A DNA stretch of 64,000 nt from Lichenicola cladoniae (GTDB lineage: Bacteria > Pseudomonadota > Alphaproteobacteria > Acetobacterales > Acetobacteraceae). Shown here piece after piece: positions 1 to 64,000 of this stretch; position 1 is the stretch's first letter; each line of letters opens with the position of its first letter. The translations under genes were made by a program, and so were the position numbers. The stretch is from contig NZ_CP053708.1 in NCBI RefSeq assembly GCF_013201075.1, positions 1,119,501-1,183,500 on the forward strand, in the 5' to 3' direction. The notes under the pieces are model-generated. The model saw only the letters and a program-made list of their open reading frames with translations. It had not been told where the DNA came from and searched no databases.

Positions 1-654
1 TTCGACGGTGTCGTAACCTCTCGGCTGACGGACGTCGGCGATTACGTGAATGCGGCAGGCGGCGACGTGGGATCGAAAGGGGCGGCGTCCGAGCTGTTCA
101 GCGTCGCCGACATTCACGAGCTGCGGGTGTTCGTCTCGATCCCGCAGGATTATGCCGACATCCTGAAGCCCGGGCTGACGGCAACGCTGAGCCTGCCGCA
201 GGCGCCCGGCAAGCTCTACACGGCGCAGTTCCTGACCTCGGCGAACGCGATCAATCCGCAGACCCGCACCGTGGTGACCGAACTGACGATCAAGAACCTG
301 AACCACGAGTTGTGGCCGGGCACCTATGTGAGCGTTCATTTCTCGGTGCCGGCCGATCCGCATATCCTCATCGTGCCAGAACAGGCGCTGCTGTTCCGGG
401 CGCAGGGGATGCAGGTAGCGCTGCTCGACGGGCAGGGGCGGGTGCATCTGCAGGCCGTCACGCTCGGCCGCAATCTTGGAACCGCGGTACAGATCCTGTC
501 CGGGATCAAGAAGACCGATCGGATCGTCAACAATCCATCGATGGGCCTGCTCGAAGGCGAAACCGTGAAGGTGGTCGAGCCGGTGCATGGATATTCTGCC
601 GCAAGCGCCCAGCCCGCGCCCGAGCCGGTGCCGGAGGAAGGTGTTCGCCGATGA
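1..654 (+). CDS. Efflux RND transporter periplasmic adaptor subunit (C-terminal part, cut by left edge)
   Basis: The reading frame is open from base 1 and enters from outside the window; 217 residues are visible. The first visible residues, FDGVVTSRLTDVGDYV, match the beta-barrel entry of HlyD/MFP adaptors. A beta-barrel and a membrane-proximal domain follow (VPEQALLF near residues 123-130, then a GLLEGETVKVV type ending). Such proteins bridge an inner-membrane pump and an outer-membrane channel in the periplasm. The C-terminal tail is rich in Ala, Pro and Glu. The stop overlaps the next start as ATGA, so the two genes are translationally coupled. The inner-membrane pump of this system is not visible and may lie upstream. 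The substrate cannot be told. Confidence 0.88.
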   Translation, partial: FDGVVTSRLTDVGDYVNAAGGDVGSKGAASELFSVADIHELRVFVSIPQDYADILKPGLTATLSLPQAPGKLYTAQFLTSANAINPQTRTVVTELTIKNLNHELWPGTYVSVHFSVPADPHILIVPEQALLFRAQGMQVALLDGQGRVHLQAVTLGRNLGTAVQILSGIKKTDRIVNNPSMGLLEGETVKVVEPVHGYSAASAQPAPEPVPEEGVRR

Positions 655-2111
655 GCAGGCTTTCGCTCGGGCGCATGTTCGTCCTGTTGCCGTTGCTCGC
701 CGGATGCGACCTGGCACCGCACTATGCACCGCCGACCTACGTCCTGCCGGCGAGCTATGCCGGTTCCGGCCCGTTCGGGATCGCGCATCCCGCCGACACG
801 CTGCCGCGCGGTCCATGGTGGACGATGTTCGGCGACCCGTTGCTGAACCAGCTCGAGACCCAGGCCGCAGCCGGTAATCCGGATCTCGCGGCGATCGCCG
901 AGCAATATACCCAGGCGCGCGACCTCGCCGCGGAAGCGCGCGCGAACCTGTTCCCGCAGATCGGCGTGGACGGTTCGACCACCGACAACAAGCAGTCCGA
1001 CCATCGGCTCTATCGCACCACCAGCAGCGGGCCGAACGAGGCGTCGTCCAACGAGATCCAGGGAACAGCATCCTGGGAGCCGGATTTCTGGAGCCGGATA
1101 CGCAACCAGACCCGGGTGCAGAAGCGATTGGCGCAGTCGAGTGCGGCAAACCTGGCAAATGCTCGCCTCAGCCTGCAGGCCGAACTCGCGGACGATTATG
1201 TCGCGTTGCGCGGCCTCGACAGCCAGGATGCGGTCTACCGCCAGTCGATCGGCTTCTATCGCCAGACGGTCGACATCACCAAGCTGCGGCTGGCCGGCAA
1301 GATCGCGTCCGGCCTGGACGTGTCCCGCGCACAGACCCAGCTTTTCTCGACGGTGGCTCTGGAAACCGGGATCGCGGCCCAGCGCGCGGTACTGCAGCAT
1401 GCCATCGCGGTGCTGGTCGGCGTCACGCCGAGCGCGTTCGTCATCCCGGTCGAGAGCGAAGCGCGTCTGGCAGTGCCGCTGATCCCGCCCAGCGTGCCGT
1501 CCGTCCTGCTGCAACGCCGCCCCGACATCGCCGTCGCGGAGCGGCAGATGGCCGCGGGGAATGCCGGCATCGGCATCGCCAGGGCGGCCTTCTATCCCGA
1601 CATCAACATCAGCCTGCTCGGTGGTTTCCAGGATACCGGCTTCAATCTTGCCAGCTTGCCCAACAGCCTCTGGACGATCGGCGCCCAAGCGATGCTGCCG
1701 CTGTTCGAAGGCGGCCTGCGTCGCGCCGAGTTGCAGCGGAGCTGGTCGCAGTACGCACAGACCCGGGATAATTACCGGTCCGTCGTGCTGTCCGCATTCC
1801 AGGAAGTCGAGGACGGGCTGACCCTGACCTCGCAGCTGCAGGCCGAGGCGCTGCAGCAGACCCAGGCAGTGTCGTCGGCGGAGAAGGCGCAGGCGATCAC
1901 CCTGCAGCTCTACACCGGTGGGCTCACCAACTATCTCGATGCGGTGGTGGCCCAGGTCGCGGCGCTGACCGCGCGGATCGCCCTGGTGCAGGTGCAGACC
2001 CAGCACCTGCAGGCCTCTGTCGCACTGATCCGCGCCCTGGGCGGCGGCTGGACCAGCGCAGAGCTGCCGACCGAGAATGGCGTGCTGCCGTTCAACCCGG
2101 TCGCCCTCTGA
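651..2111 (+). CDS. Outer-membrane efflux lipoprotein, NodT/OprM family
   Basis: 486 residues, the usual size of this family. The ATG at 651 overlaps the adaptor stop by 4 bp; longer upstream starts in this frame would read through the adaptor gene. The protein opens with a lipoprotein signal (MSRLSLGRMFVLLPLLAGC, lipid-modified Cys19). The family signatures PWWTMFGDPLLNQL and LLQRRPDIAVAERQ and the C-terminal GGGW motif are present. It would form a trimeric TolC-like channel together with the adaptor encoded just upstream. The last 20 bp overlap the 3' end of the convergent glycosyltransferase gene at 2092-3177. Family assignment is secure; the exported compound is unknown. Confidence 0.93.
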   Translation: MSRLSLGRMFVLLPLLAGCDLAPHYAPPTYVLPASYAGSGPFGIAHPADTLPRGPWWTMFGDPLLNQLETQAAAGNPDLAAIAEQYTQARDLAAEARANLFPQIGVDGSTTDNKQSDHRLYRTTSSGPNEASSNEIQGTASWEPDFWSRIRNQTRVQKRLAQSSAANLANARLSLQAELADDYVALRGLDSQDAVYRQSIGFYRQTVDITKLRLAGKIASGLDVSRAQTQLFSTVALETGIAAQRAVLQHAIAVLVGVTPSAFVIPVESEARLAVPLIPPSVPSVLLQRRPDIAVAERQMAAGNAGIGIARAAFYPDINISLLGGFQDTGFNLASLPNSLWTIGAQAMLPLFEGGLRRAELQRSWSQYAQTRDNYRSVVLSAFQEVEDGLTLTSQLQAEALQQTQAVSSAEKAQAITLQLYTGGLTNYLDAVVAQVAALTARIALVQVQTQHLQASVALIRALGGGWTSAELPTENGVLPFNPVAL

Positions 2112-3177
2112 ACGCAGCGCGGCCCCCCCTGCGCGCCTCGTCGTAAAGGCGTTCGCAGGCGCTGAGCCAGATGTCGCGGGTGAACAATTCCATCACCCGC
2201 CTATGCGGTATGCAGCGGTCGATCGCCATCGCGGACGGGATCGCCAGCGCGAGAGCGGCGGCATCGTCCGGAGGCGCGAAGCTGCCCGCTTCGGCAATCA
2301 CCTCGCGGGCCGCGCCCATGTCGATGCTGGCGACCGGCAGGCCGCACGCCATCGCCTCGATCGCCACCAGGCCGAACGGTTCGTCCCAGCACGGCGTGAA
2401 CAGGAATACCGATGCACGGGCGAGTTCGGGCGCGAGCGAGGCGGCATGCAGATGGCCGCCGTAGCGGATGCCACCGGTGATCGCCGGCTTGACCAGCGCT
2501 TCCCAATAGACCGGGTCCTCGATGGTGCCGAACAAGGTGAGCGCAATTCCACTGCGCTGTGCGGCTTCCACCGCCAGGTGGGTGCCCTTGTTCGGCGTGA
2601 TCCGGCCGCACCAGACCGCGCTGCCGTCGCCCGTCGCCTGGAACGGCCAGGCAGCCGGGTCGATGCCGTTATAGAGGATCGATGCCTCCGCAGGCGCACC
2701 GCCCGGCCACCACGCATGCATCTGTCCCGCCGACGTGACGGTGAGCCGATGCGCGGGTCCGGCGCTGTCCTTCACGAACCAGTGCAGCGCATCGAACGGC
2801 GGCACATGCAGCGAAGTGACCGTGGGCGCGACATCGGTGCGGGCGCGCTGGAGCGGGAAACGATGCAGGCTGTTGTTGTGAACGACGTCGAACCCGCCGG
2901 CGGCGATGCGGTCGCACGCGGCTTCGTAACCGGCATCGACATGCGCGATGAGCGGCGCGCAGCCGCGATGTTCCGCCCATGGAAACGTGCGTTCGTAATG
3001 TTCGCCCAACACCGGGTCGATCGCGAAGCGCGGGTCGCTGTCCCCGGCGGCGAACAGCACCACTTCGTGTCCGCGCGCCATGAGGCCGGCGGCAAGATGC
3101 CAGCTATGGGCTTCCATTCCGCCCATGAACGGCTCCGCGATCGGCTGGCGCACATGGGCCAGCAGCGCGATCCTCAC
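2092..3177 (-). CDS. Glycosyltransferase family 4 (GT-B fold)
   Basis: 361 residues starting at GTG 3177 (VRIALLAHVRQPIAEP), overlapping the upstream stop as GTGA. The open frame extends much further upstream, but that part is the shadow of the neighbouring gene. The N-terminal half has the glycine-rich GGMEAHSWHLAAGL loop of GT4 enzymes. The C-terminal half has the nucleotide-sugar motif EPFGLVAIEAMACGLPV (E-x7-E). This is the last gene of a four-gene glycosyltransferase unit, so it probably adds a sugar to a surface polysaccharide, glycolipid or soluble glycoside. Donor and acceptor cannot be read from sequence. Its 3' end overlaps the convergent efflux lipoprotein gene by 20 bp. Confidence 0.85.
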   Translation of the reverse strand: MRIALLAHVRQPIAEPFMGGMEAHSWHLAAGLMARGHEVVLFAAGDSDPRFAIDPVLGEHYERTFPWAEHRGCAPLIAHVDAGYEAACDRIAAGGFDVVHNNSLHRFPLQRARTDVAPTVTSLHVPPFDALHWFVKDSAGPAHRLTVTSAGQMHAWWPGGAPAEASILYNGIDPAAWPFQATGDGSAVWCGRITPNKGTHLAVEAAQRSGIALTLFGTIEDPVYWEALVKPAITGGIRYGGHLHAASLAPELARASVFLFTPCWDEPFGLVAIEAMACGLPVASIDMGAAREVIAEAGSFAPPDDAAALALAIPSAMAIDRCIPHRRVMELFTRDIWLSACERLYDEARRGGRAAFRGRPG

Positions 3178-4097
3178 GCGGCCGCATACGCAGCCGGCGC
3201 TGCACGGTCTTCCAGCGTCCGGATCACGCTGGTGGTGTTGGTGTAGGGCTGGTGGCCCTGCTGCCCGGTCAGCGCCAGATCCGCCGCATCGGGACGGCGC
3301 AGGATCCGGATCGGCGCGCCCGGCGCATCGTCGATCAGCCCCATCAGGCGGAACGCGTAGAGCCAGTGCCCCATGGTCCGGTAGCCCCACTTGGCTTCGA
3401 ACACCTGCGCATTGCGCACGACGCTGTCGAGATGATGGACCGGTGGCATGTGGTGCTGATGATGCTGGTGATAGGCGAGGCCGCCCTTCATCCAGGCGAT
3501 CGCGATGCCTTTGCGGTCGAGCACCTTTCCGAAGTCGGTATCTTCGCCGCCATAGCCGCGATAGCGCTCGTCGAAGCCGCCCGCCTCCAGGAAGGTCTTC
3601 CGCCGCATCGCGAAGTTCAGCGACCAGAAGCAGCGATAATCGCTGCAGCGTTCGATCCCCTCGGACGGCGGTCCTCGCCGGTCGGAATGCCTGACCGCGA
3701 CCGACGCGAAATCGTCGAAGCTCCATCCCTCCCTCGTGGCTCCGCTCGGCAAATACATCACCTCGCCCATCAGCAGCCCGTCGAGTATTGCGAGCCCGGC
3801 TGCGTAGTCGGAGATCAGCGTCGGTGCCGGAATGCAGTCCATGTCGAGAAACACCAGCATGTCGCCCGACGCGGCGCGTGCAGCGGCGTTGCGCGCTGCC
3901 GCCAGCGGCAGAAGCTCGTCGGCGATTAGGATCTGACGGATCGGGAAAGATGCTGCGGGAAGCTCGTAGGTTTCGTCCTGCATCACCGCGACGATCAGCT
4001 CGGCCGGCGCCCGGTCCTGGCGGCTCAGGCCGAGAACGACGTTGCGCAGATGGTCCGGCCGCCCCTTGGCCAACGTCACGACCGATACGGTATTCAT
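3174..4097 (-). CDS. Glycosyltransferase family 2 with galactosyltransferase-type C-terminal domain
   Basis: 307 residues. The N-terminus (MNTVSVVTLAKGRPDHL) is a GT-A Rossmann-like strand. The metal-binding DxD-type motif appears as LVFLDMDC (about residues 81-88). The segment GGFDERYRGYGGEDTDFG, with its ED pair, matches the catalytic C-terminal module of galactosyltransferase-like GT2 enzymes. It is followed by an unusual His run (YHQHHQHHMPPVHH). The gene is third in the cluster: 6 bp separate it from the upstream stop at 4104, and its own stop overlaps the next start. Function is a sugar transferase of unknown specificity. Confidence 0.85.
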   Translation of the reverse strand: MNTVSVVTLAKGRPDHLRNVVLGLSRQDRAPAELIVAVMQDETYELPAASFPIRQILIADELLPLAAARNAAARAASGDMLVFLDMDCIPAPTLISDYAAGLAILDGLLMGEVMYLPSGATREGWSFDDFASVAVRHSDRRGPPSEGIERCSDYRCFWSLNFAMRRKTFLEAGGFDERYRGYGGEDTDFGKVLDRKGIAIAWMKGGLAYHQHHQHHMPPVHHLDSVVRNAQVFEAKWGYRTMGHWLYAFRLMGLIDDAPGAPIRILRRPDAADLALTGQQGHQPYTNTTSVIRTLEDRAAPAAYAAA

Positions 4098-4103
4098 GTG
4101 TGT

Positions 4104-5240
4104 TCAGGCTCCCGTGAGCAACGAAGGTGAGGTGGCGGCGACCTGCGGCCACAGGCTGGTCGCCAGCTGTTCGAGCCAGGCAGCGGCCTTGTCCGCCGGC
4201 CGCTCCTCGATCATTGCGCGCTGCGCATCCGGCCGATGGCCCGACAGCGTTTCCGCGAGCGCCTGCCGCCAGGCATCCGCCGAGGACGGCAGGTGTGGCC
4301 GGACGCACGCGACGCCGGCGGCGGCCAGCGCCTCGGCCTTTCGATGCTGTTCATCGAAGTATCGCCACTCCGGGACTGCGAGCCACGGACGCGATGCCGC
4401 CAGGATCTGCTGGCAGGTGGTGTTGCCGGTCGACGCGATCACCAGGTCGGCGGCGCCGACATGCGCCACGGCGTTCTTCACCCAGCCGCGATGTTCGATG
4501 TTGGCGGGCTCGGTCGCATGCCAGTCGCGTTCGACCGGGCCGATCGTGATCCAGCGTGCACCCGGGCGCGAGCGCGCGCCGACGCCGAGTGCGGCCTGGC
4601 TGAAGCCGCTGCCGCCTGCGCCGGCCATCACCAGGATCAACTCCTCGTCCGGTCCCACGCCGATCCGCCGCCGCGCCGCCCGGCGCTCGACGCGTCCGGT
4701 ATCGACGCCCAGCCCGCCCGCGAAGCAGGTCCGCGCACGCATCGCCGCGTCCCATTCCGGCTGGGCCAGCGCCGCGTGGAACGGCGCCAGCAGCCCCGCC
4801 GCGCCGTCATAGGCAGCGCGGTGGCCCGCGTCGCCGCGATCGCCGTGCTGCAGCACCTTCACGTGCGGTACGCTGCAGATCCGCGCGAGCTGCGCGATTT
4901 CCGCCGACACGTCGCAGATCATCAGTGCCGGATCCGCGGCATCGAACCAGGCGACGATCGTCGCCATCGCCCGGCGGATCGACGGCCAGCCGAGGGGCGC
5001 GCAATGCAGCGTCGATGGGGTCGGCACATGATCCATCGTTGCCGCCTCGTCGCCGCGCGGCTCGAACAGCGACGGGATGACGACGATCGCCGCGTTTCCG
5101 GGAAGCGGCGGGAAGATGTCGTCGCGGGCACAGAAGATGACCAGCGGCCGGTCCGCCGGCAGCGCGTGCGCGATGGCGGCGCAGCGTTCGGCATGACCAC
5201 GGCCCTGATGGTGCGCGAAATAGCCGAACGGCCGCTTCAT
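4104..5240 (-). CDS. MurG/GT28-like predicted glycosyltransferase
   Basis: 378 residues from ATG 5240, which overlaps the upstream stop as ATGA. The frame stays open further upstream but only as the shadow of that gene. The N-terminal motif GYFAHHQGRGHAERC resembles the glycine-rich donor-side loop of MurG-like and archaeal-type GT28 enzymes. The C-terminal half has a strand followed by ADLVIASTGNTTCQQILA, equivalent to the GxGT/S segment that binds the nucleotide sugar. It is membrane-associated or cytosolic by analogy. It is translationally coupled in the cluster. The match is by fold motif only, so specificity is unknown. Confidence 0.72.
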   Translation of the reverse strand: MKRPFGYFAHHQGRGHAERCAAIAHALPADRPLVIFCARDDIFPPLPGNAAIVVIPSLFEPRGDEAATMDHVPTPSTLHCAPLGWPSIRRAMATIVAWFDAADPALMICDVSAEIAQLARICSVPHVKVLQHGDRGDAGHRAAYDGAAGLLAPFHAALAQPEWDAAMRARTCFAGGLGVDTGRVERRAARRRIGVGPDEELILVMAGAGGSGFSQAALGVGARSRPGARWITIGPVERDWHATEPANIEHRGWVKNAVAHVGAADLVIASTGNTTCQQILAASRPWLAVPEWRYFDEQHRKAEALAAAGVACVRPHLPSSADAWRQALAETLSGHRPDAQRAMIEERPADKAAAWLEQLATSLWPQVAATSPSLLTGA

Positions 5241-6553
5241 GCCGCTGCGGCCCGATATGCCCGACCCAGCATTGCGTAGAGGGAGACCGACCGTCGGGCG
5301 TAATTCGACCAGTCGTAGGCACCGATGTTTCGCAGCGCCGCCCGTGACAGCCGGTCGTGCAGAGAAGCGTCCGAAACGATCCGCAGGCACGCCGAACCGA
5401 TCGCCGCATCGTCCAGAGGATCGACCAGGATACCGTGCCCGATCGTCTCGACGATCTCGCCCGGACCGCCATTGCGCGTGGCGACCACCGGAACCCCCGC
5501 CGCCGCCGCCTCGATCAATGTCAGCCCGAACGGTTCATGCAATGCCGGGTTCACGAAAACGCCACCCTGCGCGGCCCGCTGATAAAGAGCGACGACGTCG
5601 CCGGACTCATGCCGGGGCGGCAGCGCCACCCGCCCATACAGACCCCAGTCGGTGCAGAGGCAATCGAGTTCCAGCAGAACCTCACGTTCCTCGGTGGACG
5701 ATCGGCTTCCGCCACGCTGGCCTGCCAGGATCACGAGGTTCGCCGTCTCGGCCAGCCCGGGCGTCGCCGTAAAGGCTCGTACGAGTGCGGCCAGGTTCTT
5801 CTTGGCGACCGGCCGTGCGATCGCCAGCACGATCGGCTTGTGCGGGTCGTGCAGGCACTCGGCCAGTCGCGCGATAAGGAGCGACGACGATCGTGGACGT
5901 TCACGGTGGGGCACGCCGGGGGGCAGGCAGTGAATGCGGGAGGCCGCATCGGCAATGCCATAGGCGTGGATCTGGTGGTCGGCCTCATCGCGCGTGGAGA
6001 CGATGATCGCATCCGCCATGGCGATCGCATGGCGCTCGCCGCCGATGCGTTCCTCGAGGACGCTGCAGACGGAATGCTGCACCCGCTTGTCGATCCCGAG
6101 CGAGTGCGGCGTGAAGACGACCGGAATGTCGAACCGTGCGCGTGCGGCCAGCGCGATGGCGGCGGCATCGGCGAAATGGGCATGGATGATGTCGGGCAGC
6201 CGCGGCAGCCTTGCCAGGTGGCTGCAGAACGCTTCGGTGAAGGCCGGAAGGTCGGCAGCCAGCGCCTCCTTCTCGAGATAGGCACGCCTGGCCGTCGGCA
6301 CACGGTCGATGGTGATCTTCGGGCCAGCCGGCTCGGAGGGGAGTGCGTGTTCGGCGCCCAGCTGCTTGTCGTCGAACAGTCGCGTCACGATCGAGATTTT
6401 CGCGACGGAAGACAGTCGTGCCTGCGCGAACGCCGCATCGAGCACGTAGGCGATATGCCCGCCGGTATCCGCGGTCGCGCCAAATCTGACCGGCGGTGCC
6501 TTGAGGCATCCGCCGAGTGCCAGATGCACGATGAATAGGTTTTCCCCTGTCAC
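5237..6553 (-). CDS. Sucrose-phosphate-synthase-like glycosyltransferase (GT4)
   Basis: 438 residues, GTG start at 6553. The order of motifs follows sucrose-phosphate synthase and mannosylfructose-phosphate synthase: an N-terminal ATADTGGHIAYVLDAAF loop, PDIIHAHFADAA, FTPHSLGIDKR, and a C-terminal ALHEPFGLTLIEAAAAG then ATRNGGPGEI. The family transfers a hexose from a nucleotide sugar to a ketose phosphate or a related acceptor. No sucrose-phosphate phosphatase is seen nearby. The gene leads the four-gene operon. The ribosome-binding site is weak (GGAG lies about 17 bases upstream), and a second GTG at codon 9 is a possible start. Assignment to the subfamily is good; the exact acceptor is inference. 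Confidence 0.78.
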   Translation of the reverse strand: MTGENLFIVHLALGGCLKAPPVRFGATADTGGHIAYVLDAAFAQARLSSVAKISIVTRLFDDKQLGAEHALPSEPAGPKITIDRVPTARRAYLEKEALAADLPAFTEAFCSHLARLPRLPDIIHAHFADAAAIALAARARFDIPVVFTPHSLGIDKRVQHSVCSVLEERIGGERHAIAMADAIIVSTRDEADHQIHAYGIADAASRIHCLPPGVPHRERPRSSSLLIARLAECLHDPHKPIVLAIARPVAKKNLAALVRAFTATPGLAETANLVILAGQRGGSRSSTEEREVLLELDCLCTDWGLYGRVALPPRHESGDVVALYQRAAQGGVFVNPALHEPFGLTLIEAAAAGVPVVATRNGGPGEIVETIGHGILVDPLDDAAIGSACLRIVSDASLHDRLSRAALRNIGAYDWSNYARRSVSLYAMLGRAYRAAAA

Positions 6554-6608
6554 CGGGCCGTAACGTCAGCTCCGCAAAAGGGTTCGGATCAGGATCAAGA
6601 AGCTCGAG

Positions 6609-6628
6609 GCGCACCCCTTCGGGTGCGC
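6609..6628 (-). terminator. Hairpin downstream of the DAK-type kinase gene
   Basis: A perfect 8-bp stem (GCGCACCC/GGGTGCGC) with a CTTC loop on the + strand (GAAG on the minus strand), 17 bp beyond the kinase stop at 6645. Read on the minus strand it is followed by a mixed pyrimidine stretch containing CTTCTTG rather than a clean T-run. It probably reduces readthrough into the glycosyltransferase operon that starts at 6553. Confidence 0.5.
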
Positions 6629-6644
6629 GGTAAGGCCTGCGTGA

Positions 6645-8363
6645 TCAGGTCGGGAAGTCGAGCAGGGCGTGGATCGTACTCGCTGCAAGCGCCAGCGATA
6701 CGGCGCCCGCGTCGCGGTGCCCGCGGCTGCGTTCGGCGATGATGCTGGCCCGGCCGAGCCGCGGCGTCAGCCTGGCGGTTGCATCGGAGGCGCGGGTCGC
6801 TTCCTTGCTGGCAGCAGCCCAGGCTGCCGCCAGTGGCAACCCGGCGTCGACCGATGCCGACAGGGTCCGGACGAACGGATCGAGCGCGTCGACCAGGGTC
6901 TTGTCCCCGGGCTTCGCGCCGCCGAGCGCGGTGATGCTGTCGAGCGCCTTCTTGGCACCGGCCGCGACCTGACCGGCATCGACCGGCGCCTCATCGCTCA
7001 GGCACTGGCTGGCCGAGCGCAGCCCCAGTCCCCAGATCACCCCGGAGGTGCCGCCGGCCCGGTCCGCCCAGGCATCGGCAGCCGCTCCGAGCACGCTGGC
7101 GGCCCCGGCCCCGGCCGTCGCCGCCGCCTGTGCCGCCGCTGCCGCCGCCGTCGAACCACGCGTCATGCCCTGGCCGTGGTCGCCATCGCCGGCCTTGGCG
7201 TCGATCCGCCCGAGCTCGTCCTCGGCGCTTGCCAAAGCTGCCGCCAGGAACGCCATGCCATCCGCGATCAGGCGACCCTGTGCCGCCGAGGCGGTGCTTG
7301 CGGGTGGCCAGCTCGTGCGCTCCTCTTCTGCGACGTCGGGCACGGCCTCCACCGAGACCAGCCCCTCGTCGGCACCGATGCGCAGCGTCGCCGTGTCGCA
7401 CGGTGCCAGCCACAGCGGCTCCAGCTCGTCATCGAGCCAGGTCAGGGTCAGCGAGCAGCCTTCCATGTCGAGACTGGTCATGAACTCGCCCACCAGCGGC
7501 GCCACCAGCGTCAGCCCCGCATCGCGCAGCAATGCCGCCACCGCGACCCACAGCACGAACAGTTCCTCGTGCTTGGTGCTGCCGAGACCATTCAGGATCA
7601 CGGCGACGCGTTGTCCGGCTTGTGCCGGAACCTCGTCCAGCAACCGCTGCACCAGCAACGCGGCGATTTCCGAAGCGCCGAGGATCGGGGTTTCCTCGAT
7701 GCCCGGCTCGCCGTGGATGCCGAGCCCGATCGCCATCTGGCCGGGCGGCACGGCGAACAAGGGCGCCTCGGCGCCCGGCAGCGTGCAGCCGGCGAACGCC
7801 ACGCCGAACGAGCGCGTTCTTGCGTTGGCCAGCCGTGCCAGGCGTTCGACCTCGTCGAGCGGCTTGCCGGCTTCCGCCGCGGCACCGGCGATCTTGAACA
7901 CCGCGAGGTCGCCGGCGACGCCGCGTCGCCTGGCCTGGTTGTCCGCCGGTGCGCTCGCCACGTCGTCGGTGATCGCCAGCGGCCGCACGTCGATGCCGTC
8001 GCCGCGCAACTGCTCGGCCGCCATTCCGAAATTCAGCACGTCGCCGGCATAGTTGCCGTAGCCGAGCAGGATGCCGGCGCCGCGATGTGCCTTCACAGCG
8101 ACCGAGCGGATGAACCGGGTCGAGGGGGATGCGAACACGTCGCCGGTTACCGCGGCATCGGCGAAGCCCTGGCCGACATAGCCGGCGAAGGCGGGATAAT
8201 GGCCGCTGCCGCCACCCACCACGACGGCGACCTTGCCCTGCGGCGTCGGGGTCGCGCGTAGCACGCCGCCCTGGGTCAGCCGCACGGTCCTGGCATGGAC
8301 GTCGCAATAGCCGCGCATCGCATCGGCGGCGAAAGTGTCCGGCTTGTCGAACAGATGGGTCAT
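6645..8363 (-). CDS. Fused DhaK-DhaL family kinase (dihydroxyacetone or tetrulose kinase)
   Basis: 572 residues, the size of single-chain ATP-dependent dihydroxyacetone kinases. The N-terminal DhaK domain has GGGSGHYPAFAG (residues 50-61) and the substrate-binding His217 in GIHGEPG. The C-terminal DhaL domain has the Mg-ATP Asp cluster DAKAGDGDHGQGM (residues 388-400). The enzyme phosphorylates a short ketose using ATP directly, with no PTS component. It diverges from a ribose-type ABC importer with a DeoR-type regulator and a dehydrogenase, an arrangement known for tetritol pathways where this family acts as erythrulose kinase. Dihydroxyacetone remains possible. The ATG at 8363 has AGGA about 10 bases upstream. 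Confidence 0.88.
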   Translation of the reverse strand: MTHLFDKPDTFAADAMRGYCDVHARTVRLTQGGVLRATPTPQGKVAVVVGGGSGHYPAFAGYVGQGFADAAVTGDVFASPSTRFIRSVAVKAHRGAGILLGYGNYAGDVLNFGMAAEQLRGDGIDVRPLAITDDVASAPADNQARRRGVAGDLAVFKIAGAAAEAGKPLDEVERLARLANARTRSFGVAFAGCTLPGAEAPLFAVPPGQMAIGLGIHGEPGIEETPILGASEIAALLVQRLLDEVPAQAGQRVAVILNGLGSTKHEELFVLWVAVAALLRDAGLTLVAPLVGEFMTSLDMEGCSLTLTWLDDELEPLWLAPCDTATLRIGADEGLVSVEAVPDVAEEERTSWPPASTASAAQGRLIADGMAFLAAALASAEDELGRIDAKAGDGDHGQGMTRGSTAAAAAAQAAATAGAGAASVLGAAADAWADRAGGTSGVIWGLGLRSASQCLSDEAPVDAGQVAAGAKKALDSITALGGAKPGDKTLVDALDPFVRTLSASVDAGLPLAAAWAAASKEATRASDATARLTPRLGRASIIAERSRGHRDAGAVSLALAASTIHALLDFPT

Positions 8364-8446
8364 CGGGTGTTGTCCTGGAACAGGGAGGCTGCGGTCCGTC
8401 GAGCCCTGATCCCATCTAATCGTCAGTGAGACAAATGATGCGATCG

Positions 8447-8492
8447 TAACAACTCCCTGTTATAACCCTTGCCCCGTTTCATCTCCGTGTTA
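8447..8492. promoter_or_regulatory. Candidate operator repeats in the kinase/ABC divergent region
   Basis: The 181-bp gap between the two divergent start codons contains the perfect dyad TAACA-N6-TGTTA (8447-8462). A further TGTTA lies at 8488-8492, exactly 30 bp after the first. The right arm of the dyad overlaps TATAAC (8461-8466), which could be a -10 element for the ABC operon, although I see no good -35 at the usual distance. Spaced short repeats of this kind suit a DeoR-family repressor such as the one encoded at 12245. This is inference from position and symmetry only. Confidence 0.35.
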
Positions 8493-8544
8493 CGGTCTTC
8501 CCAACTAGCGGTCCCCGGATGAACGGGAGCGGGGGAGTAGCGTC

Positions 8545-10110
8545 GTGTCTTCAGTTGCAGCGGCGGCCCAGCCCGCTCGTGCGGATCAGCGACCGGCCGA
8601 CGGCCCGGCAATCGTCTGCGCAGGCTTGAGCAAGGGTTTCGACGGCGTCCCGGTGCTGCGCGGTATCTCGGCTCGCTTCATGCCGGGTACGGTCAATGTT
8701 CTCGCCGGCGAGAACGGAGCCGGGAAGTCGACCCTGTTCAAGCTCATTTCGGGACAGCTTACGCCGGATGCCGGCACCATTTCGCTGTTCGGCGAAACGG
8801 TCCGCCGCTTCGACCCGAAGGCGGCCCAGGCGATGGGCGTGTCGATCATCCCGCAGGAGCTCGCGCCGATCCCGGAGATGCGCCTTTGGCAGAACCTGCT
8901 GATCGGTCATGAAACGACCGGCCCGCTGGGCCTGATCCGCCGGCGCGAGATGATCGCCCAGGCGCAGACGCTGCTGGCCGGGGTCGGGCTCGATCTCGAT
9001 CCGACCATGCCGATGAAGAGCCTCGGCGTTGCGGCTACCCAGATGGTCGAGATATTGAAGGCGACGTCGTGGGACAGCCGGATCGTGCTGATGGACGAGC
9101 CGTCCTCGTCGCTCTCGTCGCGCGAGACCGAGCAGCTGTTCCGGGTCATCCGGCTGCTTCGCGATCGCGGCACCTGCATTCTCTACACCAGCCACCGGAT
9201 GGAGGAGATCGAGGCGATCTCGGACACCGTGGCGATCATGCGCGACGGCGCCATCATCCGGCACGACCAGACCGTGGACCTGACCGAGCGGCAGATCATC
9301 GCCGACATGGTCGGGCGCGAGATCACCGAACTGTTTCCCGACCGTCCGGCGACGTTGCGTGATGCGGCGCCGGTGCTCGACGTGCGGGACCTGCATGTGA
9401 CGGGCTACGATTCGCGTATCTCGTTCGCGGTACGCGCCGGCGAGATCCTCGGTTTCGGCGGCCTCGTCGGCGCCGGGCGCAGTGAGTTGCTGGAGGCGAT
9501 TTTCGGCCTGCGTGCCGCAACCGGCACCGTCACGCTGGACGGCAAGTCGCTTCGCCTGGGTCACATGGACCAGTCGATCGAGCGCGGCATCGCCATGGTG
9601 CCGGAGGATCGCAAGCTGGCCGGCGTGCTGACGTCGCTGTCCATTCTCGACAACATCACCCTGCCGCATCTCGATAGCTTCACCGGGCCCGGCGGGTGGA
9701 TGGATAACGGCGCCAGGCGGACGAGTGCACTCGATGTGCTCAAGCGGACGCGCGTGGCCTACGCCAGCCTCGGGCAGCGTGTGGGCCACCTGTCCGGCGG
9801 CAATCAGCAGAAGGTGGCGCTGGCGCGGTGGCTGGTGACTGACCTGCCGCGCGTGCTGATCCTGGACGAGCCGACGCGCGGCATCGATATCGGTGCGCGC
9901 TCCGAGCTGTACAAGCTGATCAACGATCTGGCCGCGCAGGGCGTCGCGATCCTGCTGGCATCGTCGGACATGCCGGAGCTGATCAACCTGTCGCATCGCG
10001 TGCTGGTCATCCGTGGCGGCGCGATCATGGGCGAACTGAAGAAGGACGAGCTGGACCAGGAACGGATCCTGCGGCTGGCGATGGGGAGAACCAACGATGC
10101 AACTCACTGA
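8545..10110 (+). CDS. Sugar ABC transporter ATP-binding protein (RbsA-like, two ABC domains)
   Basis: 521 residues with two tandem ATPase domains, typical of the carbohydrate CUT2 class. Walker A of domain 1 is GENGAGKS (residues 55-62), with Walker B LMDEPSSSLSS. Domain 2 has the relaxed P-loop GLVGAGRSE normal for this class, and a canonical LSGGNQQKV signature. The GTG start at 8545 is supported by GGGGGAG at 8531-8537. It energises import through the permease encoded next, whose start lies 14 bp before this stop. The substrate is probably a small sugar or polyol, judged from the adjacent kinase and dehydrogenase. Confidence 0.94.
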   Translation: MSSVAAAAQPARADQRPADGPAIVCAGLSKGFDGVPVLRGISARFMPGTVNVLAGENGAGKSTLFKLISGQLTPDAGTISLFGETVRRFDPKAAQAMGVSIIPQELAPIPEMRLWQNLLIGHETTGPLGLIRRREMIAQAQTLLAGVGLDLDPTMPMKSLGVAATQMVEILKATSWDSRIVLMDEPSSSLSSRETEQLFRVIRLLRDRGTCILYTSHRMEEIEAISDTVAIMRDGAIIRHDQTVDLTERQIIADMVGREITELFPDRPATLRDAAPVLDVRDLHVTGYDSRISFAVRAGEILGFGGLVGAGRSELLEAIFGLRAATGTVTLDGKSLRLGHMDQSIERGIAMVPEDRKLAGVLTSLSILDNITLPHLDSFTGPGGWMDNGARRTSALDVLKRTRVAYASLGQRVGHLSGGNQQKVALARWLVTDLPRVLILDEPTRGIDIGARSELYKLINDLAAQGVAILLASSDMPELINLSHRVLVIRGGAIMGELKKDELDQERILRLAMGRTNDATH

Positions 10111-11104
10111 GACGGCACCCCCCACCATACTGCCGCCTCCGGGTAGCCGTCCCCAGTTCGACGCGAAGTCGGTGCGGCGGTTCGCCCTGCGCTATTCGCT
10201 GGTGATCATTCTCGGGCTGTTCCTGGTCACGCTGGCTTTGTCGAACCGGTCGTTCATGACCGTGTCCAACATGAACGTCATCCTGATCCAGGTGGCGGCC
10301 AACGCGCTGCTCGCCACCGGCGCCACCTTCGTGATCCTGACCGGCGGTATCGATCTTTCGGTCGGCAGCGTGGTCGGGCTCTCCGGCGTGGTGGCGGCGC
10401 TGTTCGCACAGAATGACGGTGCGATGACCTGCGCCGAGGCGGTGGTGCTCGGCGTGCTCGCCGGTGCCGCGATCGGTGCCTTCAATGGTGCGCTGGTCGC
10501 CTTCGCCAAGGTGCCGCCGTTCGTCGCCACGCTCGGCAACATGACCGTGGCATCGGGCCTTGCCTTCGTGTTCAGCGAGGGCCAGCCGATTTCGGGCCTG
10601 TCAGACCAGTTCCTCGGTCTCTCGGGCACGCTCGGCGGATTCTCGATCCCGGTCGCGGTCTCGATCGTCGTGGTGGTGCTGTCCTGGATCGTGCTCGCCC
10701 GCACGAAATTCGGCATGCACGTCTATGCGGTCGGTGGAAATCCACACGCGGCGCGCGTCGCCGGCGTCGGCCTGCGCGGGATCCGCTTCACCGTCTATAC
10801 CATCGCCGGCGCCATGGCGGGCGTGGCCGGTGTGCTGCTTGCGGCACGCGCCACCGCCGGCATCGCCAGCACCGGCACCGGCTACGAGCTGAACGCGATC
10901 GCCGCCGCGGTGATCGGCGGGATCAGCCTGGCCGGCGGTCGCGGATCGATGCTCGGCACGGTGTTCGGGTTCCTGATCATCGGCGTGCTCGATAACGGCC
11001 TCAACATCATCAACGTCTCGCCCTTCTACCAGCTGATCGTGAAGGGCCTGATCATCATCGGCGCGGTGTTCGTCGACAGCCTGACCCACCGTACCGACGA
11101 CTGA
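10097..11104 (+). CDS. Sugar ABC transporter permease (RbsC-like)
   Basis: 335 residues with about 8-10 hydrophobic segments. The family motifs FVILTGGIDLSVGS and, near the C-terminus, AAAVIGGISLAGGRG are both present. It forms the membrane channel of a CUT2 carbohydrate importer, probably as a homodimer. It overlaps the ATPase gene by 14 bp and is followed after 32 bp by the binding-protein gene. No lesion is visible. Confidence 0.94.
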   Translation: MQLTETAPPTILPPPGSRPQFDAKSVRRFALRYSLVIILGLFLVTLALSNRSFMTVSNMNVILIQVAANALLATGATFVILTGGIDLSVGSVVGLSGVVAALFAQNDGAMTCAEAVVLGVLAGAAIGAFNGALVAFAKVPPFVATLGNMTVASGLAFVFSEGQPISGLSDQFLGLSGTLGGFSIPVAVSIVVVVLSWIVLARTKFGMHVYAVGGNPHAARVAGVGLRGIRFTVYTIAGAMAGVAGVLLAARATAGIASTGTGYELNAIAAAVIGGISLAGGRGSMLGTVFGFLIIGVLDNGLNIINVSPFYQLIVKGLIIIGAVFVDSLTHRTDD

Positions 11105-11136
11105 CGACAACAATAAAATCTCCAGGAGAAACCATC

Positions 11137-12168
11137 ATGATCCGCCATTCTTTCAAGACGCTGCTGGCGGGCTGCAGCGTGCTCGCCGGCATCGCGTTCT
11201 CGGCGGCACCGGCCCTCGCCGACAAGGCGCATCCGGTGATCGGCTACACCGTCTACGACATGAGCTCGTTCATCTCGCTCGGTAAGGGTGGTGCCGAAGC
11301 GATCGCCAAGGCCAACGGCGCCTCGGTGCTGTGGAACTCCGGCCACATGGACGTGAACGCGCAGATCTCGCAGATCCAGCAGTTCATCAATCAGAAGGTC
11401 GACGCGATCATCATCGCGCCGGTGAATTCCTCGACGCTCGGGCCACAAGTCGAGGCCGCCAAGGCCGCCGGCATTCCGGTGGTGATCGTGAACCTCACCG
11501 CGACGGACTCGGTGATGAAGAACGCCGTCTCGTATGTCGGTCCCGACGACGTGAAGGCCGGCGAGCAGGAGGCGCAGCACCTCGTCGATGCGATCGACCA
11601 CAAGGGCAATATCGTCGTCATCCAGGGCCCGCTCGGCCAGTCCGGCGAGATCGACCGCACCAAGGGTATCAAGAACATCCTGGCCAAGTATCCGGATGTG
11701 AAGCTGCTGGCGATGCAGCCCGGCAACTGGGCCCGCAACCAGGCCTATTCGGTCATGCAGGACTGGCTGTCGCGCTACGGCACCAAGATCAACGGCGTGA
11801 TCTCCGAGAATGACGACATGGCGATCGGCGCGATCCAGGCGATGCGCGAGAAGGGGCTTGCCGGCAAGATCCCGGTGACCGCCGTCGACGGCATCAAGGA
11901 CGGCATGCGCGCGGTCCGCGACGGCACCCTGCTCGAGACCAACCTGCAGGATGGTCCGCTCGAGCTCGGGATGGCGGTGCAGGTCGCGGTCGACCACATC
12001 AACGGCAAGGACGTGCCGAAGGTCGCGATGTTCGTGATGCCCGAGATCACCAAGGCGAACGTGGCGCATTACTACGACCAGCTTTACGGAAACCCGTCGA
12101 AGTTCACCACCGAACTGCCCGCACTGATCAAGAAGAACCTGGTGTCCGGCAACTACGCCGAGCAGTAG
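11137..12168 (+). CDS. Periplasmic sugar-binding protein of the ABC importer
   Basis: 343 residues with a Sec signal peptide (positively charged start, hydrophobic core, cleavage probably after ALA at residue 28). The mature part is a type I periplasmic binding fold of the ribose-binding family: VDAIIIAPVNSS, then VVIQGPLGQSGEIDRTKGI, and the hinge-side GVISENDDMAIGAIQA. It delivers substrate to the RbsC-like permease. A clear AGGAG lies just upstream of the ATG. A hairpin follows the stop, which may protect or end the upstream transcript. Confidence 0.93.
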   Translation: MIRHSFKTLLAGCSVLAGIAFSAAPALADKAHPVIGYTVYDMSSFISLGKGGAEAIAKANGASVLWNSGHMDVNAQISQIQQFINQKVDAIIIAPVNSSTLGPQVEAAKAAGIPVVIVNLTATDSVMKNAVSYVGPDDVKAGEQEAQHLVDAIDHKGNIVVIQGPLGQSGEIDRTKGIKNILAKYPDVKLLAMQPGNWARNQAYSVMQDWLSRYGTKINGVISENDDMAIGAIQAMREKGLAGKIPVTAVDGIKDGMRAVRDGTLLETNLQDGPLELGMAVQVAVDHINGKDVPKVAMFVMPEITKANVAHYYDQLYGNPSKFTTELPALIKKNLVSGNYAEQ

Positions 12169-12178
12169 GCCTCGTCAT

Positions 12179-12204
12179 GACGGGCGGCATCATCGTCGCC
12201 CGTC
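12179..12204 (+). other. Stem-loop between the binding-protein gene and the regulator gene
   Basis: A perfect 8-bp GC-rich stem (GACGGGCG/CGCCCGTC) with a 10-base loop begins 10 bases after the binding-protein stop. No T-run follows (GCTTCTGC), so it is more likely an mRNA-stabilising or partial attenuating structure than a full terminator. It could explain higher expression of the binding protein than of the downstream genes. Confidence 0.5.
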
Positions 12205-12244
12205 GCTTCTGCAGGATCGGAGCCTCGAGAGGTTCGGGAGTTTG

Positions 12245-13075
12245 ATGGAGTCCCCTGCCGCTTTCGAGAAGCAGACCACGCCCAACGTGACGCGGCGCCG
12301 GCGCATGATGCTGGACGCCGTCGCCGAAGCCGGATCCGCGCAGGTCGACGAACTGGCGGCTCGCTTCCGCATCAGCCGCATGACGGTGCATCGCGATCTC
12401 GACGACCTTGCCGGGCACGGGCTGGTCCGCAAGGTGCATGGCGGGGTCACCATGCGCCCGTCCTCGCTGGTCGAGACCGACATCCGGGTGCGCGAGCATG
12501 TGGCGGGGCATGAAAAGCAGGCCCTTGCCCGGGCTGCCGTCCAGTTCATCGAGCCGGGCCAGGCCATCATCATCGACGATTCCACGACCGCGGCGGCCTT
12601 GCTGCCGCTGCTGCCGGCCCTGGTGCCGCTGACCGTGCTCACCAACAGTCTGGGCGTGGTGCAGGCGCTGTGCCGCCTGCATGGCGTGAAGGTGATTTGC
12701 CTCGGCGGCGACTATTTCCCGACCTTCGATGCGTTCTTCGGCCTGGTCTGCGAACAGGCGATCGCCTCGCTGCGCGCCAACACGCTGTTCATGTCGAGCT
12801 CGACGGTGTTCGGTCTCGCCGCCTATCACCAGGACCAGGATGTGGTGAAAACCAAGCGCGCGCTGATGGCGATCGTCGATCGTCGCATCCTGATGGTCGG
12901 CAGTGCCAAGTTCGGCGCGACCGCCCTGAACCGGCTGGCGGCCCTGTCCGAATTCGACGTCGTGCTGACCGACGACGGCCTCGATCCCCGGATGCGTGCA
13001 GAGTTGCTGAACGCCGGCGTCACTCTGCACATCGCCGGCGAGCCGGCCTCCGACATGGCGCAGGGGGCGGCCTGA
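12245..13075 (+). CDS. DeoR-family transcriptional regulator
   Basis: 276 residues from ATG 12245; a TTG three bases earlier is a less likely start. An N-terminal DeoR helix-turn-helix lies at about residues 18-75 (VDELAARFRISRMTVHRDLD). The rest is the sugar-phosphate-sensing DeoR C-terminal domain, with IIDDSTTAAALLPLL and ADKSK-like region VGSAKFG. It is expected to repress the divergent kinase/ABC promoters until a phosphorylated intermediate accumulates. The gene lies inside the importer-dehydrogenase unit. GGGAG at 12236-12240 precedes the ATG. Confidence 0.9.
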   Translation: MESPAAFEKQTTPNVTRRRRMMLDAVAEAGSAQVDELAARFRISRMTVHRDLDDLAGHGLVRKVHGGVTMRPSSLVETDIRVREHVAGHEKQALARAAVQFIEPGQAIIIDDSTTAAALLPLLPALVPLTVLTNSLGVVQALCRLHGVKVICLGGDYFPTFDAFFGLVCEQAIASLRANTLFMSSSTVFGLAAYHQDQDVVKTKRALMAIVDRRILMVGSAKFGATALNRLAALSEFDVVLTDDGLDPRMRAELLNAGVTLHIAGEPASDMAQGAA

Positions 13076-13172
13076 CGATGCTAGGGTGCCTGCGATCCGA
13101 CGCAATCATCGTGGTCCCGGGGCTCGTTCCCGGCACAACGGCTTTCTGAACGGTCTCTCAAGGATATCCATC

Positions 13173-13937
13173 GTGAGTATGTCTGCCTTCGATGCCGCCT
13201 TCGACTTCACCGGCAAGACCGTCCTGGTCACCGGCGGTGCTGCCGGAATTGGGCGTGCCGTGGCGACGCTGTTCGCTGAACGGGGCGCGCAACTGGTCCT
13301 GCTGGACCGCGATCCCGGTGTCGGCGCGGTTGCCTCGACCCTGGCCGGTAGCGGCCATCTCGGGCTGGTAGCGGACGTCACCAGCAAGTCGGCGCTGGAA
13401 CAGGCTGTTGCCTCGATCATCGAGCGCTACGGGCGGATCGACGTGCTGGTGAACAATGCCGGCGTCGCCCGGCTGGCACCGGCGGACAGCCTGACCGTCG
13501 ATGACTGGGACCTGACCATGGCGATCAATCTCCGCGCGCCGTTCCTGGTGTCGCAGATGGTCGGCCGGGAAATGCTGAAGGCCGGCAGCGGCCGGATCGT
13601 CAACCTGGCCAGCCAGGCCGCAATCGTCGCCATCGACGGCCACGTTGCCTATTGCGCCTCCAAGGCTGCGATCGTCAGCATGACCAAGGTGCTGGCGCTC
13701 GAGTGGGGCCCGCGCGGGATAACCGTCAATGCGATCAGCCCGACCGTGGTGGAAACCGAGCTCGGCAAGAAGGCCTGGGCCGGCGAGGTCGGCGAGGCGC
13801 TGAAGCGCCAGATACCGACCCGCCGCTTCGCCCAGCCCGAAGAGATCGCGATGGCGGCGCTCTACCTCGCCAGTGGCGCCGCCGGCATGGTCAACGGCGA
13901 GAACCTCGTCGTCGATGGCGGCTTCACGATCCAGTAG
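13173..13937 (+). CDS. Short-chain dehydrogenase/reductase, probable polyol dehydrogenase
   Basis: 254 residues. The cofactor loop TGGAAGIG (residues 20-27), NNAG, and catalytic Tyr160 and Lys164 (YCASK) are intact. The ending MVNGENLVVDGGFTIQ resembles SDRs that act on D-threitol or D-arabitol. The GTG at 13173 is preferred because AAGGA sits 8 bases upstream; an ATG two codons later is also possible. Oxidation of an imported polyol to a ketose would feed the DAK-type kinase at 6645. The substrate is inferred from context; other linear polyols are possible. Confidence 0.85.
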   Translation: MSMSAFDAAFDFTGKTVLVTGGAAGIGRAVATLFAERGAQLVLLDRDPGVGAVASTLAGSGHLGLVADVTSKSALEQAVASIIERYGRIDVLVNNAGVARLAPADSLTVDDWDLTMAINLRAPFLVSQMVGREMLKAGSGRIVNLASQAAIVAIDGHVAYCASKAAIVSMTKVLALEWGPRGITVNAISPTVVETELGKKAWAGEVGEALKRQIPTRRFAQPEEIAMAALYLASGAAGMVNGENLVVDGGFTIQ

Positions 13938-13949
13938 GCGGGGCGGCCT

Positions 13950-14192
13950 TCAGTCGACGTCCGGTACCTGGCCGACCTGGCCCAGATATTCCGGGTCTGC
14001 GAACATCTCCGCGTCGTCGTCATGCGACATGCGGACGATGCGGGCACCGAGGATCGAGCCGTTCGCCAGTGCGCGTTCGGCTCGTACCAGCCCGGCATCC
14101 GCGGAAGCGCAAGGAATGGCCTGTCCGGCTTTCAGGCTGCCGCGTGGGCCCTTCACATAGGGCTGGTAGATAATCTGCGTCGTCGTCGCCAC
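13950..14192 (-). CDS. Small conserved-looking protein of unknown function
   Basis: 80 residues, GTG start at 14192 with AGGACA a few bases upstream. The sequence opens IIYQPYVKGPRGSLKAGQ, has ADAGLVRAERALANG in the middle (a helix), and ends in an acidic segment. The character is that of a compact cytosolic alpha/beta protein of a type I associate with alphaproteobacterial genomes, but I cannot name a function. It is convergent with the dehydrogenase (12 bp gap) and divergent from rplK. Confidence 0.65.
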   Translation of the reverse strand: MATTTQIIYQPYVKGPRGSLKAGQAIPCASADAGLVRAERALANGSILGARIVRMSHDDDAEMFADPEYLGQVGQVPDVD

Positions 14193-14226
14193 TTGGGCTT
14201 GTCCTGACCTGGTTGGGTGATTTGGG

Positions 14227-14255
14227 TTGCAAAGAAGAACCGGGCGCGCTAAAGG
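14227..14255 (+). promoter_or_regulatory. Weak candidate promoter upstream of rplK
   Basis: TTGCAA (14227-14232) is followed after 17 bases by TAAAGG (14250-14255), 97 bp before the rplK start. The -10 match is poor. A promoter must lie in this 159-bp gap because the preceding gene is on the other strand. Another possible -35, TTGACC at 14296-14301, has no -10 partner. Confidence 0.3.
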
Positions 14256-14351
14256 CCCGCCTCCCTCTTACGGAGCGCGGGAGACATTTGTCGGCTTGAC
14301 CGGCGGACGTCGCATGAACCGCGGTCCTGGCATCTATAAGGAGCCCAGGAT

Positions 14352-14786
14352 ATGGCCAAAAAGATCGTTGGCTACATCAAGTTGCAAATCCCTGCCGGCA
14401 AGGCGAATCCGTCCCCGCCGGTCGGTCCGGCACTCGGTCAGCGCGGCCTGAACATCATGCAGTTCTGCAAGGAGTTCAATGCCGCCACCCAGGGCCTCGA
14501 GCCCGGCATGCCGATCCCGGTGGTGATCACCGCATTCGGTGACCGGACCTTCACGTTCATCACCAAGACGCCGCCGAACACCTACTTCCTGCTCAAGGCA
14601 GCCAAGGTGTCCAAGGGCAGCCCGACCGTCGGCAAAGGTGCAGCCGTCGGCCGCGTGACGACCTCGCAGCTTCGCGAGATCGCGCTCGAGAAGATGAAGG
14701 ACATGAATGCCAGCGACATCGACGGCGCCATCCGCATGCTTGCGGGTTCCGCCAAGTCGATGGGTCTGACCGTGGTGGAGGGCTGA
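14352..14786 (+). CDS. rplK: 50S ribosomal protein L11
   Basis: 144 residues, normal for L11. The N-terminal [19 protein letters not shown] loop is the thiostrepton/GTPase-centre region, and the C-terminal RNA-binding domain ends in [12 protein letters not shown]. It binds the 23S GTPase-associated centre. The ATG has AAGGAG upstream. It leads the rplKAJL-rpoBC operon; secE and nusG, which usually precede it, are not here. rplA follows after 4 bp. Confidence 0.98.
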
Positions 14787-14790
14787 TACG

Positions 14791-15486
14791 ATGGCCAAGA
14801 ACAAGCGTCTCGAAGCTGCCTCGGCCAAGGTCGAGCACAACAAGGCCTATAGCCTTGCCGACGCCATCGCACTGGTGAAGGGCAATGCCACCGCCAAGTT
14901 CGACGAGACCGTCGAGTTGTCGCTCGGCCTCGGCATCGATCCGCGTCACGCCGACCAGATGGTCCGTGGCCTGCTGAGCCTGCCCAACGGCACCGGCAAG
15001 ACCCTCCGCGTCGGCGTATTCGCCCGCGGTGCGAAGGCCGAGGAAGCAACCGCTGCCGGAGCCGATGTGGTCGGCGCCGAAGAGCTTGCAGAAAAGATCC
15101 AGGCTGGCGAGATCGGGTTCGACCGTTGCATCGCGACGCCGGACATGATGGCCCTGGTCGGTCGCCTTGGTAAGATCCTCGGGCCGCGCGGCTTGATGCC
15201 GAACCCGAAGCTCGGCACCGTGACCATGGACGTCAAGGGCGCCGTCCTTGCCGCCAAGTCCGGCCAGGTCGAGTTCCGTGCCGAGAAGGCGGGCATCATC
15301 CATGCCGGCATCGGCAAGGCGTCGTTCGACGAGGACAAGCTCGCGCAGAACATCCGGGCGCTGGTCGATGCCATCCAGAAGGCCAAGCCGACCGGAGCCA
15401 AGGGCGTCTACCTGCAGAAGGCGGCATTGTCCTCGACGATGGGTCCGGGCGTGACGGTGGACGTGTCCACCCTCGCCGCGGTCTGA
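14791..15486 (+). CDS. rplA: 50S ribosomal protein L1
   Basis: 231 residues, standard length. The motifs PNPKLGTVT and [10 protein letters not shown] are typical of L1. It forms the L1 stalk next to the E site and in many bacteria represses its own rplKA mRNA. It is coupled to rplK with a 4-bp spacer. A hairpin begins directly after its stop, at the start of the rplJ leader. Confidence 0.98.
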
Positions 15487-15796
15487 CGCCGGCTCAACAA
15501 GAATGCGTTGAGCGCCGGCTCCCTCGGGAGGCGACGTTCTCGAACAGGGGAGGGGTCCGGTCGGGCCCGCTCTTCCGAACCTGTCCAAGACCGCACGTGG
15601 CTTCATGCCTCAATGGACCTTCGGGTTCGCGCGCGGGAGACGGGAGACGCCAGCTCACCCTGGTGGTTCCGACTTCTTCAGGACAGGCGAACCGGATCGG
15701 TTCGCGTCCAGGCCTCGTGCCGGGACATGGACCGGTCTCAGGGCAACCCGGCTCTGCAGGCACGTGCTGTCTGTCGAGCCACGACGGAGACGGGAT
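15487..15796 (+). promoter_or_regulatory. rplJ leader region
   Basis: 310 bases without a gene. An imperfect hairpin at 15488-15519 (CTCAAC/GTTGAG plus GCCGG/CCGGC with a 2-base bulge) starts one base after the rplA stop. In many bacteria the corresponding leader binds the L10-L12 complex and represses rplJL translation; that role is inference here because I cannot fold the whole leader. An open frame crosses the region in frame with rplJ but has neither L10 character nor a good ribosome-binding site. Confidence 0.55.
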
Positions 15797-16336
15797 TTGG
15801 ACCGTACGGAGAAGCGGGAGTTCGTATCCTCGCTCGCCACCGTTTTCGCAGAGACCTCAATGGTCGTCGTCACCCGTAATGACGGGCTGACGGTCGCTCA
15901 GGTGACGGTGCTGCGAAGCCGGATGCGCGCGGCGGGTGCGACCTTCAAGGTCGCGAAGAACCGGCTGGCCATACTCGCCCTGGATGGGACCCGATTCGAC
16001 AGCATTGCACCCCTGCTGAAGGGTCCGACCGCGCTTGCGTGGGCGCACGACCCGGTAGCGGTGGCCAAGGTGGCTGTCGAGTTCGCCAAGACCAACGACA
16101 AGCTCGTCATTCTCGGCGGTGCCCTCGGTGCTCAGACGCTCAATGCGGATGGCATCAAGGCACTGGCCGAGCTGCCGTCCCTGGACGTTCTGCGTGCACA
16201 GCTGGTGGGGCTCATCTCCACGCCGGCCACCCGCATCGCAGGCATTCTCCAGGCACCGGCAGCACAGCTTGCGCGGGTCTTCGGGGCCTATGCCAACAAG
16301 GACGAAGAGGTCGCCGAGACCGTCGAGGCCGCGTAA
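15797..16336 (+). CDS. rplJ: 50S ribosomal protein L10
   Basis: 179 residues from a TTG start. TTG at 15797 is chosen because GGAG (15786-15789) lies 7 bases upstream and translation then begins [10 protein letters not shown], the expected L10 N-terminus. ATG starts further upstream would add about 64 residues of un-L10-like sequence. The protein has [13 protein letters not shown] and [11 protein letters not shown], and a C-terminal helix that anchors L7/L12 dimers. A weak start codon fits a gene whose translation is kept under leader control. Confidence 0.95.
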
Positions 16337-16426
16337 GCAGTCTCGACCGATCAGCAAAAGTGATCGCAGGCCCGGGAACCGGGCTTGCATGGAACCACAC
16401 AGCGTTTATATCAGGAAGATCAAATC

Positions 16427-16804
16427 ATGGCCGATCTGTCAAAGCTAGTCGACGAGCTGTCCACACTGACGGTTCTCGAGGCAGCCGAGCTTTCCAAGCT
16501 CCTCGAAGAGAAGTGGGGCGTTTCCGCCGCGGCACCGGTCGCCGCAGCGGCACCCGCCGGCGGCGGCGGCCCGGCTGCTCCCGTCGAAGAGCAGGTTGAG
16601 TTCACCGTCATTCTGACCAAGGCTGGCGAGAAGAAGATCAACGTTATTAAGGAAATCCGCACCATCACCGGCCTAGGCCTCAAGGAAGCCAAGGATCTGG
16701 TCGAGGGCGCCCCGAAGACGGTCAAGGAAGCCGTCACGAAGGACGAAGCGGCCAAGTACAAGAAGATGCTGGAAGAGCAGGGCGCCTCTGTCGAAGTCAA
16801 ATAA
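16427..16804 (+). CDS. rplL: 50S ribosomal protein L7/L12
   Basis: 125 residues. An N-terminal dimerisation helix is followed by an Ala/Gly/Pro hinge (about residues 42-58, [15 protein letters not shown]) and the factor-binding C-terminal domain ([20 protein letters not shown]). The ATG at 16427 has AGGAAG (16413-16418) upstream. The protein recruits elongation factors on the ribosomal stalk. It lies 90 bp after rplJ. Confidence 0.98.
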
Positions 16805-17137
16805 GAACGCGACACTGAGGGCGTTCGATCAGGCTGGATCTGCGGATCGGGCTCGTTCGACGACCGGTTGACGACGAGAAAGTCAGGGTGGGAATCAGCA
16901 ATGGTTCCCGCCCTCTCTGCCGTGCAGCGCCTTGATCCTCCGGATTTGTTCCGGCGGGTCGGGCGCTTGCGGCAGTAGAAGGCCCGCTCTCGGAGCGGGA
17001 AGTGGTACGGCGCAGGCCGGACCGCGAACGGAATTTTCGGCCTCGCCGTTTGGTCGGGGCGCTCTAAGTGGTCTTGCAACCCATTTGGATCGTCCAGACG
17101 GATCGGCCGGCTGTCAGGTGACGGGGCAGGACATACG
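16805..17137 (+). promoter_or_regulatory. rplL-rpoB spacer with hairpin
   Basis: 333 bases without a credible gene. A perfect 7-bp stem with a 3-base loop (CCCGCTC-TCG-GAGCGGG, 16983-16999) is the clearest structure. It has no T-run. In enterobacteria this spacer carries an attenuator and an RNase III site that set the ratio of L12 to RNA polymerase; a similar role is likely but not shown. I see no convincing promoter. Confidence 0.5.
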
Positions 17138-20100
17138 ATGAACGCGATGACCAAATCGTTCACGGGACGCAAGCGCATCCGCAAGAGCTTCGGGCGCATC
17201 CCCGAAGTGGCTCCGATGCCCAATCTGATCGATGTGCAGCGCTCGAGCTACGAGACGTTCCTGCAGATGAACGTGGCGCCGGATAGCCGGACGCCATCGG
17301 GTCTGCAGGAAGTGTTCCGCTCGGTGTTCCCGATCAACGACTTCGCCGGCCGTGGCCGGCTGGAGTTCGTGCATTATGAGCTCGAGGAGCCGAAATACGA
17401 CGTCGAGGAATGCATTCAGCGGGGCATGACCTATGCCGCGCCGTTGAAGGTGATCCTGCGCCTGATCGTCTGGGACGTGGACGAGGACACCGGCAGCCGC
17501 TCGATCCGCGATATCAAGGAGCAGCCCGTCTACATGGGCGACATGCCCCTGATGACGGATAACGGCACCTTCATCATCAACGGCACCGAGCGCGTCATCG
17601 TCAGCCAGATGCACCGCAGCCCGGGCGTGTTCTTCGATCACGACAAGGGCAAGACCCACTCGTCGGGCAAGTTCCTGTTTGCCGCCCGCGTCATCCCCTA
17701 TCGCGGCTCGTGGCTCGACTTCGAGTTCGACAGCAAGGACATGGTCTATGTCCGCATCGACCGGAAGCGGAAGCTGCCGGTGACGACGCTGCTGTACGCG
17801 CTCGAGAGCAAGGCCTCCGAGGCCGCCCGTGCCAAGAAGATCGCAGATGGCGGCGACGTCGATGCGATGGACGTGCGCGGCATGGATGCGGACGAGATCC
17901 TGTCCAACTTCTACGGCCAAGTGGTGTTCGTGAAGTCCGCCAAGGGCTGGGCGCGTCCGTTCGATCCCGATGCGTTCCGCGGCATGAAGCTGCTGGAGCC
18001 GTTGGTCGATGCCGACACCGGCGAGATCGTGGCCAAGGCCGACGACAAGCTGACAGCGCGTGCGACCCGCAAGATCGCCGAGAACACCAAGGAAGTGCTG
18101 GTCGGCCGCGCCGATCTCCTTGGCCGGTTCGTGGCCTACGACCTGATCAACGAGGACACCGGCGAGATCTACGGCGAGGCGGGCGAGGAGCTCACCGAGC
18201 CACGCCTGCTGGCGCTCGAGGAAATGGGCATCGACAGCCTGCCGACGCTCGCCGTCGACAACAGCAACGGCCCGTGGATCCGCAACACCCTCGCGGTCGA
18301 CAAGAACAGCTCGCGTGACGATGCGCTGGTCGACATCTACCGCGTGATGCGCCCGGGCGAGCCGCCGACCCCGGACACCGCGGAAGCCCTGTTCCGTGGC
18401 CTGTTCTTCGACGGCGACCGCTACGACCTGTCCGCCGTCGGCCGCGTGAAGATGAACATGCGCCTCAGCGTCGATGCCGAGGATTCCGTGCGTGTGCTGC
18501 GCAAGGAAGACATCATCCGCACGGTGAAGATCCTGTGCGAGCTGAAGGACGGCCGCGGCACGATCGACGACATCGACAATCTCGGCAATCGCCGCGTACG
18601 TTCGGTCGGCGAGCTGATGGAGAACCAGTATCGCGTCGGCCTGCTCCGCATGGAGCGCGCCATCCGCGAGCGCATGGGATCGGTCGATATCGACACCGTC
18701 ATGCCGCACGACCTGATCAACGCGAAGCCGGCCGCTGCGGCCGTGCGCGAGTTCTTCGGGTCGTCGCAGCTGAGCCAGTTCATGGACCAGACCAACCCGC
18801 TGTCGGAAGTGACGCATAAGCGTCGCTTGTCGGCCTTGGGCCCTGGCGGTCTCACACGGGAACGCGCCGGATTCGAAGTGCGCGACGTGCATCCGACCCA
18901 TTACGGCCGCATCTGCCCGATCGAAACGCCGGAAGGCCCGAATATCGGACTGATCAACTCGCTTGCCACATACGCCAAGGTGAACAAGTACGGCTTCATC
19001 GAGACGCCGTACCGCCTGGTCAAGGACGGCGCGCTGCAGACCGGCTGGAAGTACCTCTCCGCCATGGAGGAGGAAAAGCTCGTCGTCGCCCAGGCCGACG
19101 CGGCCCAGGACGCTGACGGCAACCTCACCGACGAGCTGGTCTCGGTCCGCCGTGGCAGCGACTTCCGGCTGGTGAAACCGGAGGACGTGACCGCCTGCGA
19201 CGTGTCGCCGAGGCAGCTCGTGTCGGTCGCCGCGGCGCTCATCCCGTTCCTCGAGAACGACGACGCCAACCGCGCGCTGATGGGTTCGAACATGCAGCGC
19301 CAGGCGGTGCCGCTGATCCAGTCCGATGCGCCGCTGGTCGGCACCGGCATGGAGGCCGCGGTCGCCCGTGACTCCGGCGCCACCATCATCGCCCGCCGTC
19401 CCGGCGTGGTCGACCAGATCGACGGTGCCCGCATCGTGGTGCGTGCCACCGACGAGAGCGGCGCCACCCAGGGCGTCGATATCTACCGGCTGCGCAAGTA
19501 CATGCGTTCCAACCAGTCGACCTGCATCAACCAGCGTCCGCTGGTCCGCGTGGGCGACCGGGTGGTCCTCGGCGACATCATCGCCGACGGCCCGTCGACC
19601 GACCTTGGCGAGCTGGCCCTCGGCCGGAACGTGCTGGTCGCGTTCATGCCGTGGAATGGCTACAACTTCGAGGACTCCATCCTCATCTCCGAGCGGATCG
19701 CCCGCGACGACGTCTTCACCTCGATCCACATCGAGGAATTCGAGGTCATGGCGCGCGACACCAAGCTCGGCCAGGAAGAGATCACCCGCGACATTCCCAA
19801 CGTCGGAGAGGAAGCGCTCCGCAACCTCGACGAGGCCGGCATCGTGTATGTCGGTGCGGAAGTGAACCCGGGCGACATCCTGGTCGGCAAGGTCACCCCA
19901 AAGGGCGAGAGCCCGATGACGCCGGAGGAGAAGCTGCTCCGCGCCATCTTCGGCGAGAAGGCCTCCGACGTCCGCGACACCTCGCTCAAGCTGCCGCCCG
20001 GCACCACCGGGACGATCGTCGACGTGCGGGTGTTCTCCCGTCGCGGCGTGGACAAGGACGAGCGCGCGATGGCGATCGAGCGCGCCGAGATCGAGCGTCT

Positions 20101-21310
20101 GGCCAAGGACCGCGACGACGAGCGCGCGATCCAGGAGCGGTCGTTCTACAACCGTCTGCGCGAGCGTCTGCTCGGGCAGAAGGCCGGCGCCGGCTTCAAG
20201 GGCGTCAAGTCCGGCACGGAGATCACCGAGGAAGTCCTCGGCGAGCATCCGCGTGGAACCTGGCGCAACATGGTGCTGTCGTCCGACCAGGCAGTTGCCG
20301 AGATCGAGACGCTGAAGCGCGAGTTCGACGGAGCCGTCGGGCGCATCCAGGCGCGCTTCGACAGCAAGGTCGAGAAGCTGCAGCGCGGCGACGAGCTGCC
20401 GCCCGGCGTGATGAAGATGGTCAAGGTGTTCGTGGCGGTGAAGCGCAAGCTGCAGCCGGGCGACAAGATGGCCGGACGTCACGGCAACAAGGGCGTCGTG
20501 TCTCGCGTCACCCCCGTCGAGGACATGCCGTTCCTCGAGGACGGCACCCCGGTCGACCTGGTGCTCAACCCGCTCGGCGTGCCGTCGCGGATGAATGTCG
20601 GGCAGATCCTCGAGACCCATCTCGGCTGGGCGTGCGCCAATATCGGCAAGGGCATCGGCGAGCTGGTCGACGAGTACATGCGCACCGGCAACGCCAAGCA
20701 GGCCCTGCTCGACGAGCTCAAGAGCGTGTATGGCGACGAGGTCTACCGCGACGACATCGCAACGTTGCCGAACGAGCAGCTAATCGAGCTCGCCAACAAC
20801 CTGCGCAAGGGCGTGCCGATCGCCACCCCGGTGTTCGACGGCGCACGCATCTCCGATATCGAGGAGATGCTGACCCGGGCAGGCCTGGACACGTCCGGCC
20901 AGTCGCAGCTGACCGACGGGCGCACCGGCGAGCCGTTCGAGCGCAAGGTGACCGTGGGCTACGTCTACATGCTCAAGCTGCACCATCTCGTGGACGACAA
21001 GATCCATGCGCGGTCGATCGGACCGTACTCGCTCGTCACCCAGCAGCCGCTGGGCGGAAAGGCGCAGTTCGGTGGCCAGCGCTTCGGCGAGATGGAGGTC
21101 TGGGCGCTCGAGGCATACGGTGCCGCGTACACGCTGCAGGAGATGCTGACGGTGAAGTCGGACGACGTGTCCGGACGCACCAAGGTCTACGAGGCGATCG
21201 TGCGCGAGCAGGACGACTTCGAGGCCGGCATCCCCGAGAGCTTCAACGTGCTCGTCAAGGAGCTGAAGTCCCTCGGCCTGAACGTGGATCTGGAGCAGAG
21301 CGGCAATTGA
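17138..21310 (+). CDS. rpoB: DNA-directed RNA polymerase subunit beta
   Basis: 1390 residues, the length usual in alphaproteobacteria. The rifampicin pocket reads [17 protein letters not shown] then [14 protein letters not shown], with no known resistance substitution at the main positions. Downstream motifs include [20 protein letters not shown] and [15 protein letters not shown]. It forms one jaw of the catalytic core. GGCAGGA lies upstream of ATG 17138; a second ATG three codons on is possible. rpoC follows after 88 bp. Confidence 0.99.
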
Positions 21311-21398
21311 TACCGGTTTCTCCCATCCTCCTTTTCTATCCTAACGGTTTGCCGGCGACCAAGGTCGCCGGCGTCCCTTTCTCAGGGGTATTCGGCGC

Positions 21399-25592
<4,194 letters not shown>

Positions 25593-25644
25593 GTCCACCG
25601 AAGGCCGTCCAGGCAGCTCCTGGGCGGCATTCGAGGCGACTTCA

Positions 25645-25675
25645 GGCCGGCCGGGGAAACCCGGCCGGCCTTTTT
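25645..25675 (+). terminator. Rho-independent terminator after rpoC
   Basis: A perfect 11-bp GC stem (25645-25655 with 25660-25670) and a GAAA loop are followed immediately by TTTTT. It lies about 50 bp after the rpoC stop and ends the rplKAJL-rpoBC transcript. Confidence 0.95.
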
Positions 25676-25773
25676 CTTGGGCATTTCTCGGCGGGCGCGT
25701 CCGCCGTGCAGGAAGCGAATACCGATCGTGCAATCGGTTCCATCCGAATCGGGCGATATCCGGCCGCATTTGC

Positions 25774-25803
25774 TTGACTCATGGTCCGGCCCCCCGTAGG
25801 TAT
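25774..25803 (+). promoter_or_regulatory. Probable promoter of the str operon
   Basis: CTTGAC-type -35 (TTGACT, 25774-25779) is followed after 18 bases by TAGGTA (25798-25803). The -35 is strong and the -10 modest. It lies downstream of the rpoC terminator and about 215 bp upstream of rpsL, in the only gap where a promoter for rpsL-rpsG-tuf would be expected. Confidence 0.5.
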
Positions 25804-25913
25804 CCGGCCCTCGGCTAGCCCCGTCTCAAGACGTCGGACGCCGTCAGATGCAGCACTTCGTGTGCGGCGCCGCTCCCGTTACTACAGGGGGCCAAGGCCG
25901 CATGTGTTCAGAC

Positions 25914-25946
25914 CACCGTCGATGGGATCGTCCCATCTTGGCGGTG
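25914..25946 (+). promoter_or_regulatory. Hairpin in the rpsL leader
   Basis: A perfect inner stem GATGGGA-TCG-TCCCATC (25921-25937) is enclosed by an outer CACCG/CGGTG pairing (25914-25918 with 25942-25946). It lies in the 427-base rpoC-rpsL gap, about 75 bases before the rpsL start. It may be a feedback site for a ribosomal protein. The rest of the gap, apart from the terminator and promoter listed, shows nothing I can name. Confidence 0.45.
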
Positions 25947-26019
25947 TATCGTTGTTGATGGCGGTGTTTGGTTCTCGATATTAGGCTGGTCGCCGACTTT
26001 CGAGGATTGGGAAGGGCGT

Positions 26020-26391
26020 ATGCCGACCATCAACCAGCTGATCGCAAAGGGACGCGAACCCGCTCCCAAGCGCAATAAGGTTCCCGCTCTGCAGGGTTGC
26101 CCGCAGAAGCGCGGCGTCTGCACTCGCGTCTACACGACCACCCCGAAGAAGCCGAACTCGGCTCTTCGTAAGGTCGCCAAGGTGCGCCTGACCAACGGCT
26201 TCGAAGTCGTGAGTTATATCCCTGGTGAGGGTCACAACCTGCAGGAGCACAGCGTCGTGCTGATCCGCGGCGGGCGCGTGAAGGATCTACCAGGCGTGCG
26301 CTATCACATCCTGCGTGGCGTGCTCGACACCCAGGGAATCGCAAAACGTCGTAAGCGCCGGTCGCTCTACGGCGCCAAGCGGCCGAAGTAA
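26020..26391 (+). CDS. rpsL: 30S ribosomal protein S12
   Basis: 123 residues. The decoding-site loops are [17 protein letters not shown], with Lys43, and [14 protein letters not shown]; both positions tied to streptomycin resistance carry the sensitive residue. It is the first gene of the str operon and lies 14 bp before rpsG. Confidence 0.99.
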
Positions 26392-26405
26392 GAGGATATC
26401 GAGGC

Positions 26406-26882
26406 ATGAGCCGCCGCCGCCGCGCAGTAAAGCGCGACATCCTTCCGGACCCCAAGTTCGGTGACGTCGTCATCACGCGTTTCATGAATGCGCTGATGTA
26501 CGACGGCAAGAAATCCACCGCCGAGAGCATCGTCTATGGTGCGCTCGAGTCCATGCGCCGTCGTGGTGGCTCTGCCGCCGACCCGGTCCGCATGTTCCAC
26601 GAAGCGCTGGACAACGTGAAGCCGGCCGTCGAGGTCCGTTCGCGTCGCGTCGGTGGTGCCACCTACCAGGTGCCCGTCGAAGTCCGCACCGAGCGCCGCC
26701 AGGCTCTGGCGATCCGCTGGCTCATCGATAGCTCACGCAAGCGCGGCGAGCACACGATGCAGGACCGGCTGTCGAACGAGTTGCTGGATGCAGTGAACAA
26801 TCGCGGTTCCGCCGTGAAGAAGCGCGAAGATACGCATCGGATGGCCGAAGCCAATAAGGCCTTCAGCCACTACCGCTGGTAG
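26406..26882 (+). CDS. rpsG: 30S ribosomal protein S7
   Basis: 158 residues, with [16 protein letters not shown] at the N-terminus and the beta-hairpin [12 protein letters not shown]. It organises the 3' major domain of 16S rRNA at the E site. fusA normally follows rpsG, but here the next gene is tuf after only 75 bp. Confidence 0.99.
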
Positions 26883-26957
26883 CAAGCGCAGCCGTCTAGT
26901 TAGAACCCTTCCAACCCGACCGACCGGCGCCATTCGGCGGGTCAACGGAGAGAGACA

Positions 26958-28148
<1,191 letters not shown>

Positions 28149-28196
28149 AACCCAGCCGAGACAGAGGCCCCGAACTGAAGTTGGACTTGAGTTAAT

Positions 28197-28505
28197 ATGG
28201 ACAACCAGAACATCCGCATTCGCCTGAAGGCGTACGATCACCGCGTGCTGGATAACAGCACAAAGGAAATCGTTAACACGGCGAAGCGTACGGGTGCGCG
28301 GGTTCGGGGTCCTATCCCGCTGCCGACGCATATCGAGAAATTCACCGTTAACCGCTCCCCTCATGTGGACAAGAAAAGCCGCGAGCAGTTCGAGATTCGG
28401 ACTCATCGCCGGCTGCTCGACATCGTCGAGCCGACACCGCAAACCGTGGACGCACTCATGAAGCTCGACCTCGCCGCCGGCGTGGATGTCGAGATCAAGC
28501 TGTAA
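28197..28505 (+). CDS. rpsJ: 30S ribosomal protein S10 (NusE)
   Basis: 102 residues ([15 protein letters not shown]). The long loop [20 protein letters not shown] packs into the 30S head, and the protein also serves in transcription antitermination as NusE. It opens the S10 operon. rplC starts 10 bp after its stop. Confidence 0.99.
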
Positions 28506-28515
28506 GGTCCAGACG

Positions 28516-29217
28516 ATGCGCACCGGATTGATTGCAAAAAAGCTGGGTATGACCCGGCTTTTCAAGGACGACGGCACACATGTGCCGGTCACCGTCCTGC
28601 ACCTCGACAATGTGCAGGTGGTCGATGTTCGTACCCAGGCTCGCGACGGCTACAACGCCGTCCAGCTCGGTTACGGCAACGCCAAGGTGAAGCATGTTTC
28701 CAAGCCGAACCGTGGCCACTTCGCCGGCCTGAAGGTCGAGCCGAAGAAGAAGCTCGCGGAGTTCCGCGTAGCCGAAGACGCCCTGCTCGAGTCCGGCGTC
28801 ACCCTGTCTGCCGCCCATTTCGTGGTCGGCCAGAAGGTTGACGTGACCGGGACCAGCAAGGGCAAGGGCTTCGCCGGCGGTATGAAGCGCTGGAACTTCG
28901 CAGGTCTCGAAGCCTCGCACGGCGTGTCGGTCAGCCATCGGTCCCTCGGATCGACCGGTAACCGCCAGGATCCGGGCAGGACCTTCAAGAACAAGAAGAT
29001 GCCTGGCCATCTCGGCATGGAGCGGGTGACCACTCTGAACCTCGAGATCGCTCTCGTGGATGCAGAGCGGAGCCTCGTCATGGTTCGCGGTTCCATTCCC
29101 GGTGGCAAGAATGGCTACGTGCGGATCCGCGATGCGATCAAGAAGGCTCGCCACGTCGATGCGCCGTATCCGGCCGCACTCGTCGAAGCGGCAGCCACCA
29201 CACCGGCTGCAGGCTGA
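28516..29217 (+). CDS. rplC: 50S ribosomal protein L3
   Basis: 233 residues from ATG 28516 ([16 protein letters not shown]), which lies after the rpsJ stop; a longer frame would overlap rpsJ. The extended loop [20 protein letters not shown] reaches the peptidyl-transferase centre. The C-terminal tail is slightly longer than usual and Ala/Thr rich. Confidence 0.98.
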
Positions 29218-29228
29218 GGAAGAGGGCA

Positions 29229-29843
29229 ATGGACGTCGATATCAAGACCCTCGACAACGGTAGCGCTGGTTCGACCAGCCTGCCTGACGAGATTTTCGGG
29301 GCAACCCCGCGCAGCGACATCATGGCGCGCGTGGTTCAGTGGCAGCTCGCCAAGCGCCGTGCCGGCACCCACAAGGTGAAGGGCATGGGCGAGGTTTCGG
29401 GCACCACCCGCAAGCCCTACAAGCAGAAGGGCACCGGTAACGCCCGCCAGGGTTCGCTGCGCGCTCCGCAGTTCCGGACCGGTGGCGCCGTGCATGGACC
29501 CGTCGTGCGCAGCCACGCCTTCAGCCTTCCCAAGAAGGTTCGCCGGCTCGGCCTGATCTCGGCGCTGTCGCAGAAGCATGCGGATGGCAAGCTGATCGTC
29601 CTCGACGTGGCGAACGGCACGGCCAAGACCGCCGAGCTCGCGGCGAAGCTGAAGGTTCTCGGCTGGACATCGGCACTGATCGTGGATGGCATCGTGGACG
29701 AGGCGTTCCTGCGCTCCGCCCGCAACCTGCCCAAGATCGACGTGCTGCCGTCCGTCGGCGCCAACGTCTACGACATCCTGAACCATGAAGTTCTGGCGAT
29801 CACCCGCGCCGGGCTCGAAGGCCTGAAGGAGCGCCTGGCATGA
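29229..29843 (+). CDS. rplD: 50S ribosomal protein L4
   Basis: 204 residues. The tunnel loop [20 protein letters not shown] is intact. L4 lines the exit tunnel; in enterobacteria it also regulates the S10 operon. Its stop overlaps the rplW start as ATGA. Confidence 0.98.
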
Positions 29844-30175
29844 CCAATATCCTGGCGATCCGCCGGTCGGCCGAGCGCATGTCGCGCGAGGCGATGTATG
29901 ACATCGTCCGCGCGCCGCTGATCACCGAGAAGGCCACCGCGCTTTCCGAGAAGAACCAGGTCGTGTTCCGGGTATCGATCGATGCGACCAAGCCGCAGAT
30001 CAAGGCTGCGGTCGAGGGTCTGTTCGGTGTGAAGGTTCTCGGGGTGAACACGCTGATCCAGAAGGGCAAGACGAAGCGCTTCCGTGGTCGTCCTGGTGTT
30101 CGTTCCGACGTCAAGAAGGCGTTTGTGCAGCTTGCGGAGGGTCAGTCGATCGATCTCTCCGCCCGGCTCGCCTGA
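29840..30175 (+). CDS. rplW: 50S ribosomal protein L23
   Basis: 111 residues from ATG 29840, supported by GAAGGAG (29824-29830) and an ATGA overlap with rplD. An internal ATG at 29879 ([18 protein letters not shown]) would give a more typical 98-residue protein, so the first 13 residues may be an extension. L23 is the docking site for trigger factor and SRP at the tunnel exit. The RNA-binding part [20 protein letters not shown] is intact. Confidence 0.95.
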
Positions 30176-30191
30176 CGCGGGGTAGATTTCG

Positions 30192-31022
30192 ATGGCATTA
30201 AAGCACTTTAAGCCTGTCACACCGTCGCTGCGCGGAACGGTCCTGATCGACCGCAGCGAACTGTGGAAGGGCAAGCCGGTCAAGACCCTCACCGAGGGCA
30301 AGCACAATACCGGTGGACGTAACAATCACGGTCGGACGACATCGTTCTTCCGGGGTGGTGGTCACAAGCGGACCTATCGTTTCGTGGACTTCAAGCGTCG
30401 CAAGTTCGACGTTGTCGGCACGATCGAGCGGATCGAGTATGACCCGAACCGCACGGCGTTCATCGCGCTGGTGAAGTACGCCGATGGCGAGCTGGCCTAT
30501 ATCCTGGCTCCCCAGCGTATCAAGGCTGGCGACCAGGTGATTGCCGGCGCACGCGTCGACATCAAGCCGGGTAACGCGATGCCGCTGTCGGCCATTCCGG
30601 TCGGCACGATCGTGCACAACATCGAGCTGAAGCAGGGCGCCGGCGGCAAGATGTCGCGCTCCGCGGGCACCTATGCCCAGCTGGTCGGCAAGGATAGCGG
30701 CTACGCGCAGATCAAGCTGCAGTCCGGCGAATTGCGCGTCGTTCGCGGCGAATGCATGGCGACTGTCGGTGCGGTGTCGAACCCGGACAACATGAACCAG
30801 AGCATCGGCAAGGCCGGTCGCGCACGCTGGATGGGCCGTCGTCCGCATAACCGCGGCGTCGTCATGAACCCGGTCGACCATCCGCACGGTGGTGGTGAGG
30901 GTCGTACGTCGGGCGGTCGTCATCCGGTTACCCCGTGGGGCAAGCCGACCAAGGGCTACAAGACGCGTGGTAACAAGCGCACCGACAGCCTGATCATCCG
31001 TCGCCGCAAGACCGGCAAGTAA
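30192..31022 (+). CDS. rplB: 50S ribosomal protein L2
   Basis: 276 residues, standard length. The peptidyl-transferase-proximal segment [14 protein letters not shown] is present, including the conserved His. It organises 23S domains II and IV. It lies 16 bp after rplW and 15 bp before rpsS. Confidence 0.99.
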
Positions 31023-31037
31023 GGGGGGCAAACAGAG

Positions 31038-31316
31038 ATGGCACGTTCCGTCTGGAAAGGCCCGTTCGTTGACGGGTATCTGCTGAACAAGGCCGAGGCG
31101 TCGCGCGCATCGGGTCGTAACGAAGTGATCAAGATCTGGTCGCGTCGCTCCACGATCCTGCCGCAGTTCGTCGGCCTCGTGTTCGGTGTCTATAACGGTC
31201 ACAAGTTCCTGCCCGTGCAGGTCAACGAGAACATGGTCGGACACAAGTTTGGCGAGTTCTCGCCGACGCGCACCTTCACAGGGCATTCGTCCGACAAGAA
31301 GGCGAGGCGCGGCTAA
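31038..31316 (+). CDS. rpsS: 30S ribosomal protein S19
   Basis: 92 residues ([16 protein letters not shown]). It carries the ARRG-type basic C-terminus and [13 protein letters not shown]. It sits in the 30S head with S13. rplV starts 1 base after its stop. Confidence 0.99.
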
Positions 31317-31317
31317 C

Positions 31318-31746
31318 ATGAGCAAGCCGAAGCACACACGCGCCCTCGGCGAGACCGAGGCGCAGGCGATCACCCGGAACATCCGCGTCAGCCCACGCAA
31401 GCTGAACCTGGTTGCCGGCCTGATCCGCAACAAGCCGGTGGCGCAGGCCGTCGCGACGCTGACCTTCAGCAAGCGACGGATCGCGCTCGCCGTGAAGAAG
31501 ACGCTCGAGAGCGCCATCGCCAACGCCGAGAACAACCATCAGCTCGACGTCGACCAGCTGGTCGTGAAGCACGCCGAAGTCGGCAAGGCGATCGTGATGC
31601 GCCGCTTCCATGCCCGCGGTCGTGGCCGGTCGGCGCAGATCGAGAAGTTCTTCAGCCACCTCAAGATCGTGGTGGCCGAGCAAGCGGTCGCGGTTCCGGC
31701 TCCCAAGAGCCCGGCTCCCGAGAACACCGAGCAGAAGGCGGCCTGA
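31318..31746 (+). CDS. rplV: 50S ribosomal protein L22
   Basis: 142 residues from ATG 31318, directly after the rpsS stop. The core [17 protein letters not shown] and the tunnel hairpin [16 protein letters not shown] are normal. A C-terminal tail of about 25 residues rich in Ala, Pro and Glu is longer than in enterobacteria. Confidence 0.98.
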
Positions 31747-31749
31747 TCC

Positions 31750-32427
31750 ATGGGTCACAAGGTCAATCCGATCGGGCTCCGGCTCGGCATCAATCGCACC
31801 TGGGACAGCCGCTGGTACGCCGGCGCTGACTACGCGAAGCTGCTGCATGACGACCTGAAGCTGCGCAGCTACCTGCGCAAGAAGCTGTCCGGTGCCGGCG
31901 TGTCGCGCGTCGTGATCGAGCGTCCGGCGAAGAAGCCGCGCGTGACGATCTATGCCGCACGGCCTGGCGTCGTCATCGGCAAGAAGGGCCAGGACATCGA
32001 CGTGTTGCGTCGTGATCTCGCCCGCATGGCGAAGACCGACGTCGCGCTGAACATCGTCGAGATCCGCAAGCCGGAAATCGATGCGCAGCTGGTTGCCGAG
32101 AACATCGCGCAGCAGCTCGAGCGTCGGGTGGCGTTCCGTCGCGCCATGAAGCGTGCCGTTCAGTCCGCGATGCGTCTCGGCGCACAGGGCATCCGCATCA
32201 ACTGCGGCGGACGTCTCGGTGGCGCAGAGATCGCCCGCGTCGAGTGGTATCGCGAAGGCCGGGTGCCGCTGCACACGCTTCGCGCCGACATCGACTACGG
32301 CGTCGCAACCGCAAAGACGACCTATGGCACGTGCGGCGTGAAGGTCTGGATCTTCAAGGGCGAGATCCTGACCCACGACCCGCTGTCGCAGGACCGTCGT
32401 GCCGCCGAGCAGGCGCCGCAGCGCTGA
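31750..32427 (+). CDS. rpsC: 30S ribosomal protein S3
   Basis: 225 residues. The KH domain motif [14 protein letters not shown] and the C-terminal S3 domain [20 protein letters not shown] are intact. It lines the mRNA entry site. It starts 3 bases after the rplV stop. Confidence 0.99.
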
Positions 32428-32468
32428 TCAGACCCCGGGCCATGCCTGGCGCCTTAGGATAGACGAAC

Positions 32469-32885
32469 ATGCTTTCCCCGAAGCGGACGAAATACCGCAA
32501 GGCCCACAAGGGCCGCATTCATGGACTGGCCAAGGCCGGCACGACGCTGAACTTCGGTGCGTTCGGCCTGAAGGCCCTGGAGCCGGAGCGGGTGACCGCC
32601 CGGCAGATCGAAGCCTCGCGCCGTGCGATCACACGTGCGATGAAGCGCGCGGGCCGCGTCTGGATCCGGATCTTCCCGGACGTTCCGGTCTCGACAAAGC
32701 CTGCCGAAGTCCGCATGGGCTCCGGCAAGGGATCGCCCGAGTTCTGGGTGGCCCGGGTGAAGCCGGGTCGCATCGTGTTCGAGATCGACGGCGTGCCGGT
32801 CGAGATCGCGAAGCAGGCTCTGGCACTCGGCGCTGCGAAGCTGCCGATCAAGACCAAGTTCGTGACCCGCATCGGGGAGGCCTGA
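32469..32885 (+). CDS. rplP: 50S ribosomal protein L16
   Basis: 138 residues ([16 protein letters not shown]). The motif [19 protein letters not shown], which is near the site hydroxylated by YcfD in some bacteria, is present. It binds near the A-site tRNA. One base separates it from rpmC. Confidence 0.99.
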
Positions 32886-32886
32886 G

Positions 32887-33114
32887 ATGGCGAAAGCAAC
32901 CAAGCCGTCTGAGCTGCGGGCGAAGACGGAGGACGAGCTGAACACTTTGCTGCTCGACCTTAAGAAGGAGCAGTTCAACCTGCGCTTCCAGCGTGCCGTC
33001 GGTCAGACCGAGGGTGCGAGCCGTGTGCGTGAAGTGCGGCGCGAAATTGCGCGGCTCAAGACCGTGCAGCATTCCAACAAAAAGTCCGTGGCAGTCGCCG
33101 CGGCGAAGTCCTGA
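32887..33114 (+). CDS. rpmC: 50S ribosomal protein L29
   Basis: 75 residues forming two helices: [20 protein letters not shown] and [20 protein letters not shown]. The Ala/Lys C-terminal tail is slightly long. It lies next to L23 at the tunnel exit. Confidence 0.98.
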
Positions 33115-33127
33115 GAGGAGACGGGCG

Positions 33128-33427
33128 ATGCCTAGGCGCGTCCTCACGGGGCGGGTAACGAGCGACAAGATGGACAAGACCATTACGGTTCTGGTCGATC
33201 GTCGAGTCATTCATCCGCTCTACAAGAAGTTCATCCGTCGCTCCAAGAAGTATGCGGCGCACGACGAAGCCAACGAGTGCAAGATCGGCGACACCGTTCG
33301 TATTCTCGAGTGCCCGCCGATCAGCAAGCGCAAGACCTGGACCGTGGTGACACGCAACGGGACGGCCATGGGTGACGCCAGCACGGTTGCGACCGCGCCG
33401 ACTTCGCTCGAATCCGTGTCGGCCTGA
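33128..33427 (+). CDS. rpsQ: 30S ribosomal protein S17
   Basis: 99 residues from ATG 33128 ([20 protein letters not shown]), with GAGGAG upstream. The OB fold contains [15 protein letters not shown] and [11 protein letters not shown]. The C-terminal tail of about 15 residues exceeds that of E. coli. It stabilises the 16S 5' domain. Confidence 0.98.
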
Positions 33428-33442
33428 AGGGGCTAGAGACCA

Positions 33443-33811
33443 ATGATCCATCCCGAGACCAACCTGGACGTGGCCGATAATTCGGGCGCACGTCGGGTGC
33501 AGTGCATCAAGGTGCTGGGCGGCTCCAAGCGGAAGACCGCCTCGGTCGGCGACGTGATCGTCGTTTCCATCAAGGAAGCGATCCCACGCGGCAAGGTAAA
33601 GAAGGGCGACGTTCACCAGGCGGTGATCGTGCGAACGTCTTTCCCGGTCCGCCGTGCGGACGGCAGCGCGATCCGTTTCGATCGCAACGCCGCGGTGCTG
33701 ATCAACAAGCAGCAGGAGCCGATCGGCACCCGCATCTTCGGCCCGGTCGTCCGTGAACTGCGTGCGCGCAAGTTCATGAAGATCATCTCGCTGGCACCGG
33801 AGGTGCTGTGA
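33443..33811 (+). CDS. rplN: 50S ribosomal protein L14
   Basis: 122 residues, the exact family length. [20 protein letters not shown] and [13 protein letters not shown] are typical. It forms part of the interface with 16S helix 14. Its TGA shares one base with the rplX ATG (TGATG). Confidence 0.99.
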
Positions 33812-34128
33812 TGGCTGCTCGTATCAAGAAGGGCGACCAGGTTCTCGTCATCACCGGTTCCTCCAAGGGCACCCGTGGCGAAGTCCTGTCGGTATCGCCG
33901 ACCGCCTCCAAGGCGATCGTTCGCGGCGTGGCCTTGGCCAAGCGTCATACCAAGCCGAGCCAGGGTCAGCCGGGTGGCATCATCGAGCGTGAAGCCTCGG
34001 TGCACCTGTCGAACCTGAAGCTGATCGATCCCAAGAGCGGCAAGCCGACCAAGGTCGGTTTCCGGGTGATCGAGGGCGGCGCCAAGGTCCGTGTCGCCAA
34101 GGCGACCGGCGAAATCATCGAGAGCTGA
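33811..34128 (+). CDS. rplX: 50S ribosomal protein L24
   Basis: 105 residues from ATG 33811; a GTG one codon earlier is less likely. The KOW motif [20 protein letters not shown] is near the N-terminus. It is an early assembly initiator of the large subunit. Confidence 0.98.
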
Positions 34129-34138
34129 GGAGGCGACG

Positions 34139-34711
34139 ATGTCAGACACAACGGAAGTCCGTGCCCTGCCTCGCATGCAGCAGCGCTACAACGACGAGAT
34201 GCGTGCTGCACTGCGCGAGCAGTTTGGCTACAAGAACGTGATGCAGGTTCCGCGTCTCGAGAAGATCGTCATCAACATGGGTGTCGGCGAAGCCGCCGGC
34301 GACCAGAAGAAGCTCGATGCGGCCGTTGCCGAATTGACCCTCATCGCCGGCCAGAAGCCGGTGAAGACGGTCGCGAAGAAGGCGATCGCCGGCTTCAAGA
34401 TCCGTGAAGGCCTGCCGATCGGCACCAAGGTGACGCTTCGCAAGGTCCGCATGTATGAGTTCCTTGATCGTCTGGTGACGATCGCGATGCCGCGCGTGCG
34501 CGACTTCCGCGGTCTGGCCCCGAACAAGGGCTTCGACGGTCGCGGCAATTTCGCGATGGGTGTCAAGGAACAGATCGTGTTTCCTGAGATCAACTACGAT
34601 AAGGTGGATCAGGTCCGCGGCATGGACATCATCTTCGTGACCACTGCGAAGACCGATGCCGAGGCGAAGGCTCTCTTGAAGGCGTTCGATCTGCCGTTCG
34701 TCGCCGGATAA
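34139..34711 (+). CDS. rplE: 50S ribosomal protein L5
   Basis: 190 residues from ATG 34139, with GAGGAGG upstream. [14 protein letters not shown] and [15 protein letters not shown] are characteristic. It binds 5S rRNA and contacts P-site tRNA. A 96-base gap with a T7 run separates it from rpsN. Confidence 0.98.
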
Positions 34712-34718
34712 GGTGGCG

Positions 34719-34759
34719 GTCGGCGGTATATCCGTCTTTACCGACTAGAAGCTTTTTTT
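34719..34759 (+). other. Weak hairpin and T7 run in the rplE-rpsN gap
   Basis: An imperfect stem (GTCGG at 34719-34723 with CCGAC at 34741-34745, extended by a bulged GTA/TAC pairing) is followed 7 bases later by seven T residues (34753-34759). It resembles a weak terminator in the middle of the ribosomal-protein operon and could cause partial attenuation. The gap from stem to T-run makes strong termination unlikely. Confidence 0.3.
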
Positions 34760-34807
34760 GGAAAACCGCTGGGCGAGCCCGGCAGGTTCCGGAGGGTAGA
34801 ACAAGGC

Positions 34808-35113
34808 ATGGCTAAGACTTCCAGCGTCAATCGCAACCTCAAGCGCACTGCAATGGCAGCGCGCGACAAGGGCAAGCGGTCGGCACTCAAGAACATCGTT
34901 ATGGATCGTACGCTCCCCGTGGAGGACCGGTTCGAGGCTTCGTTGAAGCTCGCCGAGCTGCCGCGCAACGGATCGCGTGTCCGCGTGAAGCTGCTCTGCA
35001 AGCTGACCGGGCGTTCGCGCGCCAATTATCGGAAGTTCGGCCTCAGCCGAATTGCCCTGCGCGATTTGGCTAGCTCGGGGCAGATCCCCGGCATGGTCAA
35101 GTCGAGCTGGTAA
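34808..35113 (+). CDS. rpsN: 30S ribosomal protein S14 (zinc-free type)
   Basis: 101 residues, the long form without the CxxC zinc motif. The C-terminal [20 protein letters not shown] is intact. It is the usual proteobacterial version and sits in the 30S head. Confidence 0.99.
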
Positions 35114-35125
35114 GGAGCACGACCC

Positions 35126-35524
35126 ATGTCCATGTCCGATCCACTGGGTGACATGCTCACCCGGATCCGCAATGCACAGCGTGCCCGTCACGTCGCGTGC
35201 GTTGCTCCCGCATCCAAGCTCCGTGCGAACGTCCTCGAGGCGCTGCGTCGCGAGGGCTACATCCGTGGCTTCAAGCTCGAAGAGATCCGCACGGGCATCG
35301 CCCAGCTGCGCATCGAGCTGAAATACACGGACGGCGAGCCGGTCATCAAGGAGATCCATCGCGTCTCCAAGCCGGGCCGTCGTGTCTATTCGAAGATCAA
35401 GGAGCTGCCCCGGGTCTATGCCGGTCTCGGCGTCTCGATCCTGTCGACGCCTCGCGGCGTCCTGTCCGATGCGGAAGCCCGCGCTGCCAATGTTGGCGGC
35501 GAGGTTCTGTGCCGGGTCTTCTGA
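35126..35524 (+). CDS. rpsH: 30S ribosomal protein S8
   Basis: 132 residues. [18 protein letters not shown] opens the protein, and the RNA-binding C-terminal [20 protein letters not shown] is normal. In E. coli S8 represses the spc operon through rplE; whether that holds here is not visible. Confidence 0.99.
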
Positions 35525-35534
35525 GGAGGGATGC

Positions 35535-36068
35535 ATGTCACGCGTAGGCAAATATCCCGTTGAAATTCCTCAGGGCGTCGATGTTGCGATCGCCGGCGGA
35601 ATTCTGACGGCAAAAGGCAAGCTCGGTCAGCTCACGCTGCCGTTGTCCCATCATGTCGAGACGACGATCGCCGACAACCGCGTCACCGTGGTGCCGATCG
35701 GTACGGCGTCGCAGGCACGGATGATGTGGGGAACCACACGGTCGCTGGTCGCTGCGATGGTGAAGGGCGTGTCCACCGGATACGCCAAGACCCTCGAGAT
35801 CACCGGTACCGGTTATCGCGCCTCGGTCCAGGGCACCAACCTGGTCATGAACCTCGGTTATTCGCACGATATCGTCTATCCGATCCCGGCCGGCATCAAG
35901 ATCACGACCCCGAAGCCGACATCGGTGACGGTCGAAGGCGTGAGCAAGCAGCAGGTCGGCCAGGTGGCCCTCGATATCCGGAACTTCCGCGCACCCGAGC
36001 CCTACAAGGGCAAGGGCGTGCGCTACAACGACGAAGTCATCCGGCGCAAGGAAGGCAAGAAGAAGTAA
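35535..36068 (+). CDS. rplF: 50S ribosomal protein L6
   Basis: 177 residues from ATG 35535 ([15 protein letters not shown]), with GAGGAGG upstream. The C-terminal signature [13 protein letters not shown] is present. It sits near the factor-binding site. Its TAA shares one base with the rplR start (TAATG). Confidence 0.98.
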
Positions 36069-36430
36069 TGAGCACGCAACAGGAATTGCGGGAGCGGCGG
36101 CGCGTACGCCTCCGTTTCCAGCTCCGCCGCAAGGCCGGTGGCCGTCCGCGCCTGTCGGTGTTCCGCTCGGGCAAGAACATCTACGCCCAGGTGATCGACG
36201 ACGTCGCCGGCCGTACGCTCGCTGCCGCCTCGTCGCTGGACAAGAGCCTGCGCGAGCAGTCGAAGTCCGGCGCCGACAAGGATGCTGCAGCGGCTGTCGG
36301 CAAGCTGGTCGCCGAACGCGCCCTTGCTGCCGGCGTGAGCCAGGTCGTGTTTGATCGCGGCTCCTATCTTTATCATGGGCGCGTCAAGGCGCTGGCGGAG
36401 GCTGCTCGCGAGGGCGGCCTCGCCTTCTAA
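36068..36430 (+). CDS. rplR: 50S ribosomal protein L18
   Basis: 120 residues from ATG 36068, overlapping the rplF stop by one base. [18 protein letters not shown] and [20 protein letters not shown] are typical. It binds 5S rRNA together with L5. Confidence 0.98.
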
Positions 36431-36444
36431 GGAAAGGTCACGAC

Positions 36445-37023
36445 ATGGCACGTGAACCGAGAGAAGGCGGCCGTGGAGGCCGTGAGCGCGAGCGGGATCG
36501 CGATGGCGACGAACTGATCGACAAGTTGGTCACCATCAACCGCGTCGCCAAGGTGGTGAAGGGTGGACGTCGTTTCGCCTTCGCCGCCCTGGTCGTTGTG
36601 GGTGACCAGAAGGGTCGGGTCGGCTACGGCGCCGGCAAGGCTCGCGAAGTTCCCGAGGCGATCCGCAAGGCGACCGACCGTGCGAAGCGCGCGATGATCC
36701 GCGTGCCGATGAAGGAGGGCCGTACCCTCCATCATGACGTCACCGGTCATTACGGCGCAGGCAAGGTCGTGCTGCGATCGGCAGAGGCCGGAACCGGCAT
36801 CATCGCCGGCGGCCCGATGCGCGCAGTGTTCGAGAGCCTGGGCATCGGCGACGTCGTTGCGAAGTCGCTCGGCAGCCGCAACTCGCACAACATGGTCAAG
36901 GCGACCTTCAACGCACTCGAGCGTTGCGCCAGCCCGCGTTCGGTCGCGAACCGTCGCGGCAAGAAGGTCTCCGACATCCTGGGCAAGCGCGATGGCGTTG
37001 CCGCGGAGGGCGCAGATGTCTGA
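36445..37023 (+). CDS. rpsE: 30S ribosomal protein S5
   Basis: 192 residues. A charged, Arg/Glu/Gly-rich N-terminal extension of about 25 residues precedes the standard fold ([17 protein letters not shown]). The spectinomycin-site loop region is present and ordinary. It overlaps rpmD by 8 bp. Confidence 0.98.
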
Positions 37024-37222
37024 GACCGAGAATACCGCCGCCGTCGCCGGCCGGGTCCGCGTCAAGCAGATCGCGTCCGGCAATGGTCGCAAGCCGGGTC
37101 AGCAGGCAACGCTGATCGGGCTCGGCCTGAACAAGGTGGGCAAGGTTCGTGAGCTGGAGGATACCCCCTCCGTTCGCGGCATGCTCCGCAAGGTGCACCA
37201 CCTGGTTAAGGTGGGGGATTGA
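37016..37222 (+). CDS. rpmD: 50S ribosomal protein L30
   Basis: 68 residues from ATG 37016. A short N-terminal extension leads into [20 protein letters not shown] and the end [10 protein letters not shown]. It starts inside the last codons of rpsE and lies 1 base before rplO. Confidence 0.96.
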
Positions 37223-37223
37223 C

Positions 37224-37709
37224 ATGGAACTGAACCAACTCCGCGACAACGACGGCGCGCACTACCGCAAGAAGCGGCTTGGACGCGGCATCGGCTCCGG
37301 CAAGGGCAAGACCTCCGGCCGAGGTGTCAAAGGTCAGAAGGCACGTGAAGGCGTCTCGCTAAATGGATTCGAGGGCGGTCAGCTCCCGATCTATCGGCGT
37401 CTGCCGAAGCGCGGCTTCAAGAACATCTTCCGCAAGGTGTATGCGCCGATCAACCTCGACACGATCGAGCAGGCTTTCGTGGACGGCAAGCTTGCCGCCG
37501 GCGAGACCGTCACCGAGGAGAGCCTGCACAAGGCCGGCCTGATCGGAAGCGGCAAGTATGCCGGTATCCGGTTGCTGGCCAGCGGCGAGCTGACGCGTGC
37601 GGTGACGTTCGAGCTGTCCGGCGCCTCGGTGTCTGCCATCGCGGCGGTCGAGAAAGCCGGCGGGTCGGTCAAGACCACCGTCGTCAAGAAGGTCAAGCCG
37701 GAAGCATGA
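37224..37709 (+). CDS. rplO: 50S ribosomal protein L15
   Basis: 161 residues. [20 protein letters not shown] and the middle [17 protein letters not shown] are the L15 signatures. It is a late assembly protein. Two hairpins separate it from secY. Confidence 0.99.
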
Positions 37710-37718
37710 AGGCCTTAG

Positions 37719-37748
37719 GGCCGGGTCGGGGCATGTCTCCTCCCGGCC
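37719..37748 (+). other. Hairpin after rplO
   Basis: A 7-bp stem (GGCCGGG/CCCGGCC) with a 16-base loop lies about 10 bases after the rplO stop. A pyrimidine-rich stretch (TTCCGGATCTCTCTGTTTC) follows but no clean T-run. It may be a partial terminator or a processing site between the ribosomal-protein genes and secY. Confidence 0.4.
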
Positions 37749-37799
37749 TTCCGGATCTCTCTGTTTCAGGTTGCTTCAACCGACATCCGAGCTAAACAG

Positions 37800-37834
37800 A
37801 CAGCGCCCCCGCGGAATCCCCGCAGCGGCGCTGT
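37800..37834 (+). other. Hairpin before secY
   Basis: An 8-bp outer stem (ACAGCGCC/GGCGCTGT) encloses a GCGG/CCGC inner stem with an AATCC loop. It is followed by TCTTGTG and ends 21 bases before the secY start, close enough to affect both transcription and ribosome access. Confidence 0.5.
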
Positions 37835-37855
37835 TCTTGTGAAAGGGACGCGCGC

Positions 37856-39208
37856 ATGGCCTCCGCGGCCGAGCAGCTTGCAGCCAATATGAACCTCAGC
37901 ACCTTCTCGAAGGCGACTGAGCTCAAGAAACGCATCTGGTTTACCCTTGGCGCGCTGATCGTCTATCGCCTCGGCACCTACATTCCCGTTCCGGGTGTGG
38001 ATGCACGGGTCATGGGTCAGCTGCTGTCGCAGAACCAGGGCGGCATCCTGGGCATGTTCGACATGTTCTCGGGTGGCGCACTCGGTCGAATGACCGTGTT
38101 TGCGCTGAACATCATGCCGTACATCAGCGCGTCCATCATCGTGCAGCTGATGTCGTCCGCGATCCCCACCCTCGAGGCGATCAAGAAGGAGGGTGAGTCC
38201 GGGCGCAAGAAGCTCAACCAGTATACCCGCTACCTGACCGTGCTGATCGCACTGTTCCAGGCCTACGGCATATCGGTCGGGCTGGAGAACATGCACGGCG
38301 TCGGCGGCACGTCGGCGGTCATCGATCCGGGGATGTTCTTCCGTTTTTCCTGCGTGGTGACGCTGGTCGGGGGCACGATGTTCCTGATGTGGCTCGGCGA
38401 GCAGATCACGTCGCGCGGCGTCGGCAACGGAATCTCGCTGATCATCTTCGCCGGTATCGTCGCCAACCTGCCGCATGCGCTCGCGACCCTGTTCCAGCTT
38501 GGCTACACCGGTGGATTGTCGCCGGTGTTCGTCGTGTTGTTCCTGGTGCTGGCCGCGGCGGTGATCGCGTTCATCGTGTTCATGGAGAGCGCCCAGCGAC
38601 GGGTGGTGATCCAGTATCCCAAGCGCCAGGTCGGAAACCGGATGTCGGGTGGCGAATCGAGCCACATGCCGCTCAAGGTGAACACCGCCGGCGTCATCCC
38701 GCCGATCTTCGCGAGTTCGGTGCTCCTGATCCCGGTCACGATCTCCGGCTTCGCGTCCGGCAACGCCAACATGCCGCACTGGCTCAGCTTCCTGGCCCAG
38801 GAACTCGGGCAGGGACAGCCGCTCTACATGCTGTTCTATGCGGCGATGATCCTGTTCTTCTCATTCTTCTATGCGGCCGTGGCGTTCAATCCGGTCGAGA
38901 CCGCCGACAATCTGCGCAAGCAGGGTGGCTTCATTCCGGGGATCCGGCCCGGCGCGAACACGTCCGACTATCTCGACCGCATCCTGGTCAGGCTGACCAC
39001 GATCGGCGCGCTCTACCTGGTGGTGGTGTGCCTGCTGCCGCAAATCCTGATCAGCCGCTACAACGTGCCGTTCTACTTCGGCGGCACCAGCCTGATCATC
39101 ATCGTCTCGGTCACCATGGATACCGTGACGCAGATCCAGTCCCACCTGCTGGCGCACCAGTATGAAGGCCTGATCCGCAAGTCTCGCGGACGGACGAGAA
39201 TTCGGTGA
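37856..39208 (+). CDS. secY: Protein translocase subunit SecY
   Basis: 450 residues with ten expected membrane helices. The plug-region segment [14 protein letters not shown], the [14 protein letters not shown] helix and the late GLIRKSRGR tail are typical. It forms the Sec channel in the inner membrane. The start [17 protein letters not shown] is plausible. Its TGA overlaps the adk GTG start. Confidence 0.98.
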
Positions 39209-39864
39209 ACCTGATCTTTCTCGGCCCGCCAGGTGCGGGCAAGGGGACCCAGGCAAAGCGCCTGGAGACCCTGCACGGTATCATCCAGATATCGACCGGC
39301 GACATGCTCCGGGCCGAAGTCCAGGGCGGTACCGAGATCGGGCGCCAAGCCAAGGCTGTCATGGATTCAGGCAACCTTGTGTCCGACGAGATCCTGATTG
39401 CCATGCTCGGCGCCAGGATCGTTCGACCGGATTGTGCCAGGGGGTTCATCCTGGATGGGTTCCCCCGTACGACGGTGCAGGCGGAAGCGCTGGACCTGTT
39501 GCTGGCGCGACTCGGGCTGAAGCTCGATGCCGTACTGTCACTGCAGGTGGACGAGGCGGAACTGACCGAGCGAATCGCCGGCCGGTACACCTGCGCAAAA
39601 TGCGGCGCCGGCTATCACGACAGCTTCAAGCGTCCTCGCGTCGAGAACACCTGTGATGTCTGTGGCAGCCACGAGTTCACACGACGTGACGACGACAAGC
39701 GCGAGACGGTGGCGGCCAGGCTGGATGCCTACCGGGACCAGACGGCGCCGATCCTGCCGCATTACGCGGCTCAGGGCCTGGTACACACGATCGATGGCAT
39801 GGCCAACATCGACACCGTCAGTGCCGCAATCGATGCAGCTCTTGCAAAGACGCATAAAAGGTGA
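39205..39864 (+). CDS. adk: Adenylate kinase with zinc-type LID
   Basis: 219 residues. GTG start at 39205 overlaps the secY stop as GTGA. The P-loop [10 protein letters not shown] is at residues 6-15, followed by DGFPRT. The LID carries two Cys pairs (CAKC and CDVC), so it should bind structural zinc. It converts ATP and AMP to ADP. Zinc-type enzymes are common in Gram-positives and found in part of the alphaproteobacteria. Confidence 0.98.
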
Positions 39865-39891
39865 TCATCACGCAAAGTTGATCCAGTTTCG

Positions 39892-39919
39892 TTGACTCAG
39901 GGTGTGCCGACGCTATAGT
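39892..39919 (+). promoter_or_regulatory. Promoter of the alpha operon (rpsM-rpsK-rpoA-rplQ)
   Basis: TTGACT (39892-39897), a 16-base spacer and TATAGT (39914-39919) make the best sigma-70-type promoter in the window. Transcription should begin near 39926, leaving a leader of about 195 bases. A 7-bp hairpin (GCCAAGC/GCTTGGC, 39931-39937 with 39970-39976) lies at the very start of that leader. Confidence 0.82.
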
Positions 39920-40119
39920 GCGCGCCCTCAGCCAAGCGTTCCGCGGACGTCCATTTCGGATGCCCTGGAGCTTGGCAAAATCCGATCATCCGGGAGCAGA
40001 CCGTTCGCGGTTTCGCTCGTGAGACGAAGACTTCTCCCGGGTGCGGGATGAATTTCATGCCTGGCGGCAGCCGGGGTATCAGGCCGGGCAGGTTGCCGGG
40101 CGGACGAGGAGTGACTGGC

Positions 40120-40497
40120 GTGGCGCGTATTGCCGGCGTGAATATCCCGACCACAAAGCGTGTGGTTATCGGCCTGACCTATATCTTCGGGATTGGTCCG
40201 ACCAAGGCGAAGCAGATCTGCACCCAGCTGGCGATTCCTGCCGAGCGCCGGGTCAACGAGCTGTCCGATGACGAGATCCTCCACATTCGCGAACTGATCG
40301 ATCGTGACTACCGCGTCGAGGGTGACCTTCGTCGTGAACTGTCGATGAACATCAAGCGGCTGATGGATCTGGGTTGCTACCGCGGCCTGCGCCATCGTCG
40401 TGGCTTGCCGGTTCGCGGTCAGCGCACCCACACCAACGCCCGCACCCGCAAGGGCAAGGCCGTGGCGATCGCCGGCAAGAAGAAAGCCACGAAGTGA
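40120..40497 (+). CDS. rpsM: 30S ribosomal protein S13
   Basis: 125 residues from GTG 40120. This start is chosen because GAGGAG (40106-40111) lies 8 bases upstream and translation then begins [15 protein letters not shown], the family N-terminus. The frame stays open for a further 24 codons from 40048, with no match to S13. The basic C-terminal tail [18 protein letters not shown] is intact. S13 forms bridges with the large subunit and contacts P-site tRNA. Confidence 0.97.
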
Positions 40498-40575
40498 TCT
40501 TCGGCGTTTCGCCTTAGTCGCATCCCGCGCGTCCTTTCCGGGGCGCGCCAATGAACAGTCAGGACGAACAGAACC

Positions 40576-40968
40576 ATGGCGAAAGCCGCCACACCGCGCG
40601 TCCGTAAGAAAGAGCGCAAGAACATCATCTCCGGCGTGGCGCATGTGCTGTCCACGTTCAACAATACGATGATCACCATCGCCGACGCGCAGGGTAACGC
40701 GATTGCCTGGTCGTCCGCCGGCAGCCAGGGCTTCAAGGGTTCGCGCAAGTCGACCCCGTACGCGGCCCAGGTCGCCGCCGAGGACGCCGGCAAGAAGGCC
40801 CGCGAGCACGGCATGGAGACGCTGGAGATCGAGGTTTCGGGTCCGGGCTCGGGCCGCGAGAGCGCGCTTCGGGCGCTGCAGGCGGTCGGCTTCTCGATCA
40901 CTGCCATCCGCGACATGACGCCGATCCCGCATAACGGTTGCCGTCCGCGGAAGCGTCGCCGGGTCTGA
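40576..40968 (+). CDS. rpsK: 30S ribosomal protein S11
   Basis: 130 residues. [19 protein letters not shown] and the end [16 protein letters not shown] are the S11 signatures. It lines the mRNA path at the E site. Next comes rpoA, not rpsD, as in other alphaproteobacteria. Confidence 0.99.
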
Positions 40969-41030
40969 TCTCAAAAGGATCGTCCTGACTTATCGCCGCT
41001 GGGCCACCCCGGCGGCTCCGGCTGCCGTCC

Positions 41031-41063
41031 GAACCGCTCTCCCGAGTGTTTGGGCGGCGGTTC
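41031..41063 (+). other. Hairpin in the rpoA leader
   Basis: A 7-bp stem (GAACCGC/GCGGTTC) with an inner CCC/GGG pairing is followed by CTCGTTTTG. It ends 22 bases before the rpoA start. It resembles a weak attenuator and may tune RpoA relative to S13 and S11. Confidence 0.42.
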
Positions 41064-41085
41064 CTCGTTTTGAAAGGCCACTCTC

Positions 41086-42105
41086 TTGGTCCTCCAGAAG
41101 AACTGGCAGTCCCTGATCAAGCCGGAAAAGCTGGAAGTCGAGCCCGGCGCCGAGCCCTTGCGCACTGCAACGATCGTTGCAGAGCCGTTGGAGCGTGGCT
41201 TCGGCATGACGCTCGGCAATGCGATCCGTCGCATCCTGCTGTCCTCGCTTCAGGGCGCTGCCGTCACTGCCTTGCAGATCGATGGCGTGCTGCACGAGTT
41301 CTCGTCGATCGCGGGCGTTCGCGAAGACGTCACGGACATCGTGCTCAACATCAAGCAGCTCGCGCTTCGCATGCATGGCGAAGGCCCGAAGCGCATGGTG
41401 CTGACCGCCACGGGCCCGGGTGAAGTTCGTGCCGGCCAGATCCAAACCGGCCACGACATCGAGGTGATGAACCCCGACCTGGTGATCTGCACGCTCGATG
41501 ACGGCGTGAAGCTCGGCATGGAGTTCACCGTCAATCTCGGCAAGGGCTACGTCCCCGCCGTGGCGAACCGCCCGGAAGATGCCCCGATCGGCCTGATACC
41601 GATCGATGCGATCTACTCGCCGGTCCGTCGCTGCTCGTACAAGGTCGAGCCGACCCGCGTGGGTCAGGTCACCGACTACGACAAGCTGCTGCTGACGGTC
41701 GAGACCAACGGTGCCGTCACCCCCGAGGACGCGGTGGCTCTCGCCGCCCGCATCCTGCAGGACCAGCTCCAGCTGTTCATCAACTTCGATGAGCCGCGCC
41801 CGGTCCGGACGGAAGAGCCGCAGGACGACCTGCCGTTCAACCGCAACCTGCTGCGCAAGGTCGACGAGCTCGAGCTGTCGGTGCGTTCGGCGAACTGCCT
41901 GAAGAACGACAACATCGTCTATATCGGCGACCTCGTTCAGAAGACCGAGCAGGAAATGCTGCGCACTCCGAACTTCGGTCGCAAGTCGCTCAACGAGATC
42001 AAGGAGGTCCTCACCTCCATGGGTCTGGCACTGGGGATGAATGTCCCGTCCTGGCCGCCCGAGAACATCGAAGATCTGGCCAAGCGGCTCGACGAGCCGT
42101 TCTAA
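41086..42105 (+). CDS. rpoA: DNA-directed RNA polymerase subunit alpha
   Basis: 339 residues. The start is TTG 41086, with AAAGG (41073-41077) 8 bases upstream, giving the expected [16 protein letters not shown]. The N-terminal dimerisation domain has [15 protein letters not shown]; the C-terminal DNA-binding domain has [14 protein letters not shown]. It nucleates polymerase assembly and contacts UP elements and activators. TTG is an uncommon start for this gene. Confidence 0.98.
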
Positions 42106-42150
42106 CCCACTTACCGGGCTGTTTGGCCGGATAACCAGGATACAATCACC

Positions 42151-42576
42151 ATGCGTCACGGTGTAGCCGGCCGTAAGCTCGGCGTTACCTCTTCCCATCG
42201 CCTCGCCATGTTTCGCAACATGGCGGTCGCGCTGATCAAGCACGAGCAGATCACCACCACCCTGCCCAAGGCGAAGGAACTTCGTCCGGTTGCCGAGAAG
42301 CTCATCACGCTCGGCAAGCGCGGCAATCTGCATGCGCGTCGTCAGGCCTATGCGCAGCTTCGTGACGACGTCATCGTCACCAAGCTGTTTGGCGTGATCG
42401 CCGAGCGCTACAAGGGCCGCCAGGGCGGATACACCCGCGTCCTGAAGGCTGGCATGCGTCACGGCGATGCTGCCGATATGGCGGTGATCGAGCTGGTCGA
42501 GCGCGACGTTGCGGCCAAGGGCCTCGATAGTGGCCCGAAGCCGGAGCTGGTCGAGAGCGAGAACGACTTCGCCTGA
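42151..42576 (+). CDS. rplQ: 50S ribosomal protein L17
   Basis: 141 residues. [17 protein letters not shown] opens the protein and [18 protein letters not shown] is conserved. The acidic C-terminal tail of about 20 residues exceeds that of E. coli. It is the last gene of the alpha operon and is followed by a terminator. Confidence 0.99.
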
Positions 42577-42606
42577 TCCAGTCCCTCGAGGCTGGAACGA
42601 TATCGG

Positions 42607-42637
42607 GGCGGCCAGGTGAAAGCCCGGCCGCCTTTTT
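42607..42637 (+). terminator. Rho-independent terminator after rplQ
   Basis: A 7-bp stem (GGCGGCC/GGCCGCC) is followed directly by TTTTT (42633-42637). It lies 30 bp after the rplQ stop and closes the ribosomal-protein block. Confidence 0.92.
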
Positions 42638-42751
42638 CATGTCGAAATCTCGAAAACATGCATCATCGGTGCCGAACCGCATCGAATGACCATTGGCGGT
42701 ACGCGGGCTGCATGACAGCTTTGGCAACATCTTGCCGGAGACGCGCCGCTC

Positions 42752-45700
42752 ATGACGCTCCACGTCGCTCTGACGCATCGGACCGCCTATCGCTATGACC
42801 GTCCGATCACGCTCGGGCCGCAGACGATCCGGCTGCGCCCGGCGCCGCACTCCCGCACCCCGGTGCTGTCGTACGCGCTGACCGTCGAGCCGCCCGACCA
42901 TTTCATCAACTGGCAGCAGGACCCGCAGGGCAATTTCCTTGCCCGCGTGGTGTTCCCCGAGCGGGTCACCCAGTTCTCGGTCACGGTCGATCTCGTCGCG
43001 GACATGGCGACGATCAACCCGTTCGACTTCTTTCTCGAGCCGGAAGCCGAGGAATGGCCATTCGCCTACGATCCGGTGCTTCACACCGAACTGGCGCCGT
43101 TCCGTGATGTCGAGGCGCCCGGCCCCGTGCTGAACACGTTGCTCGCGGGGATCTCGCGCGACACGCAGCGAACCGTGCCGATGCTGGTGGCATTGAACGC
43201 GATGCTTCGGGATCGAGTGGATTACATCGTCCGCATGGAGCCGGGCGTCTGGACGCCGGAGCAGACGCTGGCCGAGGGCAGGGGCTCCTGCCGGGACTCG
43301 GCATGGCTGTTCGTGCATGTGGCCCGCAACCTCGGACTGGCGGCACGTTTCGTGTCCGGGTACCTGATCCAGCTCAGGCCCGATCCCGACACCCAGGGCG
43401 AAGGCCCGCAGGGCGCGTCGGCGGATTTCACCGACCTGCATGCCTGGGCCGAGGTCTATCTTCCCGGTGCCGGCTGGATCGGCTTCGACGTCACCTCCGG
43501 CCTTCTGACCGGCGAGGGTCATATCCCGCTCGCGGCAAGTCCGGAACCCGGTTCGGCCGCGCCGATCAGCGGGCTGGTCGAACGAAACGAGGGCACATTC
43601 GAGTTCGAGATGTCGGTCGCCCGGATCGCCGAGAGCCCGCGCACCACTGCGCCCTATCCGGAGCCCACCTGGCAGGCGATCCTTGCCATGGGTGCCTCGG
43701 TCGACCGGGCCCTGTCGGATGGCGACGTCCGGCTGACCATGGGCGGCGAACCGACTTTCATCTCCGCCACCGACATGGATGCGGACGAGTGGAACTCCGA
43801 TGCGCTCGGCCCGACCAAGCGTCCGCTTGCCGGCCGGCTGATCCGCAAGCTGCTCCCGGAATGGTCGCCGGGTGCCGTGCTGCAGTATGCCACCGGCAAG
43901 CACTATCCCGGCGAGCAACTCCCGCGCTGGGCGATCCATGCGATCTGGCGTCGCGACGGCGAGCCGGTCTGGCGCGATGTCTCGCTGCTCGCCTCGGACG
44001 ACGATACCGGCACGGCGACCACGCCCGATGCCGCGCGCTTCGCCCGCGCGCTGGCGGTCGAACTCGGGCTGAACCCGGACCGGGTGCTGCCGGCGTACGA
44101 GGACATCCACTATCACCTCTGGCGAGAGCACCGGCTGCCCGCCAACGTCCTCGTCGAGGATGCCAGGCTTGCCGATCCGCTGGAGCGGGCACGACTGGCA
44201 AGGGTCTATGGCCAAGGACTGACGTCCGAGGTCGGCAGCGTGCTGCCGTTGCACCGGATCGCCGAGGGCAGCTTCCGGACCTGGCAGACCGGTCCGTGGC
44301 TGGTGCGCTCGGACCTGCTGTTCCTGGTGCCCGGCGACAGTGCGATCGGCGTACGCCTGCCGTTGCAAAGCCTGGAATGGATGGAGCCGGGAGCGCTCGA
44401 GACCAGGTTCGAGCGCGACCCCTTCGCACCGGTCGAGCCGCTGCAGGCGGCAGCCGATCCCGTGGCGCAGAGACGAGGGTCTCGTGCCAGCTATGCCGCG
44501 CCAAGCAGGATGGCATCGCCCGGACCCCCGCTCGTGCTGACCGACAGTGCCGATGCCGCCACCAGTATGGAAGAGCTGAGCGGGCAGGCCATGCCACCCC
44601 GCCCTCCGAGCCAGCTTCACACGACGACCCCGCCCGGACCGACGCTGGATGTCATGCGACCGCAGCAGCAGGCCGAGGACAGGCAGTCCGGAGGAGCGGG
44701 CGCCAAGGGCCCGAACGAGGCCGCGCAGCCGGTCCGGACCGCGCTCACCGTCGAGGCGAGGCGGGGACTGATCCATGTGTTCCTGCCGCCGCTGTATCTG
44801 GCCGAGGACTGGCTGGACCTGGTCGCGGCGATCGAGAGCGTGGCTCAGCACGACGGCCGCAAGATCGTGCTCGAAGGGTATGCGCCGCCGCACGATGTCC
44901 GGCTGCAGACCTTCTCGGTCACCCCCGACCCCGGGGTGATCGAGGTCAACGTGCATCCGGCGGTAAACTGGGCCGAGCAGGTCGAGCGCACCGAGCTGCT
45001 GTACCGGATGGCGCGGGGTATCGGGCTCGGGACCGAGAAGTTCCTGCTGGACGGTCGCCATGTCGGCACCGGCGGCGGCAACCACGTGGTGATGGGTGGT
45101 GCCAAGCCGGAAGACAGCCCGTTCCTCCGCCGTCCCGACCTGCTGAAGTCGCTGATCGGCTTCTGGCACAACCATCCCAGCCTGTCGTACCTGTTTTCCG
45201 GCCTGTTCATCGGCCCGACCAGCCAGCATCCGCGGGTGGACGAGGCGCGCCAGGACAGCCTTGCCGAGCTGGAAATCGCGTTCGCGCAGATCGTGCCGGG
45301 CAAGCCGGTGCCGCATTGGCTGGTCGACCGGCTGTTGCGCAACCTGCTGGTCGACATGACCGGCAACACGCACCGGACCGAGTTCTGCATCGACAAGCTG
45401 TATGCACCGGAAAGCAGCTCGGGCCGTCTCGGCCTAGTCGAATTGCGGGCGATGGAAATGCCGCCGCATCCGCAGATGGCGGTGGCCCAGGCACTGCTGT
45501 TGCGGGCTGCCGTGGCCGCGTTCTGGCATACGCCGTACGAACGGACCCTGATCCGCTGGGGCACGCGCCTGCATGACGAGTTCATGCTGCCGCATTTTGT
45601 GGCGCAGGATCTGAAGGATGCCCTCGAGGAGCTGGCCGGCTTCGGCTTCCGGCTCGAGCCGGAATGGTTCGCGCCGCACCATGCTTTCCGGTTCCCGCTC

Positions 45701-46243
45701 GCGGGCAGCGTCACGGTCGATGGCATCACCATCGCGCTGCGCCAGGCGCTGGAGCCCTGGCCGGTGCTGGGCGAGACGCCGGGGATCGGCGGCACGGTGC
45801 GTCACGTCGACAACTCGGTCGAGCGGATCGAGGTCCGTGTCGATGGCTGGGTGGACGAGCGCTACGTGCTCGCCTGCAACGGCGTGGCGGTACCGCTGAC
45901 ACCGACCGCACGGGTGGGCGAGGCGGTGGCCGGGGTCCGGTTCAAGGCGTGGGAGCCGGCCTTCGGGATGCACCCGGTGCTGCCGGCGCAGACCCCGCTG
46001 GTCTTCGACGTGTATGACCGGTGGAGCGGCCGGTCGATCGGCGGGCTGACCCATCACGTGGCGCATCCGGGCGGCCGCAACTACGACACCAGGCCGGTGA
46101 ACGCGTCCGAGGCGGAGGCGCGGCGTCGGGCCCGGTTCCAGCCGTTCGGACACACGCCTGGCCCGATGCAGGAGCCGCTGATCGCGACGTCGAAGGAGCT
46201 TCCCCGCACGCTCGACCTGCGCCGGGTGGCGTTCGGCGCTTGA
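42752..46243 (+). CDS. Transglutaminase-like/DUF2126 fusion protein
   Basis: 1163 residues. The N-terminal third is a bacterial transglutaminase-like cysteine-protease fold, with a beta-rich lead region (about residues 1-100) and the catalytic triad Cys180 (GSCRDSAW), His230 (DLHAWAEVY) and Asp246 (GFDVTSG). The rest matches the large DUF2126 region, whose role is unknown. A linker of about 100 residues rich in Pro, Ser and Gln lies near residues 570-670. Such genes commonly cluster with ATP-grasp and alpha-E proteins, suggesting peptide ligation or modification, but neither partner lies next to this gene. No signal peptide is visible. Confidence 0.85.
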   Translation: MTLHVALTHRTAYRYDRPITLGPQTIRLRPAPHSRTPVLSYALTVEPPDHFINWQQDPQGNFLARVVFPERVTQFSVTVDLVADMATINPFDFFLEPEAEEWPFAYDPVLHTELAPFRDVEAPGPVLNTLLAGISRDTQRTVPMLVALNAMLRDRVDYIVRMEPGVWTPEQTLAEGRGSCRDSAWLFVHVARNLGLAARFVSGYLIQLRPDPDTQGEGPQGASADFTDLHAWAEVYLPGAGWIGFDVTSGLLTGEGHIPLAASPEPGSAAPISGLVERNEGTFEFEMSVARIAESPRTTAPYPEPTWQAILAMGASVDRALSDGDVRLTMGGEPTFISATDMDADEWNSDALGPTKRPLAGRLIRKLLPEWSPGAVLQYATGKHYPGEQLPRWAIHAIWRRDGEPVWRDVSLLASDDDTGTATTPDAARFARALAVELGLNPDRVLPAYEDIHYHLWREHRLPANVLVEDARLADPLERARLARVYGQGLTSEVGSVLPLHRIAEGSFRTWQTGPWLVRSDLLFLVPGDSAIGVRLPLQSLEWMEPGALETRFERDPFAPVEPLQAAADPVAQRRGSRASYAAPSRMASPGPPLVLTDSADAATSMEELSGQAMPPRPPSQLHTTTPPGPTLDVMRPQQQAEDRQSGGAGAKGPNEAAQPVRTALTVEARRGLIHVFLPPLYLAEDWLDLVAAIESVAQHDGRKIVLEGYAPPHDVRLQTFSVTPDPGVIEVNVHPAVNWAEQVERTELLYRMARGIGLGTEKFLLDGRHVGTGGGNHVVMGGAKPEDSPFLRRPDLLKSLIGFWHNHPSLSYLFSGLFIGPTSQHPRVDEARQDSLAELEIAFAQIVPGKPVPHWLVDRLLRNLLVDMTGNTHRTEFCIDKLYAPESSSGRLGLVELRAMEMPPHPQMAVAQALLLRAAVAAFWHTPYERTLIRWGTRLHDEFMLPHFVAQDLKDALEELAGFGFRLEPEWFAPHHAFRFPLAGSVTVDGITIALRQALEPWPVLGETPGIGGTVRHVDNSVERIEVRVDGWVDERYVLACNGVAVPLTPTARVGEAVAGVRFKAWEPAFGMHPVLPAQTPLVFDVYDRWSGRSIGGLTHHVAHPGGRNYDTRPVNASEAEARRRARFQPFGHTPGPMQEPLIATSKELPRTLDLRRVAFGA

Positions 46244-46254
46244 CGGTCGGATGT

Positions 46255-46278
46255 CCCGGGGGACGATAGTCTCCCGGG
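46255..46278 (+). other. Hairpin between the DUF2126 and SPFH genes
   Basis: A 10-bp stem (CCCGGGGGAC with GTCTCCCGGG, one G-U pair) closed by a GATA loop starts 12 bases after the stop. No T-run follows. It could be an end-of-message stabiliser or a weak terminator. Confidence 0.5.
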
Positions 46279-46312
46279 CACGTTGTGACACGAAGCCCGT
46301 GGAGATCGCGCC

Positions 46313-47185
46313 GTGAACGCCCCGCCCGTCGTCTACCTGTTCTCGTTCCTTCTGGCTGCCGGTGCGGCCGGGCTGATCTCCCTCCGCCACGACGCCACAA
46401 ACGTGCTGGCGGGCCTGCTGGTGATCATGGCGCTGCTTTTGCCGGCCTGGCTCAAGATGGTCGGCCAGTGGCAGCGGGCGGTGGTGCTGCGGCTGGGTCG
46501 GTTTCGCGGCGTGCGCGGCCCGGGATTGTTCTTCCTGATCCCGTTCATCGAGACCATCCAGACGCTGGTCGACATGCGCATCCGCACCACCGAGATCCGG
46601 GCCGAGGAGGCGTTGACGCGCGACACGGTCTCGATCGCCATGGATGCGATCGTGTTCTGGCGGGTGATCGATGCAGCCAAGGCCGCCCTGGAGATCGACG
46701 ATTTCCGGCTGGCGGTGGAGCGCGTCGCGCAGACGTCCCTGCGTGAGATGATCGGCACGCACGACCTGTCGCGGCTGCTGTCGGATCGCCAGGTGGCGGA
46801 CCAGGAACTGCAGCGCGCCATCGGTGCGAAGACGGTCAGCTGGGGCGTGACCATCACCTCGGTCGAGATCAAGGATATCGGCATCCCGGCTTCGTTGCAG
46901 GACGCGATGAGCCGGCAGGCGCAGGCCGAGCGGGAGAAGCAGGCGCGCGAGACGCTGGCCTCGGCGGAAGTGGGCGTGGCGCGGCAGGTCAGGGAGGCGG
47001 CGCTGATCTACGCGTCCGATCCGATCGCCCTGAAGCTGCGGCAGATGAACCTGGTGTACGAGATGAACAAGGAGCGTGGCACCACGATCATCATCCCGAG
47101 CGACCTCGCCTCGGCGCTGGGCCAGCTGTTCACGCGCGATATCGCGCCGCCCCAGCCTGATCCGGGGCCGGGCGCACCCATATAA
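46313..47185 (+). CDS. SPFH/stomatin-like membrane protein (slipin)
   Basis: 290 residues, GTG start. Two hydrophobic segments span about residues 6-50. An SPFH (band 7) domain follows: QWQRAVVLRLGRFRGVRGPG, then VSIAMDAIVFWRV and RQVADQELQRAIGAKTVSWG. A coiled-coil EREKQARETLASAEV lies before the tail. Proteins of this family oligomerise into rings at membranes and control proteases or lipid domains. The usual NfeD partner is not adjacent. The next gene begins 5 bp after the stop. Confidence 0.87.
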   Translation: MNAPPVVYLFSFLLAAGAAGLISLRHDATNVLAGLLVIMALLLPAWLKMVGQWQRAVVLRLGRFRGVRGPGLFFLIPFIETIQTLVDMRIRTTEIRAEEALTRDTVSIAMDAIVFWRVIDAAKAALEIDDFRLAVERVAQTSLREMIGTHDLSRLLSDRQVADQELQRAIGAKTVSWGVTITSVEIKDIGIPASLQDAMSRQAQAEREKQARETLASAEVGVARQVREAALIYASDPIALKLRQMNLVYEMNKERGTTIIIPSDLASALGQLFTRDIAPPQPDPGPGAPI

Positions 47186-47190
47186 ACCCT

Positions 47191-47973
47191 ATGGATAGAC
47201 TGGATGCTTTGCCGTTCCTACGTGTCATCGATCTGGAGACGACCGGGAACAGTTTCACCGATGGCGGCGTGGTCGAGATCGGTTGGCAGGATGTGGGCTC
47301 GGACGGGCAGGGCGGCTGGACGCTGACGGGATCGCCCGGAGCGATCCTGATCGATCCGGGTAACCCGATCAGCCCGGCGACCGCTGCGATCCACCACATC
47401 ATCGACGAGGACGTGGCAGGTGCGCCGCGCTGGCAGCACGCCGCACCGGATGTGCTTCGGGCAGCCCCGGGACCGGCGCCGCGGGCGCTGGCGGCGCACC
47501 GCTCGAGTTTCGAGCAGCGCTGGTGCGTGCCGGCAATGACCGGCGGGCTGCCGTGGATCTGCACCTACAAGTGCGCGCTGCGGATCTGGCCCGATGCTCC
47601 CGGCCATTCCAACCAGGGCCTGCGCTACTGGCGGCGTCCGGCGGGCATGGACCGGGCAACGGGGCTGCCGGCGCATCGGGCCGGGCCGGATGCCTACGTC
47701 ACGGCGTTCCATCTGCGCGACATGCTGGCGGTGGCGTCGCTGGAGCAGTTGCTGCTCTGGTCGGCCGAGCCCGCGCTGCTGGTCAAGGTGCCCTACGGCC
47801 GGTTGCGTGGCCGTCGCCTTGCAGACATGTCAAGCGAGGATCTGGAGAGCCTGCTGGCGGGCGAGCGCGTGGACGCCGAAATCGCGTTCTCCGCACGCCA
47901 CCATCTCGCGCTACGATGCGCCGACGTGCCGCCCGCTTCGTCGCCGGATACGAGGAACGACCTGCTGATCTGA
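47191..47973 (+). CDS. DEDDh-type 3'-5' exonuclease
   Basis: 260 residues. The exonuclease I motif is VIDLETTG (Asp14, Glu16). The ExoIII motif is HRAGPDAYV (His162, Asp167). In motif II the usual Asp position reads Glu108 (AAHRSSFEQR), a conservative change. A C-terminal module, VPYGRLRGRRLADMSSEDL, is like the extra domain of ExoX-type enzymes. It would degrade DNA or RNA ends in repair or turnover. It is convergent with the metallopeptidase gene, with 15 bp between the stops. Confidence 0.83.
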   Translation: MDRLDALPFLRVIDLETTGNSFTDGGVVEIGWQDVGSDGQGGWTLTGSPGAILIDPGNPISPATAAIHHIIDEDVAGAPRWQHAAPDVLRAAPGPAPRALAAHRSSFEQRWCVPAMTGGLPWICTYKCALRIWPDAPGHSNQGLRYWRRPAGMDRATGLPAHRAGPDAYVTAFHLRDMLAVASLEQLLLWSAEPALLVKVPYGRLRGRRLADMSSEDLESLLAGERVDAEIAFSARHHLALRCADVPPASSPDTRNDLLI

Positions 47974-47988
47974 TCGTCCCCGGCCAGA

Positions 47989-49062
47989 TCAGGCCGCGCC
48001 GGGCTGGTCGTGCAGCATCGTGTGGATGAAGCCGAGCTTCTCCCGCACCAGGCGGGAGATCACGAACGGATACAGGTCGGACAGCCCCATGCTGCGGTTC
48101 AGGCTGTTCATCGCGAACACCAGCGGCACCCACTGGTCGATGATCCGGTCCATGCTGATGGCGGCATACGGATCGATGGCGATTTCGACCTCCAGCCCCT
48201 CGGCGTGCGGCACCGTCGGTTTCACGTCCAGCCCGAAGGCGCTGGCGGTCTCCAGCGTGTCCATGATGTGCAGGTAGTGCGCCCAGGTCTCGGCGAAATC
48301 CTCCCACGGATGGCTGGTCGCATACGCGCTGATGGTGCGCTCCTGCCAGTCCGGCGCCGGGCCGTTGGCGTAGTGCCGTTTCAGCGCCTGCGCATAGTCG
48401 GCGCGCTCGTCGCCGAACAGGCTCCGGAAGGCTCCAACCCGGTTCTGATCGCGCACCAGCCGGTCCCAGATCCAGTGCCCGACCTCATGGCGGAAATGTC
48501 CGAGCAGGGTGCGGTAGGTCTCGTGCATCCGGTGACGCATCTCCTCGCGGTGTGCGTCGTCGGCTTCCTGCACATTGATGGTGATGACGCCGTCCTCGTG
48601 CCCGGTCAGGATCTTCGGCCCTCCCGGCAGCGGGTCGAGGAAGTCGAACACCAGACCCTCGGCAGGGTCGTCGATCCGGTTCGGCAGCGGGATGCCGAGC
48701 CGGATCAGCGAATAGAACAGCCGGTGCTTGGCAATCTCGAGGCGCTGCCAGAGCAGCACGGTATGGTCGTTGCCGAGGCCGGGGATGATCCGGTTATGGC
48801 GGCAGGCAGCGCAATAGGTCTCGGCCGCTTCCGCATCGACCAGCCAGTTGCAGGCGTCCCGTCCGGCATTCTCGCAAAGCCGCACCCGCGCGTTGGCCGC
48901 CCCCATCGCCTCGTATACGTCGGTGCTGCCGTCTCCGGTAATGATCAGTGCCGAGATCGTTGCCTGATGCGGCAGGTAGCCGAGCGCCATGCCACACTGA
49001 TCGCAGAAGCGGTTTTCGAAGAACAGCAGGTTGCCGCAGTTCTGGCAGTTGAACAGCTTCAT
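47989..49062 (-). CDS. Zinc-ribbon putative metallopeptidase (Peptidase_Mx type)
   Basis: 357 residues from ATG 49062 (MKLFNCQNCGNLLFFENRFC). Two CxxC pairs (Cys6/9 and Cys20/23) form a zinc ribbon; further Cys residues at 63, 71, 84 and 87 may form a second site. The catalytic motif is HEVGH (residues 192-196), followed by WEDFAETWAHYLHI with a possible third ligand. Proteins of this class often lie near transglutaminase/DUF2126 clusters, which agrees with the gene at 42752. The substrate is unknown. Confidence 0.85.
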   Translation of the reverse strand: MKLFNCQNCGNLLFFENRFCDQCGMALGYLPHQATISALIITGDGSTDVYEAMGAANARVRLCENAGRDACNWLVDAEAAETYCAACRHNRIIPGLGNDHTVLLWQRLEIAKHRLFYSLIRLGIPLPNRIDDPAEGLVFDFLDPLPGGPKILTGHEDGVITINVQEADDAHREEMRHRMHETYRTLLGHFRHEVGHWIWDRLVRDQNRVGAFRSLFGDERADYAQALKRHYANGPAPDWQERTISAYATSHPWEDFAETWAHYLHIMDTLETASAFGLDVKPTVPHAEGLEVEIAIDPYAAISMDRIIDQWVPLVFAMNSLNRSMGLSDLYPFVISRLVREKLGFIHTMLHDQPGAA

Positions 49063-49254
49063 CGGGTCATCCTGGCGGGCTGCGGATGCCGCGTCATGCT
49101 GAATAACGCACCGGCAGGACGCCGGGTCCCGTATTGCGCCGGTTGCAGAACCGGGCGCCAATCCGCAACCACGCGCATCCAACCGGCGGCTGGCGCGTTG
49201 GCGCGCCCAAGAGGTCGATCAATCATGGTCGGCACGAAGTGAGAGTATCAGTAC

Positions 49255-49509
49255 ATGGTCGACACAAATCGTATCGAAGGCGCAGCCAAGGACACGGTCG
49301 GCAAGCTGCAGGACGGCATGGGCGGTCTTCTGGGCGATTCCGCGACGCAGGCCAAAGGCAAGGTCAAGCAGGTCACCGGCCAGGCGCAGGGTTATTACGG
49401 CGACACGCTCGACAGCGTGCGTGACGCCACCTCGGACCAGCCGCTGATCGCGATCGCGGTCGCGACGGCGATCGGCTTCGTTCTCGGCGCGCTGATCGCC
49501 CGTCGCTGA
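49255..49509 (+). CDS. CsbD-like protein with C-terminal membrane anchor
   Basis: 84 residues. The N-terminal half (NRIEGAAKDTVGKLQDG, KGKVKQVTGQAQ) is CsbD-like. The C-terminal part (PLIAIAVATAIGFVLGALIARR) is a single membrane helix ending in Arg-Arg, as in DUF883/YqjD proteins. Related genes are induced by envelope or osmotic stress; no stress promoter could be confirmed here. The ATG is at 49255. Confidence 0.85.
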   Translation: MVDTNRIEGAAKDTVGKLQDGMGGLLGDSATQAKGKVKQVTGQAQGYYGDTLDSVRDATSDQPLIAIAVATAIGFVLGALIARR

Positions 49510-49634
49510 TCGCACCCGACCCATCCAACATGTGGCGCCGGTCGTTCGGGTAGCGAAGCAATCGACGCAACCGTCGAACTGCAATGACGTTTCAGAACGA
49601 CCGAACCGCTCAACAACCGTAGCTAGGGTGCCCC

Positions 49635-49808
49635 ATGCTTAAGCTTGCATTGCTTTTCCTGGTGATCTCGATCATCGCCGGCATCTTCGGCTTCACCGGT
49701 ATTTCCGCCGGGACCGCCGCGATTGCCAAGACCCTGTTCTTTATTGCCATCGTGATTTTCGTCGTCCTGCTCATCATCGGCCTGATGGCCGGCAAGGCGA
49801 TATTCTAG
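49635..49808 (+). CDS. DUF1328 small membrane protein (YtjA family)
   Basis: 57 residues: [20 protein letters not shown] begins the protein, then a short Gly/Ala turn ([12 protein letters not shown]) and a second membrane helix ending GLMAGKAIF. Two helices with a glycine-rich turn are the DUF1328 pattern. The function is unknown. It probably belongs with the CsbD-like gene 125 bp upstream, and a strong terminator follows. Confidence 0.87.
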
Positions 49809-49829
49809 ATCGGCGCATTCGCTGCGCTC

Positions 49830-49861
49830 GGCCCGGTATCGCAGGATACCGGGCCTTTTTT
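49830..49861 (+). terminator. Rho-independent terminator after the DUF1328 gene
   Basis: A perfect 11-bp stem (GGCCCGGTATC/GATACCGGGCC) with a GCAG loop is followed by six T residues. It lies 21 bp after the DUF1328 stop. The decayed glycerate kinase on the other strand ends 18 bp further on. Confidence 0.94.
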
Positions 49862-49878
49862 ATGTCCGCACCACCGCC

Positions 49879-50680
49879 TTACCGGTCGATCAGGATGGCC
49901 CGGAAATCATTGACGTTGGTGCGGGTCGGACCGGTCACGAACAGCGCCCCGATCTGCTCGAATGCATTGCCGGATGAGTGTCCGGCCAGATCCTGCCCGG
50001 GGTCGATGCCCGCCTGCCGCGACCGGGTCACGGTTCCACTATCGATGAAGGCGCCGGCCCCGTCGTTGGCCCCGTCGATCCCGTCGGCATCGGCGCTCAC
50101 CAGAGCGAAGTCGGTGTTGCGGCCAACCGGCCGCATGGCCCGGTCACGGTAACGGTCGTTTCGCCACCGGACAGCAGCAGGGTGATCAGCCGGGCAGCTG
50201 CCACCGGCCGCGCGAGGCGCAGGCCCTTGATGCCCGAAACATGCTTGCGAAACAGGTTCATGTCCGAGATCGGCAGTCCGCTGCCAGCAAGCTACGGTTG
50301 AACGCCTGCTCGTCGTCCAGCGTCAGGTCCCCGGCCGGTGCCGGCAGCAGCGCCGAGCTGCCGCCGGAAATCAGCGCGACTATCAATTCGTCGGCGGTCA
50401 GGCCGGACACGAAGCCGAGCAGCTGTCGCGACGCGGCCAGGCCAGCCTCGTCCGGCACCGGGTGGGCGGCCTCCAGCACCCGGATGCGGCGGTACGGCAC
50501 GCCGTAGCGGGTGACCACGAGGCCTTCCGGCGGATGCGGCCATGCATCGTCGAACGCCTGCGCCATGGCGGCCGCTCCCTCGCCGGCGCCGATGACGATG
50601 GTGCGACCGCGCGGCGGATCGGGCAGCCAGGCCGGAACGATCCGCGCCGGGTCCGGAGCGGCGACGGATGTCTCGAACAC
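49879..50680 (-). pseudogene. Decayed glycerate 2-kinase (MOFRL family)
   Basis: Three out-of-frame pieces, in order on the minus strand, together resemble a MOFRL glycerate kinase. Piece 1 (about 50680-50290) has RTIVIGAGEGAAAMAQAF, LVVTRYGVPYRR and LISGGSSALLPAPAGDLTL. Piece 2 (about 50290-50140) has SGLPISDMNLFRKHVSGIKG and then LLLSGGETTVTVTGP. Piece 3 (50136-49879) has ALVSADADGIDGANDGAGAF and ends VTGPTRTNVNDFRAILI. At least two frameshifts are visible. About 150 residues are missing between the middle blocks and a smaller gap lies in the C-terminal domain. The N-terminus is also short. It would have phosphorylated D-glycerate. Confidence 0.87.
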
Positions 50681-50789
50681 CTATGTAATCAGCAGCCTGG
50701 GCTCGGCGACGCTCATGGTCCCCGTGGTCGCGTACTAGGTCTGCCGGATGCAGAGTGCCGGGCCTGCACACGGACGCACGCTTCAGGCG

Positions 50790-51299
50790 CTACTCGAAAC
50801 GGCAGGGTTTCCCGGTCTGTGGGAGGTCCATCATCTGGACGATCATCAACGATACCGGGACGGAGCCCGGATTGCGGGCCAGGTGACCCTTGTGCCCGGC
50901 CGCGTCCGCCCTGGCGTGCTGGTCTTCGCCCACGACGATTTCGCCGGGACCGACGGTCGCCTGGCTGCCGTCCATCGCCTGCACGAACCAGGTGCCGCTG
51001 ACCGGCATGATCCACTGTATCGCCGGGTTCTCGTGCCAGCCACTCACCCAGCCCGGCGGCTCGACATGGTTCAGGATGGTTTTGGCGCCGGCCTGCTGCC
51101 GATCCCGCCACTCGGGCGTCGCCGGTTTCGAGACACTTTCGAGCGCGAAACGATGCAGCTTGCAGCGCGTCAGGTGGCTGATGCCGGCGCTGTCGGTCCA
51201 GTTGTCCCAGTAGGGGATCTCAGGCGTCGCTGCAGGTGCAATGCGGGTCGTTGCCACGAGCAGCAGGCCCGTGGCGACCGCACCGATCATCCGCCGCAT
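50790..51299 (-). CDS. Exported cupin-domain protein
   Basis: 169 residues from ATG 51299, chosen because translation then begins with a signal peptide (MRRMIGAVATGLLLVATTR, cleavage near APAA). The mature protein has IPYWDNWTDSAGISHLTRC and a cupin-like core WHENPAIQWIMPVSGTWFV, then GPGEIVVGEDQHARADAAG with metal-type His and Glu residues. It is probably periplasmic. It is the gene after the Tat-exported aldo/keto reductase (26 bp spacer). No enzymatic role can be assigned. Confidence 0.72.
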   Translation of the reverse strand: MRRMIGAVATGLLLVATTRIAPAATPEIPYWDNWTDSAGISHLTRCKLHRFALESVSKPATPEWRDRQQAGAKTILNHVEPPGWVSGWHENPAIQWIMPVSGTWFVQAMDGSQATVGPGEIVVGEDQHARADAAGHKGHLARNPGSVPVSLMIVQMMDLPQTGKPCRFE

Positions 51300-51325
51300 G
51301 GGCCGCTCACCGGCGCAGCCCGGTT

Positions 51326-52393
51326 TCAGGCTTCGGTCAGCCATTGCGGATTCTGGTTGGTGCCGTCGAAATGCTCGGTGGTCTTGTAGAGCTCGGTCTT
51401 TCCGGTCATCGCGATCTGCGCGCTGCGGGCCAGCAGCGCCGCACGGAACTCCGGTGTCGGCGGCGAGTAGGTGCGCACCGCCTCGAGCGCCTGGTGCAGG
51501 ATATCCATGCTGTCGATGCCGGTCATCTGGCTGCTGATCGGCAGGCTCATCGGATATTGCAGCATCTGCATCGGCGGCATCACCCGCGACTGCAGGATGA
51601 ACGGGTCGCCGAACGCCTTCATGCCGATGATGCCGGTGCCGCGGGCCACCGCCATCGGCACGACGGTTTTCTCGAAGCTGTCGTAATGCGCGTCCATGAC
51701 GTTGAGCGGCATCTGCACGCTGTCGAAATGGAATCCGTGGCTGTCGGCTATTTCGAACATGCTCGCATGGATCGCCGGACTCTTGTGGCCGGTGAACCCG
51801 ATATAGCGAAGCTTGCCCTGCTCGCGCGCCTTCAGCACCGCCTCGAGCGCGCCACCCTGCGCGAACACCCGCGCCGGATCGTCGGCCCGGATGATCTCGT
51901 GGAACTGCAGCAGGTCGAGATGGTCGGTCTGCAGCCGGGACAGCGAGGTCTCGATCTGGCCCATCGCCGCCTTGGCGGTGCGGCCGTCGATCTTGGTCAT
52001 CAGGAACACGCGCTTGCGGTAACCCTGCTGCGACAGGGCACGTCCGAGCCGGACCTCGCTCTCGCCGTTATTGTAGTCCCAGCAATTGTCGCAGAAGTTG
52101 ATGCCGGCATCGATGCTGGCATGCACCACCCGGATCGCCTCGTCGTTGTTCATGCCGCCGGGCTTGGCGAGATGGTATCCGCCGACACCGACCAGCGACA
52201 CCGCCTCGCCGGTGCGGCCGAGGGCGCGATATTTCATGTCCGGATGCTGCGGGATCGTCGCGGTGACCGTCCCGGGCCGCGGCGTGACGCTGGGTGGTGC
52301 CGCCATCGACGCTGCATCGGCGGTCGCCGTTCCCAGTGCCGCGACAGTGCCGACGCCGGCCGCGACGGTCTTGATGAAATCACGACGATCCAT
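51326..52393 (-). CDS. Tat-exported aldo/keto reductase
   Basis: 355 residues. The N-terminus MDRRDFIKTVAAGVG is a twin-arginine signal (Arg3-Arg4, DFIK), with a hydrophobic region to about residue 28 and a Pro/Thr linker to residue 50. The reductase domain has the complete tetrad: Asp102, Tyr107 (CDNCWDY), Lys134 (MTKIDG) and His165 (FHEI). The enzyme would carry its NADP(H) with it during folded export, as glucose-fructose oxidoreductase does. The gene starts 21 bp after the larB stop, so it is probably cotranscribed with the NPN cofactor genes. It is a paralogue of the enzyme at 56671. Confidence 0.87.
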   Translation of the reverse strand: MDRRDFIKTVAAGVGTVAALGTATADAASMAAPPSVTPRPGTVTATIPQHPDMKYRALGRTGEAVSLVGVGGYHLAKPGGMNNDEAIRVVHASIDAGINFCDNCWDYNNGESEVRLGRALSQQGYRKRVFLMTKIDGRTAKAAMGQIETSLSRLQTDHLDLLQFHEIIRADDPARVFAQGGALEAVLKAREQGKLRYIGFTGHKSPAIHASMFEIADSHGFHFDSVQMPLNVMDAHYDSFEKTVVPMAVARGTGIIGMKAFGDPFILQSRVMPPMQMLQYPMSLPISSQMTGIDSMDILHQALEAVRTYSPPTPEFRAALLARSAQIAMTGKTELYKTTEHFDGTNQNPQWLTEA

Positions 52394-52414
52394 GGTCGTT
52401 ATCCCTTCTTCAGA

Positions 52415-53074
52415 TCAGGCAGGCGTCCTGCCCATTACGCCGAGCACCCGCAACGCGGCGCAGGCCGCCCCATATCCATTGTCGATGTTCATCACCGTGA
52501 GACCCGGCGCGCAGGAGGCGAGCATCGCGTCCAGCCCGGCACGCCCGCCGACCGCGACCCCGTAGCCGACCGATGTCGGCACGCCGATCATCACGCCCGG
52601 CAGCAACCCGGCCACCACCGAGGGCAGGGCGGCATCCATGCCGGCCACTACGATGACCACGGCATAGGCGCGAAGTTCATCGACCCGTCGCAGCAGGCGC
52701 CACAGTCCGGCCACGCCGACATCGGTGATCTCGGCAGCAGCATGGCCGGAGAAGCGCAGCGTGCGCACCACCTCGCGGGCTACCGGCACGTCGGAGGTGC
52801 CGGCGGTGACCACGGCGATGTGCCGGCCGGGCCGCAAGGGCGCCGGCTGCCCCTGCCAGGCCGTGCGCGACACCGGGTCGTAGTCGAGCCTGCCTGCGAG
52901 GTCCTCGGGCAGGCCTGCGAACCGTGTCGCGTCGAGCCGGGTGAGGAGCAGGGGCGTCTCCGGCACCGAGCGCAGAATGGCGGCGATCTGGGCTGGCGAT
53001 TTGCCCGAGCAGTAAACGGCCTCGCCGAAACCAATGCGGGCGGACCGCTCGCCGTCGAGCTGGAACTCGCTCAT
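52415..53074 (-). CDS. larB: Nickel pincer cofactor biosynthesis protein LarB
   Basis: 219 residues from ATG 53074, overlapping the larE stop as ATGA; longer open frames upstream are the shadow of larE. The C-terminal two thirds are PurE-like (AVVTAGTSDVPVAREVV, AGMDAALPSVVAGL). Cys188 (MLASCAPGL) corresponds to the Cys that attaches NAD-type dinucleotide in Lactiplantibacillus LarB. It carboxylates and hydrolyses nicotinic acid adenine dinucleotide to give the pyridinium-biscarboxylic acid mononucleotide. Confidence 0.93.
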   Translation of the reverse strand: MSEFQLDGERSARIGFGEAVYCSGKSPAQIAAILRSVPETPLLLTRLDATRFAGLPEDLAGRLDYDPVSRTAWQGQPAPLRPGRHIAVVTAGTSDVPVAREVVRTLRFSGHAAAEITDVGVAGLWRLLRRVDELRAYAVVIVVAGMDAALPSVVAGLLPGVMIGVPTSVGYGVAVGGRAGLDAMLASCAPGLTVMNIDNGYGAACAALRVLGVMGRTPA

Positions 53075-53949
53075 GGCTGTACCGGTTGTGCTGCGTCGGA
53101 GACGGGCCGAAGGAACGCACTGCCGGTCCGGTAGGCAGCGAACCTCAGCGCGCGGGGTGGTTCGCCCGCCTCCGCGACCAAGTCCGAGATCGTATGGCGC
53201 AATGTCGCCTCCAGTCCGTCCTGCACGTCCTGCAGCGAGATCGCATCGAGTTCGATGACCAGCCCGTCGCGACGGACCCGGCAGCGCACTATGCGGCCGT
53301 CGCTGCCGAGACGTGCGGCCACCGACCGCTCCACCGCATGCACCAGTGCCAGCGTCGCCGGCTCGATGAACAGCCCGGTCTCGATCCGGCTGGACAGGCA
53401 GGGCGCCGATGGCAGGTCGGCCAGGTGACCGAGGCCCACGAGCGGCGCGATTCGGCGCAGCGTCGCCTTGGAGATCGCTGCCTCGACGAACGGGTGCCGC
53501 ACGCTGTGCGCGTCCGCCGCCTGCAGGCCCGGCCGGTAGTCGCTCAGGTCGTCGGTATTGGTGCCTGACAGGACCAGCGTGTCCGTCCCGCGCAGGCGCG
53601 TGGCGATCGCCCCATACAGGTTGGTCTTGCAGAAGAAACAGCGGTTCGCCGGGTTGGCGCGGTAGCTCGGATCGTCGAACTCGCCGGCGTCGAAGATCAC
53701 CAGCCGCGCGTCGAGCCCCGCCGCCAGCGCGCGGGTCCGCTCGGTGGCTTCGTGCGGCACCGCCGGCGACGTGGCGTGGTGCAGCGTCAGGCGACCGCCC
53801 AGCACCGGCGCGGCGACGGCCGAGAGCGTCAGGCTGTCGATCCCGCCACTGACCGCGATGGCGACCCGTGGCGCGTCCAGCCCGGCCAGCAGTGCCTGCA
53901 GCCGTCCGAGTGCCGCAACGGGCTCCTGTGTGTCGATCAGCGAGCTCAT
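53071..53949 (-). CDS. larE: Nickel pincer cofactor sulfur transferase LarE
   Basis: 292 residues. The PP-loop ATPase motif is SGGIDS (residues 34-39). The family motif NRCFFCK lies at 102-108, and Cys184 (APCLSSRI) matches the sulfur-donating Cys of sacrificial LarE enzymes. It adenylates and then thiolates the two carboxylates of the LarB product. It overlaps larC upstream and larB downstream by 4 bp each, so all three are translationally coupled. Confidence 0.93.
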   Translation of the reverse strand: MSSLIDTQEPVAALGRLQALLAGLDAPRVAIAVSGGIDSLTLSAVAAPVLGGRLTLHHATSPAVPHEATERTRALAAGLDARLVIFDAGEFDDPSYRANPANRCFFCKTNLYGAIATRLRGTDTLVLSGTNTDDLSDYRPGLQAADAHSVRHPFVEAAISKATLRRIAPLVGLGHLADLPSAPCLSSRIETGLFIEPATLALVHAVERSVAARLGSDGRIVRCRVRRDGLVIELDAISLQDVQDGLEATLRHTISDLVAEAGEPPRALRFAAYRTGSAFLRPVSDAAQPVQP

Positions 53950-55253
53950 GGCTTCGCGTCCTGGTCGTTCGCCATTGCCATCGCCTCGGCCTGCCGGCGC
54001 ACGCGGGTCCGGGTGGCATGACCGGGCAGGCCGAGCAGGTGGTCGGCCTCCGCCTTGCCGGTCCTGCCGTCCGGACGATCCACCAGCTTCACGTCCACCG
54101 ATGCGCCATCGATGGTCATGCGGGCAGTACGGCGCTGCAGCGCCTGGCCCTCCACCAGATGCGTCCGCAGCCCGATCGTCGTGGTTTCGCGGAAGCAGGC
54201 TGCAGTTATCTCGGGAAGCGCGTCCGGTGCCGCGAGAACCTGCACATGCACGGCCATGCGGCCCTTCTTGCCGATCGCCGCCATCTGCATGATGTCGTGC
54301 ACGCCGGGAACGCTCCTGATGCGGTCCAGGCCGGCGGCAAGATCCTCGCCCGACTGGTCGTCGATTTCGAATGCGATCACGCCGAGCGTGCGATGTCCGC
54401 TGGCAATGCCCTGCTGCGCACCGGTCTCCGTCACCAGCACGCGCACGCAGTTGCTGGTGCCCGGCAGGGTTCTGGTGCCGAAGCCGATGCCGCTGCCGGC
54501 CAGGCGTCCGGCCGGCCGGTGGCCGAGCACGCCGCTATCCTTCAGGTAGCGCAGGATCGCCGCTCCGGTGGGCGTGACGCGCTCGCCGGGGATGCCGTCA
54601 TCCAGCATGTCGAACCCCTCAAGCAGCAGCGCGGTCGCCGGCGCCGGTACCGGCATGATGCCGTGCGCGGTCCGGATGCGGCCGGCGCCGAGCGGCAGTG
54701 CCGAAATGCTCCAGCTTGCCGCTCCGATCGCCTCGATCAGCACGGCGGCGGCGACGATGTCGGCAATGGAGTCCGAGGCACCGACTTCGTGGAACGAGAC
54801 CGCATCGGCGGCGACACCGTGGACCCGGCCCTCGGCTTCGGCCAGGACCGTAAAGATCCCGACTGCGACATCGAGGATCGCCGCATCGAGCCCGCTGGCC
54901 AGCAGTCCCGTCCGGATCTGCCGCCATGCGCGATGATCATGTGCATGTTCGTGCCCATGCTCGTGCTCGTGGACATGCTCGTGGTCGTGCCCATGCGTGT
55001 GGCCATGGTCGTGCGTATGATGCCGCTCGGCCGTGGCGGGCGCGTCGGCGGGCCGTCCGTCGGCGCCCTCGACGCGAAAGCGCAGCCCCGCGAGGACGCC
55101 GTCATTATGCGGCAGGACCCGGCACGTCACATCGACCGCCTTCGCCACGGCGATCGTGACAGCGCCTTCGTATTCGGGGAACGCCGACAGCAATGCAGCC
55201 GCGAACATGTCGCCGGCCATGCCGCCGAGCGGGTCGAGATGCAGGTGGATCAT
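53946..55253 (-). CDS. larC: Nickel pincer cofactor nickel insertase LarC, His-rich
   Basis: 435 residues in one uninterrupted frame from ATG 55253 (MIHLHLDPLGGMAGDMF). In Lactiplantibacillus larC needs a programmed frameshift; none is needed here. A loop at residues 78-107 holds 16 His residues mixed with Asp, Glu and Gly, a likely nickel store. The N-terminal part has SFHEVGASDSIADIVAAAV and the C-terminal part TIGLRTHLVEGQALQRR. It inserts Ni2+ into the dithio-mononucleotide using CTP. It leads the larCEB-AKR-cupin unit, 80 bp from the divergent nickel permease gene. Confidence 0.95.
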   Translation of the reverse strand: MIHLHLDPLGGMAGDMFAAALLSAFPEYEGAVTIAVAKAVDVTCRVLPHNDGVLAGLRFRVEGADGRPADAPATAERHHTHDHGHTHGHDHEHVHEHEHGHEHAHDHRAWRQIRTGLLASGLDAAILDVAVGIFTVLAEAEGRVHGVAADAVSFHEVGASDSIADIVAAAVLIEAIGAASWSISALPLGAGRIRTAHGIMPVPAPATALLLEGFDMLDDGIPGERVTPTGAAILRYLKDSGVLGHRPAGRLAGSGIGFGTRTLPGTSNCVRVLVTETGAQQGIASGHRTLGVIAFEIDDQSGEDLAAGLDRIRSVPGVHDIMQMAAIGKKGRMAVHVQVLAAPDALPEITAACFRETTTIGLRTHLVEGQALQRRTARMTIDGASVDVKLVDRPDGRTGKAEADHLLGLPGHATRTRVRRQAEAMAMANDQDAKP

Positions 55254-55333
55254 CGCCCGATGATGGGTAGGTAACCGTGTCTTGTCCACGTTCCGAACTT
55301 GCCCGCGAGCGCCTGCTCGGACAGGCTGTCTCC

Positions 55334-56410
55334 ATGCCGGAATTCCATGACTTGCCCGCTCGTTCCGGACTGCCGCCGTCGCCGACGGCACCTGGGCAGG
55401 CGGTTCGCGCAGGCCCCCAGAAGCGTCGAATTTCCGTGCTGTTCCTCGGGTTGCTCGGGGTCAACCTGCTGGCCTGGTGCTGGGCGGTGCTGGCATTCCA
55501 CGCGTCGCCGGCCCTGCTCGGCTCCGCCCTGATCGCCTGGGGATTCGGGCTGCGTCATGCCGTCGACGCCGATCACATTGCTGCCATCGACAATGTCACG
55601 CGGCGGCTGATGCAGGACGGGCAGCGCCCGATCACCGTCGGCCTGTTTTTTTCGCTCGGACATTCCACCGTCGTGGTGGTGGCGGGACTGGCGGTGGTGC
55701 TGGCGCAGGGCTGGTTCCGCAACCGGTTCGGAGTCCTCGCCGGATGGGGCGCCCCGGCCGGCGCCGCAGTGTCCGCGGCTTTCCTGCTGCTGATCGGCGG
55801 CTCCAACCTGGGCGTGCTGCTGTCGCTGTTGCGGATGCGCCGTCGCCGGCGTCGCGGCGACCCCGACCTGTCGATGGCCCTGCCGACCGCACAGGGCGGG
55901 TTGTCCCGCCTGTTCGCGCCGCTGTTCCGGCGGGTTGGCACCAGCCGTGGCATGTTCTGGCTCGGCCTGCTGTTCGGGCTCGGCTTCGACACCGCGACCG
56001 AGATCGGCGTGCTGGCGCTGGCCGCGGCCGGTGCGACGCATGGCCAGGCCGGCTGGGCGGTGATGGCGTTCCCGGCCTTGTTCACTGCCGGCATGACATT
56101 GGTCGATACCGCCAACGGCGTGATGATGCTGGGTGCATATGGATGGGCACTGGCAGAGCCGACCCGCAAACTCGGCTACAACATGGCCATCACTTCGGTC
56201 TCGGTCGTGGTGGCGTTGCTGATCGGGCTGGCGGAAGCGATCGACCTGCTCAGTATTCCCGGCGTCTCGATCCCGGCCTGGGTGAGCCTCCCGGATACAC
56301 ACGGGGAACTGATCGGCTACGGGCTGGTCAGCAGCTTCGCGCTGCTCTGGATTGGTTCGATGCTCGCCTCGCTCCTGGCGAGACAACGCCGGAAGCTCAC
56401 CCTGCGCTGA
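55334..56410 (+). CDS. NiCoT-family nickel/cobalt permease
   Basis: 358 residues from ATG 55334; a GTG at 55277 would add 19 residues with two Cys but leave only 23 bp to the divergent larC start. The signature HAVDADHI (H75-x4-D80-H81) lies in the second membrane helix. SLGHSTVVV and LGFDTATEIG are the other conserved motifs. A cytoplasmic Arg-rich loop is near residue 175. It imports Ni2+ (or Co2+) through the inner membrane and lies divergent from larC, so nickel is the likely ion. Confidence 0.9.
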   Translation: MPEFHDLPARSGLPPSPTAPGQAVRAGPQKRRISVLFLGLLGVNLLAWCWAVLAFHASPALLGSALIAWGFGLRHAVDADHIAAIDNVTRRLMQDGQRPITVGLFFSLGHSTVVVVAGLAVVLAQGWFRNRFGVLAGWGAPAGAAVSAAFLLLIGGSNLGVLLSLLRMRRRRRRGDPDLSMALPTAQGGLSRLFAPLFRRVGTSRGMFWLGLLFGLGFDTATEIGVLALAAAGATHGQAGWAVMAFPALFTAGMTLVDTANGVMMLGAYGWALAEPTRKLGYNMAITSVSVVVALLIGLAEAIDLLSIPGVSIPAWVSLPDTHGELIGYGLVSSFALLWIGSMLASLLARQRRKLTLR

Positions 56411-56438
56411 CCGCGCCCGTCGGCCTGCCCGTGATCGG

Positions 56439-56633
56439 ATGAAATCCATGGATCGACGCAGCCTGTTTCGAACCGTCGCTGCCACCGGCCTGCCTTGCCT
56501 CGTTGTGGGCACTGCACGCGGCGCCACCGAGACGATCCGATTGGTCCAATTCGAGGGAATCGCATGCAATCCCGACTGGTTCGGCCGGGATCGTGACCCG
56601 ATTCTCGCGCTCGCACCCAAGAACGGCGGCTAA
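56439..56633 (+). CDS. Short ORF with twin-arginine-like start
   Basis: 64 residues, weakly supported. MKSMDRRSLFRTVAATG resembles the Tat signal of the reductase at 51326 (MDRRDFIKTV), but the reading frame stops soon after, without a recognisable domain. There is no good ribosome-binding site. It may be the remnant of a lost exported protein. It lies between the nickel permease and the second aldo/keto reductase. Confidence 0.3.
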   Translation: MKSMDRRSLFRTVAATGLPCLVVGTARGATETIRLVQFEGIACNPDWFGRDRDPILALAPKNGG

Positions 56634-56670
56634 CCACCAAACCCAAGCCGAAGATCCCAGGAGACCATCG

Positions 56671-57723
56671 ATGCCGGATACACACGACCTCAGCAGTGCG
56701 ATGCTGCCCGTCACCCGCGTTGCCGACCCGGCCGACCTGCCGTTCGTGACCGATCCGGGCGAGCGCCGCGGCGACATGCTGTATCGCCGGTTCGGGCGCA
56801 CCGACGAGATGATCTCGGCGATCGGGCTGGGCGGGTTCCATGTCGGCAAGAGCGCGCTGACCGACGATGAGGCGGTGCACCTGATCCATGAGAGCATCGA
56901 TCGCGGAATCAACTTCGTCGACAATTGCTGGGACTACAACAAGGGGCGATCGGAGCTGCGCGTTGGCGTGGCGCTCGACCAGGGCGGCTACCGGGACAAG
57001 GTTTTCCTGATGTCCAAGATGGACGGCCGCACCAAGAAAGAGGCGGCCAACCAGATCGACGCCTCGCTGCAGCGCATGCGCACCGATTGCATCGACCTGA
57101 TCCAGCATCACGAGATCCTCCGCTACGACGATCCGGATCGGATCTTCGCCGAGGAAGGTGCCATGGAAGCATTCGTCGAGGCGAAGCAGGCCGGGAAGCT
57201 ACGCTATATCGGCTTCACCGGTCACAAGGACCCGCGCATCCACCTGCAGATGCTGGCGGTGGCTGCCGAGCGCGGGTTCCATTTCGATGCCGTGCAGATG
57301 CCGCTGAACATCATGGATGCACATTTCCGCAGCTTCGCACATCTGGTGCTGCCGTATCTGGTCGAGCACGGCATCGCGGTGCTCGGGATGAAGAGTTTCG
57401 GCGACGGCGTCCTGCTGAAAAGCAACGCGCCGATCGACCCTCTCGAATACCTGCACTACTCGCTCAACCTGCCGACCTCGGTGGTCATCACGGGGATCGA
57501 GAACCGTCGCGATCTCGACCAGGCCTTCAAGGCCGTCCGGACCTTCCAGCCGATGGACAAAGTCCGTGTTTCCGAGTTGCTGGCCCGCAGTCGCCCCTAT
57601 GCCCTGGAGGGCAAGTACGAACTCTTCAAGACCAGCGCGACGTTCGACGGAACTGCAAAAAATGCTGAGTGGCTCGGTGACGATGTAGACGCCGTCAATT
57701 TGCTGGCACCCGTCATGGAATGA
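56671..57723 (+). CDS. Aldo/keto reductase (cytosolic paralogue)
   Basis: 350 residues from ATG 56671 with AGGAG (56659-56663) upstream. A 30-residue non-signal N-terminus precedes the TIM-barrel. The tetrad is complete: Asp84, Tyr89 (VDNCWDYN), Lys116 (MSKMDG) and His147 (QHHEI). It shares distinctive stretches with the enzyme at 51326, such as LRYIGFTGHK and FDAVQMPLNIMDAHF, so the two are paralogues. It lacks the Tat signal and should be cytosolic. It lies downstream of the nickel permease in the same direction. The substrate is unknown. Confidence 0.89.
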   Translation: MPDTHDLSSAMLPVTRVADPADLPFVTDPGERRGDMLYRRFGRTDEMISAIGLGGFHVGKSALTDDEAVHLIHESIDRGINFVDNCWDYNKGRSELRVGVALDQGGYRDKVFLMSKMDGRTKKEAANQIDASLQRMRTDCIDLIQHHEILRYDDPDRIFAEEGAMEAFVEAKQAGKLRYIGFTGHKDPRIHLQMLAVAAERGFHFDAVQMPLNIMDAHFRSFAHLVLPYLVEHGIAVLGMKSFGDGVLLKSNAPIDPLEYLHYSLNLPTSVVITGIENRRDLDQAFKAVRTFQPMDKVRVSELLARSRPYALEGKYELFKTSATFDGTAKNAEWLGDDVDAVNLLAPVME

Positions 57724-57731
57724 AGGTGAAA

Positions 57732-57762
57732 CGTGCCTGGCTGCATGATGCAGCCAGGCACG
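57732..57762. terminator. Perfect 31-base inverted repeat between convergent genes
   Basis: Fifteen bases on each side of a single central G (57747) are perfectly complementary (CGTGCCTGGCTGCAT and its complement). It starts 9 bp after the reductase stop and ends 7 bp before the stop of the convergent small gene. On the minus strand it is followed by TTTCACCTTC. It is probably a shared bidirectional terminator, although the T-runs are weak. Confidence 0.65.
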
Positions 57763-57768
57763 TCGCTG

Positions 57769-58098
57769 TCATGCGGCCTTGGTGTCTTCGGCAGCAGAAC
57801 TGAGCGCCTCACCGAGCGCCTTGATCTTGTCGGCGTTCTTGCCATCCGCCTTGCCGGCAATGGCAACCGTCTCCTTGCCGAGCTTGGCGATCAATTTCTG
57901 GATCGCCGCGCCGTCCAGTGGCTCGGCATGCAGATGCTTCTTGAGACTCTCGAGATCACGGATAATCCCCTTGGTGCCGGGGGTATCGAGCTTCTCGAGC
58001 GTGGCTTCCCAACCCTCGATATTCTTGGTTGCGGCGGCGACGGTGAAGCTCTTCACCCCGTCCTTGATATGCTTGATGGTTGCATCGAACTGCGGCAT
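57769..58098 (-). CDS. Small helical protein of unknown function
   Basis: 109 residues (MPQFDATIKHIKDGVKSFTV). It is mostly amphipathic helix with many Lys, Ala and Glu residues, no Cys and no signal peptide. The Thr/Pro/Gly stretch KLDTPGTKGI interrupts the helices. Codon use is like that of its neighbours. I do not recognise the family. It lies between the second reductase and the efflux operon. Confidence 0.65.
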   Translation of the reverse strand: MPQFDATIKHIKDGVKSFTVAAATKNIEGWEATLEKLDTPGTKGIIRDLESLKKHLHAEPLDGAAIQKLIAKLGKETVAIAGKADGKNADKIKALGEALSSAAEDTKAA

Positions 58099-58218
58099 TT
58101 CGAAACCTCGTCAAGGCTGGCGCAGCGGGATCGCGACACCGAGGTCAGAAACCGTTCGCCGCCGATGAGTTTCCAGCCTTCACGAATCTTCAACGATCGA
58201 GCCAGGGTCCTCAACGCC

Positions 58219-59709
58219 TCAGTTCCGGTCCTTCTGGATGAAGGACGGCAGGAACGGGTTGTCCGTCTGCAGGCTGGCCTTGCTGGGCAATTCCGAAGCG
58301 TCCCAGCCGCCGCCGAGATCGTTGATCAGGTCCACGCTCGCCACCATGCGGTTCTGCTGGATGCCGAGAGCCGTCTGCGCATTGGTCAGCGCGGTCGTCT
58401 GGCTGGTGATGACGGTGGTGTAGATCGCCGTGCCGGCAGTGTATTCGTTGAATGCAACCTCCACCGCCTGGTTGGCGAGATTGACAGCATTCGCCTGGGC
58501 GTCCGCCTGTATGGCCAGGATGCGCAGGCTGGAGAGGTCGTCCTCGAGATTCTGGAACGCGTTCAGCACGGTCTGCCGGTAGTTGGCGACGCTGACATCG
58601 AAGTTGGCTCGGGCCGCACGCACGGCAGCGGTCCGCTCGCCGCCCTGGAACAGCGACTGCGCCACGGTCGCGCCAAGCGACCAGGCCTGGTTTGCCGCCC
58701 TGAACAATCCTCCGACCGGATCACCGACATACTGCCCGGCGGCGGACAGGCTGATCACCGGATAATAGGCCGCCACCGCGACGCCGATCAGCGCATTCTG
58801 TTGTTCCATGGTGCGCTCGCCCTCGGCGATGTCCGGGCGGCGCTGCAGCACCACCGAGGGGATCGTGACCGGGATCGCGGGAATGCGGTCGGTGAGGGCG
58901 CCCGGCGCGAGGGACAGGTCGGCGGGCGGATGGCCGGTCAGCACCGCGATCGCATGCTCGTACTGGGCGCGCTGGATCCCGACGGAAACGGATTGCGCTT
59001 GTGTCGTCGCGAGCTGGGTCTCTGCCTGCAGCAGGTCGGACGGCGCGGAGACGCCGGCATTGGTGCTGTTGCGGGTGATCTGCGCTGCCTGCTGGTAATA
59101 GGCGACAAACCGGTCGAGCAGTGCCTGCAGGCTATCCTGGTAGCGCAGGTTGAAGTAGTCGATCGCCAGCGTCGTCTGGATCGACAGGCGCGCTGCCGCC
59201 AGCGTCGCGGCACTCACCTGCGCCGCGGACGCCTGAGCCTGGACCTGGCGGCGGATCTGCCCCCAAACGTCGAGCTGCCAATCCACCGTGCCCTGCACGC
59301 CGACGGTCGAGTTGGTGATGTTGGCGGTGCCCGTACGCGTGGCGGTCGGCGTTACGCCGATGGTCGGGAACAGGCCTGCGCGCGCCTCGTCGACCAGGGC
59401 GCGGGCATTCCGGTAGGAGGCCTCGCTGGCCTTGAGCGTCTGGTTCGAGATGTCGATCTGGCTCTCGAGCCCGTTCAGGACGGGATCGTTGTAGAGCGTC
59501 CACCAGGCGCCCTTCGGTAGTTCGGCGTAGTGCGGATCGGCGAACGCCCAGCCGGGTGGCGGTGGCGTCATTTCCTTGAAACGGGCAGCCATGACCGCGT
59601 TGGGCCGATGGTAGTCCGGACCGACCATGCAGCCGCCGAGGGCCGTGGTGGCGAACAGGCTGGAGGCGATCAGCATCGCCGCGCGGCGGGTCGTCGAGAC
59701 GGGCTTCAT
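58219..59709 (-). CDS. Outer-membrane efflux lipoprotein, NodT/OprM family
   Basis: 496 residues from ATG 59709, overlapping the RND pump stop as ATGA; the frame stays open far upstream as a shadow of the pump gene. The lipoprotein signal ends in LGGC (Cys27). AWWTLYNDPVLNGL, VLQRRPDIAEGERTM and DLGGGW are the family motifs. It forms the outer-membrane channel of the RND system encoded just upstream. It is similar in kind to the protein at 651 but clearly different in sequence. Confidence 0.93.
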   Translation of the reverse strand: MKPVSTTRRAAMLIASSLFATTALGGCMVGPDYHRPNAVMAARFKEMTPPPPGWAFADPHYAELPKGAWWTLYNDPVLNGLESQIDISNQTLKASEASYRNARALVDEARAGLFPTIGVTPTATRTGTANITNSTVGVQGTVDWQLDVWGQIRRQVQAQASAAQVSAATLAAARLSIQTTLAIDYFNLRYQDSLQALLDRFVAYYQQAAQITRNSTNAGVSAPSDLLQAETQLATTQAQSVSVGIQRAQYEHAIAVLTGHPPADLSLAPGALTDRIPAIPVTIPSVVLQRRPDIAEGERTMEQQNALIGVAVAAYYPVISLSAAGQYVGDPVGGLFRAANQAWSLGATVAQSLFQGGERTAAVRAARANFDVSVANYRQTVLNAFQNLEDDLSSLRILAIQADAQANAVNLANQAVEVAFNEYTAGTAIYTTVITSQTTALTNAQTALGIQQNRMVASVDLINDLGGGWDASELPSKASLQTDNPFLPSFIQKDRN

Positions 59710-62700
59710 CCGGCGGTGGCGTCCTGTTGTGTGGTGGGGCCGGGGCGGGGCGGGTGACGCCCGCCCCCCAGCCAGCTTCGGTTGGACCAGCGCCTGGCCG
59801 ACCAGTGCCGCATGCGGTCGAGATACAGATAGACCACCGGCGTGGTGTAGAGGGTGAGCGCCTGGCTGACGATCAGCCCGCCCACCACCGACAGTCCGAG
59901 CGGCCGGCGCAGCTCGTTGCCGTAACCATGTCCCAGCACCAGCGGCAGCGCGCCCAGGGCGGCGGCAAAGCTGGTCATCATGATCGGCCGGAACCGAAGC
60001 AGGCAGGCCTGGTAGATCGCGTCGTAGGGCGTGGCGCCGTGCTCGCGCTCCTGGCTCAGCGCGAAATCGATCAGCAGGATGGCGTTCTTCTTCACGATGC
60101 CGATCAGCAGGATCACCCCGATCATCGCGATCAGCGAGAACTCCTCGCCGAACAGCTGCAGCGCCAGGATCGCGCCGACGCCCGCCGACGGCAGCGTCGA
60201 CAGGATGGTCAACGGATGGATGTAGCTCTCGTAGAGGATGCCCAGCGTCGCATACACCGCGAGCAGGGCTGCCAGCACCACCAGCGGATAGGAGCTCGTG
60301 GTCTGCTGCAGTTGCTGGGCGTTGCCGGCAAAAGCGCCGTGGATTTCGGCCGGCACGTGCAGCTGCAGCATGGTCTCGCCGATGGCGGTCTCGGCCGCGC
60401 TGAGCGAGCCGCCGACCGGGGTGTTGAACGAGATGGTGGCCGCGACGAAGCCGCCATCGTGCGAGACTTCGAGCGGGGTGACGGTCGGACCGATCGTGGT
60501 GACTGCCGATAGCGGCACCATCGTCTCCCTCGCGGACGACACCGCCGATCCGTTGGAGGCGCCCTTGCCGCCGGCGAGGCTGTTGCTGTTGGCGTTCTGC
60601 TGCGACTGCTGCGCTGTCGAGAGCGTCGTGGTGCTGCTGGTGCCGCTCGTGGTGCCGCTGGTGGCGGACGCGATGCCGGTGCCGGTCTGCACGGTGGCGC
60701 TGGTGTTGGAGATCGACTGGCCACCGCTGCCGCCGCCGTTGGTGGTGCCGCCGGACGCGTTGCTGCTGGCGTTGCTCACACGGATCAGGTTGCTGCTGGC
60801 ACTGCCGGTCGCGGTTCCGCTGGCGGCACTCACCCAGATCTGCTTCAGGATCGAGGGGTCCTGCCAGAAGCGCGGCGCCACCTCCATCACGACATGGTAC
60901 TGGTTGAGCGTATTGTAGATGACCGAGGCCGAGCGCTGGCCGAACGCGTCGTTCAGCGTGTTGCTGATCAGCTGCGGTGTGAGCTTGAGGCGGGCGGCAC
61001 TGTCGCGATCGATCGCCACCTGGATTGCCTGGCCACCCTGGGAGACGTCGGAATCGACGTCGGCAAGCTCGGTCCGCTTCTTGAGGGCAGCCTCGATCTT
61101 CTGGGCCCACGAGTAGAGCAGCTCGGAATCGTCTGATGTGAGCGTGTACTGGTAGTTCGAGCTGCTGGACCTGGCACCGGCGCGCACGTCGCCGGCCGAG
61201 AAGGCGAAGAAGCGGGCGCCAACCATGTTCTTGAGGCTGGCACTCAGCCGCCCGATGGTCTGCTCGACGCTGTCGCTGCGCTGCGAGATGTCCTTGAGCT
61301 GGATGTACACCTGCGCCTGGTTGGTGCCGCGGCCGCCGGTAAAGCCGGCCACGGTCAGCACGTCCGGGTCGGCCAGTACGGCGTTCTGCACCTCGATCAG
61401 CTTCTGCTGCATGTTCTGGAACGAGATGCTCTGCTCGCCCTCGACGCGTCCGATCAGCAGGCCGTTATCCTCGGTCGGGAAGAAGCTCTTCGGCATGCGC
61501 TGCACCAGCAGGATCGTCAGCACGATGGTCAGCGGCAGGGTCAGCACCACCAGCCGGCGATGCCGCAAGGCCCAGTTCAGGCTCTTCTCGTAGCCATGCA
61601 GCATGCCGTCGAGCCCGCGCTCGATCAGTGCCGAGAAGCGGGCAATGGCACGGCGCACCGGCCCCGCCTGCGATCGTGCCCGCCGTGTATCCTCGGCGGC
61701 CTGCTCCGGGCTCACGCGCGGCTGCACCACGAGCAGCAGCGAGCACATCATCGGGGTGATGGTGAGCGCCAGCACCAGCGAGACGCTGATCGTCACGATC
61801 AGCGTCATCGCGAACTCGTAGAAGAACTTGCCCGCGATCCCGGGCAGCAGCAGGATCGGCATGAAGACCGCGATCAGCGACACCGTGATCGAAATCACCG
61901 TGAAGCTGACCTCGGCGGTGCCCTGCAGCGCCGCCTGCAGCCGCGGCATGCCGTCTTCCATGTGGCGGGCGATGTTCTCCAGCACCACGATCGCGTCGTC
62001 CACTACGAAGCCGGTCGCGATGGTCAGGGCCATCAGCGACAGGTTGTCGAGCGCGAAGCCGAGCATGTACATCGCGCTGAACGTCGAGATGATCGAGACC
62101 GGCACGGCGACCGCCGGGATCAGCGTCGAGCGGAAGGTGCGCAGGAACACCAGCACGACCAGCACGACCAGCACGATGGCGATCAGCAGCGTGGTCTGGG
62201 TATCGCTGACCGAGGCGCGGATGGTGGTGGAGCGGTCCATGCCGATATGCAGCGACACGTCGGCGGGCAGCGCGGTCTGTAGTGTCGGCAGCAGCGCCTT
62301 GATGCCGTCGATGGTCTTGATGATGTTGGCGTTGGCCTGCGGATAGACGATGCAGATGACCGAGGGCTCGCCGTTGTAGTAGCCGGCGTTGCGAAGATCC
62401 TCGACGCTGTCGTTGATCTCGGCGATATCGGTGAGCCGGATCGGCGCGCCGTTGCGATAACCGACCACCAGGTCGCGATAATCCGCCGCCTTGCGGGCCT
62501 GGTCGTTGGTGTCGAGCTGGTAGCGGCGGGGGCCGACATCGATGAAGCCCTTCGGCGTGTTGGCGTTGGCCGACGAGAGGGCGGCGCGTACGTCCTCGAA
62601 GCCGATCCCCTGCTGGAACATCGGCAGCGGGTTCATCTCGACCCGGACCGCCGGCAGCGAACTGCCGCCGGGTTGGAAATTACCGACGCCCTGTACCTTC

Positions 62701-63200
62701 GAGAGCTGCTGCTGCAGGACGTTGGTGGCGAGGTCGAAGAGTTCCGGCATCGTCTTCGTCTTGGACGTGAGCGCCAGGATCATGATCGGCTGCCCGGCCG
62801 GGTTGAACTTGTGATAGACCGGATTGCTGCGCAGGCTGGTGGGCAGGTCGGCGCGGGCCGACTGGATCGCCGCCTCGACGGCATGGGCTGCCGTGTTGAC
62901 GTCGGTCGAGAGGTCGAACTGGATCACGATGCGGGTCGAGTTCTGAACGCTTTCCGAGGTCATCTCGGTGACGCCGGCGATGGTGCCGAGATGCCGTTCG
63001 AGCGGCGTCGCCACCGTCTCGGCGACTTCTTCCGGCGAGCCGCCGGGCTGGGTCGCCTGCACCTGGATCACCGGGAAGGCGACGTTGGGCAGTGGTGCGA
63101 CCGGCAGCTTGGTGTAGGCGAACGCCCCGCTCAGAGTCAGGGCGACGGTCAGCAGCGTGGTCGCCACCGGTCGCAGGATGAAGGGCCGGGAGATGTTCAT
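59706..63200 (-). CDS. RND efflux pump, MdtC-like, with low-complexity insertion
   Basis: 1164 residues, more than 100 longer than typical MdtC/AcrB-type pumps. Twelve membrane helices are expected, and the proton-relay region reads [19 protein letters not shown]. The extra length is a Ser/Thr/Gly/Asn/Gln-rich stretch at about residues 785-890, in the second periplasmic loop ([18 protein letters not shown] is part of it). The gene overlaps the upstream pump and the downstream channel gene by 4 bp each. With two RND genes in series it matches the MdtB-MdtC heteromeric layout. Confidence 0.92.
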
Positions 63201-64000
63201 CGCGTGGTGGACGGACCGGGCGTCGGCTCGGCCCGACCGGCGTTGCGCCGTCTCATCCAGGCCCGGGTCCGCCGGCTCAGCCCGTCCATGAACAGGTAGA
63301 TCACCGGGGTGGTGAACAGGGTCAGCAACTGGCTGACCATCAGCCCGCCGACGATGGCGATGCCGAGCGGACGCCTGAGCTCCGAGCCGGTACCGGTGCC
63401 CATCATCAGCGGCAGGGCGGCGAACGCGGCTGCCAGCGTGGTCATCAGGATCGGCCGGAAGCGGAGCAGGGCGGCACGCCTGATCGCGTCGAACGGGGTC
63501 ATGCCGTCCTCGCGTTCAGCCTCGAGCGCGAAGTCGATCATCATGATCGCGTTCTTCTTCACGATGCCGATCAGCAGTACGATGCCGATGATGCCCATCA
63601 CGTCCAGGTCGGCGCCGGCGATCATCAGGGCGGCCAGCGCGCCGATGCCGGCGGACGGCAGCGTCGACAGGATGGTGACCGGGTGGATGAAGCTCTCGTA
63701 GAGCACGCCCAGCACGATATAGACCGCGGCCAGTGCGGCCAGCACCAGGAAGAATTCGTTGCCGAGGCTGCTCTGGAACGCGGCCGCGGTGCCCTGGAAC
63801 GAGGTCTGGAAGCTCGACGGCAGCCCGATCGATTTTTCGGCGGTGTCGATCGCGTTCACCGCAGGTCCGAGCGAGGCGCCGTCCCTCAGGTTGAACGAGA
63901 TCGTCGTGGCCGGAAACTGGCCCAGATGCGAGATCAGCAATGGCGCGGTGCCGATATGAACCGATGCCACCGCGCTCAGCGGCACCAGCCCGCCGGTCGG
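63197..64000 (-). CDS. RND efflux pump, MdtB-like (C-terminal part, cut by right edge)
   Basis: The reading frame is open to the window edge; 267 residues are visible. The second periplasmic region, then [20 protein letters not shown], the [20 protein letters not shown] helix and the final [20 protein letters not shown] are typical RND C-terminal segments. No low-complexity insertion is seen in the visible part. Its stop overlaps the start of the next pump as ATGA. The adaptor gene is expected beyond the edge. Confidence 0.92.

Follow-up and report, generated by a model that had tools for sequence, protein, structure and literature searches.

Organization of the lar locus

The stretch of Lichenicola cladoniae DNA analysed here (64,000 nucleotides at its full length, hereafter the window) contains open reading frames in the order larC-larE-larB-akr-cupin on the minus strand. 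The products of the first three genes each scored above their NCBIfam cut-offs, which identifies the run as a locus for biosynthesis of the nickel-pincer nucleotide (NPN), a cofactor. LarC (larC, 53946..55253) was recognized by both TIGR00299 and NF052512 and likely starts at ATG 55253 (MIHLHLDPLGG), LarE (larE, 53071..53949) matched TIGR00268 with 218.5 bits (cut-off 150), and LarB (larB, 52415..53074, ATG at 53074) matched NF033503 with 245.4 bits (cut-off 175). Neighboring lar genes overlap by 4 bp at both larC/larE and larE/larB, and a gap of 21 bp separates larB from the gene of an aldo/keto reductase (AKR) of 355 aa with a Tat signal, hereafter AKR1 (51326..52393). A pattern search found no promoter-like or terminator-like sites in the larB–AKR1 or AKR1–cupin intervals, in agreement with the original prediction for this locus, which tied the reductase to the nickel-cofactor genes and set a separate promoter and terminator between larB and the reductase against that tie.

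Divergent from larC is the gene of a NicT/HoxN-type nickel transporter (55277..56410, plus strand; PF03824, 260 bits), which scored 298 bits with TIGR00802, below the cut-off of 333.05; a NicT-type nickel transporter also adjoins larC at locus L024. Further along the plus strand lies AKR2 (56671..57723, ATG 56671), a paralog that has no Tat signal and is 53% identical to AKR1. Between the transporter gene and AKR2 sits a remnant, AKR3 (56448..56633, plus strand), in which a Tat N-terminus is fused in frame to the C-terminal tail and the catalytic body is absent; intact AKR3 copies are present at the loci of relatives (L022, L072 and L073). AKR1, AKR2 and AKR3 fall into separate, fully supported groups of the family tree, and this lar cluster holds three AKR clades, one of them (AKR3) as a remnant.

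The last gene of the minus-strand run (50790..51299) encodes a small cupin-like protein, whose N-terminus, MRRMIGAVATGLLLVATTRIAPAA, appears signal-peptide-like by eye. Its Cupin_2 score of 21.9 bits is under the Pfam cut-off of 27.2, its AF2 model has a pLDDT of 41.6, and no PDB match was found at E 0.1. A cupin with a signal peptide had been predicted to follow the reductase, and the gene is indeed present, but ATG 51299 is a likelier start than the predicted 51344 because the ortholog at L074, 70% identical, begins at the equivalent Met. Among the four AKR1-carrying genomes of the genus, the gene occurs in this one (G000) and in G004, which carries L074, and not in G001 or G003. It was not found by tblastn in L023, L024, L028, L029 or L030, nor in the other 79 of the 80 AKR-family loci searched. 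We therefore reject the idea that the cupin is a conserved partner of the AKR, since in these searches no AKR1 apart from those of this genome and G004 had the gene alongside. Its occurrence in two genomes of the genus only gives it the appearance of an accessory rather than an integral partner.

Export signal, fold and NAD(P) positions of AKR1

The ATG of AKR1 has a Shine-Dalgarno-like AAGGGA upstream, and the encoded N-terminus (MDRRDFIKTVAAGVGTVAALGTATADA), beginning MDRRDFIKT, combines a twin-arginine motif with a hydrophobic stretch, as in Tat substrates. The motif RRx[FLMVIW] with a subsequent run of 12 or more uncharged residues was present in 68 of the 81 family copies from 79 loci. 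The remaining 13 copies comprise five with RR and a shorter uncharged run, two of AKR2 type, one cut by a contig end and five without RR; no clear Tat motif was seen in AKR2 or in the copy of G022. Judged from sequence, a Tat-type N-terminus is the rule in this family, AKR2 excepted, and is more than chance. Tat export of AKR1 is supported to that extent, but what had been taken for an oddity of this reductase is a trait of its family.

The sole Pfam match of AKR1 at E 0.001 is Aldo_ket_red (PF00248; 99.7 bits, cut-off 24), covering profile positions 2–199 of 291 only; Lar_N (PF09861) gave no match. The catalytic tetrad D102, Y107, K134 and H165 is invariant in all 74 aligned family members, confirming the intact tetrad that had been predicted; the coordinates given for the AKR gene are right as well. 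Also invariant in the 74 rows are H74, W105, H203, K204, H209, K259, Q301, A302, K337, D343 and T345. The AF2 model built with this 74-row alignment is an AKR (beta/alpha)8 barrel (mean pLDDT 89.6, pTM 0.87). Comparison of model residues 50–343 with solved structures placed L-galactose dehydrogenases at the top, with 7smi at Z 32.9 and an rmsd of 2.2 Å over 276 aligned residues (25% identity). AKR1 has its barrel fold in common with 7smi, 7svq and 9w6y, all of L-galactose dehydrogenase type, and with AKR11C1 (1ynp, Z 30.0), some of which were solved with NAD or NADP. At about 25% identity, it differs from these enzymes in its Tat signal, in a conserved KT..FDGT..NP.WL tail and at several of the usual NAD(P) positions. 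The top PDB sequence match to the family profile was 9yeb_A ('Oxidoreductase', 291 aa; E 1.1e-37), which shares with AKR1 the TGH, a Lys (there after Ile) and a residue other than Asn at position 302, but has no DNCWDYN motif.

The nine other AKRs of the same genome served as the reference for the NAD(P)-anchoring positions. In AKRs, the S-N pair meets the amide of the nicotinamide. AKR1 has T-G, then H-K, where seven of the nine reference AKRs have S-N, and M-K replaces the W/Y-S of the W/Y-S-P stretch that is present in 9/9. An acidic residue occupies position 294 in all but one of the 74 rows, whereas the reference AKRs have a basic residue there in 5/9 and an acidic one in 0/9, and residue 302 is Ala in 74/74 (Asn in eight of the nine, Ala in one). 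The idea that a Glu-Asn adenine-binding pair had been swapped for Gln-Ala was weakened, as position 301, Gln in AKR1, varies among the nine (E in three, D in three, then T, Q and A) and only Asn 302 is regular (8/9). The conservation of TGHK is partly selected, because 57 of the alignment rows were chosen by two patterns, GFTGHK[SD]P, which contains it, together with [IL]DLx[QM][FH]HE[IV][IL]. Among 12 cyanobacterial members found without a pattern, TGHK is present in 11 and SGHK in the twelfth, and residue 302 is Ala in eight, Asn in three and Thr in one. More distant Tat-AKRs share part of the NAD(P)-position changes as well; since TGH and the Lys after Met or Ile are seen in 9yeb or in such distant Tat-AKRs, and 9yeb has no Asn at 302 either, the changes are not specific to lar-linked members. 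Several of the residues that usually hold NAD(P) thus appear to be changed in AKR1, which may nonetheless bind NAD(P) by another route.

Association of the AKR family with NPN biosynthesis genes

AKR genes of this family lie beside lar genes in Alpha- and Betaproteobacteria, Acidobacteriota, Cyanobacteria and Planctomycetota, and the four nearest orthologs of AKR1 (79–83% identity) are likewise so placed. Lar genes were found within 5 kb at 21 of 80 AKR loci, a lower bound as contig ends hide further cases, and all of them are on the strand of the AKR. The linked loci comprise six from Acetobacteraceae, twelve from Acidobacteriota, two from Nostocales and one from Phycisphaerales; in the Nostocales and Phycisphaerales, LarC alone was seen among the lar genes. 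Consistently, when neighbors were clustered without prior naming of lar genes, LarC (18 of 76 loci), LarB (14) and LarE (11) came out on top. The order larC-larE-larB-akr recurs on a Paraburkholderia plasmid, where the AKR is only 52% identical; the other four plasmid AKR matches have no lar genes within 8 kb. In an 81-row tree, in which long outgroup branches meet and the root is a midpoint only, the lar-linked label (25 rows) changes nine times, with at least eight changes forced by well-supported branches, compared with 21.9 in shuffles. The Acetobacteraceae AKR1 clade is sister to one acidobacterial, mostly lar-linked clade with support of 95/78, below the starred level of the tree.

Co-occurrence across genomes gave the same picture. 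The 150 Acetobacteraceae genomes searched include 20 with LarC, 14 with Lar_N and nine with the AKR family (E<=1e-60). All nine AKR-carrying genomes have LarC, against the base of 20/150 (Fisher p 2e-9 by genome and 3e-7 by genus, kinship being handled by the genus count only), and in each the AKR is on the same contig as larC and within ~1.7 kb of it; the contig of G004 holds larE, larB and the end of larC. The same AKR-lar arrangement is present in G001 and G003, which are outside the 150-genome sample. Beyond Acetobacteraceae, LarC was found in 46 of 49 AKR-carrying genomes; these derive from 50 of the 80 AKR loci, five of which were already lar-linked within 5 kb. The three genomes with no detectable LarC (G181, G213 and G220) are metagenome-assembled records. 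Of 397 Pseudomonadota, two carry the AKR, namely this genome and G658, and in each of them LarC is encoded next to it, at a base of 40/397.

In 283 cyanobacteria, the AKR was found at E<=6e-72 in 12 genomes, all 12 of which have LarC (base 183/283, p 0.005). At E<=1e-30, where more distant Tat-AKRs are included, LarC was present in 21 of 21 AKR-carrying genomes. Genome size is a confounder here, many of the LarC-less genomes listed being small. Of the 183 cyanobacteria with LarC, 171 lack the AKR family at E<=6e-72. As only 12/183 carry it, we rejected the AKR as a general cyanobacterial NPN client, and most cyanobacterial NPN is therefore not explained by it. The AKR implies LarC and the converse fails, a pattern expected of a cofactor client and not of a biosynthesis step. 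The link to the nickel-cofactor locus is thus stronger than originally claimed, with co-occurrence and operon-like adjacency extending across phyla.

LarA is a less regular companion of the AKR. Lar_N was undetected in five of the nine AKR-carrying Acetobacteraceae (G004, G021, G022, G118 and G135), and the 49 other genomes divide into 12 with a strong match (>=180 bits), 20 with a weak one (24–83 bits) and 17 with none. LarC is kept in 22/22 of these AKR-carrying genomes without detectable LarA (5/9 and 17/49), where LarA-less denotes no Lar_N match at all, so that a very divergent LarA could escape. Within LarC-containing Acetobacteraceae, LarA absence does not differ significantly between genomes with the AKR (5/9) and those without it (3/11; p 0.36). 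The latter three genomes (G068, G091 and G149) have LarC without a Lar_N match or an AKR at E<=1e-60, and a further NPN client may therefore exist.

We also considered that acidobacterial AKR-carrying genomes lack LarA, and rejected this as first drawn because weak Lar_N matches and divergent LarAs are present. Divergent LarAs lie beside six acidobacterial AKR loci (L090, L097, L103, L110, L117 and L151), and in all six the NPN and catalytic positions of LarA (Asp, Arg, His, Lys and His) are retained; R75, K184 and H200 are the NPN residues of LarA given in PMC7583248. The divergent LarA of L097, the one scanned, scored 46 bits with Lar_N. Because the NPN positions are kept, those acidobacterial genomes have another NPN client. 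Surveys with the Pfam model may undercount LarA in Acidobacteriota.

A candidate NPN-dependent enzyme outside the LarA family

The genomic association suggests that AKR1 is an NPN-dependent, Tat-exported enzyme, a reading that we tentatively prefer to a carrier of NADP resembling glucose-fructose oxidoreductase. NPN binding, actual export, the reaction and the substrate of AKR1 are inferred. In the proposed mechanism, NPN would be made in the cytoplasm by LarB, LarE and LarC, encoded just upstream of AKR1, and this pyridinium mononucleotide would occupy the place of nicotinamide in the AKR barrel. Loading would take place in the cytoplasm, and the folded holoenzyme would then be exported by Tat. 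NPN would accept a hydride from the substrate and subsequently return it, so that a periplasmic hydroxy acid or sugar could be isomerised or epimerised in a redox-neutral way. Such a reaction would be possible there, where NAD(P)H is not supplied, because NPN returns its hydride. The altered NAD(P) contacts and the intact tetrad are compatible with mononucleotide NPN, although such a tetrad would also suit chemistry that depends on NAD(P).

Slightly more tentatively, the AKR barrel could represent a second enzyme fold for NPN, holding NPN in place of NAD(P), folding in the cytoplasm, exported by Tat and performing self-contained periplasmic hydride chemistry as a non-LarA NPN protein. By genomic association, AKR1 has the tie to the larBCE pathway in common with the LarA (lactate racemase) superfamily; the two are different families (PF00248, not PF09861) with different folds.

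Among exported redox enzymes, glucose-fructose oxidoreductase is the model of one that takes its cofactor along; it is a member of the GFO_IDH_MocA family, whereas AKR1 matches Aldo_ket_red alone in Pfam. The main alternative, only somewhat less likely in our view, is that AKR1 works in a similar manner, as a Tat-exported AKR that keeps NAD(P)(H) tightly bound and performs periplasmic redox of sugars or sugar acids, while a cytoplasmic LarA-type epimerase handles the product. The intact tetrad agrees with this, as do the closest solved folds, the L-galactose dehydrogenases solved with NAD or NADP, but several usual NAD(P) positions of AKR1 are changed. Gene content suits such a pathway at six acidobacterial loci, which hold an SDR, a small P-loop kinase, in our reading a gluconokinase, and a divergent LarA keeping the NPN positions, and at the LarA locus of the present genome, with its MOFRL glycerate-kinase-type gene, sugar ABC transporter and 2-hydroxyacid dehydrogenase. 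However, the LarA-less AKR-carrying genomes (5/9 and 17/49), all 22 of which keep LarC, are left unexplained, and the genes that the AKR adjoins serve NPN synthesis, the cluster of the present genome holding three AKR clades. The dinucleotide that had been predicted to travel through Tat as in glucose-fructose oxidoreductase found no direct support, given the replaced NAD(P) residues and a genomic tie to NPN synthesis. Were the AKR NAD(P)-dependent after all, that tie would still need explaining.

It is unlikely that the family acts on NPN itself, to process or repair it through, for example, reduction or oxidation of the pincer or a precursor, with the export signal serving another role. Operon-like adjacency to lar genes and the presence of the Tat-less AKR2 at the same locus would suit such a function, whereas most copies are of Tat type (68/81) and NPN synthesis is cytoplasmic; moreover, no member at E<=6e-72 is present in 171 of 183 LarC-containing cyanobacteria. 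A correlation by chance or lifestyle, in which soil bacteria with large genomes commonly have both gene sets and have inherited their adjacency, is very improbable: soil Acidobacteriota or Nostocales account for many of the 80 records, the Acetobacteraceae AKR1 and the mostly lar-linked acidobacterial clade are sisters (95/78) and the Fisher tests account for phylogeny by genus count only, but at least eight label changes on the tree, lar genes on the strand of the AKR at every linked locus and a strong association inside one bacterial family argue against it.

If AKR1 is read as NPN-dependent, the AKR family becomes a candidate for the NPN enzyme outside LarA that has so far been missing, and one that is named, testable and backed by gene order and co-occurrence in several phyla. 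If the AKR binds NPN, it would be, to our knowledge, the first non-LarA NPN enzyme. Nickel-pincer chemistry would then extend outside the cytoplasm, and the working of a hydride enzyme in a place without NAD(P)H would be accounted for. The question of cyanobacterial NPN in general would not be settled even so, as 12 of the 183 LarC-containing genomes carry the family.

In its accessible part, PMC11796402 describes non-LarA NPN proteins as 'yet-to-be-identified' and thus states them as an open question; it also reports a mass gain of 450.2 Da for LarA. Literature searches, with most subscription journals outside their scope, found no paper linking nickel-pincer with an aldo-keto or keto reductase. 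The term 'aldo' is absent from the accessible parts of PMC7583248 and PMC11770544, the corresponding part of PMC12611868 has no passage naming a reductase, and that of PMC7037312 names larB, larC and keto reductase together as a list of gene abbreviations only. Searches by title or term likewise found no literature on a twin-arginine or periplasmic aldo-keto reductase, including an acidobacterial Tat signal. What is new, within the reach of these searches, is the tie between the AKR and lar families, themselves already known, and the proposed use of the cofactor.

Beyond the cupin-like gene, the window holds a glycerate 2-kinase (DUF4147/MOFRL) remnant at 49888-50704 (minus strand), which spans three frames and misses about 90 residues, and at 47989-49182 (minus strand) a protein with a zinc-ribbon and a putative metallopeptidase (Peptidase_Mx). 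An intact paralog of the kinase remnant (L031:6767-8053, minus strand) is beside LarA elsewhere in the genome. That LarA, the only Lar_N match of the genome, is far from larBCE and belongs to a cluster at L031:6767-17004 (minus strand) with the MOFRL kinase-type gene, a full-length AKR, a sugar ABC transporter and a D-2-hydroxyacid dehydrogenase, which likely forms a hydroxy-acid epimerase pathway.
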